Shown here: piece after piece, positions 1 through 64,000 of the stretch
Layout: the number at the start of each line of letters is the position of its first letter
Position numbering within the stretch: the first letter of the stretch is position 1
NCBI GenBank assembly: GCA_027596075.1
Contig: JADGJC010000003.1
Coordinates: 186,001 to 250,000, forward strand
Source of the DNA: Rhizophlyctis rosea
Lineage: Eukaryota > Chytridiomycota > Chytridiomycetes > Rhizophlyctidales > Rhizophlyctidaceae
Direction of reading: 5' to 3'
DNA length: 64,000 nt
Notes under the pieces: generated by a model
What the model was told of the DNA's origin: nothing
Databases searched by the model: none
Seen by the model: the letters and a program-made list of their open reading frames with translations, nothing else
Position numbers and translations under genes: made by a program

Positions 1-5
1 CAAAC

Positions 6-335
6 ATGGACGACGACTGCTACTACGACGGCATGAGTCACATCGATTGGCAAGTCAATCCAATCCCAAACGATGCAGTCTACGCAGCGTTCAACCTGTA
101 CCAGACCACCCTGCAGGAATACCGTCAGCTTCCAGCCGACAAGCAAACGGCGGAAATGTGTGCCTGTGGGGAGCCCTTGATCCGGGACTTGGTGCGGGCA
201 AAAATCCAAAATGTCGAGCGTGGCACGTACATCTGCGTCCAGCAGGATCCAAAACTGCCCACAGATCATTCGTCGTCCGTAGTGGGTTCTACTGTACATA
301 GCGTAGCTCGCTCAACGATACTGTCCAGCGTGTAG
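6..335 (+). CDS. Hypothetical protein, possibly the 3' end of a gene entering from the left
   Basis: Open frame of 109 codons beginning almost at the window edge. The frame is already open before the first ATG, so the true start may lie outside the window. The protein is soluble-looking, with a Cys-x-Cys near residue 52, and has no family signature I recognise. The last codons fall in a tandem 27-bp repeat, and the stop codon (333-335) lies inside the first repeat copy. It could be a terminal exon or a chance frame; evidence is limited to length and ordinary composition. Confidence 0.3.
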   Translation: MDDDCYYDGMSHIDWQVNPIPNDAVYAAFNLYQTTLQEYRQLPADKQTAEMCACGEPLIRDLVRAKIQNVERGTYICVQQDPKLPTDHSSSVVGSTVHSVARSTILSSV

Positions 336-379
336 GTAGGGAAGTACTGTATCAGCGTGTAGGTAGGAAAGTACTGTAT
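326..379. repeat. Two tandem 27-bp copies
   Basis: Positions 326-352 and 353-379 are the same 27-bp unit with one mismatch (GGG versus GGA near the middle). The first copy holds the stop codon of the frame upstream. It looks like a recent local duplication; no function is suggested. Confidence 0.85.
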
Positions 380-554
380 ATAGGTCTTTGCATAGTCAAT
401 AGCGAACTTCACTTGCAGTTATACTCATGTCTCCTTGTTTTCACGGATTCCGATTTTTTCGCCATGGAAACAAGATGAGCACATTGATTACCGTACAAAA
501 CAAATTCGCGCTCCGCAACTGCCTTCTGCCTTTCTAAGCTCTCTAATAGACCAC

Positions 555-1770
555 TTAACCCTTCGCCACCTCCACTCCAAACCTATTACACACACTAATC
601 AACCGCATAATCTCCTCCAGCACGCCATCCATACACGAAACCTCCTGCCATTCCTCCAACTCCTGGACCTCCTCCCAATCCTCCAGCATATAACGCAAAC
701 ATACAATCTTTAGATCATCCGCATCCTGCATACAGTATATTTTGCCAAAGATAGTGATTTCCTGGTTGAGGGTTGCTGTTCGCAGGTGGTGGTGAAGTTG
801 ACATTTGGCCATATCGACCAAGGTTGGTAGTTGGTATTTGTCGGCGGCGCTGCGGACGTGATTATCAATATGGCAAACCAATATTTTAAACGAGAAATGA
901 TTCTCACCGATACAGATCCGCGAGAGTTTCTATGTCCTGAACATCAGTCTGACCAGCATAAAGCAATTCCAGAAGGGCATAGAAAGCGTTGTAGCTGGTG
1001 TCTTGGACAATTGCTTCACGGTTTGTTCGTTCTTGCATGGGATGCATCAAGACGGAGGAGAAGTACGAATCTGGTGCGTGTGCTAGGAGGATGCCGCAGT
1101 GGGCTGCGATGGATCTTTCGCCGATGCGAAAGGTGAAGTCGCCGGCTTCTCCGGATTTCAGGATGTCACCAAGACGAGGATTGGTAGGGTATCCGGCGAC
1201 GACGGTGGTACGGTTGCCAGATTGGTGGAGATGTGGTATGGTTGTGTAGTCTGGGGGCAAGCGACTGCTATGGTGGGTCGGACGGGCGGCAGGATAAATA
1301 ACGACTCCGACCGTCAATTGGGAAGGTAGCTTGCCGCGATTGATGAAGATAGCTGAGTCAATCCAAATCGAACCATATCCATTATAACTGAGAAGAGTTC
1401 TACAGTCCATCCCAAATTTGACCCGCTTGAATGGAAATTGGCTACTGGGCAACATGACGAAAACCTCGTAGCAACCGGTGACGGACGAGGCAGGAAAATC
1501 GACGCCGTGGAGGAACGCCCCAAATTTCAATCGACAACCCGCGCCATGCTTGGTCGGGCACGTCAGAACGTTTGGAACGACAAAGGGTTGTTCAGTTCGA
1601 CATCGCAGTTTCCAAGTGTGGCCGAACGCTTCGAAGTGGTTACTCGTCTTTCCCCAGCCTTGTTCATGTTTCCAACCGATGCCGTCGACAGTCCACGTAA
1701 ATACTACAGGCTGAGCTGCAGGGTCGCTGTCAAGGTAGGTGGGCTGATTGTTTGAAGACTGGTCCGACAT
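555..1770 (-). CDS. MATH-BTB domain protein (cullin-3 adaptor type)
   Basis: Two exons, complement(1770..908) and complement(849..555), joined across a 58-nt intron (907..850, GTGAGA...CAG). The joined frame is 385 aa. Residues about 20-165 look like a MATH (TRAF-C) domain: it starts FTWTVDG and has paired Trp and Cys typical of the fold. Residues about 195-320 are a BTB/POZ domain: GDFTFRIG, AHCGILLAHAPDSYFSS, and after the splice LADLYRADKYQLP. A helical BACK-like tail follows. In animals and plants such proteins recruit substrates through MATH to CUL3 ubiquitin ligases through BTB; that role is inferred here. The splice restores the continuous LADLYRADKYQLP motif, which is strong support for the intron. 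Confidence 0.85.
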
Positions 1771-2949
1771 TGTGACTATTGGTATCGGATGGGGAGAAAA
1801 GATGAATATACGAAGGAGGTAGGAAAGGCCTCTGGCTTTGCTTTGGAGTTCGACGATCCACCATGCAGAATCAACTCACAAATGGGGTGACAGATGTTCA
1901 TACTGTGTCAGACGCACTTTTCCGGCGCTGCAAGTGGATAAGACCCCTCATACTCCTCATGTTTCAGACACCCGCCCAGTCAGCCCAAGGCGGGTGATGC
2001 TCAATGACGAAGTTTTTGAGCCGCAATGTGCCCTAGTGGAGACATCAAGTACCTTGTACCCGTGCCATCCACGTGCATTCCAAGTTGTATTCCAGAAGGC
2101 AAACGCGGTTTTCAAATGGTCATCAAGAGGCAAAGCATTCATCAGATGGTAGGTGCCGACATCTTTGAGACTTTGAGAGATGCAGCAAAGACTGGCATCC
2201 TGCGATATCAGATTTTGCCCAAGGCGGTCAATATGAGACTGAGATGACATACATGCCTCCATGTCCAAAGCAAGCTATCAATCGTACTTAACCTTTGGCT
2301 CACGGCACACAGAATGGTATATTGAACATTTGTCAGGTCCTTAAATGCTGACATAAGAGGATGGGAAACAACAATTCATGCAGCTTTTGAATTGCGCAGC
2401 CAACTGCGCAATGCTGCTCAGCTCAATCATGGTACCCCGCCAAGAAACTTCGCCTCAATCTCAATTGCTACATCATCAAAATATCTATAAATACCACTAT
2501 CACCCCGCAACCCCTTGCTCAATTCCCATACTTACCTAACGGGGCTTTCCGGTGCTCAAGAATGCCGGACGCTAGTCATTGGACCTGGCATTGCACAAAC
2601 GTCCGGGTCTGGTGACTACACACCTTTCGGGGGAGTGACCGTATAATTTTTGATAGTCGGAGGATTTCTGCGTTCGCGCGGGGCCTCCTGATCAATTGCA
2701 AAATGAAGAAGAAAATTGGACTACGTGGGGATGCGGCTGTCGCTTGTTTGCAGGAATCTGAGTGGGCGGAAGGGTTTTGTACACTTGCAGGTGGGTCGAT
2801 TCCCATGAGATTTAAGAAACATGCGAATCTTCGAACTCAAAATGAAAACATGAAACACGTATATACAATGCGATTCTCCAGCCTAAATACATTTGCCTCG
2901 CATAGGTCACCAGTTCCTGTCAATCTACATACAACCCTCTCCACAGCAG
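1771..2949. other. Intergenic stretch, no supported gene
   Basis: A 103-codon minus-strand frame (1957-2268) is open but matches no family I know and has no convincing promoter or splice context. Nothing else stands out. Upstream sequences of the MATH-BTB gene lie at the left end. Confidence 0.4.
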
Positions 2950-3198
2950 TCACTCGTTCTTCTTGGTCTCCAGCTTCACCGGCTCTACAGGTTCAACTCC
3001 ACTTCCTGGCGCCAAACCCTCCCTTTCCAGCCTTTCTTTCCTCTCCTGTGCTCGTTGGAACGCAGCCGCGAGGGGATCTCCACTTGGGCTCTCCAAGACC
3101 CCGACCGCTTTTAACACGCGTACTATCACAGCGGCGGCGATCAGGAGTCCGAAAAGGATGAAAGGGAAGTACGTGTTTATGGTTTGTGCGGAGACCAT
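2950..3198 (-). CDS. Small single-pass membrane protein
   Basis: An 82-aa protein starting at the ATG at 3198. The frame extends upstream to 3417, but that part is Ser/Pro/Leu-rich and is likely 5' UTR. Residues about 10-30 form one hydrophobic helix (FPFILFGLLIAAAVIVRVL). It is followed by a charged amphipathic stretch (AFQRAQERKERLEREG) and an acidic, Lys-ending tail. Size and layout resemble small mitochondrial or ER membrane proteins, but I do not recognise the family. The choice of start rests on where the membrane segment begins. Confidence 0.6.
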   Translation of the reverse strand: MVSAQTINTYFPFILFGLLIAAAVIVRVLKAVGVLESPSGDPLAAAFQRAQERKERLEREGLAPGSGVEPVEPVKLETKKNE

Positions 3199-3653
3199 TT
3201 GTGAAAGAGGGCGGGATGATGACGGGTTGTGAGTGGAGTTCTGAGAATGGTTTGAGGGCGAAGGGATGTAGGAGGGCCAGGCGAAGAATCTCGTCAGCAA
3301 CCTCAAAGAGTCGGTCGGCCAGGAACAGAAGCAAGCGGTCAGATTGAAGTGAAAAGTGTGGCTGCAATTTACAAGGGAGTGGAAAAGGAAAGAAGGAGAG
3401 CGCAAGCGTTTTGTCACAAATTGTCAGTGGCGATTCCGAAGGTCACCAAGGTGGATATTGAGAGTGCTATTGTAGGCTAGCAGCCAGTCAAGTCAAGCCC
3501 TGGAACCCCAGGACCCTCTTGACCATGTTTGGGGGAATGCCATCACCCTTGCGGGCTAGGGGCCAATGGGCGCCCTGTATCCTGCCACACTGTGTGCCCC
3601 AGACGACCCCTGCAGTCCCAGAACCCCAGGACCATAGGCGAGTCACCAGAACA

Positions 3654-3788
3654 GGCACATCCGGGAGTCGAACCCGGGGTTTGGTGTCGCAAGGATTAAG
3701 GCCCCCATAAGCGTGACACACAACCCAACCCAGCTATGGACATGAATTAGCTACTGACGCGTTACACACACACCACTGCACTAAACAC
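3654..3788 (-). other. tRNA-like element (degenerate tRNA or tRNA-derived SINE)
   Basis: On the minus strand a T arm with five perfect pairs around TTCGACT (an intact pol III B box) is followed by seven bases, ATGTGCC, like an acceptor 3' strand. About 110 nt upstream is a D-arm-like box (TAGTGCAGTGG). The two parts are too far apart for a normal tRNA: a repeat of the motif GCGT(G/T)ACACAC at about 3711 and 3759 suggests an internal insertion of roughly 48 nt. No clean anticodon loop or matching acceptor 5' strand is visible. It may be a tRNA relic or the head of a SINE; the short motif AACCCCAGGACC recurs in the flank at 3505 and 3621. Confidence 0.4.
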
Positions 3789-4134
3789 GTTTGACCAAAT
3801 ATGGCGATATGGGTGACAGGTTATTTTGAATCTTGTTCATTCTTTCTGTGAACACCCTTCCTCTCCCACCCGATCTTCCCACCATAGACCTCAACGATGT
3901 CAATACAACCATCATTCGAACAACCCTCCTCCAGACTGATCCTATCCCTAGGCTACCTGTCCAACGGATCAAAGTCTTCTCCGCCTCTCAAAACAGCTGA
4001 AACGCACCCCCTCAACCATACAGTGGGCACCCTTCGCGTTACGCTCTTCAAGCACTCCAAAACTAATTCCGTCTCTAAAAGGTCAAAGTCCTCCTACCTA
4101 CTCCACCTACAAATGACCCTACACTTCGTAACAG

Positions 4135-5482
4135 ATGGACAGAGGGTTTCAAACATCACGGTCGAAACTCCAAATTCTACAAAGCCTCACTTCCACTTCG
4201 CTTTTTCCTAAACCCCGACTTTCAAGCAAATCATATCCGGCGTGGTAAGACCCCTCAGCTGTCAACAATGCTCTGTAATCTGACAATATAACATCAAGGC
4301 GGAACCATGGCGCTTCTTTGTGACGCCAGAATAGACACTGGCGATGTTTTCGCGCTCCTTCCAAATGGTACGAAACGACGGTCTTTTCTCAGTCGACTGC
4401 ATCCACTGACAAAGCTTTCCAAAGGCAATCTCATCCTAAACGTCACAAAAACAACATACGAATCACTCGGTCTGGTTGGCAAACCAAGTCATTTCCATAA
4501 GGGTCAACGATACCGTATGTGTGTTATCTCACGTTGATGGGAAATCATGGTGCATTGGGAGGGTCACTAAATCGGTCAATTGCCATGCCAGAAATATCAA
4601 TAAACCTATCGGCTGCATCCTTCACACCCAAAAGTAAACTCTATCAACGCGTAAATTGGTGCTTCGAACACACACTGTCAAATTCTTACGATTTCTACAT
4701 CAGTTCAGTAGATCCAGGTAACGCTCATCTGCCCCTTCCACTTGTGATTCCGTTCAATTTCACATGTTCATCGAAACAGCAACCGGTGACTTCCTCAACA
4801 TTCAGTTCCCTCCCGAAGCCAACGCCAAACTCTTCGAAAACCAATTCACATCCCACACGGAGGATAACATCCTCATCCCGTCCATGGCGGAACTGCCATT
4901 GTCATTTTCGTCCGGTACGGAAGGAGCGGGAGATCAGGAGTGGGTGCTCGAACGGATGGAATGGTTTGGGATGGTGGCGTGCGGTGCGGATCGGTAAGTG
5001 GACAGCGCATTGCGGCAGAGTCACGGATGACATGGGACTGTGAGTAAGAGTTGCGTGGATTTTACAGGATACGAGCTATGGATCAAGTCGACCCTTTCAT
5101 ATCTGTATATCAAACACCGGACGGATCCAGTCCCGGCGGTATCTTCACAGGTACATGGAGGGGTTTCATTTCTGCAGAGCAGGTTGCGGATCTGTTGACT
5201 GGATTTCGGTACGGAAAGTGCTGCTTCATCATAACATACCAGGTGGAAGCCCCAACGCGTGACTGACATTTACCGAACTACACCAGAGATCTAATCAAAC
5301 AAGACAACCTCCCCTGGGCAACAGCCATAGTCTCCGGCTTCCGCGACGCACCCGTATCATGGCGAGAATCCGAACACTCCTTCCTAACAAACGGCGAAAA
5401 CGACTACATAGTCCTCCTCCTGCCGGACGACCGATGCGTCGTCTATCAGGCTGTGGGCAGCCAGGATGCCTTTTCCATGTGA
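4135..5482 (+). CDS. RPP40: Ribonuclease P/MRP protein subunit RPP40
   Basis: Reads as the RPP40 subunit of nuclear RNase P/MRP, which processes tRNA 5' ends and pre-rRNA. Exons read: about 4135-4244, 4299-4367, 4425-4514, 4592-4717, 4780-4993, 5068-5208 and 5287-5482. Introns are 54-78 nt. Once joined, the motifs line up in order with the family: ARIDTGDVFALLPNG-NLIL, KTTYESLGLVGKPSHF, a middle SYDFYIS, WVLERMEWFGMV, and the C-terminal VSGFRDAPVSW then a QAVGSQDAF end. The intron at 4368 splits the Gly codon of LLPNG exactly where the family continues. The N-terminus is not resolved: a candidate exon near 3842-3970 (VNTLPLPPDLP) precedes it, but I could not join it in frame. It ends 56 bp from the FIST gene on the other strand (convergent). 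Confidence 0.8.
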
Positions 5483-5538
5483 ATAACCCACATTGGGAAT
5501 ACAAATCAGGGTTCACTTCTTTGAGGGATAGACGTGTC

Positions 5539-7285
5539 TTATTGTTCTGATAGCCTCAAGTCTAAAGAAGACCATGGAACGGTGCATACAGTCGTTCCGC
5601 CTATGGCTGAATTGACTGTTTGTGGGTTTGGTGTTCCGCCTGGGCTGTAGATGAAGCCTCCTTCGCTGCGTGCGGTGAGGGGCGTGAAGGGTTTGGAGGA
5701 TGTTGGGGTCGTTGGCGTGTCATTGGTTTCTGCTGGGCTGTCCCAAGGATCTGTTGTAATAAAGTGGATGCCAGTGCAGGAGGGTGTTGCTACTTAAACA
5801 GGAAGCGCTTTTCAGGTCTGATTGTTTCGCAAGAGAAAGAATGAATGCCACGTACCATTGATTGAATGTCCTGTGACGTTTTGGGAACCCCTGTATTGCA
5901 AGAACTATCAATGGTATCTGTAAGTTCACTGGATCTTTCGCCATCAGCGTTGGGAATGAGACTCCATACCTGTACGGTCATTCCTTCCTTGAGATCTTTG
6001 ACAGTATCAATGGCCAACGTGCCCTTCGATGGATCCCCTCCCGTAATCTTATACACTGCCGATACCTAGCAGATACAAACTTCTTAAGTCCACCTCTCAA
6101 AAATTTCCCAACACAAACACCCAACTACAACCCACATCAAAATACTTACCTCCCCATCCCCAACCCTCAAATACAACCCCCCCTCATCGCCCACCCCCCT
6201 CTCCCCAACCACCAAACCCATCAACTCCTTCGCCGCATTACTCCCATCAAGTTCCAATATAATATTCCCCCTACACGTAGTGATCGTCATTTCCGCACCA
6301 ATTGGTATCAGGGATTGGTACCTCACAGCGGGTGGGGCCGTAAACAATCTTTTCGATGAGGAGATAGCCAGACCAACAATACCGCCAGGGAGGATTGATG
6401 TGTTGTGGAAGAGGGTGTAGGGGAGGGTGTTTAGGAAGGGGGTGCGGGTTGCTATTAGGCCTAGCTGTTCGGGAGGGTTAGTGGGGGCTGAGGATATGGT
6501 GGAAGGGATGTGGGGTTGTTTACTTTTGTGGGAGTGGGGAAGGTTGTGTCGAGGGAGTCAAGAAATTGGTGCGGTTGGTGGTCTGAGAAGGTTAGGAGGA
6601 GGGAGGTGTCGGGGCTGTCATTGAATATCATAAGTCACGGGCAGCGTTGGCAACGGTTTGTGCATGGCATGAATGTAGACATACCGGGCTTTGCTCACCG
6701 GTTGGAATGACTGCTAAATACATTCTTTATAGATGTCGGAATATCAACATCCCCTCCACCCATCGAAACACTCCGAAAATGGTTCAAATCAAACGTATCA
6801 CCACTAGGATGATCGCTGGATCCGGGACGCATCTCAGGCCACCTCCCAACACTCTTATCTTTAACATTTCTCAACTCGTCCGCATTTATGGTAAAACTCG
6901 CACATTTAAAGTCTTCTGGTTGGACATGTTTCGGCTCGGTAATAACGCCTACAGTTAGACCTTGTCCCCACTTTCCAGTTTGAGAATTCCACACACTGTC
7001 AACAACTCCGCCTATTAGTTCGACACCAGGATGACTTTGGGAGAAGGATTGATGGACAAACGATGGGAGCGCGTCAATGTGGGATGATGGATAGTCAGCT
7101 GAAACGAGAACAACTACGGCGCGTGGAGTGGCCGTATTGGCTTTTGCGGATGAGATGCAGGATTGAGCTGCCTTCTCCAGGCTGGGATTCGCACTTAAGA
7201 TGGCGGTGAGGAAGGAACGACGGGGTTCGGTCCTAACGAAGTTTGGACGAAGAGTGCGTCGAGCGACGAGTGTTGTGAAACCCAT
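5539..7285 (-). CDS. FIST-domain protein (FIST_N plus FIST_C)
   Basis: Six exons: complement(7285..6699), (6614..6524), (6464..6150), (6065..5970), (5904..5856) and (5792..5539), giving 463 aa. All phases close and introns are 59-84 nt. FIST proteins are predicted small-ligand sensors in signalling; eukaryotic examples include FBXO22. The N-terminal part has AVVVLVSADYPSSHIDALP and LIGGVVDSV. The C-terminal part has LLLTFSDHQPHQFLDSLD, GLIATRTPF, a Gly-rich LPGGIVGLA, ILELDGSNAAKEL, VYKITGGDPSKG and an IGGTTVCTVPW end, in the order expected for FIST_C. The start at 7285 gives a basic N-terminus (TLVARRTLRPNF) that could target mitochondria; an upstream non-ATG frame continues to 7357. No F-box is visible. 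The ligand is unknown. Confidence 0.8.
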
Positions 7286-7524
7286 CCTTCGCAGCTGCAA
7301 GGAAGAATTCACCTCCCGTAGATCTGGGAAGAAGAGGAGGAAGTAAACATTCGACAACGACCACTTTATATACCAAACTTGATAGCGCGTTTAGCCATTT
7401 TTAGCGAAAGGACTTATGTAATCAGGAATGTCACCATACAACATGGACCCTGCTCCATCCTCTCTCGAAACTTTTGTCCACCGACCTCAAAACCATCAGA
7501 CTCGGCCTCACTCAAGAACAAAAT
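7286..7524. promoter_or_regulatory. Shared promoter between the FIST gene and RSPH1
   Basis: A 239-bp spacer separates the start codons of two divergent genes. A TATATAAA element reads on the minus strand at 7372-7365, about 80 nt upstream of the FIST start. No clear TATA is seen facing RSPH1. Co-regulation of the pair is possible but not shown. Confidence 0.5.
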
Positions 7525-8435
7525 ATGTCCGACGTAGAAAGCGAACCCGAAATCAAAGAAGAAGGACCCAGCATCGGGGTATACCTCCACCCTCTGCTTT
7601 CCCCAATACCCCAAACACCTACTCACCTCCTCCTTCCATTCAGACCTACGAAGGCGACCGCAACGACGCCAAACAACGCCACGGCAAAGGTAAAAACACC
7701 TTCCCGAACGGCGACGTCTACGAAGGCTCCTACGCGAATGGCCACCGCGAAGGACCTGGTACATACCGCTGGAAGAACGGCGCGCGATATGCGGGTGACT
7801 ATAAAGATGATTTGAGGGAGGGGAGCGGGTTGTTTGTGTATCCGGATGGATCGAAGTATAGAGGTATGATAAAGGGAAGGGTCAAGCCTTTATAGTCATG
7901 CAGGGAGACCAGCCCTTTGCGTGGACTCGGTGATAACATTGAGAACTTCACAGGCGACTTCAAAGCCGGCAAACGACACGGCTCTGGAACATATGTCTAT
8001 GCTAATGGAGATGCATACCAAGGACAGTGGGAAGAAGACCTAAAGCACGGACAAGGTTCGTCACTTCATCACCTCATCATAAGTCCATATCCATTTTCCT
8101 CAACATCACACCTACTTCCCATATACAGGAACATACACCTACCAACAAACCGGAAGTCAGGTAGGTACACCCCATCCCCACCCCTCCCCACACAAAAGGC
8201 ACCCCACCCCACAAACACTCCCCACCAGAAAAAAGGCCTCTGGGAACGCGGAACCCTAACTGGGCCCGGCGAGATAATCCACGCAGACCACAAACTCACC
8301 GGTCGGTTCATCAATAATGATAGGATGGACATGCCGGTTAAGTTGACGTTTACCAAAAACGGGTTTACGAAGGAGATTACGGATCCAACTTTGGTTGGGA
8401 TGGGGGGTGGGGATGCTGTGTCGGCGCAGGGATGA
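7525..8435 (+). CDS. RSPH1: Radial spoke head protein 1 homologue (MORN repeats)
   Basis: Five exons: 7525-7578, 7644-7863, 7954-8055, 8129-8160 and 8229-8435, giving 204 aa. RSPH1 is part of the head of the radial spoke of motile flagella. The order of motifs follows animal RSPH1: an acidic N-terminus (MSDVESEPEIKEEG), then TYEGDRNDAKQRHGKG, FPNGDVYEGSY, KNGARYAGDY, YPDGSKYRG, YANGDAYQGQW, HGQGTYTYQQTGS, and the tail with IIHADHKLTGRF. These are five to six MORN repeats. The protein is shorter than human RSPH1 (about 309 aa) because it lacks the long acidic tail. A 32-nt fourth exon is unusually small but needed for the frame. Presence of this gene points to a flagellated fungus. Confidence 0.9.
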
Positions 8436-8698
8436 AATAGAGTTTTTTGGCGTGTTTGAAGAGTGTGGGAGTCGTGGTCAGGGATGTGAGGAATTCGATG
8501 TGTTTGAATAACGAAACATTGGAAGAGCCCAGTTCATGCCCAAGGGTTCAACAGATTCTCCATATGGTCCGCCACAGATCCCATAACCACACCTCCATGC
8601 GCCGGATCTACTACCGGCACACCCACGCACCAAGGAAAAAAAACCATACTGGAGACATCCAATCGCAAATCCAATTCCTCATCAAATTCCACCATCAT

Positions 8699-10559
8699 TC
8701 AACTCCCCAAAAAAGGAATCAAAACCCACGTCCTCTCCCTATACACCCTATACTCCTCCCCAAAGAACTCCAACAACGTCCCTTCCTCATACTCTATCCT
8801 CCCACTAAAAAACATCTTCAACGCAAAAAAGTACGCGACGAGACACAGCGGGTTCATCAGAACTATCTGGAGTGCGAATGCCCAGTAGAAGAAGCCTGTG
8901 TAGGAGGGGTGGCGGAATATGCTGGGGGGAGGTGTTAGAAGGTGGGGAAAGAGGGAGGGCGGGATAAGGGGAAGGACGTACGAGTATATTCCCGTTGTAA
9001 CGAGTTGATGGGAATGTTCCTTTTCGTCTGCTATTATGTGGGAGAAGTTGGAGCCGGCTGTTACCATGGCGGCTGTGCGGAGGAATTGGGCTAGGAGGAC
9101 TATGAGAAGACCTGCGGATTTGATGAATGTCAGTTGATGGGCAGAGTTCCACGCAATCATACTGCCGAGATTGTTCCCATACCTATCCAGTTGACCCACG
9201 TGAACTTTTTCAGCCCACGTAAGAAGTACCATTCCAGGAAGAATTCGACGGTAGCTCCCGCCATGGCTGCATGATATTCGGGACTGTGATTGAGAAGGAA
9301 CGCTGCAAATTGTGGTTCGTCGCCCTTTTTGTGAGCTTCCTCATCTCTCTGCAAACCAAAGCAAAGACCTAAAACAGCACTCACAAGACAACGCCACCCG
9401 ATTTTGCTGATACATTGCAGTCGTAAGATACTCCAAAGTATGGAACAAACCCAACGCAGACAGGAAGACGCCAAACCCTCGTAGCGTTGGGCACTGCCAT
9501 GCGATTCCCAGCCCCAAACCAACTCCGCTACCTAGTAGATATGCGTACGCGCTGATATTTTGAGGCGTATGTTGGTAATCGAAGATTGGAAGGTTGCAAA
9601 GGCCGTTGCCTCTTTCCATTTGCCCGGAAATTGGGATAGCTGTGGCTTCGCCCAATGATGATGCGGTTATGCGAGATTGTATGTGATATAGGAAGGCAAG
9701 TAGGGATAGTGGTGTGCAAAGGAGAAGGTAATAGCCTATGATGGAGGATACGATTGATATATCCTCTGATTTGGGGAGGAACCTTGAAGGAGTTTAGACG
9801 TGGTTTGCTGATTCTGCTCCAAAAATCTACTCACGTCAAAACTTCTGCCCATCTTGATCTTCGGCTTGGGACTAGAACAAAAGCTAATCGCAGCTGCGTC
9901 GCGACCAACAGGATTACAATCCCTGTTGATTCAAAAATGAACAGAACGAACGACTGACTGATTAATGCATAACAGACGGTCTTACCAAGACGCGATAAGA
10001 TGTAACCCCAATCTGTTGACGGAAACAACCAAACACGAACTATGTATTCCAACATCCCACCACCGAGAAAAAGCAGTTGTTGCCGAGTCAGCGGAAGTTT
10101 GAATGCTAAGCTAGAACTCGTGAGTCTTCATCCAGATGGGTCATTTTGAGTTGCCGTTGATGATTGCTAAAATTTGAACATTCTCAACATACATGATAAG
10201 CCTTCCTCAGCGTTCCGCATGGCGGTGGTGATATATTCCAAGGCAACTCCCAACGCGCCGAACGCGATTACAAGGGCTATGGCTGGATGACCATTCCATA
10301 GTGGTCCTGCGATGAAGCCAAATCCCGTTGCGACTCCGAGTGCAAAGGAGTAGATTGCAACGTTTTGAGGGGTGTGTTCACCGTTTAGTATTGGGAGTCG
10401 TAATGGGCCAAAAGAGCGTTCCGGAGGCGCGGTTTTGGTGCGTGGCTCGGGGCGTCTGTTCTCGCTTTCGGCGAGAGGTGTCTTACTGTCTTCCCGTTCG
10501 CCCAGAATTTCTTCCAGCTTGTTTCGCCGTCTGACGCCATCAGGGGTTTCCTCCGTCAT
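8699..10559 (-). CDS. Protein-S-isoprenylcysteine O-methyltransferase with a duplicated N-terminal unit
   Basis: ICMT methylates the C-terminal prenyl-cysteine of CaaX proteins (Ras, a-factor) in the ER membrane. The catalytic half is clear: FLLNHSPEYHAAMAGATVEFF, GSNFSH, HQLVTTGIYS joined by splicing to IFRHPSYTGFFYW, and the C-terminal EFFGEEYRVYRERT. Exons: complement(10559..10193), (10105..9986), (9922..9835), (9782..9398), (9348..9183), (9111..8982), (8921..8699). All phases close into 492 aa, about twice the yeast and fungal length. The first three exons form a second ICMT-like N-terminal unit (HTPQNVAIYSFALG, FGALGVALEYITTAM, QQLLFLGGGMLEYIVRVW) without the catalytic end; the fourth restarts with HTPQNISAYAYLLG and FHTLEYLTTAM. 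Two separate genes are possible, but the exon phases join them. The GTGGCG donor at 9397 is non-typical. Confidence 0.75.
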
Positions 10560-11024
10560 CTTGTATCGTCTATATTCAATTTGTAAACAGGCGATGAGGT
10601 GAGCGTGAGAAAGAGGAGGATGTCGAAACTTCAACCCCATGTATAGCACCCATCAGGTATCCCATCAGTGGCTTATAACGAATGACATCAGCATTAGTAA
10701 TCCGGGATACGCTGCAATCACCTTCCAATGCACTTCCAAAATCGTTTCCACCGAAGCCAAACAAACCGCGTCCATCGCCTTTCGATCTCCCACATTCACA
10801 TCTTCCCACCTTCGGACGCGAACCACTGCAGAAGGCAGCGAGAGACGTGGTGATTACGAGCATACATAGACTCCTATATTGTATTCCTTCCTGGCAGGTG
10901 CGACTCTCACTCTAACCCCTTTTGCTCTTTTGCTGGAAGTGGCCGCGCTATGATGGCGCTAAATCTGAGCATTTCATAACCCACAGGGCTAAGTTACTAG
11001 CGCTTAAAGTCACATACTTCAAAA
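10560..11024. other. Divergent spacer between the methyltransferase and the oligopeptidase
   Basis: It should hold both promoters. I see no clear TATA element and no gene; open frames here are short and lack recognisable content. Confidence 0.4.
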
Positions 11025-14000
11025 ATGTCCCGTATGCAATATGCGTATGGGGACGACTGGACAGCACAGTCAAGTCCGGTTCAAAGTCCGGCTAGCTTTC
11101 CGCAAAGAGACCACCGCGGCCGATATGCGCACAGTCCACCTCGGAGTCCCCGAGCCCTCTCGCCTATAGCCACACTATCACGTCAAGGCTCAGGATTGAA
11201 TCTGGTTGACGGACATCCTGCTAGTGGACCGATTACCTCTTCAGGGCCGCCTAGTCTCAATCGGCAACAATCCACTGTTCATCCCGCATTGGACGACATC
11301 GATGCACTGAACGAATATATTGAATCTGAACCTAGCAACATCATTCAAATATTACCGGATCTCTCAAGAACTCTTGAGCGCTTTTGTCTAGATCACCCTG
11401 ACTCGTGCAAAGATCTATGGACCCAACTGAAGCCCATCCTCGAACACGTCCAAAAGAAGATGGAAGTACCACCGGAGGAACCCATACCAGCACGACCACC
11501 ATCTCCAGAGTGTACACCAAAGCCGCATAAGTGGGTTAATGTTCATGGGGAGGAATGGGAGGATGACTACGGATGGCTGAGGGATGCGGAGAATCCGGAG
11601 GTGTTGGATTATATCAAGGCGGAGAACGATTACACAGATACCATGCTTGCGCATACTAAGCCGTTACGACGGCTACTGTATAAGGAGTTTGTGGCGAGAA
11701 TAGACGAGAGTGAGGAATCAGCGCAAGTGACTTTGCAGGATGGTTGGACATATTACTCAAAGAGGGTGAGGTTTTGTCTGAAGAATGAGAGTCGTTCCAG
11801 GCGTTTCCAAGGTCTAAATTCCATCATATAGGTCGCCGGGGAGGAATATCGATTGCATTGCCGAATAAAAGACGGAGAAGAAGATGTCTACTTAGACGAG
11901 AACCAACTTGTTGCCAATGAATTTGCAGATGCATCATACTTCAAAGTCGGCTTTCTCAAACATTCACCAGACTGCGCACTCCTCGCATACGGCATCGACT
12001 CCGTTGGGAACGAAAGATATACAACATATTTCATGGATATGAATACAAAGCGGGTTCTGGAGGATCGGATAGAAGGGGCATATGAAAATTTGGAGTTCGC
12101 GGCAGACGGCCGGACCGTATATTACACCATCCTTGATGAGTACGAAAGGGCCTATCAGCTTAAGCGGCACCAGATAGGGACCGACGTCGCTACCGATCCA
12201 GTCCTGTACCATGAAGAAGACGAAATGTACTTCCTTACTCTGACCAAAAGCTGCAACGGGAAATACATCATCCTCAACTCCTCCGCTCAAGTCACATCCG
12301 AGACCCGCTTCATCTCCACCGAACGACTAGAAGATCCTTGCCTCCTATTCCCAAGACGAGAAGGCATCCGCTACACCTGCGAAAACCACGGCAACCACAT
12401 CTACATCCTCACCAACGAAGACTCCAAAAACAACTGGCTCTTCCGCATCCCTACCCCCACCAGCCCCACACAAAACTGGGAAGACCTCCTCACCCTCCGC
12501 GAAACCGTCATTGAACACCGCGATTTCGTCCTCATTGAAGACTTTGTCGTTCGCCGCAATCACCTTATTGTCTTTGAACGCTCCAACTGCCTCCAAAACG
12601 TTCGTATAGTCGATCTGAGAGACGATGGTTTCTCGAATTACCATTACGTCAGTTTCTCGGAAATGGTGTACTCCCTCTACCCAGGCTCCGTCAACGAAGA
12701 AGTAGCAGACCTGACAAAATCTGTCCAATTCGACACCACCATCTTGCGCTTCACCTACACCTCCTTCACGCAGCCGAAGCAGGTAGTAGACTACGACATG
12801 GACACGCGGGAAATGACCGTAGTACATGAAGAGAAGGTCAAAGGGATGTTCGATTACGATCCGTCAATGTATGTTTCGAAACGATTATTCGCAACAGGGA
12901 TTGACGGGACCGCGGTACCTGTATCGATAGTATACCGAAGAGACCTCCTAGGCGCAAACATGAACCCCGCGCAACCCAACCCCTGCCTCCTCCACGCCTA
13001 CGGCGCCTACGGCGCCTTCGTCAACCCCATCTTTTCCTCCCACCGTCTCTCCCTCCTCGATCGCGGGTTCATTTACGCCGCTGCTCATGTACGTGGCGGG
13101 GCGGATATGGGCAATGGGTGGTATGAGGAAGGTAAACTGGGGAAGAAGCCGAATACGTTTTATGATTTTTGTAGTGTGGCGGAGTATTTGGTCAAGGAGG
13201 GGTATACGGTTCCTGGGAAGTTGGGGATATATGGAAGGAGTGCGGGGGGTTTGTTGATTGGGGCAAGTATAAATATGAGGCCGGAGTTGTTTCGGTGTGC
13301 GTTGACGGAGGTTCCGTTTGTTGATGTGTTGAATACTATGTTTGATAGTACGATTCCTTGGACGGCTTTTGAGTATGGTGGGTGTTGTGGGTTGTTTTGA
13401 TGTTTTCGTTTTGATGTTTGTCTTTGGTGGGACCTTCCAGTCCTTTTTCTTCTGTCTTTTATCGCCCTTGGATTGTTGTATTGGAAAGATCCATTCGTGA
13501 ATAAACTCCTAACCCTTATTGTCCGTCATTGCAGAGGAATGGGGTAACCCGAACGACCAGGAAATCTACGAAGTGATGAAGACCTATTGTCCTTACACCA
13601 ACATCCGAGGTGACCTCCTCGCAAAGAACGTCTACCCACAACTTTTCGTCCTGGGCGGGATGAACGATCCCCGCGTGGCGTTCTTCGAGCCGCTGAAATT
13701 TGTAGCGAAGATGCGTGGGGAACGACGGAAGTGGAGGAAGATTCTTGATGGGAAGGGCAGTGATGGTGTAGGATTTGTCAACACGCCAGGGAAGGGGTCG
13801 CCTAGTTCGTCAAATAGCCGGGAAGCGGTGGTAAACACGGAAGAGAGGAACATTTTATTGAGAGTCCAAGACGCCGGCCACGGCGGCAGTTCCGGGCAAT
13901 ACGCCTACCTAGACGACCTAGCCCTCGAATACGCCTTCCTCATCACATCCCTCGACGCGCCCGCTAAGCCCATTTTCACGGGGATCCAATCATCTTACGA

Positions 14001-14292
14001 CGGGACGCTCACTCCCGTTATAAGCAGTCCACTCTTTAGCCATGATGGGAGGGGGAGTGTTGTTGTGGGCCATCCGGGGGTTGAGAGGGTGCGGAGTTGG
14101 GTTAGTGAGGAGGGGAGGTGGGGGAGGAGGGAGGGGAGGGGTGATGGGGATGGTGGGGGGAGTAGAGGGAGTTTGGAGAGGAGGAGGGAGGCGAAGACTA
14201 GGACGGATGCGGAGGAGAGGGAGTATAGGAGGAAGACTAAGGGGGATCGGGGACAGAATAGGGTTTTTCAGTGGGTTGCGAATTTGTGGTAG
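11025..14292 (+). CDS. Oligopeptidase-B-like serine peptidase (prolyl oligopeptidase family, S9A)
   Basis: Three exons: 11025-11765, 11832-13377 and 13535-14292, giving 1014 aa. Family members cleave peptides after basic residues or proline; oligopeptidase B prefers Arg/Lys. The seven-bladed propeller spans residues about 190-600 (DDYGWLRD, YDSAK-type repeats absent, TYFMDM, FHTLEYLT not present). The catalytic domain has GRSAGG with nucleophile Ser about 717, the Asp in GGMNDPRV about 807 and the His in DAGHGG about 878, all in order. The third exon begins inside the YEEWGNP motif, which the splice restores. Oddities: a 170-aa Ser/Pro-rich N-terminal extension, an inserted Gly/Ser loop before the His, and a long basic, Arg/Glu-rich C-terminal tail of about 120 aa. 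Bacterial oligopeptidase B is about 690 aa. The second intron is 157 nt with a CTAAC branch site. Confidence 0.88.
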
Positions 14293-14973
14293 GGGGGGTG
14301 GGTGGGGTATAGGATTTGGCAGGGAACGAGGGATACCCTGTTGTCAAATTCCATGTTCCCGTTGTGTAAATAAATATATGGGTATTAGCGGCGAGGTGTA
14401 CATGTAAGCCTAGTTTTCAGATGCACGAAAGAGATGATTTTTCCTGTACATTTGATGGATGTGTCCCTGCATTCACGCGATCTGAATATGATTGACTGAT
14501 CGTTGCGATACGTCTTCCGACGTCCAGGCCCTTTCTGTGATGTTGATACAATGTACTTTCTTGCATATATTGTGTAAGTAAGTAAGTAAGGACGTGGATG
14601 TGAGGCTTTGTTTCTACGCAGTTTTGTTGTACAGTAGAGTACGAATGTTGTTTACATTGGTGGATTGATACTTCCAAGACTATTCCGGGGAAAATCCATG
14701 GAGTCACACGGGTGGATTTGCATTGTGATTGGTGGACGTTTGATCGTGATTTTAAAGTTCACGGTGACCAAGTCGATGGATTGGAACCACCGTTCCAGAG
14801 GCGGTCCTTTCACGGCAGAGCCTCCTCGAGTTATCACAGCGCAATCCAATGTTCATATCTCATTTTATCAGCAGGTTTCATCGACAATGGAACAGGTGTA
14901 ATGGATCGACAGGCAGACACCGTCAGCAACGCTGAAGACCCTTTCTACGTCTCTTCCAGTCATACCACCACAA
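14293..14973. other. Intergenic stretch with a short tetranucleotide repeat
   Basis: Four GTAA units lie at 14574-14590. No gene is supported. Overlapping open frames at 14652-14996 on both strands are short and unrecognised. Confidence 0.4.
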
Positions 14974-15501
14974 ATGCATTCCACCAACCGATTTGAATCC
15001 TCCGGTCATGACTCCTCCCCAACGGCCGCAAGCATTCCACCATTGTTCTCCCAGACCCAACCCGCGAATCCCTTACTCCTTCACCAAGCCATACCGGCAG
15101 CTGCCTTGACAACTCCACAGCCATCCACCCCACCCTGTTTATTTGAGTGCAGGTATACTTCTGATGAGCTTTCTTTCAGAGCAACTGGGTTCAACGATGA
15201 TAACATCATCAAAGTGCTCCAAGCGGTCAAAGCAGCTGCACCACCTTTCCTACCCATCACCCACAATCCAGTAGAACATGAGCCCACAACAACACCCGCA
15301 ATCCAGCCTGCGTCTGAGGTGCCACAACCCTGGTACCGCAAAGTTCTTCACATGCTTGGTTGGGCTGTGGGGTGGAGTAAGTGGAGTAAGTTCAAGGTTT
15401 GGGCATTCAAAGAAGCCGGTCATACATTTGCCTTAAATCATCGGTATCTTTCAGATGACGACGGTTGTCCACCACCTTACTCAAAGTTTGAAGGCCGCTG
15501 A
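14974..15501 (+). CDS. Hypothetical protein
   Basis: A 175-codon open frame with no family I recognise. The N-terminal 60 residues are Pro/Ser/Thr-rich and probably disordered. A middle part (residues about 118-145, PWYRKVLHMLGWAVGWSKWSKFKVW) is Trp-rich and amphipathic. A short acidic tail ends the protein. No signal peptide is evident. It stands alone between the oligopeptidase and a gene-poor region, so upstream exons are possible. Support is length and coherent composition only. Confidence 0.35.
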   Translation: MHSTNRFESSGHDSSPTAASIPPLFSQTQPANPLLLHQAIPAAALTTPQPSTPPCLFECRYTSDELSFRATGFNDDNIIKVLQAVKAAAPPFLPITHNPVEHEPTTTPAIQPASEVPQPWYRKVLHMLGWAVGWSKWSKFKVWAFKEAGHTFALNHRYLSDDDGCPPPYSKFEGR

Positions 15502-16797
15502 GGTACCTGTCGTTTCCGCGAATTCGCGGTGCCGGATCTTCTACCGAACTCGAACTGTCACATTTTATGGAGGGGAACTTGGAATCGGTAGCTGTTCCGC
15601 CTTAGGATTTATTAAGCTATTTTGCTGTGTCGGTCTGTATGAACCATGCCTCGTAAACTTCCGATTAGTTCACCAAATGTTTGATGCGTACTGTATTGGT
15701 GATCACGAGAGGTGGAATGACAACGATTGTTCGACCAGAATGGGTCCCTCAGCATCATTTGTATTCTGAACTTTCTGAGTGCCTGCCCACCGACGTTTCC
15801 CACTTCCTTTGTAATATTCATATCAAAAAAAATCACAAAAAAATCGAGAAGAGAATGGAGGAACCGAGATCATTTCCATGGACCCTTGCACAAGCTGCGT
15901 GAGGCTGTGGGGACGGATCAACTGGGCACCAACCATTATGACCTTAGATAGTCAAAAAAATACGTAATAGCATAGGTGCTAAGCCATCGCCGATTGCTAT
16001 TTGTGTTACATCAGATTGTGTCCATTACATCCAAGAAAGGCATGGACAAGATTCACAAGAAGATTGCATAGGCCGGGATCCTGGATCCGCATAGGTGTGC
16101 CGCCCCTTGGTGCTATTGGTCCGTATGGACTGCCCGCAGTCTGCACGATTACGGTAATAGTTTGTAGATGACCGGCTGATGGAGGAATAGATGGCGCGGA
16201 CATTTCTGGTCGCGCTCCGCCTTATTTGATGGGCGGTGACATGGAGACTGCAGACTTGGCGGGGTTTAGCTGAAAACCTCAAAAGGTGGGGGAAGGGAGG
16301 GGTTTCAACATCTTGTTTTGATCTTGTCATCTCGGCATCAGTAAGCAGAGCAATAACAACCATACTCTATTTGCTTTTGTTTACTTGTTGTCCGCAATAT
16401 TGTCGGTCGTGTGTTCGCATCGTTCTGTAACAGGGCGATTTGTTTTCGTCCATCGTGCAAGCAATAGGGTGAGTTTGGGTGCATGTCAACCATGCTTGGC
16501 AATAGTTCACCGAACACGACTGTGCGCAAGCGACGTATGGCAGAGGGATTATATTCAGTGTCATGCGACCCTTCTTAATAACATCTGGGTTCAACGACTT
16601 AATAGGTAACCACTGTTTGTTTACTGATTGTTTACAAATATTTGCACATACCCTGAGCGGACATCTTCGACTGCTTTTTGGTCCTGTCAAACTTTGGATT
16701 GTGGAAGGGCCTACTTGGTATGTCATGAGCCCTTGTGTCATTTGCTCATTCGCTGGTTTTGGGGTATTGACTTGCCGACTTTCTAGCTCCAAGGGCG
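15502..16797. other. Gene-poor stretch
   Basis: Several minus-strand frames of 65-145 codons (the longest at 16367-16804, Cys-rich) overlap one another without a coherent spliced product. No transposase or reverse transcriptase motif was seen. Confidence 0.35.
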
Positions 16798-18243
16798 ATG
16801 CCACAGCACCTTATAACAGTATCCAGCATATCCCTTGTTTTATTGTCGTTACGAGCGAACTCCTTCGCTTCAGGAAGTCTCATCACAGACTCCAATCATC
16901 TCCGTAAACGGCAAACACAAACGAGTGGTGGTGTAACTACGTCGACGATACCTGATACCGGCGCAGGCCCAACCTCATCATCTTTTACCACATCATCTAC
17001 ATCAAGTACTTCGTCGACTGAGATGAGTTCTCCAGGTGGATCAACAACGGGGACACCCTCCACCGCCACCCGAGATCCACCACCTACTACCACAACAACA
17101 GATACCCCGCCACCTCCTACCACTACCACCCGGCCGCCGCCAACAACAACCGATTCACCTCCTACAACCACTACACGACCGCCAACAACAACCGATGCCC
17201 CACCACCCACAACCACAACTAATGCCCCGCCTCCTCCTACAACCACTAGCGCACCCAATCCTACAACAGATGCCCCTACAACCACAAGGGGTGGTGGTCA
17301 AACAACTATTTCCGATGACAACCAGGTATGTTTATTGATAGCAATTGATTCCTGTATCTACAAAAATCCCTCATCCCCTTCAATCAGCAAACAACAACAA
17401 ACGGAGGACGGACCACGAATACCAGTACCCGTGGTGGCGTACTTCCCACATCATCCGCATCACCGTCGCCTTCTCCCGGTCAGCGTGTCGATGGAATCAG
17501 CGATGATTCAACTAGCAGTGGACTTAGCCCGGCGGGTGTGACGGGAATCGCGGTGGCGGCCGTGTGCATCATTCTTGCTGTCGTTGGGATTTATATTTTC
17601 CGGAAGTTGAAACTAAAGGTAAGGGAGAACTTTGTATCACGTTTCAAGCAGAAAATACTCGTTTTGGAGACAACTTCATCTCATCATTCTTAATCTCGCT
17701 CACACACAGCCATCCAGCGAATTCAAATCCCGCGTAAACCTCCTATACGGCAACCGCGACTCCAACCCAACAAACCCTCCATCTTCAGTAACAACCTCAC
17801 AAAACCGCGCCTCCCTCCTCGCCTTCCGCGACATCGACCCCGCCGCCGGCGCCACAACACCTCCCTTCGTCCCCATTCGATCGGGGTACACACCCGAACC
17901 CTACTACGCTCAACCAGGCCAAGCCGTATATCACGACCCGAACGTCTCATACGAGATGTACGACTACCCGACGCAGGGCGGGCAGTACGTGCATGATCCG
18001 GCGACGGGGTTGACGACGTTTGTGGTTGATGCTGGGGTGGATGGGTATAAGAGTGGGGGGTTGGGGTATGAGGGGTTCAATGGGGGGCAACAGGGGTATG
18101 CGTATGGTGGGGGGAGTCAGGTGGGGTCAAGCGTTGGTGGTGGGGCGCCTGGGGTGCCAGTCAGTGGGACGGGGACATTGAACAGGAACCAAGAAGGGTT
18201 AGCGGTTCCTTCGCCCGTGCCGGGGGGAAGGACGTCGCGGTGA
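16798..18243 (+). CDS. Thr/Pro-rich single-pass surface protein (mucin-like)
   Basis: Three exons, 16798-17325, 17388-17618 and 17710-18243, all phase 0, giving 430 aa. Residues 1-25 form a signal peptide (LITVSSISLVLLSLRANSFA), with a dibasic RKR just after. Residues about 45-240 are almost only Thr, Pro, Ser and Gly, with runs of PPPTTTT-like units, a good target for O-mannosylation. One transmembrane helix follows (GIAVAAVCIILAVVGIYIF), then a basic stop-transfer KLKLK, and a Gly/Tyr-rich cytoplasmic tail of about 175 aa with no known domain. The layout resembles fungal wall-stress sensors (Wsc/Mid2 type) but no WSC Cys domain is seen, so that role is inference. The second splice sits right after the membrane helix. 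Confidence 0.7.
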
Positions 18244-19474
18244 GACGTTTGGTCTACGGGATCGGATTTTGGAGTATTTAGGGTTTTGAAAAAGGGTGGA
18301 TTTTTTGTCCTCTTTTTTCCGTTTCCACCATACCTTGTATCATACGACATAAAATTGTACATGATTTTGCGCTTTTAACACTTCTTCAGTTGACCGAAAT
18401 GCGGCATCGAAAATCTGAGAAACTTTGATCTTCTGCGGGTTCAGAACTTCACAAGCGCATTCAAATGCATCATTCGAAATGTGATTCCGTCGGCCTATTA
18501 GACTGCCAACACTGCCCCATAGTCCGAAACTGAGCAATGATTGGAAAAGTGCCACTCTATGGCCCCATTTGCTTTTCTTTTTGTTTTCGTGTGGGTAGGT
18601 TCCGGCACAATGGTGCGATTCCACTCCTTGGTTCCTCTGATACAAGGCAGTGGAACGCGAAACGGCAGTTTCAGTCCATCCCGCCTTAGCAACCCATAGA
18701 CTGGGATTTTGTGAATTATACCAATGGGTGCATTTATAGTTGGAAGCTTTTTCACTCCCTCACTGCTGTTCGAAGTCGAAATCTCATCAATGCAAATGCA
18801 AGTGTGCTGGGTAGTTTCCTTTGCCCGACCAGCCCGTCGCGTTTACTGCGCCACGGGTCCAGAAATTGCGGAGGCGGCAGGCGACCGAATGTAATTCGGC
18901 ATTTGCTTGGTCGTTGCTTGGATACAAAGCGTGTATATGAGATCAATCGCATATGTGTCTGCAATGTGAAAGAAGTCTAGCATTGAGATTCTTCAGGAAT
19001 CATTGTTTTCCTTCCCGAAATATCATCAACACTTACACTCTCCTTCAAAATGTCGTTCCACCCTTGCAGCGCCACAGACATCTTATTTCTCTGAAGGGGA
19101 ATGTACGTAACTTTTAGGGGATGTTACGAAAGGGTCTGGTATCAACATGGGGTCTTAGGTATTGAGCCTGGGGATAGTTTGCAGAGTTAGTACATGGTTT
19201 TGCAGTAGGGCGGATATCAAGAACAATGGCGTTCCAAAATGCATGAACGTTCCATGGCTACAATAAGGGAAAGGCGGAGAGTGGAGCATTGCATCAACAG
19301 TAGATATTTCACTGTTTCAATTGTCACCTCAATGAACAGTTTCATAAATATGCGAATTCCATTTGAGGCATGGCAAACACCAAAACCAGAGAACGAAAAG
19401 AAAAACAGTGGATCTTATACAGGAGGAGTTCCCTTGAAGTCCAATCGACCTAGAGCTCGGGGAAAGAAATCACA
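18244..19474. other. Gene-poor stretch
   Basis: Only short overlapping frames are open. The right end should contain the promoter of the Cys-rich protein that follows. I see no repeat, RNA gene or mobile element. Confidence 0.35.
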
Positions 19475-21674
19475 ATGGCGCGCGCTCTTCTTCTTCTTCC
19501 CGCCATTTGGACTGTAGCGTTCGGTAGTGTAGCCGACGGCGCTCCTTTTGCCTACCTGTCAGCAACCAGTATCACCTGCAGCACTGGATTTGACACTACT
19601 TGCTTCACCTCCTGCTATACGAAACTGTCAGTTTACATAGACGCAAACTCCACTGAATTGAGGCCTGGCGAGGTGGATTATGATTGTACTTGTCCGAATT
19701 TGACGGGTTCTTTCAGTAATAGCACCAATGCTGAAGGTACTTGTGCTAAGGGAAATGGGAAGGGGTGGTGGGGGGTGGCGGGGCGAGTTTTGCTTTTTCA
19801 ACAAATGTGCTGCGTGTTGGTGTGTTGCTTGTTTACCATGAGGATGTAACTTTATTCGATGGATGGAAGGAACCTCGAACGATAACGATGGATGGTGGAC
19901 GTTTTATCGAGTCGATCAAGATTCGCCTGGTGCTATGATACGATAGTTTGCAAACAACAACACTGCGTGTCGTTTGATTTACAGTCTGCAGAATGCGGCA
20001 GATTTGAGAGCTGATGGGTAAGTGATTTGAATCTTGGGGGTAGTCAAACATGAACGAGGAAAAAAACTCCATCGGGCTGACGTAATGTTTTCTCAACTTG
20101 TACTAGAACCAACATTCCGCCGAAGCCCCTTGTCAACGCGACTGGCCCCCTGGGCAGACGTCAAGTTACGGGTGTACAAGATCATGTCGCTGGGAACGTA
20201 AAGCGTGACTGAGATTGACCTTGCGGCGGGCAGCTACAATTTTGAGGCTGGGAATACCGGTTCGTTGTCACCTGTACGTGTTCCGAGAGATGGGAAGGTT
20301 GCTACAGTCAACCTTCATGCCCGCACTATTACGCAAGGGTTCGTCGTGTGTTGACTGCTGTAGCTGGAACCCGTTTTGTACGAAGACGTATTCGTTTACG
20401 TGTATGGAGTAAGTCTGAATAGCCTCTCCCCCCCCCCAACACCCCCAACACCCATCACACACACACACACATGTGCACACCCCGATCCAACACCAGCACT
20501 GCAATCACAATCACGAATATCGGCAATTGAACCAGCGTCTTTCTGCCTCCCCTGCTCTACTCCAGCATGACCGGTTACATCCCCAGTACCAACCTCCAAT
20601 TCGACACCTCCTCCAGGCTCTCCTGGACTGGCGACTCCGCTCCCTACTGCAGCCTATTCACCACCGACTGGCACACCCCCAGTCAATACGGCACTTACAG
20701 AGTGAGTTTGGGAAGAGTGTCGGAGGAATTGATTTCAGCAGACAACCTGGTCGCCCAGCTCTCATCATCTTTTATAGTCATATTCATGGTCAGATGGTTC
20801 GGCTTCACAAAACTTCCCGCAGTATAGCGCAAGTCCTTTCCCGGCGGGGCGGTTGAAGCTTTTGTTCATCCAAGGGAAACTTTAGGGATTTGTAGTAAAG
20901 TGGATCTGGCGGGGTCCCAGTATGTCGACGTGGCATTGGGGTAAGTCATTGTTGCAGTCATGCCATTATCTTTGCTCCATTTTTTTTCGTCCAAAGTCCT
21001 CGGTGAAACTGAACTCATCACGACCGCTCATAATGCCATTCACTCTCATGCCTCCAATCCCTCACCCTGTCCTCTCCGCAGAGCATGCCCCGCCGGCTGC
21101 AAAGTAGACTACAACGGCTACGACGACCACTGCAAACCCGCGCTAACCGGCACCGACATATACAGCAACTCAAATGGCTACGTCAGTTGCACTTGCGGCG
21201 CGTGCCCGGTGATTGGAGTTTGGGGTGGTTGGACCAATTCCGGAAGTTGCAGTTGTGGGGGGACACAAGGTGCAGACTCGTACCTACAACGGACCGTACA
21301 ATGGTGGGGCGGCGTGCTCGGGGTCTTCAACTCAAAGCATACCGTGCAGCCCTCCAGCTTCTTGTAGTAGTGCTGGGCAAGGTATGGGGTTTGTCCCATG
21401 TGTGGTTACTGAGATTGCAGGTTGGTACATGATGTTTATGGTTGACCAGTCTCATTGCCAATAGGTGCCAATGGAGCTGGTGAGTCTGTTGGAACCAGTG
21501 ATCAATCGCAAGGTACGCAAAGCGTTCATGAGGTGAGCGACCAAGAAATGTTGAATCGAAATGTTCCCTGAATATATAGGCACTCCTCCTTCAACTGCAA
21601 CTCCACTCAAGGTCTCGTTTGCTATGCTGGTCATGCCAGTGCTGTCCATTCCCCTGGGCCTGCTCATCGCATGA
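19475..21674 (+). CDS. Secreted Cys-rich protein with a thrombospondin type-1 repeat and GPI-type tail
   Basis: Starts with a signal peptide (ALLLLPAIWTVAFG) followed by a Cys-rich stretch (CSTGFDTTCFTSCYT). Later exons I can join: 20234-20273, 20338-20408 (CVDCCSWNPFC), about 20561-20701, 20828-20940, 21082-21381, 21465-21512 and 21580-21674. The 21082 exon has CKVDYNGYDDHC then a thrombospondin repeat (WGGWTNSGSCSCGG...TRTYNGPYNGGAAC...CSPPASC). The last exon ends in a hydrophobic tail (FAMLVMPVLSIPLGLLIA) with no charged residue after it, as in GPI signals. Exons between 19736 and 20233 are only partly resolved (for example FANNNTACRLIY and TNIPPKPLVNATG blocks). Inside the thrombospondin repeat the frame breaks at a run of six G (21257-21262). 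The role, adhesion or wall protein, is inferred. Confidence 0.55.
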
Positions 21675-22035
21675 GAAAGCATTGTGGAGTTAGCAGCAGT
21701 TTGCAAAAACTGGACTTAACAAGTCCGGTGTATTGCAGTCATTGAGGGAATACGTGAAATACATCATTTAGGAAATCCTCTGTATTGGGTTTATTATATT
21801 GCATACTTTCAGATTGCATATGAGTTTGTGAATTCATACGATACACTTTTGTCCAGATGTGAAGAAACGTGTGAACGATTGGTGAATCAATTCATTTCCC
21901 GTACAAATGCCAAGACCTCCCATCAAGGCTTTATGCGGCTTGAATGAACGCGTCCCTTCTGATAGGCAAGCCAGCTCGACCATCATCTACCTCCTTTTCC
22001 GTCCAAACCCTTTTGGACGTTCGCACCCCACCACC
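21675..22035. other. Convergent spacer
   Basis: Lies between the 3' ends of the thrombospondin-repeat gene and the PH-domain gene. Nothing beyond expected untranslated sequence is seen. Confidence 0.4.
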
Positions 22036-22760
22036 CTAACTCTCCCAAACACTCCTATAACAAACAGGCCCATAACTCTCATGCAACCCCTCCGTCACCT
22101 CCTTAATAGTGCTCAACAGAATTTTCGGATCGCTCAGGTTCATCGTTAATTTTTGAACAAGCTTGTCGGACTGCGACATGAGGAACCTGTTCCGGCCTTG
22201 CACATGGGAGAGGGTAAGAAGCTTCTTGTAATACTCTTTGGCGACTTCGACCTCTTTCTTCCATATGTCAATGCTGACGTTGAGGGATGTACCGATTCTG
22301 AATTTGAGTTCGATGTCGCGGTCTGTGGGGCCGTAGCCTGCCGTCTGAGTGGTGTGTAAGAGGGAGATAGAGGTAGTAAGGAAGGGTGAATTGAAACACG
22401 CCTTTTTTGCTTGTTTGTTTGTACATTCCCACCACTGTTCCTGATGTCCTGTAACGTCTCAAAGACTTCTCAACTTGTGTGGACGTTCCCACATACCTCG
22501 AAGCAAACATTAAAAACATGTTCATCAAACCACTCATGTCGATCGATGAACCTCCTCGTGTTTGTCGCAGACTGGCCCTTGATGGATATATACGCCAAAT
22601 TTGTAAATATATGCGATTCTTTTGTAGATTTGAAGACGACATAAGCAGTTTCGTTTGGGAGGAGGAAGGATAGGGCGGGTTCGTCGGCGAATTGGGCGGG
22701 GGTGAGGACGTGGCAGATGTCGGAGGAGCCGGTTAGGTCTGAGGTTATGTTTTTGAACAT
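22036..22760 (-). CDS. Bacterial-type PH-domain protein (bPH_1/YvbH-like)
   Basis: Two exons, complement(22760..22497) and complement(22344..22036), with a 152-nt intron, giving 190 aa. The sequence follows the bacterial YvbH/bPH_1 pattern from its first residues: FKNITSDLTGSSDICHVLTP, an LLPNETAYVVFKSTKESHIFTNLAYISI core, TNTRRFIDRHEWFDEHVFNVCFE, and after the splice TAGYGPTDRDIELKFRIG followed by a long helical part (DIWKKEVEVAKEYYKKLL). Both splice phases are 0 and the joined motif reads through without a gap. In bacteria the fold is a small soluble PH-like module of unclear role. Fungal occurrence is unusual, so horizontal transfer is possible. It sits next to a VWA-domain gene on the same strand. 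Confidence 0.7.
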
Positions 22761-23194
22761 GTTTGGGGGGCGGGGGGGAGGGTTTGGTTTTGTGGATGGA
22801 GGCGTGTGCGGATGTGCTTTTTTGTTTTGGATTTTGGCTTTTCGTTGAAGGGAATTCTGACTGAATCCGAATGATTTGTTTGGGGAGAGGGAGAAGGAGA
22901 AGAAGCTTTCATGGGCTGGCTGTGGATGACACTGGTTCGGCCTTGTGTGACCAGCGTGGCTGATATGTTGTCTCCGAAATTCAGACTTGTCCGAAGGATG
23001 GACGCACCGATTCACGGATTCAGCCCATCTTCAATAGAATGCAAATGTCATGTCGAGAGGTATGCATTCCCACATTCACATTCAGGCACACTCCAATAAT
23101 TCCATAAAATCATCTGACGCGACATACATACATATGCGGATTATACAATATTGCCTCGACCATGTTTGCGAATATATCCGAGATCATCCAAAGC
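22761..23194. other. Intergenic, upstream of the PH-domain gene
   Basis: Expected promoter of the minus-strand PH-domain gene and 3' region of the VWA gene. No further gene or repeat recognised. Confidence 0.4.
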
Positions 23195-24841
23195 TCAATC
23201 AAAAAGCCCAAACCCCATATCATCATCCTCCTCCTCATGACACGCCCAGTGCGCGTCCTTCTGCAACACCTTCACATCTGCTTCATCCCTAACCATCTTC
23301 TCCAATGCAGCTTTAGCCTTCTCCCACAACGCCATCGCGATTCCTAGTTCGTCGCCGTCCTTAGCAGCCATCTCGTACTTTGCCACAACCTGTTTTTTGA
23401 GCTCGATGGCGGCCTCGATGTCGTTCGCGGAGAGATGGGCAAGCACTTGGCGGTCGAGGGCTGCGCATGTACGGAGGGTTTGGTAGCTTTTGAGGGCGGG
23501 GTTTTGTGGTGTTGATGGCGGGAGGCGGGGATCGGAGGTGTAAATTTGGGAGATTGTGCCGTGGAGTGGGGTGGAAGTTGGGGTTGTGAGGAGGGAGAGG
23601 GAGTCGGGTGGTGGGAGGAGGCGGTATTGGGCGATGGGTGTTGGGGTTGTGGGTTGAGTCGTAGATTTGGGAACGTCAATGCTTTCGAATCCTTCCCCTA
23701 CAATGCGCCCGTATCCGTCTCCACCACCCGAAAAGAATGCGTCATCATCGTCATCCGCCGTTGCGCGCGGTGTAATGTCAAACACGGCATAGACCTGGAC
23801 AAGCCCTTCCTCCCTCAAAACCGGAATAACTACCCTCCCGGTAGTCTTTCCCACCGCCCCGTCCTCCTCCACCCCACCTTCAACCTCCACCAAAACTGCG
23901 TCCCCAACACCCCGAATGAACATCTCAACATTTCGTGCCAGAATCTTAGTGATACCCCTGACACCCTTCGCAACAAGCTGGGGTATCCTCTCCGCATGAT
24001 CAATATAGAAATACTCCCCCTCACCAGCATCAGCAATAGTCTTCATCAACACTTCATCGTACTCTGACCCAATACCAAACGCGGTGACGTAAACAGGTGC
24101 CGTGCTTCCAGTGCTTGAACCTCGAAGATTCTGAATCATCCCAACAAGCTTCTCATGCTTCATAACGCCCCTATTGACAAGTCCATCAGAGAACACAAAC
24201 ATTCGCATCCACTCCGGGTTGCTGGGATTCTCACACAAAACCCTGAATCCTTCCTCCAACCCCCTCCCCATATTCGTACACCCCTCCGTCCCAATCCCAT
24301 CCACAACGCTCTTCATATCCTTCTTCCCTTCAACCCCACCATCACGAATAACAACTTTTGCATCATCACTGTACGTCACGACATGGATCTTATCACCGGC
24401 GTGGAGCTCGTCAATAATAGTTTTGATAGCTTGTTTGCTGTTCTCAAGAGATGTCCCCGCCATAGACCCCGAGACGTCGAGGACGATACAGAGATCGAAG
24501 GGTGTGCGGGACGTGGCGTTTGGTTGAACGGGTCGATGGCCCGTCATAATTTGGAAGAGGACGGGAACGTGGTTGACGCATCCTTTGAGGGCGTAGGGGG
24601 TTGAGACGTGGGTGAGGATCTTCACGCCGGTGAAGTTGTATTGGGCTTTGAAGTTCTTTTTGAGGGTTTCGAAATCTGTTGCGGTCATTGTGGGTGTTGA
24701 TTGGGGATGGAGTGGGTTGGAGCCGTCTGGTTGTGAGAGACGAATGATGTCTTTTTTTGTAGTGGATTGGGCCGTGAAGGGTAATAGATACTGCGATCCT
24801 TCGTCATTTTTATATAACTTCTCTGAAGGCTGGGTGTGCAT
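23195..24841 (-). CDS. VWA-domain protein (inter-alpha-trypsin inhibitor heavy-chain-like)
   Basis: Intronless gene of 548 aa from the ATG at 24841; the open frame continues upstream without an ATG. The von Willebrand A domain starts near residue 112 (FDLCIVLDVSGSM). All parts of the metal-ion-dependent adhesion site are there: DVSGS, the Thr of EGCTNMGRGLEEGF and the Asp of FSDGLVNRG. Thus a functional divalent-cation site is expected. The rest of the C-terminal half holds a beta-rich segment and a helical end with repeated Ala/Lys/Glu (AAIELKKQVVAKYEMAAKDG). Related intracellular proteins occur across fungi, plants and protists; substrates are unknown. No signal peptide is seen, so it is probably cytosolic. 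It is divergent from the GAPDH gene. Confidence 0.82.
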   Translation of the reverse strand: MHTQPSEKLYKNDEGSQYLLPFTAQSTTKKDIIRLSQPDGSNPLHPQSTPTMTATDFETLKKNFKAQYNFTGVKILTHVSTPYALKGCVNHVPVLFQIMTGHRPVQPNATSRTPFDLCIVLDVSGSMAGTSLENSKQAIKTIIDELHAGDKIHVVTYSDDAKVVIRDGGVEGKKDMKSVVDGIGTEGCTNMGRGLEEGFRVLCENPSNPEWMRMFVFSDGLVNRGVMKHEKLVGMIQNLRGSSTGSTAPVYVTAFGIGSEYDEVLMKTIADAGEGEYFYIDHAERIPQLVAKGVRGITKILARNVEMFIRGVGDAVLVEVEGGVEEDGAVGKTTGRVVIPVLREEGLVQVYAVFDITPRATADDDDDAFFSGGGDGYGRIVGEGFESIDVPKSTTQPTTPTPIAQYRLLPPPDSLSLLTTPTSTPLHGTISQIYTSDPRLPPSTPQNPALKSYQTLRTCAALDRQVLAHLSANDIEAAIELKKQVVAKYEMAAKDGDELGIAMALWEKAKAALEKMVRDEADVKVLQKDAHWACHEEEDDDMGFGLFD

Positions 24842-25626
24842 GCTGGGGGGCGACGGGGCAGAGTCACCAACCAACCCGACACGACAGACCCACGCGTCTG
24901 TGGCTGCGCCTCCAAGAAAGCTTGTGTATACAGGAACACAGAGCTTTTCGATGCACAGGTGGATCTTGTGCCATGTAGACCATATTCAGCCATGTTCTGC
25001 AGCTCTGCTTGTTCAGATAGTGAGTTTGTTCTGCTCTCGAGTGACTGCCCAGTTTGCGTCACTCTCTTGGTGGTCCCAATATCGTTACTGCACTCACCAA
25101 CCGCGTATGACCTTCTCTTCATATCTTAGTGGCTATGCATAGTAAACTTGCTTCATGATTTTACACGATTAAAACATTGCAATCAATACATTTCCCATCA
25201 TGTTAAGGTGCACCATCTTTGAGGCCGGAAGTGTGCCTGACGAAGGAGCGAACCCACATCTTGGGCAAAAGCTGTGCTTTCTCTAATATACCAATTCACT
25301 TTTGCGCCATTGCCTGTGTGTCGATTAGATATCTACAATGTATGAGGATTCACATAGGTAGTTCATCAGCAATGACGGCGAACCATTGGGTGCAATCCTT
25401 CCCAGGTGTGGGACATGCATCAGTAACGCGATATGATTGGCTCATTTGAAGATGGCTGGGAGGGAGCTGTCATCCTCGGAGCTTTTCGGAGATGGACCAC
25501 CGATGGTTTTCACCCATGGGGACCATGAACTTGGAAACATATAAACTCCCACGCTCCCCAATCCCGTCTTCGTTCCCTTGATTACCGACGATACTCGTAG
25601 AAGACAACACTGGAAACAGACCAAAC
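24842..25626. promoter_or_regulatory. Divergent promoter region between the VWA and GAPDH genes
   Basis: A 785-bp spacer. A TATAAA element at 25540-25545 lies 82 nt upstream of the GAPDH start. No clear element faces the VWA gene. Open frames here are antisense or trivial. Confidence 0.5.
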
Positions 25627-27101
25627 ATGCCCGTCCGCGTCGGAATCAATGGCTTCGGTCGTATGGGAAGACTAGTTGCTCGTGTCATTGTGAACGAGGC
25701 CAATCCCGAAGAACTTATTCTCGTGCATGTCAACGAATTGAAGGGTGGAGCCGATACCGCTGCACATCTTTTGAAGGTATGCGGTTGCACATCAGGTCTG
25801 GCAGTTGACACTGGGGCCGGGTAGTCCTGTCTTAAAAAGCGGCGAGCACTTGGAAACCCAGTTGGTTGTACCCTCGGGCCGGAAGGATATCTTACTAAAA
25901 CATTCCCGAATGTACCAACCACACAGTACGACAGCGCCAAAGGCACATGGCCCCACACCGTAACATCCGACGAAAAGCACATCATAGTTGACAATTTCAA
26001 GATCAAGTACACCTCGCACGCATCACCGGCCGACATTCCTTGGACCGAGAGTGCCGTCGACATCGTCATCGAATGCACCGGCAAGTTCTTGAGGAAAGAC
26101 TTCCTCAAGACGTACTTGCAGGGCACTGTGAAGAAAGTTGTTGTGTCGAGTCCGGTGAAGGAGGAAGGGGTGCTGAATGTTGTTATGGTGGGTGGTTGTG
26201 AATTGAAGAGCCATTGCGTTGAGTCTGACTTAGGCACGTCTCCAAAGGGGGTGAATGATCATTTGTATGAGGCAGAGAAGCATGACATTGTGACAGCAGC
26301 TTCGTGCACGACAAATTGCCTTGCACCTATCGTGAAAGGTGATTTGGTTCTCGATTGTTAGTGTCACCCATCTTTGCCCACTCTAACAATCACTTTTTCC
26401 GTCGTGTGCAGTCATTCACGAGAATCTCAAAATCTTGCAAGGCACCATGACCACTATTCATTGTGTAGTAAGTCTCACTCCTCTCCTGGTGTGCAGAGGC
26501 TGGGACCTTGAAGAGTAGAGACTAATCAAACTTTCCACTTCTCCCTTCACAATCAGACAAACACCCAAATCATCATCGACGCCCCACACAAAGACCTCCG
26601 CCGAGCCCGCAGCTGCCTCACATCCCTCATCCCAACATCAACAGGCTCCGCCACAGCAATCACCGTCATCTTCCCTGAACTGAAAGGCAAACTTAACGGC
26701 ATGGCTGTGCGTGTGCCACTTCTCAACGCATCCCTGACGGACGTAGTCTTCAATGTTGGACGTCCAACAACTGCGGAAGAGGTTAACAGCTTCTTTGCGA
26801 AGGCAGCGGAAGGGGAGTTGAAGGGAACATTGGGGTACGAGACGTTGCCTTTGGTTAGTGAGGATTTTAGGAATGAGGCGAGAGCGAGTGTTGTGGATGG
26901 GCTTTCTACTATGGTTATTGATGGGACGATGGTGAAGGTTATTGGGTGGTATGATAATGAGTGGGGATGTGAGTGTGCTCCCGTTTTTGCTTATTTGTCC
27001 AGGTATTACTTTCGGCAGCAACAGTTACTAACTTCATGATTTCAGACGTTACGCAAATGTACAAGCTTGTTGCAAAGGTCGCATCGAAGCTCAAGCTCTG
27101 A
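25627..27101 (+). CDS. Glyceraldehyde-3-phosphate dehydrogenase, ArsJ-associated (bacterial) type
   Basis: Exons 25627-25776, 25927-26191, 26234-26338, 26412-26467, 26557-26968 and 27046-27101 give 347 aa. The N-terminal NAD-binding motif is [12 protein letters not shown], then [17 protein letters not shown]. The active-site Cys lies in [10 protein letters not shown]. The downstream sequence ([52 protein letters not shown]) is much closer to the GAPDH encoded next to arsJ in bacterial arsenic islands than to ordinary fungal GAPDH, as I recall the families. That enzyme makes 1-arseno-3-phosphoglycerate from arsenate for export by ArsJ; the arsenic role here is inference. No arsJ-like transporter is seen in the window. 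The 42-nt intron 26192-26233 has no stop and is a multiple of three, so it could also be read through. Confidence 0.88.
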
Positions 27102-28497
27102 CTTTGTCCATCCTCTCCGCCCAATCATGTATGTGTGTTGATTGAATGCTCAAGAGATATTTGCACATACCAGACGCACACGGTGCCACTGGATCACTGA
27201 CTTTGTCAAAATAGACCTCTCAAAGCAGTGAAGTGTCATCTTGGTTATCTTGCCATTTTGTGCAGAATGGATCATAACATTCAAGTGATGGGAAGGTCAA
27301 TGTTGTCGCAACGCCATTTAGTACCTTGGTTGCCGTACTCCATATGCAGCAAGGATTTAGGATGAGAGGGGCGATTTAGAGCGGATATTAGACAGTTATT
27401 TCCGTCTCCTCCAAGACCAGATCTCTGCATTCGGCGTACTTCAATCGCAGGATAATGAGTGGCAATAAAAATGCGCTTTTGCTCTGCTTTGTCCTGCTTG
27501 TTCTTTAACCCCCATCGTGATGGGCTGAGTCAATGACGGGCGCATATCGCAATGACGATATGAGCATTTGAACATATGCGTGATCTTGACCTAGAGAGGT
27601 TGAGAAAACATCCCATACAATGATGCTGGTATTCAAACGAATGTGGGCGCCTACTTCCCATATGTGGCTGCAAGAGCTATCTATCATCAAAAGGAGTCGG
27701 ATAAGCAGGAGACTGACTCATCAACCCTTTCCCGACAACCAATCTTCCCATACCTAGAAGGGTACATACGATAACTCGATGACATTCACTACTGTACCAA
27801 GCGGTGAACTACCTGCGTCAGAACCTGGTCTTGCCGCTGTTCAGCTCTGTTCGGTTGATTCCATTGACTTGTTGAAGATGCTTCTCTCAGACACCCTCTG
27901 CTTACGTAAGTTGGTGACGTTTGGGCTCCTTGGGCAGTTTGGGGGTGGAACACAGATTACACAGAGAAGGAGACAGTTGCAAGTTGCCACGATCGCACGA
28001 CCCTCTTCACAGGCTCGTGTGTCCGTCGATTACAACTTCAATAAAGTCCGCAGAAACTCGCAACCCTTCCGTCGTTTGCTGCTGTAGAGTTTTCCATCTA
28101 TTGTCCTTTGTATTGGAATTATCGCTGCCCATTGGTGTGTTTCATCTGGACGGTGCAGACCCGTAATACCTATTATGATTGTTGTCAAGGGCGGCAAAGT
28201 TGGATCGGGAGACTTGGTCAGGCGTCACGTCTTGCAGAGCGTTCCATTTGGGCAGCTGCCGCCCTTTGTTTACTTGCATCAGGTAAACAAAATCAATGTC
28301 GTGGTTCAGCCCGCTGGAGTGCTTGAGCTTATATATCAGTCCATTGTTCCCCCATAGTGCATTGCTCTCTCAAGTCAGGAGGTGCGCCGGGTTCTCCCTG
28401 CTCAACGTCTTTGCTTTGAATTGTCAATCTATAAAAGTGAGTAGCATATTGTTGTCTGATAAATCTGCTGATATGCGGTGACACTGATATCAATGGG
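27102..28497. other. Gene-poor stretch
   Basis: A 102-codon plus-strand frame (27779-28087) is open but unrecognised. I see no RNA gene, repeat or transposon motif. The right end should contain the promoter of the TIR-like gene. Confidence 0.35.
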
Positions 28498-30948
28498 ATG
28501 TTTGTCATAAACTCGATGGCATCCACAACGCCCGTGGAAATTGCTGACCTTCCACTTCATGGCGTTCGTCCATCCTTCCTCGATGCTTTTTTGGAAACAT
28601 GCCGAGGACGCCATAAGTTTACGAACATGACGACGGGACAAGTTTGCGAGCAGTTCATTATACACCAAACGGATTTTGCTAAATCTCCCTGCGACCACCT
28701 GATCGACAAAGGCTCCACTCAAGTTGGACGCGCCAACTGGTTTATCAGTCACACCTGGCAATCTTCGTTTCTTGAGGTGGTGGACGCTATAACGGAGTAC
28801 TTCAGCGGAGTACTTCAGCAATGGGAGATCACCCCGCGATGCAAGCACGCAGTCGGTGGTAGGATACCTCAAAACCCGCTCCCGAAACATCGCGATGTAC
28901 GATCCAATCGGTCAGACCGTCGCCAACTCTACGACGGACTCCTCAGAACCCATAATTTGGTTTGACGTGTTTTCCCTACCACAACATGGCAGAAGTGTTA
29001 TAACAGCCGAGTGGCTACAAGCCACATTCGTAAACACCATATCCTCCATACAAAACGTCTTGATGATCCTGACCCCGTATTACGCCCCCATCACCCTTAC
29101 CCGCGCCTGGTGTGTATATGAGTTGTACACCTGTGTTTCGACAAAATCCAACTTCGACATCGCTGTTCCTCCGCGTCAAGTTGCTCATTTCCGGGATAAT
29201 ATGTTAAGCAACGCCAATGTATTCCACGATACCCTTGCTTCTATCAACTCTGAAAAGTGTGACGCGACAGATGAAAGGACTTGAGGATCATCAGACGAGC
29301 AATTCGCGAAGCAGTGGGGTTTGGGGCGCTTCACCGCATGGTGTGTGCTCTGTTGTCAAACTGGATGGCGAGAAGCTTGCAGCTGGAGTTAAAAAGGACC
29401 GCGGATTCCGAAAATGAAGCAGAACATGCGCGGTGGTGTTTTGCGCTGGCCCGGTTGTACACACATCTCGGAAACTTCAAAGAAGCAAAGCCCTTATATG
29501 TAGAATGTCTTGAGAGAAACAGGCAACAGAAGGGGGATGATGATATCGCCACAATCGATCGTGCCTCAGATTTGGCCAATGTTTATCGGGAGTTGGGAAA
29601 TTTTACGGAGGCGGAGAAAGTCTACTTAGATTGTCAAACAAAGAGATTGGCGCAGCTGAAGGGAATGGAGGATCCGGCTACGTTACGGTGCACTATGAAC
29701 CTGGGTGGACTTTATGTGTCCCATCGATATTACCAAAAGGCGGAATCGACTATGGCGGACGTTTTGCCTGCAGTGAGGAGGATCCTCGGTCCAGATCATC
29801 AAAATGCACTATCAGGCGCCAACAATCTTGCATTAGCCTACTTGGAGCAGAAGAAACACGATGAAGCTGAACCATTACTTGTGGATGTGTTAGAATGGTC
29901 ATCACGATTATACGGCAACCGAAGTCTATTAATGCTGGACGCCCTTGGCAACCTTGCGACCTTCTATTTCGGACACGGAAAGCACAACAAAGCGGAACCT
30001 CTCGCCTTGCGGTGTGTAGAAGGGCGGCTTCGCATGTTGGGGGATCGTCATCCAAACACACTCTCCATCATGAATACCCTTGCTATGATATACAAAGACC
30101 GTGGGAATTACGTAAAGGCGGAAGAGCTGTGTGAGCACATCCTGAGGGAGCGCAAGGCGGATTTGAGAGAATGTCATAAGGATACGCTGTGGTCCATGCA
30201 CAACTTAGGGGATGTATCATGCCGGGCGGGAAAGTGTGTTGAGGCAGAGAAGCTGTTCGTTGAATGTTTGACGGTTCATTGACGTGTGCTGGGAGAGGAT
30301 CATCGGGATACTTGTAGTACACTAGAGCTTCTGGCACGATGCTATTTAAGACGAGGGGAGAGATCAAAGTTGGAGCGGTTATATAGGGATCGGATGGAAA
30401 GGACCAGACAAACAGTCGGAGAGGATCATCCGGATACGGCAAAACGTGTGAACGCTTTGGCGGGAATTTTGTGTCAGCTGGAGATGTACGACAAGGCACA
30501 ACCTTTGTGGGAGACATTACTGGCACGGAATCAACGGATCTTTGGGGAGAATCACACAGAAGTAATATCCGTCATGCATTCGTTGGCTCAAAACTACCAG
30601 AACCAGGGACGCATCGAGGAAGCGGGGCCCTTATATGAGAATGTCCTGCATGTGCTGCGAATGACGGTTGGAGAAAATGCTCTACAAAGCCTACAGTGCA
30701 TGGCGGACCTTGGACATTGCTATTATGGGCAAGGAAGGCTGGGAGAGGCAGAAAGGCTCACGGCTGAATGTCTTGAGCGGAGTACACGCGTGCTGGGAGG
30801 AGATCATAAGGACACTCTTGTCCTCCGGGAGCAGCTGGCCGACATCCGTGCGGACATGCGAGACATGGAAAATGTGATCAATGAAGATTCCATACATATA
30901 CACGCCCAAGTAAATATCGTGCGGATTCCGTCGTCCAACTGCGCATAG
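28498..30948 (+). pseudogene. TIR-like domain plus kinesin-light-chain-type TPR protein, disrupted
   Basis: Exon 1 (28498-28855) and exon 2 (from 28947) join across a 91-nt intron in phase 1, restoring EPIIWFDVFSLPQHG. The N-terminal 250 residues form a TIR-like module: ANWFISHTW, IWFDVFSLPQ, LTRAWCVYELYTC. A second copy of this module is at 44.7-46.2 kb. After residue about 250 come about 12 TPR repeats of 42 residues of kinesin-light-chain type (for example RHPNTLSIMNTLAMIYKDRG). Two breaks are seen: a frameshift within 29275-29281, just after CDATDE, and an in-frame TGA at 30280-30282 in the middle of a TPR, where a single base change from an Arg codon would do. Both sides of each break stay open and homologous. 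Such TIR-TPR proteins are probably self/non-self or stress sensors; that is inference. Sequencing error could explain one break but hardly both. Confidence 0.7.
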
Positions 30949-32877
30949 GCGGCTGATTTCCGTCCCTGTTGGATGTGGGACGACCGCAGATTCCACGCAG
31001 CCGAAAGGAGGGTTGTTTGGAGTGAGAGCATCAATTGTCGGATTTTTTGGAAGGTCTTGAACGTGACCTGTATAAGCAGACCATCACATTGTATCAGGGT
31101 ATTGAGTTTGCAGGCCGATTTACATTCAGAGGATGGCTGTTTGTTCACATCATTTGCCACCATTCCCCCAATCAAATTTCGTATGTTCCGCAGCAACACA
31201 TACCTGCGCAGTGTCTCCCTTCACAATATCCCGCACAAACATCGGCAAGCAATCAGCAAGTAATTGATCAACTTTTTTCAACTCTGTATCATCCTCCCGG
31301 CGGTAGATGGACAAAAGTGCGTGAAGGAGTCGTCTGGTGATGTATGTTGAATAACCATACTTTTCCGGGTTCTCCGGGGTCGTGTCGTCAGGAGGAGTTA
31401 CGTTCTCTGGCCGCAGTTGTGTCTGAAACACCCTCCCAGTTTGACAGAGAGCGACCAAGCTGTTAATGTCCAGGTAGTCAAAAATGAGGGATCAGTGGTC
31501 AGCTAAGTCACCTAGGAGGTGGCGGGAGTGCAGACGTTGGCTATCCATGTTCTCGTCTCGTTATGTTACGGGTTGTGAGGTATTTTGGGTGATTTTTGTG
31601 GGGAGTGGAATTTGACGAGCAAAGAGGGGAAGGGGGCAACTCCAAAACCACAAATTTGTGTGACTTCCTTACTTCCTTTGCTACGCCAATCAACCCAAAT
31701 TTGGACGACATTGACCGTCCAAATAGGAAATGATGTTGATCAAACCATAATTGGGGAGATTGGTTCAATAAGCACAGCACCTGTTTGCGCATGGAACAAG
31801 TTCAGTAAGGTAATACTCCAGAAGGGCTCTTGCCCTTCCTTTAAGTCCCCTTTTCCTCACAAATAAGCTTCCGACTTTCTGTCATCGCCCTCTCGGCACA
31901 TCCAGATCCATGCCGATGTTGTTGTCTGTCCTTACGATATGCGGCCGCTAGAACTGCTATAGCCAACGACGGAACACTCATTATACAGAAGTTGGCTCAA
32001 CACCTCAACACGTAGCAACCTTCAAATATTTGATCTACATCGACAGAAACGGATAGCACAAGTCTGTCGCGAATTGGGAATCGTGAATGATGAATTGGCG
32101 ATTAGGCGTTTTGGATTCATGGGAAAGTCGGCGCGCAAGTTGTTTGTTTGAGTGAAGAAAGGAACATAGGATGCAGGGCATTGATGCAGTATTGGAGAAG
32201 GAAAGGCTTGTGGTGAGGAGAACACTGAGAATGAAGGCTGGCGGCTAAAAGCAATTTCCGAAGGCCAGGCATAGAGCCAAACGTGACCGCTGCATTTGCG
32301 ACAGTGGTTTGTGGGAGGCTTGGAGAGAAACAAATTTTATCGAATGAACGGAAACTGCATACTGTGTACTATTTGGTAGAGGATCCCCCCCATTGACATG
32401 TGGTGAGTAGGGCACTTGGCGGGGCTACGTCCCAATTTTGGTAATTTTGCATTTGCGTTGTCCGCATTCCTTGAATGTTCGCCACAAGTTTGGAGGCAGA
32501 AAGAGATATCATTGGGAATTGTGCGTGGACCTCAAGAATTTGATGAAGCTTTTTATATCACGAAATGGTTGGGTTTTAAAAATCGAAGTGAACGGAACTC
32601 AAGTACTTCAGTTCTTGACTTCAGGTAGTCATCCACGACCTGCATAGGACCCTTCGCTTTGCACCCTTCATGAGTCACACCTTGTCACCACTTCGGAAAA
32701 TGTGGTCGCGCTTCGGTCAGTTGTTGTTTTACTTCAGAGATCCTAATTTTAGCTTCATTCCACTGTCGCGATCTACTTACTTGACCAATATTTTGCGCAT
32801 TCGGCTGCAGCTGCAAACACTCGTATAACCTTTCCCCAACTCCAAGAAGCTTTCACCATTACTCTGACCACGCCAAA
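30949..32877. other. Gene-poor stretch with an F-box-like minus-strand fragment
   Basis: On the minus strand at about 31475-31198 a frame reads LIFDYLDINSLVALCQ, like the second half of an F-box, followed by 70 residues and a good GTATGTG donor. The frame is closed just upstream by TGA with no acceptor in reach, so the start is missing. It may be a gene fragment. The rest (31500-32877) holds nothing I can support. Confidence 0.3.
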
Positions 32878-33753
32878 ATGGGTATCAAAGTTCGAGTGCC
32901 AAACCTCAAACGGAAGCCACCAAGAATGTGGAACAACCCCCAAACCCTCCTCCAAAACGTCGACCGAGAAATCAAAGCGAACGTCCGACAACACCGTCCA
33001 GCATGGTACGACGCAGTCAGAATGATCCCACCAGCAGTTCACAACCTCCGGTCCGCCATCGACGTTGAGGTCGGAGCTTTCCAACGGTCAGACGCTAAGT
33101 CAAAAGAAGGGATGTACACGTTCCCACGGAAGATCGAGTACCCCGAGGACGAGCTTAGGAAGGCATTTTATCAGTGGCATCCGTTTGAGCTGGACCGGCC
33201 GGTGATGATTAAGGAGACGGAGGGAACGCTGAGGGAGAGGGATTTCTCGAATGGGTTGGCGGGGCCACAGAAGGATTGGACTGTGACGGGCGATACGTAA
33301 GCCAGCGTCGTATCGTAAGAATACTGATATATCCCTAACAAGTGGCCCCAAAACAGCGTCGTACACTACACAATGTACCTCATGTCCCCTGCAGGCGGCT
33401 CCCTATCCCGCCCCGTAGCATACCGCAAAGCCCTCAACGAATTCTACCAACAGCGCGCCCATGAAGAAAGCCGGGAACGTATCGCTCGGGAAGCGCTCCG
33501 CCTTGCTGAGGAGCAAGCAGAGGCTGCCGTAAAACTAGCTGAGAAGACCGCTTCGGAGTTGGAGGGGCTTGAATTGGCGTCTGATGAAGACGCAGCACAA
33601 CAGTGGGAAGGGGCAGAGGTACCTTTACGGGGACCGTTGGCGGACGCGAAGACCAAGCCGTGGACAGCCAAATTTGCGGAACGGGAAATGGAAGAAATCC
33701 AAAAGAGTCAGGAATACCAGTCGAAGATTGATGAAGAGTACGTCAACAATTGA
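32878..33753 (+). CDS. RSM25: Mitochondrial small ribosomal subunit protein mS23
   Basis: Two exons, 32878-33296 and 33357-33753, with a 60-nt intron, giving 271 aa. It matches fungal Rsm25/mS23 in order: RPAWYDAVRMIPP near residue 40, LRKAFYQWHPFELDRP near 98, and VVHYTMYLM right after the splice. Then comes a helix-rich region (ALNEFYQQRAHEE, REALRLAEEQAE). The splice restores the TVVHYTMYL motif, supporting the intron. The protein is a structural part of the mitoribosome small subunit. Length is normal for fungi (yeast Rsm25 is 264 aa). No cleavable presequence is obvious, as in yeast. Confidence 0.88.
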
Positions 33754-34516
33754 TGTTTTTCGTTCGTTTGCATGCGATATAAGTTATCTGACATGCTACA
33801 CTCCCTTTCCAGGAGACATGAACGGCAAAGAAGAAATCGACAGATGGTACAATTCGAAAAATCCGCTAGACCGGATGCGTAGTTTTCACAACCATTCTCG
33901 CACATTCGACCTCCACATCTGTATCCTCCTCTTCTCCCGTCCGCATATCACATCTCACACCCTAGCCCACTGTGTATATACACTTAGATTTAATTTTATT
34001 ATATGGTTGAGTGGATCAGTCGTCATTAGAGTATTGTGAGTTTTATGATGATTTCGTACAATGTTATATTGTTAGGTCTGTGAGGGAAGGGCTTGTTGGG
34101 GCTGGGATCGCTTGTCATCAACCTAATCTGCGACCTGCGTGTCCAAGGCGAAATGGCACCTCCAATGACCCACTGATGCTTGAGCTGATTGTGGTTTTAC
34201 ATCTCCAGCTATAGCATGTCTCCCCCGTCGCTCCCGGGTGAACTCTCGTTTGTGCAATGCACGTGCCCATCCTGTCGCTGTGACGTTCAAAATCAATGCG
34301 TATATGATTGAACTGTACTTCCACTTGATTGATTCTGAGAATCAACGACTTGCAAGATATAAACTCGATGGTAAGCAACTGTTGGCGCAAGCCCAGACCC
34401 TGACGAGACTGACGGCCTCTACTGCCTCTTCTACCGGGGTTGTGAAGATAATACCTACTTTCACAGATGATGCGCAATGCCATTTCTTCCATATGTGTGC
34501 TTGGCTAGAGGGATGG
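33754..34516. other. Gene-poor stretch
   Basis: Downstream region of mS23. Open frames on both strands are short and unrecognised. Confidence 0.35.
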
Positions 34517-35236
34517 TTAAGATAATCCAAGCGCTGCCCTCGCGTTCACTGCGGCTCCTCGACCCTTAAGCATTATGCCGTACCTCGCAAAGGTGGATTG
34601 AACCAGATCAGCAGGCATCAAACATGAATTCTCCATCCCGCTGGCGCCAGGGTCAAGTCCATGCTTTTGTATCTTATTTTGACTTCGGCAATTGGCTGCA
34701 AAAGCGGGGTGGGGCTTTACAACGCGCTCAACCGGCGTAGTCATGGAACCGGATGACCGGAGTTGCATCCTTTCCAACCCATGCAATGGCTTAGAGAAAA
34801 GATTATTAGCAATATGAGTAATTTGATCGAGTGACCTTCTCAGTGTTGGCGGGACATGGAACCACCGGAGCTCATAAGCAATGGAATTTGTTGTTTGGAG
34901 TGTGCAAATGAGAAGAAAGTGGGAAAAGCCAAACTTGACGCGCGACCCGGGCCAAATTGTGTGATGAAGTGGCTTAGCAGAAGCTGTGCCACATGTCGCA
35001 AGATATGTTCCGTTCACGACAATCTTCTTCATTTTGATGATCGCGGGTCGAAAATACCCCTGGTTCGACTCCCAGTGGGATACAATTGCTGCAAATGTTT
35101 CGAGGATGACAGGCTGTTTTCCCCACAATCGTGTCAGGTTCGGAAAGTATCTTACTAATAGACACGCGAATGGGAAGCTGTTTACCCATGGGTAGGAATG
35201 AAACCCGAAAGTGCCAAGGTCGAAGCCACGCATTGC
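34517..35236 (-). CDS. Uncharacterised long open frame
   Basis: A stop-free minus-strand frame of up to 289 codons (to 35386). The upper end overlaps the dioxygenase start, so the internal ATG at 35236 is the likelier beginning (about 240 aa). Composition is mixed, with several Cys and Trp and no clear transmembrane helix, repeat or known motif. A frame this long is unlikely by chance at this base composition, but without a family match it could be an exon, a relic or noise. Confidence 0.3.
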   Translation of the reverse strand, partial: AMRGFDLGTFGFHSYPWVNSFPFACLLVRYFPNLTRLWGKQPVILETFAAIVSHWESNQGYFRPAIIKMKKIVVNGTYLATCGTASAKPLHHTIWPGSRVKFGFSHFLLICTLQTTNSIAYELRWFHVPPTLRRSLDQITHIANNLFSKPLHGLERMQLRSSGSMTTPVERVVKPHPAFAANCRSQNKIQKHGLDPGASGMENSCLMPADLVQSTFARYGIMLKGRGAAVNARAALGLS

Positions 35237-35356
35237 ACTGCCCTGCGGAATTCCTTCAAAAAGCGGCAGAGAAAATGGTATATAGCGACAGCCTGATCCA
35301 AATACCTTCAGCGTTTGAACCTTCGTATTCACATCCCCATACCCATCACAGCAAAG

Positions 35357-36495
35357 ATGTCCCCTCCGGCCGCTGAGACCACGCACCTCCCTGCCTTCCG
35401 TCCCGACAACGATGAAATCCCAAAGTTGGTGAAAAGCTTCAAGTCAAAGATCAACCTCGACAAGTACCCCACCCTTCAGGGCTTTGGTCGGAAGGACTTG
35501 TCTCCTACCATTGGAACGGAGATCAGTGGCATTGACCTCACGACTGTGACGGAGGAACAGGTCGAGGATTTGAAAAAGTTGATCATCGAGCGTGGTGTGG
35601 TATGTGTTTGATCTGCATTTGGCCGTGCAACTTTCGAATAAAGACTCGTAGTTCTGACATCAACCTCTGTTTCCAGCTCTTCTTCCGCGACCAAGAAAAG
35701 CTCAACAAACCCGAACTCGTCAAATTCGGCAAGAAAATGGGCCCCCCTCATATCCACCCCACCATCCCCGCCCCCGCCGATGCCCCCGAACTCATCTACG
35801 TCCACTCCGACCCCCAACGCCAAAATGCCGCCGAAAGCTGGCACTCGGACGTAACTTTTGAACTCCACCCCGCAAAGTACAGCATCCTCAAATTCGATGT
35901 CGTCCCCGAAGTCGGAGGCGACACCGCCTTCACAGACACTTTTGCCGCGTACGACAAACTCAGCCCAACCCTCAAAGCCTGGCTCGGAACCCTCCAAGCT
36001 GAGCACTCCGGAGTCCACGTCTTCGGTCGCTTCCCCTTGAAATCAGCTGACAACCCCATCAACACCAACATCCACCCCGTCATCCGCTCCCACCCCGTCA
36101 CCGGCCGCCACTCAATCTACGTCAACGGCAACTTCACAACAAGAATCCTCGGCCTGCACAAAAAGGAATCCGAAAACCTCCTCAACTACCTCTACAACCA
36201 CATTGCCTACCTCTCTGAAGGCCAAGTCCGGGTTCGATGGACCCCGCACGCCGTTGCGCTCTGGGACAATACCCACACCCAGCACTCTGCCGTTGCTGAC
36301 TTCTTCCCGGAGGTGAGGAGTGGACATCGGTATACTAGTTATGGGGAGCGGCCTTTTTACGAGGCTACGCCGGATGATGGAGCGGGAATTTATGATACGC
36401 CGGGGTGGAAAAGGCTTTTGGAGGATGGGGTTCGGTATGGATCTACTAGTGACCCTGTGAAGGAGGGGGATGGACGGTTGGATGCTGGTAAATAG
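35357..36495 (+). CDS. TauD/TfdA-type 2-oxoglutarate-dependent dioxygenase (sulfonate dioxygenase-like)
   Basis: Two exons, 35357-35599 and 35677-36495, with a 77-nt phase-0 intron, giving 353 aa. The Fe(II) triad is visible: His137 and Asp139 in ESWHSDVTF, and distal His284 in NTHTQHSAVADFF. Arg residues in EVRSGHRYTSYGERP are positioned to bind 2-oxoglutarate. The N-terminal GTEISGIDL and the junction GVLFFRDQ are typical of the family. Fungal homologues such as yeast Jlp1 release sulfite from sulfonates to supply sulfur; others act on herbicides or alkylsulfates. The substrate cannot be told from sequence. Near the C-terminus YDTPGWKRLLEDG is a common fungal tail. Confidence 0.9.
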
Positions 36496-36930
36496 AGGTA
36501 TTGTGGAATGGGGAACGTATTGTATCTTGCGAGCTTGTTATATAGATGTAATATTATCATCGTAGTTGTTTCCAATGTCGACACCAGCCTCCCTTCAACA
36601 AAGTGGCATCCAGGTTCCAGGTGCTTAGTGTATGCTTACAGTCCACTACTTGATTACTCAGAGTCGCCCATTCCTTGAGCCTGATCCATTGAATAAACAA
36701 AACTACCAAATGCGCTACAGTAAAATTGTTCACTCCCAAATTTATTTACATATAACTCTGCGTGCAGTGATACACACATGAAAACGTTTGGCATTAGCCG
36801 TCCCGACTCCCAATACAACTACAATGAGCCCCGGTGAAGTCCGTCAATCAACCGTTCCAACCTGTGCGCCCTCCTCAACCGTTTTCGACTGCATTGAGTT
36901 GAACTGTTCTGCTACCACCACCGCGGCCAG
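36496..36930. other. Convergent spacer
   Basis: Lies between the 3' ends of the dioxygenase and the membrane protein on the other strand. Nothing further is recognised. Confidence 0.4.
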
Positions 36931-37527
36931 TCATTTCCCTGCCTCCCGCTGACGACGCTGATACTCTTCATGTTCCTCGATACACCCCACGCAGCATGCA
37001 AGGAAGCCAGGACACAAGAAAAACCCAAACACCGCAAGAAGAATGATCCAAATCTCCAAATGAGGGTAATGATCCATCAACGCATGTTCCCCAATCTTCA
37101 TCAGAGGCACATCCAGACTACTATTGAGAGGACGTTGCGAGAATATCACACCCTTGGAGACGGCCTTCTGGTAAACTTCCGACTCCTTCCGCCAATAGCA
37201 AGATCCGAGGGGGTTTTCGTCAAAGACGAAGATATTGGCGTTGTCGCGGAGAGTTTTGGAGACGGTTTGGTGGTAGGTTACGTGCCATCCTGTTTGGACT
37301 TTGCAGATTTCGGGGCTGGAGGCGTTGGCGGCGTAGTAGATGTAGGCGTTGGTGAAGTTGTCTTCGCATTCGGTGTCGTAGGGGGGAGGGTTGGTTGTGT
37401 CGAATGGGAGGATGAAGGTTGTTGTGTCGTGTGGGGTGGTGGTGGTGACGGTGCGCTTGTTGGGGATGATTGGCATGATGGATTTGTCCGGGTTACGTGG
37501 GGTTCGTTGGGTTATGGGTTTAGACAA
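36931..37527 (-). CDS. Single-pass membrane protein of unknown function
   Basis: Intronless frame of 198 aa. The N-terminus is Thr/Pro-rich with a basic cluster. A middle, probably lumenal or extracellular part has four Cys and N-glycosylation sites (NFTN, NASS, NSS). One strong transmembrane helix lies near residues 160-180 (IWIILLAVFGFFLCPGFLACC), followed by a short charged tail (EEHEEYQRRQREAGK). The Cys at the helix end could be palmitoylated. No family recognised. Confidence 0.5.
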   Translation of the reverse strand: MSKPITQRTPRNPDKSIMPIIPNKRTVTTTTPHDTTTFILPFDTTNPPPYDTECEDNFTNAYIYYAANASSPEICKVQTGWHVTYHQTVSKTLRDNANIFVFDENPLGSCYWRKESEVYQKAVSKGVIFSQRPLNSSLDVPLMKIGEHALMDHYPHLEIWIILLAVFGFFLCPGFLACCVGCIEEHEEYQRRQREAGK

Positions 37528-38181
37528 TGGCGTGGACGCTCAATACCCTGAAATGAAAGTGTTTGTGAATTATGAATTCGGAAACAGAACCATTTCAAGG
37601 TCACCGTCATCTCGGCATGACAACTTTATAGCAAACTCTTGCCTCGTCGCTCTTCAAAAATTGAAACAAAAAACAGATTGACCTGCCGGTGCTCTGTTAC
37701 CTGGCGCATGGGCGGGGATATGACGGACGGGCGATTTACTAGATGAGCGTTGACCTGTTAAAATGATTGTCGCCTGAGCTGCCCCATCAAACCACCGCTG
37801 TGCCGCATCGTGCGTCGATCCTCCATGCCTGAACATATTAGCTACAGACAGAGGCGCACTGGACCTGAGCATGTGTGCGGCGCACTGTCCACGCACAAAC
37901 ACCGTAAATGTTGGCTGAAGTGCACCCAATCCGTGCCGTCATGACGACAAACTTGCTTACCGAAGTATCGCGCTACAATCATAGAGAAGAATTGGTCGGC
38001 AACCGACAACTCAGGCCCCGCCTCTTTGCGATAGCAGTTTCGCTGTTATATCAAACCACACCCCCATAATCCCCAAAACCAGCTAAAACCCATTGCGAAA
38101 CACGCCCCTTAATTCTGTGGATGTACAAGGTCATTATCATCGCTTCATGCCGACTCTACAACTTCCGGCAGATCGAAAGGT
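37528..38181. other. Intergenic stretch
   Basis: Upstream region of the membrane-protein gene; no further gene supported. It runs up to the tRNA-like fragments. Confidence 0.35.
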
Positions 38182-38214
38182 GTGCTTAGCTCAGTTGGTT
38201 AGAGCATGGTGCTG
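38182..38214 (+). other. 5' half of an isoleucine-type tRNA
   Basis: The sequence carries an acceptor 5' strand, a full D arm with A box (TAGCTCAGTTGGTTAGAGCA) and the 5' side of an anticodon stem (TGGTGCTG), then stops resembling a tRNA. No 3' anticodon strand, T arm or acceptor 3' strand follows. It looks like a truncated tRNA copy, most like fungal tRNA-Ile. Confidence 0.6.
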
Positions 38215-38634
38215 CGAGGGTCCATCTTGAGGTGGTCGTTGTCAAATTGATGTCAAAATCTCCGCATTTCTTACTGTGTTGCATAGTGAGGATGGGGCAG
38301 ATAGAGCATTAGCCCGATTGTCATCCGTAAACCCCTAATCTGAAGGATCTCATTAGCGTCCTGGCAATAACAAGTGCTTCAAATAACCCACCCGGCTGAA
38401 GCGATATTTCCACCGCGGCTCAAGCAAACTCTTAGACATGTTATGACAACATCCAACAGTTCCCGCAGCTGAGTTTCAGAACGCTCTCATTGCTGTCCAA
38501 TGTTTTCAACCATCCTGAATGCCGTTACCGCTTTCCACTGCGTCCTTCCTATCCTTAAGTTTCCCTTTGCCTTTGCCAAACACTGCATAATATAATAAAA
38601 ACTGATATTACACAAATTGTATGGGTTTTCAACA

Positions 38635-38691
38635 GCTTGCTTAGCTCAGTTGGTTAGAGCAAGGTCACAGGTTCGATCCCTGTAGTGAGCA
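38635..38691 (+). tRNA. tRNA-Ile-like gene lacking the anticodon arm
   Basis: A 57-nt sequence with an acceptor stem (GCTTGCT pairing with AGTGAGC, two G-U pairs), an intact D arm (A box), and an intact T arm with TTCGATC (B box). The D arm is followed directly by the variable region, so the whole anticodon arm of about 17 nt is missing. Compared with the fragment at 38182 the missing part is exactly the stem-loop starting at TGGTGCTG. Pol III signals remain, so it may be transcribed, but it cannot decode. A pseudogene is most likely. Confidence 0.6.
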
Positions 38692-39248
38692 CTACAAATC
38701 TCCTTTGATTTCTTTGTTTGTTTGTCCTATATCATCATTCTTTGGACCCCTTTTGTTGTTGCGTTCTTTACGTACGGGACTGCTTTTCTTGCGTTCTTTA
38801 TGTTCGAAACTTTGAGAGCTGTCTGGTTGAGGATGATTGCACAAATTAGGGCAATAGCAGTAAACAGCGTCGGGTTGATGCCACCTTAAAAAATCTTCAT
38901 CAGCCTGCATTCATTCCCGTCGTTGGCTGATTGATCCATCACGATTAGTACCTATTCCGCAATTGCGGTCATTCCTTGCAGCATCGACTTCATCAGTATG
39001 GTGGCTATAAGACGCGGGAGGCAGTTAAGGTCTGCAAAACGGCAGCATGGTGAGGTTAATATGAACTGCGCAAAAATGTTTTTAGAAACAGTGGACGGCA
39101 TCCGAAACCCGCAGATGGATATTTTCCATAAAACAAATATATCGATACTAGTAACAAATTATGACTGTGCCAGTTTACACCCACCTATAACATTCATAGA
39201 ACGAAGTTTCACATGCCGTTCACTAAACACCTATTCTTTTCCGATATG
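38692..39248. other. Intergenic stretch
   Basis: Contains a T-rich run after the tRNA-like gene that could stop pol III. No other feature recognised. Confidence 0.35.
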
Positions 39249-40588
39249 TTAAAATTGTTTTTCCTTAATGGTTCCCGATAAATCCAAACCGCTTGTGGCA
39301 GCATTACGAGCATTCTTGACTCCTCTCAGGTTGTCAAAATATGCCGGGAAATGCTCCTCGTCAAATTTCGAAATCCCCGCATATGGTCCTTCACTCAACG
39401 TTTTCTCAATGTAGTCGTGATCCAGGTTTGTTAAACCAAGATCCCAAGCCCAGAAAACCCGTTTCATATGGTCAAGACCTTGGGGAATAGTCAATGAGCA
39501 CCCGGCGTCAGTACTAAAACAAATAAATCAAAAGACACTGCCAAAAAGACACAAAGTAGTACCATGCAACTCAATAGCAGCCGCCACCAACCGTGTCCGC
39601 CCCTCATGCACAAGAAAATTCCGATGTAAGGCCATGTTATTCGTTAGCATGCAGGGTATTGGATCAGTTGTGCTATCAACTTCTGCATTACGGACCCTTA
39701 TAAGAAGAGAATCGCAGCCTTTGGAAAAGCAAGTAACGTTTTTCCTCAACACTTACCCTCAGAAAGCAAGAATGCCGACTCCAACGCCACTTCAAGACTT
39801 GGACGAAGCTTCTTGAACGCCGATTCTGGCAAATGATAGTGTTGTGGTATGTAGTCTGAAGCACAAGAAACATCTCCTGCATCCCAGTTCCACATCATCT
39901 GGTGTTTGAATGGGGGGTTGGGGGGGTCGGGGCCCGGGGCGGTTCGACCATTGTCTGTATCCTTGTTTTGGTGATATTAGGATGGAGGCATTGTCCGGCG
40001 TTTGGGAAGGAAGCCAAGAAGATTCTTACGTCTGGTTACACGTCGAGAGACGTATGCCCCGTTACTGGGATGCATCAAGTATACGTTTAACAAAGGATAT
40101 TCGCCACGGACGAAGCTGCTGCCTATGTTGGTGTCGACGAAGTAGAATTGACGACCTGGGTAATTTTTTGTTGGTCAATTGCTCAAAGCAGTACATGAAA
40201 AGACTCCATTTATGCACTGATGATACTAACCTCTTTCCAATGGTGGAGCGATTGGTGGTGGAGGGGTGGGGAATTTTGATGTAGGAAAGGGAGGTAGACC
40301 TGGCAGAGGTAAGAGCCGGGTGGAATGGAAGCGAAGCAGTTATGAATCAAGTGAAACGTGAAGCCGATTGTCACTTGGACTTCAAAGCACTCCACCTTTG
40401 CGTGTCGCCGCATCTATTTCTCGTTGCACATGTTTCAGATAGGAGTTGTATTGTCGCATTTCCTGGCCTTGTATACAGGCAGTGGTGCTGAACGTGGCAA
40501 CACTAATACACCATGGGAGTTTCCCAACTTTCCTGACCCATTGGCGGGGTTCTCCTATTGATAAACGGCTGAGCATGGGTATTGTCAA
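39249..40588 (-). CDS. Unrecognised multi-exon gene
   Basis: Several minus-strand blocks look coding and are separated by plausible introns. From the 5' side: a block ending near 40400 (MRQYNSYLKHVQREIDAATRKG), a block near 40145-40060 (RQFYFVDTNIGSSFVRGEYP), one from about 39960 (HQMMWNWDAGDVSC, HLPESAFKKLRPSLE), joined by a clean phase-1 intron to CDSLLIRVRNAEVDS and NNMALHRNFLVHEGRTRL, and a last block 39494-39249 (MKRVFWAWDLGLTNLDHDY). The last junction does not close in frame with the splice sites I see, so a frameshift or another site is needed. I do not recognise the family. Exon limits are approximate. Confidence 0.4.
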
Positions 40589-40992
40589 CGACTACTAACC
40601 ACAAGTTGCACAGTTCAAGCTTGCCGCAAGGCAAAGTTTGCACGAGAAGATAACTCTCCATCTTACTTTTGGGGTCCGATATGAGTCATGAGGAATTGAG
40701 CACGTGGCGAAGGATCGTCGTGCCGCCTTGGTAAGCTGCGCAGTCAGGCAAATCCAGCCTACATCCCTTCGGTATCATATACTTAAGAAAGAAGAGCATT
40801 GTGTCAAACCATCTGAAATATGACATACGTCACATTTGGCACAAAAAGTAACAAACCAACCGTCACCAGTCCAGTCCAAGCCAAACATCTTCAACCAAAT
40901 AGGTCGCATCCTCCACAACAAAACAAGGTATCTATATTACATCAAAAACCAACATGCCCACCACACACCCAAAACTCCCCACCCACACCCCC

Positions 40993-43776
40993 CTACAAAT
41001 CATTCCTCAACCCCGCCGCAACCAGCTTCACCACCTCCTCCGTCTTCAAACTAACATTCCTCATATCCTTACTAACCGCCGTCCACCTCTCCCCATGCCT
41101 CGGCTCAGCCTGCACACACTTTCTCAAAACCTCCCTCCTCGTCTCCTCCGTCCCATGCTGCATCTCAAATTTCAACCACCACCCCCACGTATCCCCTAAA
41201 TCCGGATTCGTCTTCGCAGCTCGAGAGAACCAGTTGCGGGCTTTATCGACTTTACGTTCAGCCCAGAAGAGGCGCGCGACGGTGCATACGACGAGCGCGT
41301 CGTTCTCGCACTTCTTAAGCGCGTCGGCGGAACGGGATTTTCGTTGAGGCCGGGCGTCGGTGAGGATGGCTTCGGACCATATCAGACCGGATGTGGGGCA
41401 TTCTTGTAAAGCTTTGGCAAGGAGGGCTTTCGCCATTGCGGTATTTCCCGCTCGGAACTCGACACGAACAGCTTCACACCACAGTTCCGGAACCTTCGGA
41501 TTAAGCAACCTAGCCTTCTCCAACGTCGCCCTCGCCTGATTAGGCCTCCCCGCCGCCTCCTCCAACCGACTAGCCAAAAGCCACAACGTACTACTCTTCG
41601 GAACAGCTTTCAACCCCTTAGCATACGTCTCCCTCGCCGCCGCCACATCCCCTTTATCAAACTCCAACACCTGCCCTTTGATCATCCACAACTTCTCAAA
41701 CGTAGGGAACTTCGCCAACGCCTGATCACATAACGCTAGTGCCTCATCCGCATTCCCCAATTGCCTCTCCAAAACCGCACTCTTCATCCACACCCGTTGT
41801 GTGTCGGCCTTCTGCCTCGCATTCCTCAACAACACCTGCGCACGATGATGTTCACCAGTCTCTACCTCTAATTTACTCGCCGCAAGCCAAATCTGCTCCG
41901 AATTAGGGTTGGCTTTAAACGCTTCTTCCAGAATCCCTTTGGCTCCCGGTACGTCCCCACTCAACCACTTCTCCTTCGCCCCCATAAGCCATAACACCTC
42001 CGCCTGAGGACAATACCGAACAGCCTTACGTAAGACTTCTTCCAACGATTCCCGTGTTCCGTGCTCTTTCTCTAAGAACGCCGCCCGCCGCCAGATGCTC
42101 TTCTTATTCGGCATGACTTTAAGTGCGTGTGCGTACACCGCCCGAGCCGTCGCGTACGATTCATGGGAAATAGCACTTTCCGCGTCCTCCATCCATTGCT
42201 TTTTCTGATCCTCCTCGTCAATCCCCATCCCGATGGTGGCACCCACGATAGCCTGACATGTAAGCACGAACCCATCCTTCTCGCACTGCTCCGCCTGTTG
42301 TAACCACTGCTCCCTATCTAACGATCCTCCCGTCTTAGCCAACTGCTGAACCGCACGCTGAATAAGCTTCTCTACCATACTCCCATTCCCCTGCGATTCC
42401 TCCAATTTAGCGGCCGTGATCCAGATTTCGTGGCTGGTAGGAATTTGCGTACGGGCTTTGTTGAGCACCTTTTTGGCGTTTTCGTACGATTCCAGACGCG
42501 CGAGGGCAAGCCATAATTCGATAGAGAGCGGGATGCATTCGACGGCACGGGAGAGGAGGATGCGGGCGTCTTCGGGGTCTTCTTCGAGTGATACGACGGC
42601 TTTCCAGATTGTGACGGAGTTGGGGATGTATTCGAGCGCGCGACGGAGGACGCGTTTTTTGGCTTTTGGATCGGTTTCTAATTCGGCGGCGCGGACCCAG
42701 ATTTTGACGGATTGTGGGACGCTGCGGATGGCGGAGGCGAGGATTACTTTGGCGTTGTCGACGGTATTTAGCCGCGCGGATTCTAGCCAGACGTCTTCGC
42801 TTTTTGGACATTCTTGACAACCTTTTGCGATGATTTCGCGGGCGGTACCGTGTTTTCCTGCGACTTCTTCTAAGCGCGCGGCGGCGATCCATCCGGGGGC
42901 GTGTTTGGGATTGGTTTGGATGACGGAGTGGAGAAGCTGTCGTGCCTTTTTGATGTCGGAGATTTCTGCATCTGTTTTGACGACAACAGAGTTCAAGTCT
43001 GTCATGTAGCCTTTGGGATCGATGATCGTTTGACCGGTGACGGAGTCGGAAATTTGGTCGAGCTTGAGTGCCAAGACCTTATCACGAGCCTGACCGAATT
43101 GTACGAAATCTGTCATTGTGCCGTCCGCCTGACTAGGAGCCGGAGTCGCAATTCCACCTAGAGCCTGCTGCCGTGCGTCGAGACTGGCTTCGTATCCCGT
43201 TTGTTGAGATGAGGCTAGAAGGACGGAATCGGGTACCGGGGTGTATTTATCCTGAAGTTTTTGCTTCTTCCTGTTCCGCCGTACCATATCCCCAACTTCC
43301 GGTAATGCCGCCCATTCATCAGCCGATACCGCCGCCAACCCTCGTTTCAAGTCCGCAAACTGTTGCTGAATCTTTGGCCGCTCTTTCCGATACCGTTCCA
43401 ACTCCTCCTTTTCCCTCGCCTCCCTCCTAGCCCTCCGCCGTTCATCCATCTTTTTGTCCACCTCCTCGTAGATCCTATCAGCCTCTTCATCATCCTGTTC
43501 GTAAGGAGCAGTGTTGAATAGACCGACTTCGTTATCCGGGTCCTGGTATTGTTCGTTGTCTTCGTCGTCCCCGCTAGGCTTCGCCCCCCGCCCCTCCGCC
43601 GCAGCTTGTGCTTTGGCCAGAGCCTGTTCTGCCGCACCATCGGGCGCTTCACGAGCGGGACCAATATCGGAACGGGTTGTGAATCCCGTGGCACCACGAC
43701 CAAGACCAGCAATGTAGTTCGGTGGTGGCTTCTTATTCAGAAAGTCGGGCACGACGAGTGCCTTGAATTGGTACAT
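40993..43776 (-). CDS. PRP6: Pre-mRNA-splicing factor PRP6 (U4/U6-U5 tri-snRNP, HAT repeats)
   Basis: A single open frame of 927 aa, normal length for the family (human PRPF6 941, yeast Prp6 899). The N-terminal PRP1_N domain is complete: PPPNYIAGLGRGATGFTTRSDIGPA, DEEADRIYEEVDKKMDERR, FADLKRGLAAVS and WAALPEVGDM. Residues about 260-927 are HAT repeats (half-a-TPR) with the usual Trp/Ala/Glu spacing (APGWIAAARLEE, SEDVWLESARLN, KIWVRAAELE). PRP6 bridges U5 and U4/U6 in the tri-snRNP. It is striking that this long gene has no intron while its neighbours are split. The start ATG at 43776 begins MYQFKALVVPDFLNKKPP, like other fungi. Confidence 0.96.
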   Translation of the reverse strand: MYQFKALVVPDFLNKKPPPNYIAGLGRGATGFTTRSDIGPAREAPDGAAEQALAKAQAAAEGRGAKPSGDDEDNEQYQDPDNEVGLFNTAPYEQDDEEADRIYEEVDKKMDERRRARREAREKEELERYRKERPKIQQQFADLKRGLAAVSADEWAALPEVGDMVRRNRKKQKLQDKYTPVPDSVLLASSQQTGYEASLDARQQALGGIATPAPSQADGTMTDFVQFGQARDKVLALKLDQISDSVTGQTIIDPKGYMTDLNSVVVKTDAEISDIKKARQLLHSVIQTNPKHAPGWIAAARLEEVAGKHGTAREIIAKGCQECPKSEDVWLESARLNTVDNAKVILASAIRSVPQSVKIWVRAAELETDPKAKKRVLRRALEYIPNSVTIWKAVVSLEEDPEDARILLSRAVECIPLSIELWLALARLESYENAKKVLNKARTQIPTSHEIWITAAKLEESQGNGSMVEKLIQRAVQQLAKTGGSLDREQWLQQAEQCEKDGFVLTCQAIVGATIGMGIDEEDQKKQWMEDAESAISHESYATARAVYAHALKVMPNKKSIWRRAAFLEKEHGTRESLEEVLRKAVRYCPQAEVLWLMGAKEKWLSGDVPGAKGILEEAFKANPNSEQIWLAASKLEVETGEHHRAQVLLRNARQKADTQRVWMKSAVLERQLGNADEALALCDQALAKFPTFEKLWMIKGQVLEFDKGDVAAARETYAKGLKAVPKSSTLWLLASRLEEAAGRPNQARATLEKARLLNPKVPELWCEAVRVEFRAGNTAMAKALLAKALQECPTSGLIWSEAILTDARPQRKSRSADALKKCENDALVVCTVARLFWAERKVDKARNWFSRAAKTNPDLGDTWGWWLKFEMQHGTEETRREVLRKCVQAEPRHGERWTAVSKDMRNVSLKTEEVVKLVAAGLRNDL

Positions 43777-44726
43777 TGTGGATAAAGTTGTGACTAGGGG
43801 CTACTGACGGGCGCACTACTACTTGCTTGATAGGACACAGCACCTGTAGTATCCTGCTTATGATAGGGTATGCAGTGCGTAAGACCAGTGTTGGTCACCA
43901 GTTTTATGGAGTTGAAGTGGCAGTGTGGCCGGATGGAGAAAGAAGCGCAAGGGTTCTTTAGGTAGCAAGCCCGACCAGGACGACTTTGACTGCGCTCCTG
44001 GAGGCTTGTGTGGCTTCTCAGTCCAAGCCCGCACCATCCCACCGTGGACCATGATTCATGAGCAGCATGACCCTTCCAAATTCCAATTCCACTGGCATGC
44101 AGCTTGATGACAAGCTCTCAAAGAGTGCGACTGGTCTAAGGAGAGACGAAACGCTGTTATGCTTGAAAGTTGCTGAAGTGGTAGGATACACTTGTTATAA
44201 ATGGTCGTTATGGTAGGCAGAGGTAAACAATGTTGACGACATCCGCCGCAACGAGATTGCCTATTGCAACCACTTGGTAAGGGCTACAACTGTGAAGGTG
44301 GCGTATGTATACATGGGAAGCGCTCAACACTGACATGCTTGACTGTCATCTCACGAGCCTGCGGATAGAAGAGTTGGACAAGCACCAATCCACTGATGAG
44401 CACAATCTTCATTCCAAGAAATGCATCATCAAAAGTGTTATCAAACCCATCTACTACGTTGCTCCCCGCCATTCTCTGCACATATGTTGACTCAGTGTTG
44501 TTCTGCAACCAGCAACGGTTCTCGCAAAAAATCCATGTTTAAAGTCCACTTGGAGCATACCCATAGTACTACAGGCTGTGATTGAGTCAGTCTTTCAATA
44601 CGGATGCGGGCATGGACGCCTCTGAGCCCCTCTACCCAAGCGAAAGTTCTTTCAGCAACCCCTAACTCAATATGCATCATCTGGTTCCCCCAAACAAACC
44701 TCATGTTTCGCTCCTTCCCAATTCCA
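43777..44726. other. Gene-poor stretch
   Basis: Promoter of PRP6 at its left end. Open frames are short. No repeat or RNA gene recognised. Confidence 0.4.
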
Positions 44727-46151
44727 TCATCCCCGCGACCACCAATTGCGCGCCCAGTGAATGTAAGTCCCGGCCCCCTCCCTCGCCGCACCCCACCAAT
44801 TCCGAATCCTATCATCAACTCCTGCAACCGTCCCGCCCACAGCCGCATAAGGCAAGGCACCCAACACATCCGAAACAGTCATATGGTGATACATCCACTG
44901 CTGGAACACGTCAAATATAATTTTGTCTAGCGTCTCAAACCCTATAGTTTCTTCTATAGCCTCCTGAATAGCAACCCGATCTTCCTCCTTGGTCGCTTTA
45001 CATTTCCTAGATGTGCGTTGTAAGAGTTTCCTATTGAAGGATGGAGACAAGATTTTGGATCGGAGGTTGGTGTGAAAGTCTTTTGTCAGGTGCGGGGCGA
45101 CGGCCATGTGGAGGGGTTTATTGGCAGCTAGGCATGCGTACAGTTCGAAGACGCACCAGGCGCGGGAGAGGACTGTGGGGTCGTCGATGGGAGACATGAT
45201 GCTGATGACTCCTTGAGGCATTAGGGCGATCGTCTCCATAAACACCGTTCGAAGCCAATGTGTGTCAATGTCTTGCCTTGATCTTTGTGGGAGGGAGAAG
45301 AGGTCGAACCAGACTCGAAGATCACCCTTATCAGTGAAGTGAGTGGTGATGGCGTCGACGGTGTCAAGGAAGGTGTATTGCCATGTGTGGCTTATGAAGT
45401 AGTCTGCTTGGCCGATTGTCATTGTATCATACGTGTCGGATTCTGCGTCTTTCAAGTGGTCGCAGAGAGATTTGGTTTCGTCTATGCGGGGTATGACGAA
45501 TTGGTCGCAGACTTGAGCTGTGGTTAGGTTCAGGAGGGCGTCACGGCCGCCGCAGGATTGGATGAAAATAGGAAATGGGGACACCGTGGGTGGGGATTGG
45601 ATTTGACTGTTTTGGTTTGGCGGTTGAAAGTGGTTGGAGTTCAATCGTGGTTGGTGTTTCAAGTTGACGTGTTGGTTCATTGCGGGGTATGATGAAATGA
45701 TTGTTGTTGCTTGTTGGTGTGAAGAGGAAAAGCAATTGGCGGCCGCCGAAGGATTGCAAGGCGGCGTCTAGGACGGAAAGGAATGTAGGTTTCGGCTGGC
45801 CAGGTGGTACTTGTCGAAGTTCTGGGATGAACGGGGGGTTCTCGAACTGGGATCCCTCGAACTGACGTTCTGGTTCGGTGGTGCGTACGAGGATGAGTTC
45901 GCCATTATGATCCGGTTGGAAGCGCTCGGACAGATGGTCCACTTCCGTGAATAAGTTTCGAACATAAGCATGAAGCTCATGTGGTGCATGACGAGTGGGT
46001 ATTGTTGTTCACTTGACTCTGGTGTGTCAGATTGAGGAGGCTCTTGATACTCTTGATTACGGGCCGCTGCGAGATATTGCTCCACGCGGGAGTCAATGAA
46101 AGATTTAACATAGGAAAAGAGTCTGTCGTGGTCAAAGAGGTTTTGCATGGT
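44727..46151 (-). CDS. TIR-like domain protein, paralogue of the 28.5-kb gene
   Basis: A 317-codon frame (45680-44727) reads the same TIR-like module: SCGGRDALLNLTTAQVCDQFVIPR, LCDHLKDAES, ADYFISHTWQYTFLDTVDAITTHF, VWFDLFSLPQRSRQD, LSRAWCVFELYACLAA. Its C-terminus (KEEDRVAIQEAIEETIGFETL) matches the region around the frameshift in the 28.5-kb gene, then ends in a Gly/Ala/Trp-rich tail with no TPR repeats. Upstream coding continues: PTFLSVLDAALQSFGGR near 45760 and a helical part up to an ATG near 46151 (QNLFDHDRLFSYVKSFI). Joins in this upstream part are not resolved. A 195-bp segment bounded by a direct repeat interrupts the start of the module. The shared motifs across the two loci support homology. 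Confidence 0.55.
45544..45755. repeat. 17-bp direct repeats bounding a 195-bp segment inside the TIR-like gene
   Basis: The 17 bp at 45544-45560 recur at 45739-45755 with one mismatch (CGGCCGCCGCAGGATTG versus the same with A for C). In the coding strand each encodes a QSxGGR-like motif. Comparison with the 28.5-kb paralogue (single CRGR motif) suggests the 195 bp between is extra sequence, either an insertion with a target duplication or an unusual intron. Confidence 0.6.
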
Positions 46152-47383
46152 TGTAGTACCAATGGGTTCTTGACACTCATGAAAAATGATTAGCGTTTTA
46201 TTTAATGTGCGACAGCGAGGACATTTCACCTCCGAAAGGTTTCGTGAGAATGGCGAGAAGGCCGTCGAAGGCCGTCAGTGCATTCGACGAGGGTAAATTG
46301 CAGACCATCCCCACAGGTTCGCCAGCATCCCGATTCCGAACACAAAGAAGCCTCGGGCGTAGAAGGTGACAAAGCCTTCCGTTGCGGAGGTGCCATCAAA
46401 ACGTCATTCGCCATTTGCAGTCTTTATCAGGTCTTCCTCACTTTGGTCACTTGTATCCACCACCCTGCCGCTGTGGTCTCCAACACATTTGCCAAACCCA
46501 TTCGTGTGCTTATTGGGGGCCTTCCAAAAATGCGTATCAGCACCGCGACGCAAATTTTGAAACGCGTTTATTTTCGAAATTTTCCATACAAATTTTTCTT
46601 GTTCTGGAATTGAATATATGCCCCTACAGAGCCCCCATATATGGCTTTTCTTTTAAATTTATATGTCTGTTAGTTGCTGAGAAAAACGTGCTTGAAATTT
46701 GCGTGGTGGTGCTGACAGACGATTTTTGGAAGGCTCCCATACCCATCACACGAGGCCGGGCCCGATATGATGTCCAGACGCTCCGGACGTCAGTCCAAAA
46801 ACCCATAACGTTTTGATGAGTTTGATACACTCCACTGAAACATGACAACATACTGGTATCAAAGGTCGAAGTTGGATTCCAGGAGCGAGAGGACTGCGGA
46901 CATCAAAGGGAAAATGACATATACCCTGAAGACGAGCAATCGAATTTTGCCGCGGACCTTTGACAGCCAATGAAAGTTTTTGAAATACACACCCCATCAC
47001 CATGATACGTACGCTCCACCATCAAGTCCGGTCCGATCACCACGTATTTCTAGTACCTATAGTATGCCGTCACGGTTTCTTTCAATAAAATTAGAGAAAA
47101 ATTTGCACCGGCTTAGCACGGAGATAGCGCCGGATCAATTCATGTCACAAACGCTGGTGTCCGTGGTACGCCCTCGATTGCGTTCGCTGAATTTGCCATG
47201 TCGATCTGTTCACGTAAGCCCCGAAAATGCCAGATTCGGCTGATGGGGTTCTAGAACATTGATTTCGCTGGCGAAATGGACCTCTATATTGCCGATTAAA
47301 AGCCCATTCACCGGTTAAAGGGTTCGTCTACCGTTTTAGCCTTCTCCCTGTGCCCATCACTGTTCTCTCCACAACACGAAGCA
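46152..47383. other. Gene-poor stretch
   Basis: Open frames near 46278-46816 are short, overlapping and unrecognised. The right end should include the promoter of the coiled-coil gene at 47.4 kb. Confidence 0.35.
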
Positions 47384-48264
47384 ATGACCGACCAAATCGA
47401 AATTACCGTCCCTACTACCCGTACGTCGACAAAACAATTTTTTGAAGAATATGGGCACACAAGAAGCGGCCATCATCTCTATTGTTGCCTGAGGAGATGT
47501 CGAAGAAGCCACCTTCAAAAGTCACTCGCCTTGTACATTTACTGGACGAGATGGAATTATGCGACTTTTTGGCCGACGATACAAGCTGGAATCAAAATCC
47601 TGCGTTTCCGAAGTTTCCACTAAAGACGTCGGAGATTTTGAGCGCTGCTACTGCACGACCTAGAAAGTATGTGAGAAGACTCTCCCTCCTGAGGAGACTC
47701 CCCCGCCATTTGTTGCGGCCCTACTAAACTCTCGCCCCTCTAACATCCAGTAAATCTCCCCGCACTCACCTCCCATCCTCCCCATAAGCCCAATACGCCG
47801 TCCTCAAACGAGAAGTTCGAAATCACCGCCAAACGTACGAGCAGATTACCAGCTCCCTACTCTTCATTCGAATTGTGGGGATCCGACCTTACCAGGTTGA
47901 TTGTGTGTTGCGGGAAATCGCAGATGTACGCAAGGAAGCGGAGAGAATCCGGGGATGTTTGAGCGAGTTGGAGAGGGAGGTGAAGCGCGTGGAGAGGAGG
48001 ATGAAGGTTGTTAAGGGGTTTAGGTAAGTTGGTTGTTTTAACTCAAACATTCTGAAGGTAGAACCTCGGTGCAAAAATCCATCGATCTCCTCTTTTCTTT
48101 CCCGCCTCAGCCGACTATTCGTCCTAGATGAAATCACGAAACGATGGAAGACAGTTGATAGCGAGGAAACCTTGACAGAACCCTCCGCTGCACAAGACCG
48201 CTGGAGAGAATCCAGAATTACCGCTGCACGGCGATTTTTAAGAGAGAACACAATTTCTCGATGA
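47384..48264 (+). CDS. Coiled-coil family member (plus-strand copy 1)
   Basis: The N-terminal exon has an MTDQIEITVP start and, in a second frame, VTRLVHLLDEMELCDFLADDTSWNQNPAFPKF, ending at CRK/PRK before a GTATGTG donor, like the copy at 57.2 kb (QTPAFPVASAG...CRK). The coiled-coil exon reads LLFIRIVGIRPYQVDCVLREI, then VRKEAERIRGCLSELEREVKRVERRMK, spliced at 48021 into SRLFVLDEITKRWK and a C-terminal RRFLREN end (stop 48262-48264). The joins in the first 300 nt do not close cleanly; either a frameshift or missed splice sites. Function unknown; the heptad pattern predicts a coiled coil. Confidence 0.45.
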
Positions 48265-49029
48265 GAGCACAGGCTTCACACGCGGGTTGATACCTAGCTG
48301 CGTATCGAGAGCTGGGGCATGGCAGCTGTTCTGTCCCACTCCTTCAACAATAGCTGTTTTGCCTCAGTTTCATTTCCAGTGAGAGTTTGCGGGGTATCGC
48401 CCCGCTGCGTGGTTCCGCTACCCGCAGTGACTTGCAGCGGGCCCCACATTAGATAGGTGTAAAATGGTCCATATGAGTTACTGTATCATAACGTGTTCTG
48501 GAGTCTTCACTAGTGTATATCAACATCGATTGGACTGAATGAAGGTGAAGGCGATCTTTGCAAAAGACCAAAGCGTCGGAATCGCCCGTTCTCAACAGAC
48601 CTCATTATGTTGCAAGAGAATATTTCCGCCATCTATTCAAAACGCTTATCCGGTTTTGGAACATCCACGCAGGAAGGGCTAGCCATTGTTTGTGCAATGT
48701 AGGTCATAAATGTCGAAGGTTCTCAGGCGATGGGGGGGCAAATAGCATGAAACTTGGTGGTCGCCACAGATCGTGCATACATGATAGTTCTTTGAGATGG
48801 AAATGTGCAGGCCGCTTTGGTGTGTCGCATAATGAGCAGTATCAGGAGTAAATTTTGTACTATTTCCTATCCCACTTTGACCACTCTTCCAAAATGAGTG
48901 CGGGGCAATTGTTGCCCCAGCGCTGAGGGAAGTGCACGATAGAGACAATGGCTGAGCGGGCAAGTTCAACGCACGATTAGGGTGTGAGGAATGGAGTACC
49001 TAACTTCCCAACTGCAGTCACCTCTAAGT
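48265..49029. other. Gene-poor stretch
   Basis: No supported gene; open frames are short and unrecognised. Confidence 0.35.
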
Positions 49030-49455
49030 CAAAACTCACCCAACATCCTCCAAACCCCTCTTCCATTCCTCAACCCTCCTCTTCCTCCTTTCCCGCTTCA
49101 TCTCCACCACCTCAATCATCTTTTCAAACCTCCCGCAATTCCTTCCACAACTCCAGTATATCGCATTGCAGTCGGTGGATGTGCGATTCCGCGGTGAGGA
49201 TTGTGAATCTGATGACCCTTGAGTGAAGGTGTTGGAGTCTGAGTTCTTTCTGCATCAATGTGAATGTGGCGCGATGCTGGCGCATGCGTTTTGAAACGGT
49301 GGAGAGGTCGTTTGATGTGGGGTGATGGTGGGCCATTTTGAGGTCTGTGAGCTCATGTGGTCAATCAGATGAGAGGTGACGCAAGAACGAGCAGGATTCA
49401 CTTTTTGGAAAGCGACGGTGCCCCGCATCGGCCATTCTGGGAAGTGCCGACGGCT
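49030..49455 (-). pseudogene. Coiled-coil family member (minus-strand copy 2), frameshifted
   Basis: On the minus strand an ATG at 49434 (MADAGHRRFP) sits in the same 29-bp context as copy 3. The coil exon reads DLSTVSKRMRQHRATFTLMQKEL, LHSRVIRFTILTAESHIHRLQC and ELWKELRE, aligning with copy 3 (SKRMRQHHGALTSLRKAV). The frame then breaks near 49126-49136: the next frame continues FEKMIEVVEMKRERRKRRVEEW. One extra base in a GGG run accounts for it. Confidence 0.55.
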
Positions 49456-50090
49456 GGAGTACAGTCCCTGTTCTGCGTCGTTATTTGGGCAGGAAAGCGC
49501 ACGCTCGCTACTCCCTCGTTTGTACGCGAAGGCGAGAAGCTTGAAGCGGAGGGATATGGAATATTGACTTCTTTCTACGGGTGAATGTACCGATTGTGGC
49601 ATTGCCTTGGAGGTGCATTGGACGGTGTTTCCATGGGAATGGGAGGATCGCCTTACTTTGTCTAACAACTTATATATTTGATCGGAGCGTCTGTAACGTG
49701 AACTAACGTGAGCATGTTGTGTCAGGAACCTGCCAATATCAAAACACCACCAAAGCACCACTGGTTCGATGATGCGATGCATGCATCCATTCGAAAGAAA
49801 AATATACTGCCCAAATGAATAGGGTGAAAGTAATCGTCATTAGTGAATGGCACCGAAAGGGAAATCTTTGGGAAGCTATGCTGACAAAGGCCCAGAATAC
49901 GGATTTGTGGCTGCCACGATAGCAACTGAGGGATATGTATTCAAGGTCAAAAATATCTGTCTCCACCCGTGCCTGCCTCTTAGACTTCTCAGAAGCAACA
50001 GTTCCATCCAGAAGCGCATCACAGGAATCGGGCGTAAATGTTTGCCCCGGAATGCTTCCCGTTCTCTGTGGATCATGCTAGGAAGGTGCA

Positions 50091-50718
50091 TCACCGCATA
50101 CCCGCTGGTTGAGGGAGTCGCATCCGGATCTCCGATGGTGAGCCGAAGCGGACTCTAGATGATGGCCGCCGAGGGCGGTAGAGACCAAGACTTTGATGAA
50201 TGAACCAAGGTTATGTTAGCAACCCACGCCCTTCGGGAAAAACATCAAGGGGCCAGACGATCAGCAAGCAAAAAAGTGTACCTGATGATCGTGAAAAGCC
50301 TCTTACAATTTCTTATTCTCCTCTCCCGTTTCTCCTGCTTTCGAATCTCAACCTGGATCAGATCCTCCACCCTATCCAACTCTGCCGACATTTTTATCGC
50401 ACCACATTGTACAAAACCAATATTGGACTCCAAAGAGATGATCCTGAGTCGGAATACTGTGCAATAGAATTCTTCCAATTTGACTGCTTTTCGTAAGGAC
50501 GTCAGTGCACCGTGGTGTTGACGCATTCGCTTTGAGATGATGGCGAGATCAGTTCTTGTGCATGTTCCTGGAATCTGCCGGGGTCTATAATGATTGGAGG
50601 AAGGGAATAAATCAACGAGGGTGCACTCGAAACGGTGTTGATAAATACATACTTGCTGCTCAATTGGAAAGAAGGTGGGGGCAAGAGCGAGGTGATATTT
50701 GCTTTTTGCAGGAGACAT
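50091..50718 (-). CDS. Coiled-coil family member (minus-strand copy 3), intact
   Basis: Exons complement(50718..50653), (50574..50282) and (50190..50091), all phases closing, give 152 aa. The N-terminus is MSPAKSKYHLALAP. The second exon is the family core: DLAIISKRMRQHHGALTSL, KAVKLEEFYCTVFRLRIISLESN, CGAIKMSAELDRVEDLI, then a basic RKQEKRERRIRNCKRLF. A short Arg/Pro-rich tail ends it. The core predicts one long coiled coil with a basic end. An alternative ATG at 50734 lies in a block conserved with copy 2 but leads to a stop after 24 codons; it may be a short upstream frame or mark a frame change. Function unknown. Confidence 0.55.
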
Positions 50719-51726
50719 AGCCTGAATCGGTCATTTTGGGAAGTGCCGACGGTGGCAAACAGTCTCCGCTCTGTAGGTCAAGCTGAGAGCACCAGTTTAC
50801 TCAGTTTGTTGCTGCTTCTTTTGGATGTGGAAGAGAAGGGGACGATGCTTTGATTGGTTTGGGATCATTTTGCAGAGGAATATATGGATGTGGGCCCGTC
50901 TTTCGCGTCAAGTGAGCGAGATCGATTGATTTCATTGAACCCTCAATAGGCGGATTGCCTTCATGTCTTCGACAGCTTAAGATGATCGGAGCGCTTGTAA
51001 GCGAACACGGTATTATATATAAGGGACATGCGTATATTGCTTGCAATGGGTGGTAAGTGCTGGTATATGACCTTCAGCAAGTTCAGCAGTCAGTCCGCCG
51101 CCATTGCGTTGAGCGTCTTTACACGCGGTCGAGAGACTAACTCACTCGATTCGGATAACCGTGTGTAAAATTGCGTCAGCGCCCATATGTACAAGGGAAC
51201 ATGACCACATGCGCCCGTTCAATGCCTGAACATTGCGCTGCCTCATCCATGCGCAAGGGAATGGTGTCAGCGAGCGGAGTGGGCACTGTGGGCGCTGACA
51301 TGTGTTCAAAGGGCTTGGGGTGACAGTGGATTAATCAGGAATTGGTGAGTCTCAAATGCGTGATGTGACCCTCGTTGAGTGTGACGCCAAGGTCATAGTC
51401 ACAATTAACATGTATGAGAGCCCCGGACGTGTCAAGTCCCATTGATTGGCCAACGTCATTTTTACTAGGGTCGGAATTCAGAATGCTCTCGTCTCCCTTC
51501 ACATTTTCTTACATATCTCATCACGATATGCATTTCATAAAAGCGCATCTGTCGGCTAACTTCCATCCCGGATCGCTTTCAAAAGTGAGTGCAGTGCAAT
51601 GGCCGATGACGGTTGAGAACTGCAGCGCAACAAGGATTGATAAATACGTCAGACGACGAGTGGTATCACCAAACCAAAAATCACCACGTATGGGGAAACG
51701 CCTTCGGAGGAGAGCTGGGAAATTCA
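50719..51726. other. Upstream region of copy 3 and gene-poor spacer
   Basis: A TATATATAA-like element lies at 51011-51021 (reading towards copy 3). The block at 50724-50752 is 26/29 identical to 49425-49453 next to copy 2. The rest is unrecognised. Confidence 0.45.
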
Positions 51727-51990
51727 CCTGAAGAGCGGAAAGAACCTCCTCCAAAGCTTCTGCCTCCTTTCTTGTCCCTCAATCATTCTCTCCACGTCAT
51801 CCAATTGTTTAGACATACGCATCGCGCCACATCGTACAGCACTGATGTGGGACTCCAACCTGCGCATGTTTTGCGACAAGACTACCGAATGCAGTTCTTC
51901 CAGTATGACTGCCTTCTTCAATAATCTCACCCCGCCATGATGGTTGCGCATCCGCTATGAGATGATGGCCAGTTCCGCTGTGGATGATTG
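51727..51990 (-). pseudogene. Coiled-coil family member (minus-strand copy 4), nonsense mutation
   Basis: The coil exon reads RMRNHHGGVRLLKKAVILEELH, RRLESHISAVRCGAMRMS, KQLDDVERMIEGQERRQK. Just before it, where other copies have IISKRMR, the codon for Lys is TAG (51957-51955). A GTGAAT donor-like site ends the exon near 51727. This copy is the left end of a duplicated unit (see 56.1 kb). Confidence 0.6.
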
Positions 51991-52825
51991 CAAAGTCTGC
52001 GGTGCGCTAGAGAGGCAGGGGTCTCAATACGTATGTGCATCAATGCAAAGCAGGAGTGTAAAGGTACCGACTGTCTGGACGTCATGAGACTGTCTGGAAA
52101 GCTCTCTTCGTATGTTGCGAAAGCCCTCTGCGGACAATTTTCTGAGAGTGGAAGGGGAGGAGTTGCAGTGTGACGATTATTGTGTACCCATTTCATTCTG
52201 CGGAGTATTGTGCAAATTTGGATTTTTTCAGTTGAGGTTCGTGGTGGGAGTTCCTTGCCCGTTAACGGATAAGCCTGTGAGTCACGTGAAGGCAGCTATT
52301 GTTGCAAGACCTGTGCCGCTATTGATGCTCTAGAAAATGGTAAAAGTTGATGATTGTTCAGGTCCGCTGAGGAACCGCCGGACCGCACCCAGATTTGACG
52401 CTTAGGTCTAGGTTGTGCTCTGTTGATCATCAAGAGGTGAAATTCCAGAAAAGCGCAACAAGGGACCCACCATCGACCATGCTTGGTCATCCTGCTTCGA
52501 TCCTTGTCAATCTTCTGATGACCGGGGTTTATCAGTCGGAGGAGTGTGGAGCGACAGATTGAAGAAGTATATCCCGGCCAGGTCGAGGCTGTTCCAACTG
52601 GTGGCACAGCCATACGACCGACCGTATCAGCAGTACCGTGCGGGATGGTTATTTTTTCACCACCGAATCCGGAGGTCCTGGAACATTTGCAAGTTCCAAT
52701 ATCGAACCATCCGTCTGCAGACACTCTCGTTATCCCTCATGGAGAATATATAGTTGTCCCCTATCACTCCCCTCCAAGAACCCGTCCCCATGGCTCCCCA
52801 AAGTCATCACCACTGTCTCCCATAA
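51727..52825. repeat. Segmental duplication, copy 1
   Basis: About 1.1 kb with clear nucleotide similarity to 56095-57150 in the same orientation: shared blocks include GACTGTCTGGAAAG near 52090/56440, GTGAGTCA(C/T) near 52276/56641, TCGACCATG near 52475/56822 and TATATAGT near 52747/57062. Similarity stops near 52821/57146. Confidence 0.65.
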
Positions 52826-53210
52826 TTTGTCAACAAACCCTCATCGGTCTCAATCGCAACGCCCTCTTCCGCATCAATCCACGTCTCAGCGCCATCAAAC
52901 TCGTCGATGCAGCATCGAAGCAGTACGCCTCCAAAACCGACTTCTATTGCGCCTCAACCACTGGCAAAGGGGAGCTCGCCGTCGGGTCGTCCAAGGGTGA
53001 AATCCGGCTATTCAACAAGTTGGGCGATCCAATCATCGGCATCGACACCATCGAAAATGGTCGCTGGATCATCGCCACGTGCCGGAACTACATCCTCATT
53101 GACACGGAAATCCCCAACGAAGGCGGCACGTCGGGCTTCACCAAATCCATGGGCCGGGAGAAACCTAAGCGGTTGCAACTCAAGCGGGAGCATGTGGTGT
53201 GGATGGGTAT
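52825..53210 (+). pseudogene. VID27 C-terminal domain fragment
   Basis: In a frame open from 52546 to 53289 the stretch reads like the VID27 family core: QTLIGLNRNALFRINPRLS, KQYASKTDF, GKGELAVGSSKGEIRLFNKLG, DPIIGIDTIENGRWIIATCR, PKRLQLKREHVVWMG. About ten residues usual between LG and DPIIG are missing. Homology ends at a GTATGC donor-like site (53206), consistent with one copied exon. The rest of VID27, including its N-terminal PH-like part and C-terminal end, is absent. Upstream is the duplicated promoter of the coiled-coil family. VID27 acts in vacuolar degradation of fructose-1,6-bisphosphatase in yeast; this piece is unlikely to keep that role. Confidence 0.65.
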
Positions 53211-54204
53211 GCCTGGTGGAGGGTGCGGGGGAATTGGGGAGGGATGTGCCGGAGGTCAAGTTGTGGGAGGAGGAAGTTTAATTCACTAGGAGGGTGGTAG
53301 TATGATAATGCAAAGCAAGAAGTCGCATGCAAAATCGTGGAATGTATAACAAGGCGGTTGGCGGAAGTGCTAAAGTAGGCTTTATGCTCTAGATATTTTT
53401 CGGAGCTTTTGCGAAGGGTCTACTTTTGTAAATAAGATCATCGAAGCTCAAATTGCGTTCATCGAAATTTCTGTCAATGTCGATACGTGGACCTCAATAA
53501 AATTGGGTGAAGGAGTATGACAGACGGATGTAAATGGTACCAAACTCCACCTGTAGCAAATAAATGGATTCCCACCATGCATGATTTCCGTTACCGCCAG
53601 GGTCCCTCTGGATCCTATCTACCGAAGTTCCTTTCTGGTAAACTTCAATGTTTTCCCATCTTTGGATCAAGTCAATCAATAGGGATAACATCGCGCGTAT
53701 CAGGAATAATGGGTGTTCAAGCATGGAGACCAGGAAATGATTCATTCGTAATCACCTACAATCCTCCCCCCTGTCCACTCTGGAGGTGTTCAGCCTCAGT
53801 TACTGCCCACAGCCGAGCTAGCAAGGAACAAAATTTACACCAGTTTTACAAACCGACGGACTATCGAGATTATCTATTCCACAAAGCATCGAAGTCAACG
53901 TTGATGAATGATCACCACCCAAACATATGAAAGTTGAAACAATAGGTGCTAGAAATCAAATATGATTTCCAGCATATTATACAGATGGCGACGCGAATAA
54001 TCCACATCATATGTGGGGGTTTGTCGACAAAAGCCCATTTAATTCGTCGATGACCAGTCGGCCCACTGGGATGTCGCGGGCTTGAAAGATCGCTCTGAGA
54101 GATGACAGTCGAGAACGGTAAAGCTCGAAACTTGTGCGGGCAGGGGGCAAATGTGGCATTAGCCGTTACATTAAGATTGACCTCAGGCAAACGCAGAACA
54201 CACC
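53211..54204. other. Gene-poor stretch
   Basis: Downstream of the VID27 fragment. No supported gene. Confidence 0.35.
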
Positions 54205-54490
54205 TGACGAAGGCGAAGACTCTTTTGCCATTTTCGACCTTTCTTTTGCGTTTTTCCCGCTTACGAACCCACGCCTCTATCTCTCGCAACTCTCTTGACA
54301 TCAAGTAAACCCATATCGTATGCGACGGATGTCGGACTCCACATTGATGATCCGGAGCAAAAAGATTCTCGAATGCTGTTCTTCCCGTTTGACCGCTTTC
54401 TGTAGCAAGCTCAACGCATAGTGGTGTCGACGTATCCGTTTTGAAATGATGGCAAGCTGGGTCCCGGTGGATTGGGATGAAGGCGGCGAT
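54205..54490 (-). pseudogene. Coiled-coil family member (minus-strand copy 5), frameshifted
   Basis: Reads QLAIISKRIRRHHYALSLLQ, KAVKREEQHSRIFLLRIINVES, then stops at TGA (54303-54301) just where other copies have GAIKMS. The neighbouring frame continues at once with MSRELREIEAWVRKREKRKRK and KRVFAFVR before a GTGTGT donor. A one-base loss explains it. Confidence 0.55.
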
Positions 54491-56094
54491 GGTCTATGTT
54501 GATGTACAGGAATGGGTTAACCAGCTTGTCAGCAAAGCAAGGAGAAAGGAGTAGATCGTTACTTGTTGAAGACGGCAGTGGCCGCCGCGTTCTGCTCCTG
54601 GAGCTTTGGCACAAAACTCACGCCTGTTGCCGCTTCTTCTATGCGTGAAAGGGAAGGAGTTGCAGCGGGACGCTGCTTGTATTTTGAGGTCATCCTGCAA
54701 GATCAAAGGGTTTGGGTGTGGTGCTGCCTAGTCTGCCTTCAGAATGAAGTTCATTGCATGGGATCCTTTTTGGAAGGATCGGTCGACGTTCTGGAACGCA
54801 AGTTTGGATGCTTACGTTTCGATCAGTGCGTATACTTGAATTGTTTACACCGAACATCCTCTCTATCTGAGATGCATAATATATATATGTATATAAGCAT
54901 TATAAACTCATGCAAATCGCAGCAAAGGACGTTGCTTTAGACAACTTTTTGCTCTTCAAGTTCGAATGATTCTCGGGAGGAGAACCGAGTGAACTGATTG
55001 CTGGAGCTGGCTGATCCCTCTACCTGACGTGCCAAGGGCCTCTCCGGGAAGGATGAGAAGAGACACACGAGTGGAGGAACGCTCATTGTGCGCTCTAGAC
55101 CCCATGCTGGTCGAGTGCTTATCTGATTGGGTCCGATGGGTGCTCGCCGATGGCATGCTCTGCGAGAGCCCTTTACGAGCATATGGGTGTTTTTGGGATG
55201 CATAACGTTGAAGAAAAGCATTTGCATCAAATCATCCGCTTTATAAAGCGAAAGTCTTTGCATTGGATGACATCCGTAACTCCTGCATAACATAAAAACA
55301 TAACATAACATAGATTTATGGTTGCAAAGGTCACGGATGTCACCCTTGTATGATACTAGTCGGCATTTGGGATCCAACATTGCATCCATCCCGTCAAGTG
55401 CAGGACAAAATGACGCTTTTCCTCACACCTGCAGTAGCTCTCGAAGTGAGCATGGTTCCCATGTGGATATTCTCTCTGAAGTCATTTCCGAAATATAAAG
55501 ATGGCATTGAACTTTCCATACAATTTGAAAATGCGTTTCTCAACGCCGCATGGGCGGAGTTATAAGTCCAAGGTTTTGATGGCATTTTCAGGTAAGCTCA
55601 GGTCACTGCGATAATGACCGAAATGCGTGGAATAAGGACAGACTGGGAGGCCTCAGGTACTCCCAAGTACTTCCACTTTTAGCGACGCTTGTTGATAATC
55701 AAAGACTTCGAAGCTCGGCCGTGCTCCCTGCTATGCAACATCACTTAGTAAGAGAAATCAGAAACTCTTCACCTTCTCCAATGTGACCTCCTGTCGGCAT
55801 GAGTGAGGGTTGACGGCACAAGTTGGCACTGACGTCGTTCATATGAATACTGTGGATCCAGAGTATTTGACAATGCCCATAACGCTGCCGCTGCTCAGGG
55901 ATGTAAAATATATTCATCACACATATCCATTGAATGACCAATTCCCATCAGAAATCTCACTGATGAGTGATCTAAATGCAGCGCCAGTCGATGGTTGAGA
56001 ACGACAGCGTCCGAGACTTGGTGTTTTAAGTGTAGGCTCATCAACGTTTCATAGCATTCTGCGAAAACCTTGTAAGAAAACGTTGACCTTACCT
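54491..56094. other. Gene-poor stretch
   Basis: A 150-codon minus-strand frame (54937-55389) is open but unrecognised. Short AT-rich tracts lie near 54880 (ATATATATATGTATATA) and near 55285-55312 (repeated CATAA). No supported gene. Confidence 0.35.
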
Positions 56095-56345
56095 GATGAC
56101 TGCCGAAAACTTCTTCCGCCTCTCAACTCTCATTTCATACTTTTCAATCATCCTCTCCACCTTGTCCAAATCTCTCGACATCCAAATCGCACCACATTTT
56201 ACGGAACTGATGTCAGATTGTAAAGTAGTCATCCTGCCGAGGAACACTGTTGAATATGATTATTCAAGCTTCACTGCTTTTTGTAACAGCCTTAAGGCGC
56301 CATGATGGTGCCTCATTCGCTTTAAAAGTTCCGCTGTAGATGGTT
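56095..56345 (-). pseudogene. Coiled-coil family member (minus-strand copy 6), nonsense mutation
   Basis: Reads HHGALRLLQKAVKLE, then TAA (56262-56260) and continues in the same frame with STVFLGRMTTLQSDISSVKCGAIWMS and RDLDKVERMIEKYEMRVERRKKF before a GTAAGG donor. It corresponds to copy 4 in the duplicated unit but carries a different stop. Confidence 0.6.
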
Positions 56346-57150
56346 GTGAAGTCCGCGACGCACAAGGGAGGAAGGGGTTGATAGGTATATCGTGAATGCG
56401 GAGTAGGGGTGAGACAAACTTACTGACGAAAAGTCATGAGAGTGTCTGGAAAGATTTCCTTATATGTGACGAAAGGTGTCTGCTTATAATCTACTGATGG
56501 AGGACCCTCACTTCGTGCTGCGTGCGCGAGAGAAGGAGATGTAGCGCGGCGGGTTTTCCATTTCCATCTCATTTTGCTGAGGATGGATTCAGACTTTGGG
56601 GAGTCGGTGCGGAGACTTGTGCCCGACAAGGATAGCCTTGTGAGTCATATGAAGTCAGCATGTGGACGACCGCCGTGATGCTCTTGAAAATGTCTAGATT
56701 TCATGTTTGTCCAGGTCTCGGCGCTGTGAAACCGCCGGATTCGTGCCCAGCTTGGGTCGAGGTCTGCTGTCTGGATTGTCAGGAGGCGAGAAACCAGAAA
56801 AGAGAAACAGGGGATCCACCGTCGACCATGTCTTGGTCATCACGCCTCGATCCCCGCCAATCTGTTGATGGGGCGGAGGGGTGTGGAGGACGGACCTCCC
56901 GAAAGAAGATGTGGAAGACATCGAAGATCGCAAGTGCACCAGCTGGCGGCACATCCATACGACTAAGGTACCGTGCCATCTCCAATTTGACCGCAGGCTG
57001 GCCCTGGAACATTCGAATATCGAAACATCCGTCGGGCGGCCAAAACCTCTTCCAATCACGATATATAGTGTGCCCCACCCGGTCCCCCTCCAGACTGCCC
57101 CCATGGCTCTGCGGAGTCATCATCACTCCGAACTGTCTCCCAACCCCTCA
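56095..57150. repeat. Segmental duplication, copy 2
   Basis: Direct-orientation partner of 51727-52825, about 4.35 kb away. It spans the disrupted minus-strand copy and a shared divergent promoter with TATATAGT near 57062, and ends just before the start of the plus-strand coiled-coil gene at 57169. Confidence 0.65.
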
Positions 57151-57168
57151 TAGACCTTTTTGCCAACA

Positions 57169-58043
57169 ATGGCCGATACCAACACTGAAGTATCTCCACC
57201 TTACACCACCTGCGACCTCGTTGAAAAACGACTAGGCAACTGCATATTCAATTGTCATCGTCTGATCGACATTGAAGAAGAAGTCGTCTTGGTCACCTTC
57301 AGTTGCAATGACGAAGAGGTACACCAAACACCCGCATTCCCTGTTGCGTCCGCGGGGATGTATCTGCGGGATGCGGCGTGTGGAGGGTGTAGGAAGTAAG
57401 TGTTCCGGATTGTACATCTGAGATTTTTGCGAGATCTGGTTGTAGTGGGGGGAGATTGTACTTTTCTTTGCCGCATGTTCAAATCAACACCAAACTCACT
57501 CAACTGCCCCTGGGCCCCCCCCCCCCCACACCCCCCACCCAAACCCACAAAAAACACAAACCAAAAAAACCAACAAAAACACACAAAAACAAACAAAAAC
57601 AAAAAAAAACAACCAAAAAAAAACACAAACACACCAANNNNNNNNNNGTTTTTAATTTTATTTGCCGCATGTTAAAATCAACACCAAACAAACTCAACTG
57701 CCCATCCCCCCCCCCCCCCCTTCCCGCGCCCGTTCTCCCAAATTCCTCCCTCATCAGACCCTCCCCACACATCCGCAAAACTTCCCAACTCGCAACCCTC
57801 TCCCTGCAAATTCACCAACACCACGACGACATTGGCGCGATTGGGATTCTGGCCATGACGGCTGAGATACGCTGTTACCGCACACAATCACGGGTCAAGA
57901 ACGTTGAGAGGGAGATTGCGGTGTTGAGAGCGGATATTGGGGGTTTGAGAGGGGAAGTGGCGAAGTTGGAGAAGGAGATTGGGAGGAGGGAGAGGTGGGG
58001 GAGGGTTGGGACGGTTTTTGGGTGGAGGAGGGGGAAGTCATGA
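57169..58043 (+). CDS. Coiled-coil family member (plus-strand copy 7)
   Basis: Exons 57169-57395 and 57758-58043, phase 2, give 170 aa. The N-terminus is MADTNTEVSPP; a domain of about 70 residues ends QTPAFPVASAGMYL...CRK, like copy 1. After the splice the coil reads SQLATLSLQIHQHHDDIG, then RVKNVEREIAVLRADIGGLRG and EVAKLEKEIGRRERW. The LATLSLQIHQHH block aligns with LAIISKRMRQHH of the minus-strand copies, tying the two groups together. The intron (57396-57757) holds a sequence gap, so it could hide error. Function unknown. Confidence 0.5.
57472..57720. other. Assembly gap (Ns) with duplicated flanks and homopolymers
   Basis: Eleven or so Ns near 57638-57648 lie between A/C-rich low-complexity sequence. 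GCCGCATGTT(C/A)AAATCAACACC followed by a long C run occurs on both sides (57472-57527 and 57664-57720). This looks like the same locus placed twice around poor-quality read ends. Confidence 0.7.
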
Positions 58044-58829
58044 CAGTGCGAAGTTTGAATCCGTGCTGGGCATGGAAAACTGGGATATCTCTTTATATCG
58101 TACAGAAGTGCTTCTCTTAAGGTTTCAGAACACTGTTGCACTGGTAGGTCCATACAGTAGGATACCCATGATGCGTCCGACAACTGACAGTTCCAAAAAT
58201 GCAACATGGAACTTGTGGTGATGTACCTTGTCTCATCCTTCTCATTCTCGCAGTTATGTCATGAACAAATGGAGCTGGACCCTCTAGCGTGAACTCGTGC
58301 CGCTTCCTATTCTGAGGATTGCCTCACGTGCGGCAAGCCGATGGCGGATCAACCGTTTACCAGGTGTCCCAACTTCGGAAGACCGGGCAGTCTGCAGTCA
58401 ATCTTTGATGGGAAGGTCTGCTCTGGCAGTGCACCCCATCTCCTTGGTCCCGTTCATTTGGGGATCCCAGAACTCATAGTGGAAAAGCGCTTGTAATTCA
58501 ACTTGATTTGTTGTTTCTGGGTCTCTTTATAGCATACAACCCTCCCCAACGTGATCAACCTGCCACACCCCACACTCCCTCCACCCAAGTATCTTCCTTG
58601 CCGAGAAATGCATGCTATCTATCTCCTTCGAAGACGACTCACATTATACTACCTTCCCTCCACACTGCTCCTATCGCACATATCGCCCAACAAGTCGTTC
58701 CACCCTTATCCCCCTCTCACGCTACACCTCAATCCCACTCCTCACCTGCACGCAGTGGCATACAAACGGCGCGTCTCGACATCCTGATATTTCACGAATT
58801 ACGCGACAAAGTCGGAGGAACGTCAGAAG
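58044..58829. other. Gene-poor stretch
   Basis: An open plus-strand frame near 58508-58867 is Pro/Ser/His-rich and not recognised; it may be the 5' part of the next gene. Confidence 0.35.
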
Positions 58830-59159
58830 ATGCTGAGCGGTACACCCGTGAATGCGGAAGTGGGTAGAGATTCCCGGTCGGTGGAGCAACAGCAATTGCC
58901 CATGCGTAGGAAGCAAATCGCTGGGCGCATTGATCACAGAATAGACTCATGCATAAAAGGTCAAAAACCCCACCCAGAAAAGAAATGGGATCCCGACGTC
59001 GTTTTCGGACTCCTCATGTACTCCTTTTTCTCTGGAGCGTTGGTGGCGGGGTTTTGGCTTGTTCTAAACAATTTAGATGAGATGAGGGGTGATGTGCGGG
59101 AGATGAGGGAGGTGATTGGGAGGATTGAAAAGATAGTGGGATTTGGAAAGTGGGGTTGA
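58830..59159 (+). CDS. Small membrane protein with a C-terminal coiled coil
   Basis: A 109-codon frame. The first half is polar (VEQQQLPMRRKQ). One transmembrane helix (VVFGLLMYSFFSGALVAGFWLVL) is followed by NNLDEMRGDVREMREVIGRIEKIV, a short heptad repeat. An upstream exon is likely because the start is weak. It lies among the coiled-coil family but does not share its motifs. No family recognised. Confidence 0.4.
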   Translation: MLSGTPVNAEVGRDSRSVEQQQLPMRRKQIAGRIDHRIDSCIKGQKPHPEKKWDPDVVFGLLMYSFFSGALVAGFWLVLNNLDEMRGDVREMREVIGRIEKIVGFGKWG

Positions 59160-59955
59160 AGATGTGGTTGGGGACTTGGGAAAGGGAGGTGAAGTTGAAC
59201 AAAGGAGTTGTAAAGCGTTAGGAATTGTGGAGGGAAGGGAGTTGGTTGAGGGGGGCGTAGTATGGAGACCGACATTTTTGCTCAGTCTTATGTCTCGCCG
59301 CCGTTGAAGTTGTCTACTGTATATTTATCAGGAAGTATGATGAATGTTTGAATTGAATCAAGAGTTTCTTCTGCAAGAAGAGTGGCATATATATGTAGTT
59401 GTAGCAGGCGGGACCAAGCTCTTGTTGGCCTGTGGCGTGTGGTTGCAGGATATACTGGCACCAGATGAAGGTACACAGCCATGCAACCTCAGCATTTTCA
59501 ATCAGGTTATCTGGGCATATCTTTCGTAAGCCAATGCCAGAAAATCAGCGATTGTCGCAAATGATTGTCTGGGCTTTGAGCGTGGGATGATAGTTGATTT
59601 ACCGTTTCCCAGGCCGTTGCGAGGTGCGAGTCCAAAGCCCAGGTTGCTCATCCCCCCTCCCGCTCACCAGGCCTTTCGATGGAGACTTGCGTCCCCTGCA
59701 CCACGCAGATAGGATTTTTTTCAGTCCCGTTTTCTACTTGGTGAAAAAACATTTGTCCCGCGGTAACCGGAGCAGCCGTCATTTCCACTTAAGTTGCTTG
59801 GTAACAAAAAAGGTTGTGAGAAGGAGCTGTTGCCAATTTGGATGTTAGTGAGACGAAGGTGACATCTATCGCACATAGCGTTCTTTGAGAATCACACACA
59901 ACCACCATCACCCACGTCCACTGAGTGACTCATTCCCTACAAAACGCAAAAAAAA
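59160..59955. other. Gene-poor stretch
   Basis: No supported gene. The right end should hold the promoter of the mitochondrial-type protein at 59956. Confidence 0.35.
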
Positions 59956-60468
59956 ATGCTCAGAATCCAACTTTCTCGACGACTGTCAACTCCAAACCTG
60001 CCACTCACCCTACTTCACACCCCGCCCAAAATCCGTATCATTCCGACCCTTTCACCCTGCAACCCACCCACCCCCACCCGCTTCTACGCCACCACCCCGT
60101 CACCGTTCACCGACTCCCCCGACTTACAATACATCAAACAGTACACCAGGACAAAGATGGACGAACTCCGCAAAGAAACGGACCGTCAAGTCAATACATG
60201 GCTCTCGGAAGAAGTATCTAGAACTGCCAGGGACTTGCGCAAAATCAATGAAGAGCTGTCAAAGCTTGAAATGGAGATGGACGTGTATGCTGGGATTCAG
60301 GGTAGGATGGATGAGTTGGGCAGACGTATTGACAGTTTACATGGACGGAAGGGAAACAAAACTATCTGGAACTACTGGGAAAGCGGAGGAATCCTGTTGG
60401 CGGGTTCGAGTGTTGTGCTTTTGAGTGTGACGACAGTGGTTTGTGTTATGTATTTGTTGAAATTGTAG
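59956..60468 (+). CDS. Predicted mitochondrial coiled-coil membrane protein
   Basis: Intronless frame of 170 aa. The N-terminus (MLRIQLSRRLSTPNLP...RFYATTP) is Arg/Ser-rich without acids, a typical mitochondrial presequence, with RFYA as a likely cleavage site near residue 45. A coiled coil covers residues about 60-135 (KMDELRKETDRQVN, LRKINEELSKLEMEMDVY). A final hydrophobic helix (GGILLAGSSVVLLSVTTVVC) reaches almost to the C-terminus. This presequence, coil and tail-helix layout recalls inner-membrane proteins of the CCDC90/DUF1640 type, but I see no diagnostic motif. Confidence 0.5.
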   Translation: MLRIQLSRRLSTPNLPLTLLHTPPKIRIIPTLSPCNPPTPTRFYATTPSPFTDSPDLQYIKQYTRTKMDELRKETDRQVNTWLSEEVSRTARDLRKINEELSKLEMEMDVYAGIQGRMDELGRRIDSLHGRKGNKTIWNYWESGGILLAGSSVVLLSVTTVVCVMYLLKL

Positions 60469-60722
60469 GAAGTGTTTTTTTGTGCCCTTTTGTGTTTCCC
60501 CCCAGAAATTTTTTCGAGCGTTCAAACCTTTGAACCGTTGGGTAAGGGTCAATCGCCTTCGCCCGCACGGCTGCACATAAAGGATACTTTCATCAAGAGA
60601 TTGGTTATGAACAGGGTTTTCTTGTTAGGTACAATGGTGTTATGATACAGATGCTGACATGGACTGGCAGATGGGGGTTTGGTACAGTTGGAAGAAACAG
60701 AAAATTGAAAAAAAAAAAAAAA

Positions 60723-62319
60723 CTACAGATGGAACTTCCTCCTGCTGGTGTCCAATTCGGGCTAAAAGGTGGAAGTCGAGGGTTATGAGAATGTCAAATG
60801 GAGACTGATCCATATCAAAATGGGGGAAAACCCGCGACATACCTTGTGCACCCATTCGTATTCACCGTACTTGGTATCAAATGTGCCTTTTTGCAGTGAG
60901 CGCAACTTTAGTGTAAACCGCGGTCCCAACTCCTGCAAGTCGCACCGTTCTCCGTCTCGGAAGATGTATCTAAAAATGCCAAGCGAAATAAAAACCTGCA
61001 TTTGGACACTTTTCCGACGAACACGTAATCCGCATACACATCCCACCAAGCGGCACATACCTATGCCGTCTAAAGAAAATAAAATCCCGCTGATTATGCA
61101 GCGTCGCGACCTGTCTTCCTTGGAACTCTGGCACATGGGGAAAGAGCGAAGCAAACATACGACCGATAGTGTGACCGAGGCGGGTGTTGAAGTTGTTCAG
61201 GATGAGTTCGGGTTTTTGAGGACCTACGCGGCCGTGGCCGCGGATTTCTTTGTTGAGTTTTATGGAGGAGAGTTTGAAGTGCGCCGTGGGGCCGTTGGGG
61301 AGGTGGATTAGTGTCAGGGCGTCTGTTGTGGGCGGAAGAGGCGGTCGTTAGGTTTGATGTGTGTTGTGGAGGTGGATGAAATTCGCATGCGCGAAAAAAA
61401 TCTAGTTTCAATCCAATTTCTCCAACCCTGCCGTCGTTTGATTCCGCTTGCACGCGTGACCCCTCCAACCCGGACCCAGCCCAACTTTTCCACAATACGA
61501 ATCCCAATCCATTTGCACGCCAGAACGTTCCTTCCCAAATCGAGAGTACCCATACGCGACCTCGACCCAGCCCAACCAACCCTCTTGTCATCGTACGATC
61601 CTACGCCCAACGTCTCCATCCATCCCAATGACCCAACCTACGCAACACAACCAACTAAACCCAAACTCTCTCTTCCCATTCCTTCTCCCCACCTCCTCCA
61701 GCTCCCTCCTTCTTCCCGAAATCTCAGTCAATCTTCTCCCAGGCAACCACCCAATACATACTCGGCACTTTTCTATCCTCATTAATAATGATCAAATCCG
61801 TATAATCTCTCTTGATGGCCAACTCGACAATCTTCTTCACCTCAAACTGTGGGCCACGCTTTACAAACTGAGCATCGGGGAATATGGAAACAAACTCCTC
61901 AGCAAACTCGTAAACAGCTGCGGCAGCGCGTCTGGATGTTGTTACGAGGATTTTGGGAGGGAGTCCTTTAAAGTATTCGGCGAACTCGTCGGTGTCTTCG
62001 TCTGCGAAGACCTGTGGGCAAAATTTACGCGGGGGGTGAGCATGTTCGCAGCGTTCCACATTCGGCGGGTGAGAAACAGTACCTCTTCGTCTTCACCGAC
62101 GACAGTTTCGTCGAATTCTCTTAGAGTTTCTAGTGTTTGGGGTACGTTCTTCTTCAGGCGTTCTTCCTTCAGTTCTGGGTTATCCTTCTCGAGCTTCTTC
62201 AGCTTTTGTCTCCGCTTCAACTTTTCCTTTCCCTTGTCAGACTTTATTTTGTGAAATACAGCCTGTCGCTTGTCCTTGTTGGCTATTTCGTTCGGGTTTA
62301 TGCGGGTTGACGGCGTCAT
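60723..62319 (-). CDS. RPF1: Ribosome production factor 1 (Brix-domain protein)
   Basis: Five exons: complement(62319..62083), (62011..61762), (61322..61061), (60969..60843) and (60761..60723), giving 304 aa. All phases close. RPF1 is a nucleolar factor of 60S subunit assembly that binds pre-rRNA. In order: basic N-terminus ([19 protein letters not shown]), [39 protein letters not shown] spliced to [54 protein letters not shown] spliced to [26 protein letters not shown], and the 13-codon last exon [12 protein letters not shown]. These are the marks of the Brix fold. Introns are 71-91 nt except one of 439 nt. A run of T on the coding strand follows directly after the stop. Confidence 0.93.
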
Positions 62320-62890
62320 TTTGACGTTTTGACGTTTTGCGACGGGAGTGGGTGGAAAGAAGTTAAGCAGAGCAGCAAGCTGCAAAAGGGAGAAGGTGTC
62401 GCAGTCAATGTCGCGTGCAATGCAATCGCAACCCTAATCGCAACGATGGGCCCAATTTCCAAAACCGGTTCCAAAAATACCAGGGGTGGCTTGAGTGGCT
62501 TGAATGGCTGGGTCGGTGGCTGGCCTATGTGCCACAGACAATCCAAGTGCCCCAAGTGCCATGCCAGCATGAGTAGTCTGCATGTAGAATTGTAGATTGT
62601 GGAATACATACCTACTATACTACATATCTGGTTGGTTGTGGTCTGAAACACTGGAAAACCTTTGAACCTCTGGCTCGAGAGAGACCAGAGAGAGAACCGT
62701 ACCAACTTTCACCTCATGGATTCTACATGCTGCCATTCTGCCCACTCCACTGTTTTGCCTAATATTCCCTCTCTCAACCCTGATTCACTTCATTCCCTTC
62801 TCAAAATGCCGTCCCATACACCGATCCATTTCCATCCCTCATCTGGGCCACCCACTGAAGTCTCCCACCCCACAGCCTCATTTGCCCGCT
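62320..62890. other. Spacer between RPF1 and the nuclease-like gene
   Basis: A 108-codon plus-strand frame (62662-62988) overlaps the antisense gene and is not supported. No other feature is recognised. Confidence 0.4.
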
Positions 62891-64000
62891 TCATCCCTTT
62901 CTCCTGGCCAGGAGGTCCACGTAGCGACCATATGTCTGCGTCTCCTGATACGGTGCCTGCCTATCAACCGGCATCACCTCCAAGCTAAAGAAACAATCAG
63001 ACCGTGTTAGAACATTGGCAATGATGACGAAGGAGATGAAACAAGTTATACCTCTGTTTCAAATTTGCCAGAGCCTCCATAGCAAGATCATCTGCCTTCA
63101 AATCATCATTTTCTGATTGAGCTTCTGTTGCAAGGCGCAGCGCCCTGAATGCATGAACTTTGGATTTGGTCCATGCCTTCAACCTTCGGCGTTTTTGGCC
63201 TTCAGTTTCTCCACGCCTCTGGTACTAAGAAGGTTGATAATATCAATCTCCGTTCCCATCACAATATTATGATCAGATCCACTTGCGATAGTACTGGCCG
63301 GCTTACCTCACTGCGCTGCTCAAAAGCTTGCAGACCCAAACACCACCCACGCAACAAAAGCCAAAAAAAGACCTGACAGACTGCACCCAGTGAGCTGAGA
63401 AATGATGTATGATATGTGAAAGGCTGCAAATTTTCGTTGAACAAATACCTTTTTCCATCCCCGTGGCTACTTCCTCATTCGATCCGATACCAATGACAAA
63501 GTCTGTGCTTGCCCTTTTGAAGCTGCGAGCCAGCCCATCGAATTCAAAAACCACATAACGAGTACCATCCGTCAGAATTCCATAGAGAGGAGTAGCTATT
63601 GAATCATTTTTGAAATTCTTCTCGTGTGCAGCTGCGGCATGGAATGATGTTAGTACGAGTCCTGGCGGAGTTTGTCTGATGTGATGGCTGGAACATAAGG
63701 TCCAATCCACAACTCACAGGTCATTTCCACCATCAGCTGAGCTATCTGATCGTTCAATGCAGTGGTGGTGTGGAGAGAATGTTTGGTTTCCATAAGGACC
63801 ACAAGGCAAGCACCTTGCAGGAAGTATTGGAACTCGACACGTTTACCACGGGTGACGCTGGCGGGGAGGGTGAGTTGTGGGATGTTGCGAACGCGAGAAT
63901 CGAACAGGGCCACTATGTCGCGAAACCACTGCAGAGGATGCCAGTTATGAATAATATTCCATGCTATCTTACATACGGTCAATTCTCCCATACCCCATTG
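62891..64000 (-). CDS. 3' part of a gene with a nuclease-like (Crinkler-effector-like) domain
   Basis: The gene enters from the right edge. Exons: complement(64000..63977, partial), (63928..63718), (63631..63449), (63326..63307), (63176..63052) and (62984..62891), all in phase; one exon is only 20 nt. The joined protein has GKRVEFQYFLQGACLVVLMETKHS, then NDQIAQLMVEM spliced to TSAHEKNFKN, TPLYGILTDGTRYVVFEFDG, and a helical C-terminus (KSKVHAFRALRLATEAQSEND). A hydrophobic strand ending in ExK, followed by a Gln-containing helix (AQLM) and a YGILTDG motif, resembles the PD-(D/E)XK nuclease-like domains in fungal and oomycete Crinkler-type proteins. That assignment is by pattern only. The 5' half is outside the window. 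Confidence 0.5.

Follow-up and report, generated by a model that had tools for sequence, protein, structure and literature searches.

Does the block at positions 47384–58043 of Rhizophlyctis rosea contig JADGJC010000003.1 hold a family of related genes and, if so, is it a rapidly turning-over set of effectors or self-recognition proteins, as a first-pass annotation proposed, or something older and slower? All coordinates are positions in the window, i.e. the whole 64-kb stretch of this contig that was analysed. Judged from its sequence, the array of related genes is real. It is best read as a taxon-restricted family of intracellular coiled-coil proteins that is partly decaying. We assign a probability of roughly 0.58 to a local family, so far seen in R. 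rosea only, that was duplicated long ago, has a core under long-standing selection, has lost at least three of its seven reading frames and would encode an intracellular helical scaffold or adaptor.

Gene content and organization of the array

Two copies lie on the plus strand and correspond to NCBI proteins: c47 (47384–48027; HDV00_006163, P0002, 91 aa), with exons at 47384–47420 and 47789–48027 derived here from P0002, and c57 (57169–58043; HDV00_006165, P0001, 170 aa), with exon 1 at 57169–57395, an intron at 57396–57757 that contains an N gap (57638–57647) and exon 2, including the stop codon, at 57758–58043. The other five copies lie on the minus strand: c49 (49039–49435; broken), c50 (50245–50718; core at 50281–50550), c51 (51724–52196), c54 (54203–54693; broken) and c56 (56089–56572; broken). 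The copies point to a common gene plan, in which the first exon is short and variable and the second encodes a basic helical core of ∼75–95 aa (pI 10.6–12.0 for four cores). The splicing basis is the NCBI protein of c57 and matching boundaries, not transcripts. Exon 1 and the intron look normal in c54, the exon 1/intron region is shorter in c49, and c56 has TTG (56365–56363) in place of the shared 3′ splice AG. The best and clearest candidate for a working copy among the seven is c57.

Homology and duplication of the minus-strand copies

The five minus-strand copies are found where they had been annotated, share the sequence blocks described for them and align at both the DNA and protein levels. 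With the 50.4-kb open reading frame (ORF) as query, the other four copies are recovered at E values of 3.2e-17, 1.8e-15, 8.3e-12 and 1.1e-7. Five of the eight open pieces of these copies were used for shuffle tests, giving 10 pairs with 500 plain and 500 heptad-register shuffles each. No shuffle of either type reached the real score in eight of the 10 pairs (0/500 and 0/500); the exceptions are c54a/c56b (0/500 plain, 2/500 heptad-register) and c56b/c49a (16/500 and 72/500). The homology of the minus-strand copies is thus well above that expected of random coiled coils. Breaks aside, gaps in the core measure 3, 9, 12 and 21 nt, and c49 is set apart by one more gap of 1 nt near the start of exon 2.

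Part of the array is a segmental duplication, whose left unit (51779–52860) consists of a minus-strand gene with its upstream flank and whose right unit (56144–57170) ends where c57 starts; the match itself joins 51779–52520 with 56144–56870, and the remainder of the units is an extension. A 386-bp fragment of a VID27 gene (52830–53215, plus strand) lies in the left unit, directly before the expected start of a c57-type gene. Identity is 69–77% in the flank (52271–52564 against 56634–56908), and 52%, 58% and 70% in three windows over exon 2 and its end in the same duplication. The flank is therefore more similar than exon 2 and much more similar than synonymous sites, which is unexpected for old neutral sequence and weighs against the reading of old duplication. 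A silent-cassette or gene-conversion system was rejected, as no match between copies exceeds 82% identity. A transposable element is not favoured: a 1.8-kb stretch carrying c51 has no other genomic DNA match except the VID27 parent, in a search insensitive enough to miss the diverged 56-kb partner as well. None of 10 neighbouring ORFs has a Pfam family at E ≤ 0.01.

Selection and age of the copies

Differences are biased to third codon positions in all 10 pairs of minus-strand copies, with pN of 0.26–0.40 against pS of 0.54–0.81. The family offers seven sequences with few sites, and saturated dS makes the ages rough; within these bounds, the codon model of the core gives omega 0.318 and kappa 2.5 (the final logged values), and fixing omega at 1 is worse, with 2dlnL of 45.2, 52.0 and 94.5 at kappa 3, 2 and 1, respectively. 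The five minus-strand copies thus diverged under purifying selection on the core (omega 0.32). Differences between c57 and c47 by codon position (40, 31 and 42 of 75) carry no clear coding signal.

Under neutral decay with 0.3 substitutions per site, a mean of 2.3 stops would be expected, compared with the 0 or 1 seen by eye in each of the five cores when stops that merely follow a frame change are excluded. Given purifying selection and near-saturated synonymous sites, the copies seem to have been duplicated long ago and broken only lately. The fast turnover proposed for the family is not supported, since every pair has diverged to the pS values above and there is no young pair. Birth-and-death evolution survives in part: deaths are present, but the copies look old, and the array looks like a case of slow birth and recent death of copies.

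Frame breaks and gene models

Four minus-strand copies had been described as broken, and this is firm for three of them (c49, c54 and c56). The TAG at 51957–51955 within the core frame of c51, the TAA at 56262–56260 within the core of c56 and the core frame changes near 49120–49134 (c49) and 54299–54312 (c54) are all present in the sequence. The c51 TAG, however, may belong to a 3′ splice site: an intron from GT at 52067 to AG at 51955 would be in phase 0 on both sides, and c51 read in this way has two exons and encodes 119 aa. The 50.4-kb copy, regarded as intact, is so either as an unspliced frame of 161 aa from stop to stop (50248–50730) or with a shifted 3′ splice site, but not on shared boundaries. 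On the boundaries that c54 and c57 share, its frame from the MTDSG ATG meets a stop before the donor, and a candidate intron of the shared type (50652–50585) yields no single open frame from that ATG.

Such cases lend weight to a possible, though unlikely, explanation in which most or all copies work and the apparent breaks come from sequencing errors or from wrong gene models with intronic stops and shifted 3′ splice sites. The c51 TAG and the c47 TAA (47785–47787, immediately 5′ of the second exon) each directly precede a possible exon start, and P0002 fits the c47 case; the strong purifying signal also favours working copies. Furthermore, the c57 intron contains a poly-C, A-rich and N10 stretch with a near-duplicate of its own sequence, probably an assembly artefact, and locus L010 has a similar N-containing stretch, seen in translation; assembly therefore seems to fail at homopolymers. 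By contrast, the three breaks in c49, c54 and c56 lie outside long homopolymers, inspection by eye found no in-phase GT–AG intron that would remove them, and none of the minus-strand copies is represented among the NCBI proteins found by profile search. We keep to probable partial decay: as the sequence stands, and subject to read errors, at least three of the seven copies have lost their frame.

Relationship of the plus-strand genes

Both plus-strand genes had been thought to share part of the core. This is borne out for c57, which belongs with the minus-strand copies, while c47 is linked to them only via c57. Against the minus-copy profile, c57 scores 17.1 bits, which is reached by 0/2000 plain and 0/2000 heptad-register shuffles (the best of the latter gives 16.9 bits), and the best of 2489 ORFs from loci outside the array scores 9.0 bits. 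The exon boundary predicted for c57 agrees in place and phase with those of c50 and c54, and K-P(S/R) follows the shared predicted intron position in all three. In the same comparison c47 scores a weak 6.5 bits, less than an unrelated ORF (9.0 bits) and reached by 35/2000 plain and 54/2000 heptad-register shuffles. Other sequences also rank above c47: in genome searches, five places outside the array with the c57 core as query and four with P0001, and in a 124-kb scan four unrelated ORFs.

These weak scores would fit the idea that the likeness of one or both plus-strand genes to the minus-strand copies reflects helix composition alone, in coiled coils of separate origin. We consider this improbable given the c57 score, the predicted intron shared in position and phase and followed by K-P(S/R), the adjacency of the genes and the c57/c47 pair score of 73, which none of 500 plain and none of 500 heptad-register shuffles reaches. 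The array copies thus have the shared ancestry expected of a tandem orphan family, c47 only through c57.

Predicted protein and possible role

The AlphaFold model of P0001 has one helix at residues 79–169, with 69 of 170 residues at pLDDT ≥ 90, and residues 7–73 at pLDDT < 50. In this model, made for a single copy, c57 begins with a disordered N-terminus lacking a signal and continues as a long helix. Little can be learned on partners from a helical model built on seven rows (mean pLDDT 68.1, pTM 0.43). No signal-like hydrophobic stretch was found by hydropathy in the seven N-termini (minus-copy first exons being predicted), where the highest 11-aa mean is 0.95 in windows starting at residues 1–20. 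The disordered, signal-less N-terminus and long helix of c57 argue against secreted effectors. R. rosea is a soil saprotroph.

The preferred reading of an old, partly decaying family begins with tandem and segmental duplication, both old. Its product would act inside the cell as a scaffold or adaptor, its long helix associating with itself or with another helical protein; the variable N-terminus would supply copy-specific contacts, and recent copy loss would mirror a relaxed need for paralogues. It is conceivable, if rather unlikely, that the family is so far unique to Rhizophlyctis, that selection kept its core through near-saturating divergence, and that its copies, now failing together at one locus, are the trace of a selective pressure once met by the helix family and lately gone, such as that from a partner, a parasite or a life-cycle step. 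The least probable explanation, birth-and-death evolution of fast-changing effectors or self-recognition proteins, would suit a clustered set that is taxon-restricted as far as searched, with several broken copies and a variable N-terminal exon, but no evidence for such a role emerged and the signal-less N-termini, a core that is conserved and not diversifying (omega 0.318 between paralogues of one genome) and the old duplications with no young copies make it very unlikely.

A known class comprises orphan tandem gene families that are restricted to a taxon, evolve by birth and death and include pseudogenes. The R. rosea array resembles them in its local duplicates and, as far as the sequence and the searches show, probably also in its selected core, some broken copies and lack of relatives found beyond the species, but differs in its old-looking duplications, absence of young copies and very small size. 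It points to no new mechanism. In an early-diverging fungus it offers a small, well-bounded orphan family whose open and broken copies are neighbours, allowing gene death to be dated against birth, and it suggests that old, decaying paralogues can be overlooked in protein sets.

Search for relatives and known families

Three rows at E ≤ 10 came from a word-prefiltered profile search of ∼5.8 billion proteins, two of them the R. rosea proteins HDV00_006163 and HDV00_006165 of the same contig; the third, P0003 (E 1.4), looks unrelated and was rejected as a relative. P0001 alone retrieved only itself from the protein database, no relative was found in prokaryote genomes and searches of the R. rosea genome gave no accepted member beyond the 10.7-kb block. 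At the sensitivity of these searches, the family thus appears to be lineage-specific, as first suggested as a possibility.

The statement that no known family fits also holds at the sensitivity used for Pfam and the protein database. Pfam was searched with single ORFs and with seven members. No listed Pfam cut-off is reached by c50, c57 or c47 (best overall: PUMA_CC with the c47 core, E 0.0033, 17.8 bits where the cut-off is 30.1), and for the remaining members the families named have best E values up to 1, the lowest of all being 0.0034. PDB searches returned 42 rows at E ≤ 1 by sequence, many of them coiled coils, and three by fold, none specific. A long helix and coiled-coil-like composition are shared with keratin, GCN4 and tail needle gp26, and by fold with vimentin; the best sequence match is tail needle gp26 (E 1.4e-4, one of the 42 rows) and the best fold match has E 6.5. 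This likeness is nothing beyond helix composition.

Weak genomic places (C624, C184, C431, C223 at 267.9 kb, C5, C595, C212, C24, C367, C45 and C222) were rejected at E 0.034 or worse. Nine of these places, those with a locus (all except C212 and C45), were re-scored with a seven-copy profile, and none was accepted. L007, L009, L010, L011 and L013 gave no match at E ≤ 5, and L028 (C367), L030 (C24), L027 (C222) and L008 (C184) scored 15.3, 14.6, 10.8 and 5.9 bits, respectively. With the minus-strand copies alone, L028 scored 9.0 bits and L008 4.2 bits, the others giving no match at E ≤ 10. By eye, L028 resembles a long multi-exon coiled-coil gene.

Family membership and taxonomic distribution

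Our analyses suggest, with a probability of just under 0.6, that the array at 47384–58043 holds an orphan gene family which is local, old and partly decaying and encodes basic helical proteins. With the 50.4-kb ORF (c50) as the query, a search of the genome of Rhizophlyctis rosea (44.1 Mb, 634 contigs), a chytrid in the Rhizophlyctidales, returned five places, all inside the array: the query itself and the minus-strand copies at 56.2 kb (c56, E = 3.2e-17), 51.9 kb (c51, 1.8e-15), 54.4 kb (c54, 8.3e-12) and 49.2 kb (c49, 1.1e-7). This bears out the five related minus-strand copies proposed by the first-pass annotation. They are alignable as DNA from upstream of exon 1 through the end of exon 2. 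All five, and also the plus-strand gene at 47.4 kb (c47), keep a GGT where the core (the helical part encoded by exon 2) ends; in the minus-strand copies it is a possible splice donor (5/5) or gives a possible TGA/TAA stop (3/5).

A protein profile search with seven core pieces gave two strong matches, both R. rosea hypothetical proteins: HDV00_006165 (P0001, 170 aa), identical to the two-exon reading of the plus-strand gene at 57.2 kb (c57), and HDV00_006163 (P0002, 91 aa), which corresponds to c47. A third row (E = 1.4) was not accepted as a relative. P0001 had no match other than itself in a set of about 5.8 billion proteins (107 candidates scored), and 131 pattern matches in prokaryote genomes included no relatives. 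The suggested lineage specificity finds support only at the level of predicted proteins, where the family appears restricted to R. rosea.

The plus-strand genes had also been assigned to the family, which stands directly for c57 and only via c57 for c47. The predicted intron has a common position and phase in c57, c54 and c50 (AA/GT...AG/A; K then P-S or P-R), and (Q/D)LA(T/I) follows the K-P(S/R) junction in all three. Against the minus-copy profile c57 scores 17.1 bits, which is reached by 0/2000 shuffles and 0/2000 heptad-register shuffles (best 16.9), while the best of 2489 ORFs from examined loci outside the array scores 9.0 bits. In a scan of 3179 ORFs (124 kb), c57 ranks directly after the minus copies (E = 0.0052), whereas c47 (E = 1.8) falls behind four unrelated ORFs; in the two types of shuffle, 35 and 54 of 2000 score at least its 6.5 bits against the profile. 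The family link of c47 therefore runs via c57, with which it has a Smith–Waterman score of 73 (matched by 0/500 and 0/500 shuffles) and which is its sole match in the genome (E = 0.45). The rival explanation, that a plus-strand gene is unrelated to the minus copies, is improbable, but it gains a little weight, and the family reading loses a little, from searches with c57, in which places outside the array come ahead of c47: five such places (E = 0.034–0.069) precede c47 (E = 0.113) with the c57 core as the query, and four do so with P0001.

Within the intron of c57, the stretch 57456–57731 contains poly-C, an A-rich stretch, N10 (57638–57647) and an 82% near-duplicate of the preceding sequence; it looks as though the assembly failed at a homopolymer. 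A comparable N-containing stretch lies near base 1900 of a locus elsewhere in the genome (L010).

Broken and open copies

Four copies had been described as broken. This is upheld for c49 and c54, whose reading frames shift within the core, and for c56, which has a TAA at 56262–56260 and whose 3′ splice site no longer has its AG. The TAG in the core frame of c51 may instead mark where an intron ends, since GT 52067 and the TAG's own AG at 51955 are both phase 0, leaving 43 + 76 codons; the exon 2 of c47 implied by P0002 likewise begins immediately 3′ of a TAA. The c50 copy, previously called intact, is open if read unspliced in a single frame or if its 3′ site is moved to 50530, but with the c54/c57 boundaries its first exon falls out of frame. 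Judged as sequence, three of the five minus copies are therefore broken and one is ambiguous, while for the remaining one the answer hinges on the gene model.

Selection and age

Codon rows for pair comparisons were built solely from open pieces. The third codon position is the most different in 10/10 minus-copy pairs (pN 0.26–0.40, pS 0.54–0.81), and a codon model on 78 codon columns gives a final omega of 0.318 (kappa 2.5), with omega = 1 fitting worse (2dlnL 45.2 at kappa 3, 52.0 at kappa 2 and 94.5 at kappa 1). Simulated neutral decay of the c50 core at 0.3 substitutions/site yields a mean of 2.3 stops, and 32% of the runs end with no more than one; by eye, c49, c50 and c54 have none and c51 and c56 one each, excluding stops after frame changes. 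Codon-position bias, omega and the few stops together indicate that the proteins were maintained through most of the divergence and that the breaks are late. The omega estimate also speaks against effector-type evolution, and no support was found for the proposed effector or self-recognition role. The c57/c47 differences (40, 31 and 42 of 75 at positions 1, 2 and 3) reflect a divergence too great to reveal selection.

The upstream flank common to c51 and c56 counts against this picture of old divergence: with synonymous sites saturated, an unconstrained flank would be expected to have diverged further. Its three windows (52271–52564; partner 56634–56908) are 74, 77 and 69% identical, compared with 60–65% in adjoining windows and 52, 58 and 70% in exon 2 and its end. 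Something there may be under selection, conversion may have acted on the flank, or pS, drawn from about 48 sites, may be overestimated. Several indels in the flank have lengths not divisible by three, and the flank may therefore be regulatory sequence or an RNA.

A VID27 gene fragment (52830–53215, plus strand) lies in the left duplication unit (51779–52860), directly before the expected start of a c57-type gene and within the 214-aa open frame P0004; 364/386 ungapped aligned bases match another contig (C123:26804–27231; gaps 33, 3 and 6).

Protein features

As first annotated, the family fits no known one at the sensitivity of these searches: none of the listed Pfam cut-offs was reached, and fold matches to the P0001 model are not significant. 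That model (seven rows; mean pLDDT 68.1, pTM 0.43) shows a single helix at 79–169, mostly >90 pLDDT, with residues 7–73 <50. Four cores have a pI of 10.6–12.0, and hydropathy reveals no apparent signal peptide in 7/7 N-termini. By its shape, the helical protein might act as a scaffold or adaptor.

Other features of the window

An open frame adjoining c57 (58788–59156, plus strand) has by eye one putative membrane helix, then a short charged tail, and no Pfam match. A U1 spliceosomal RNA gene (Rfam RF00003, 84.5 bits) lies at 2528–2690 and an open frame of repeated TPR_12/TPR_10 units (Pfam) at 29275–30279, both on the plus strand. Left of the array, an inverted repeat with 47-nt arms (46511–46557 and 46695–46741; 72% complementary, 137 nt apart) is possibly a small transposon remnant.
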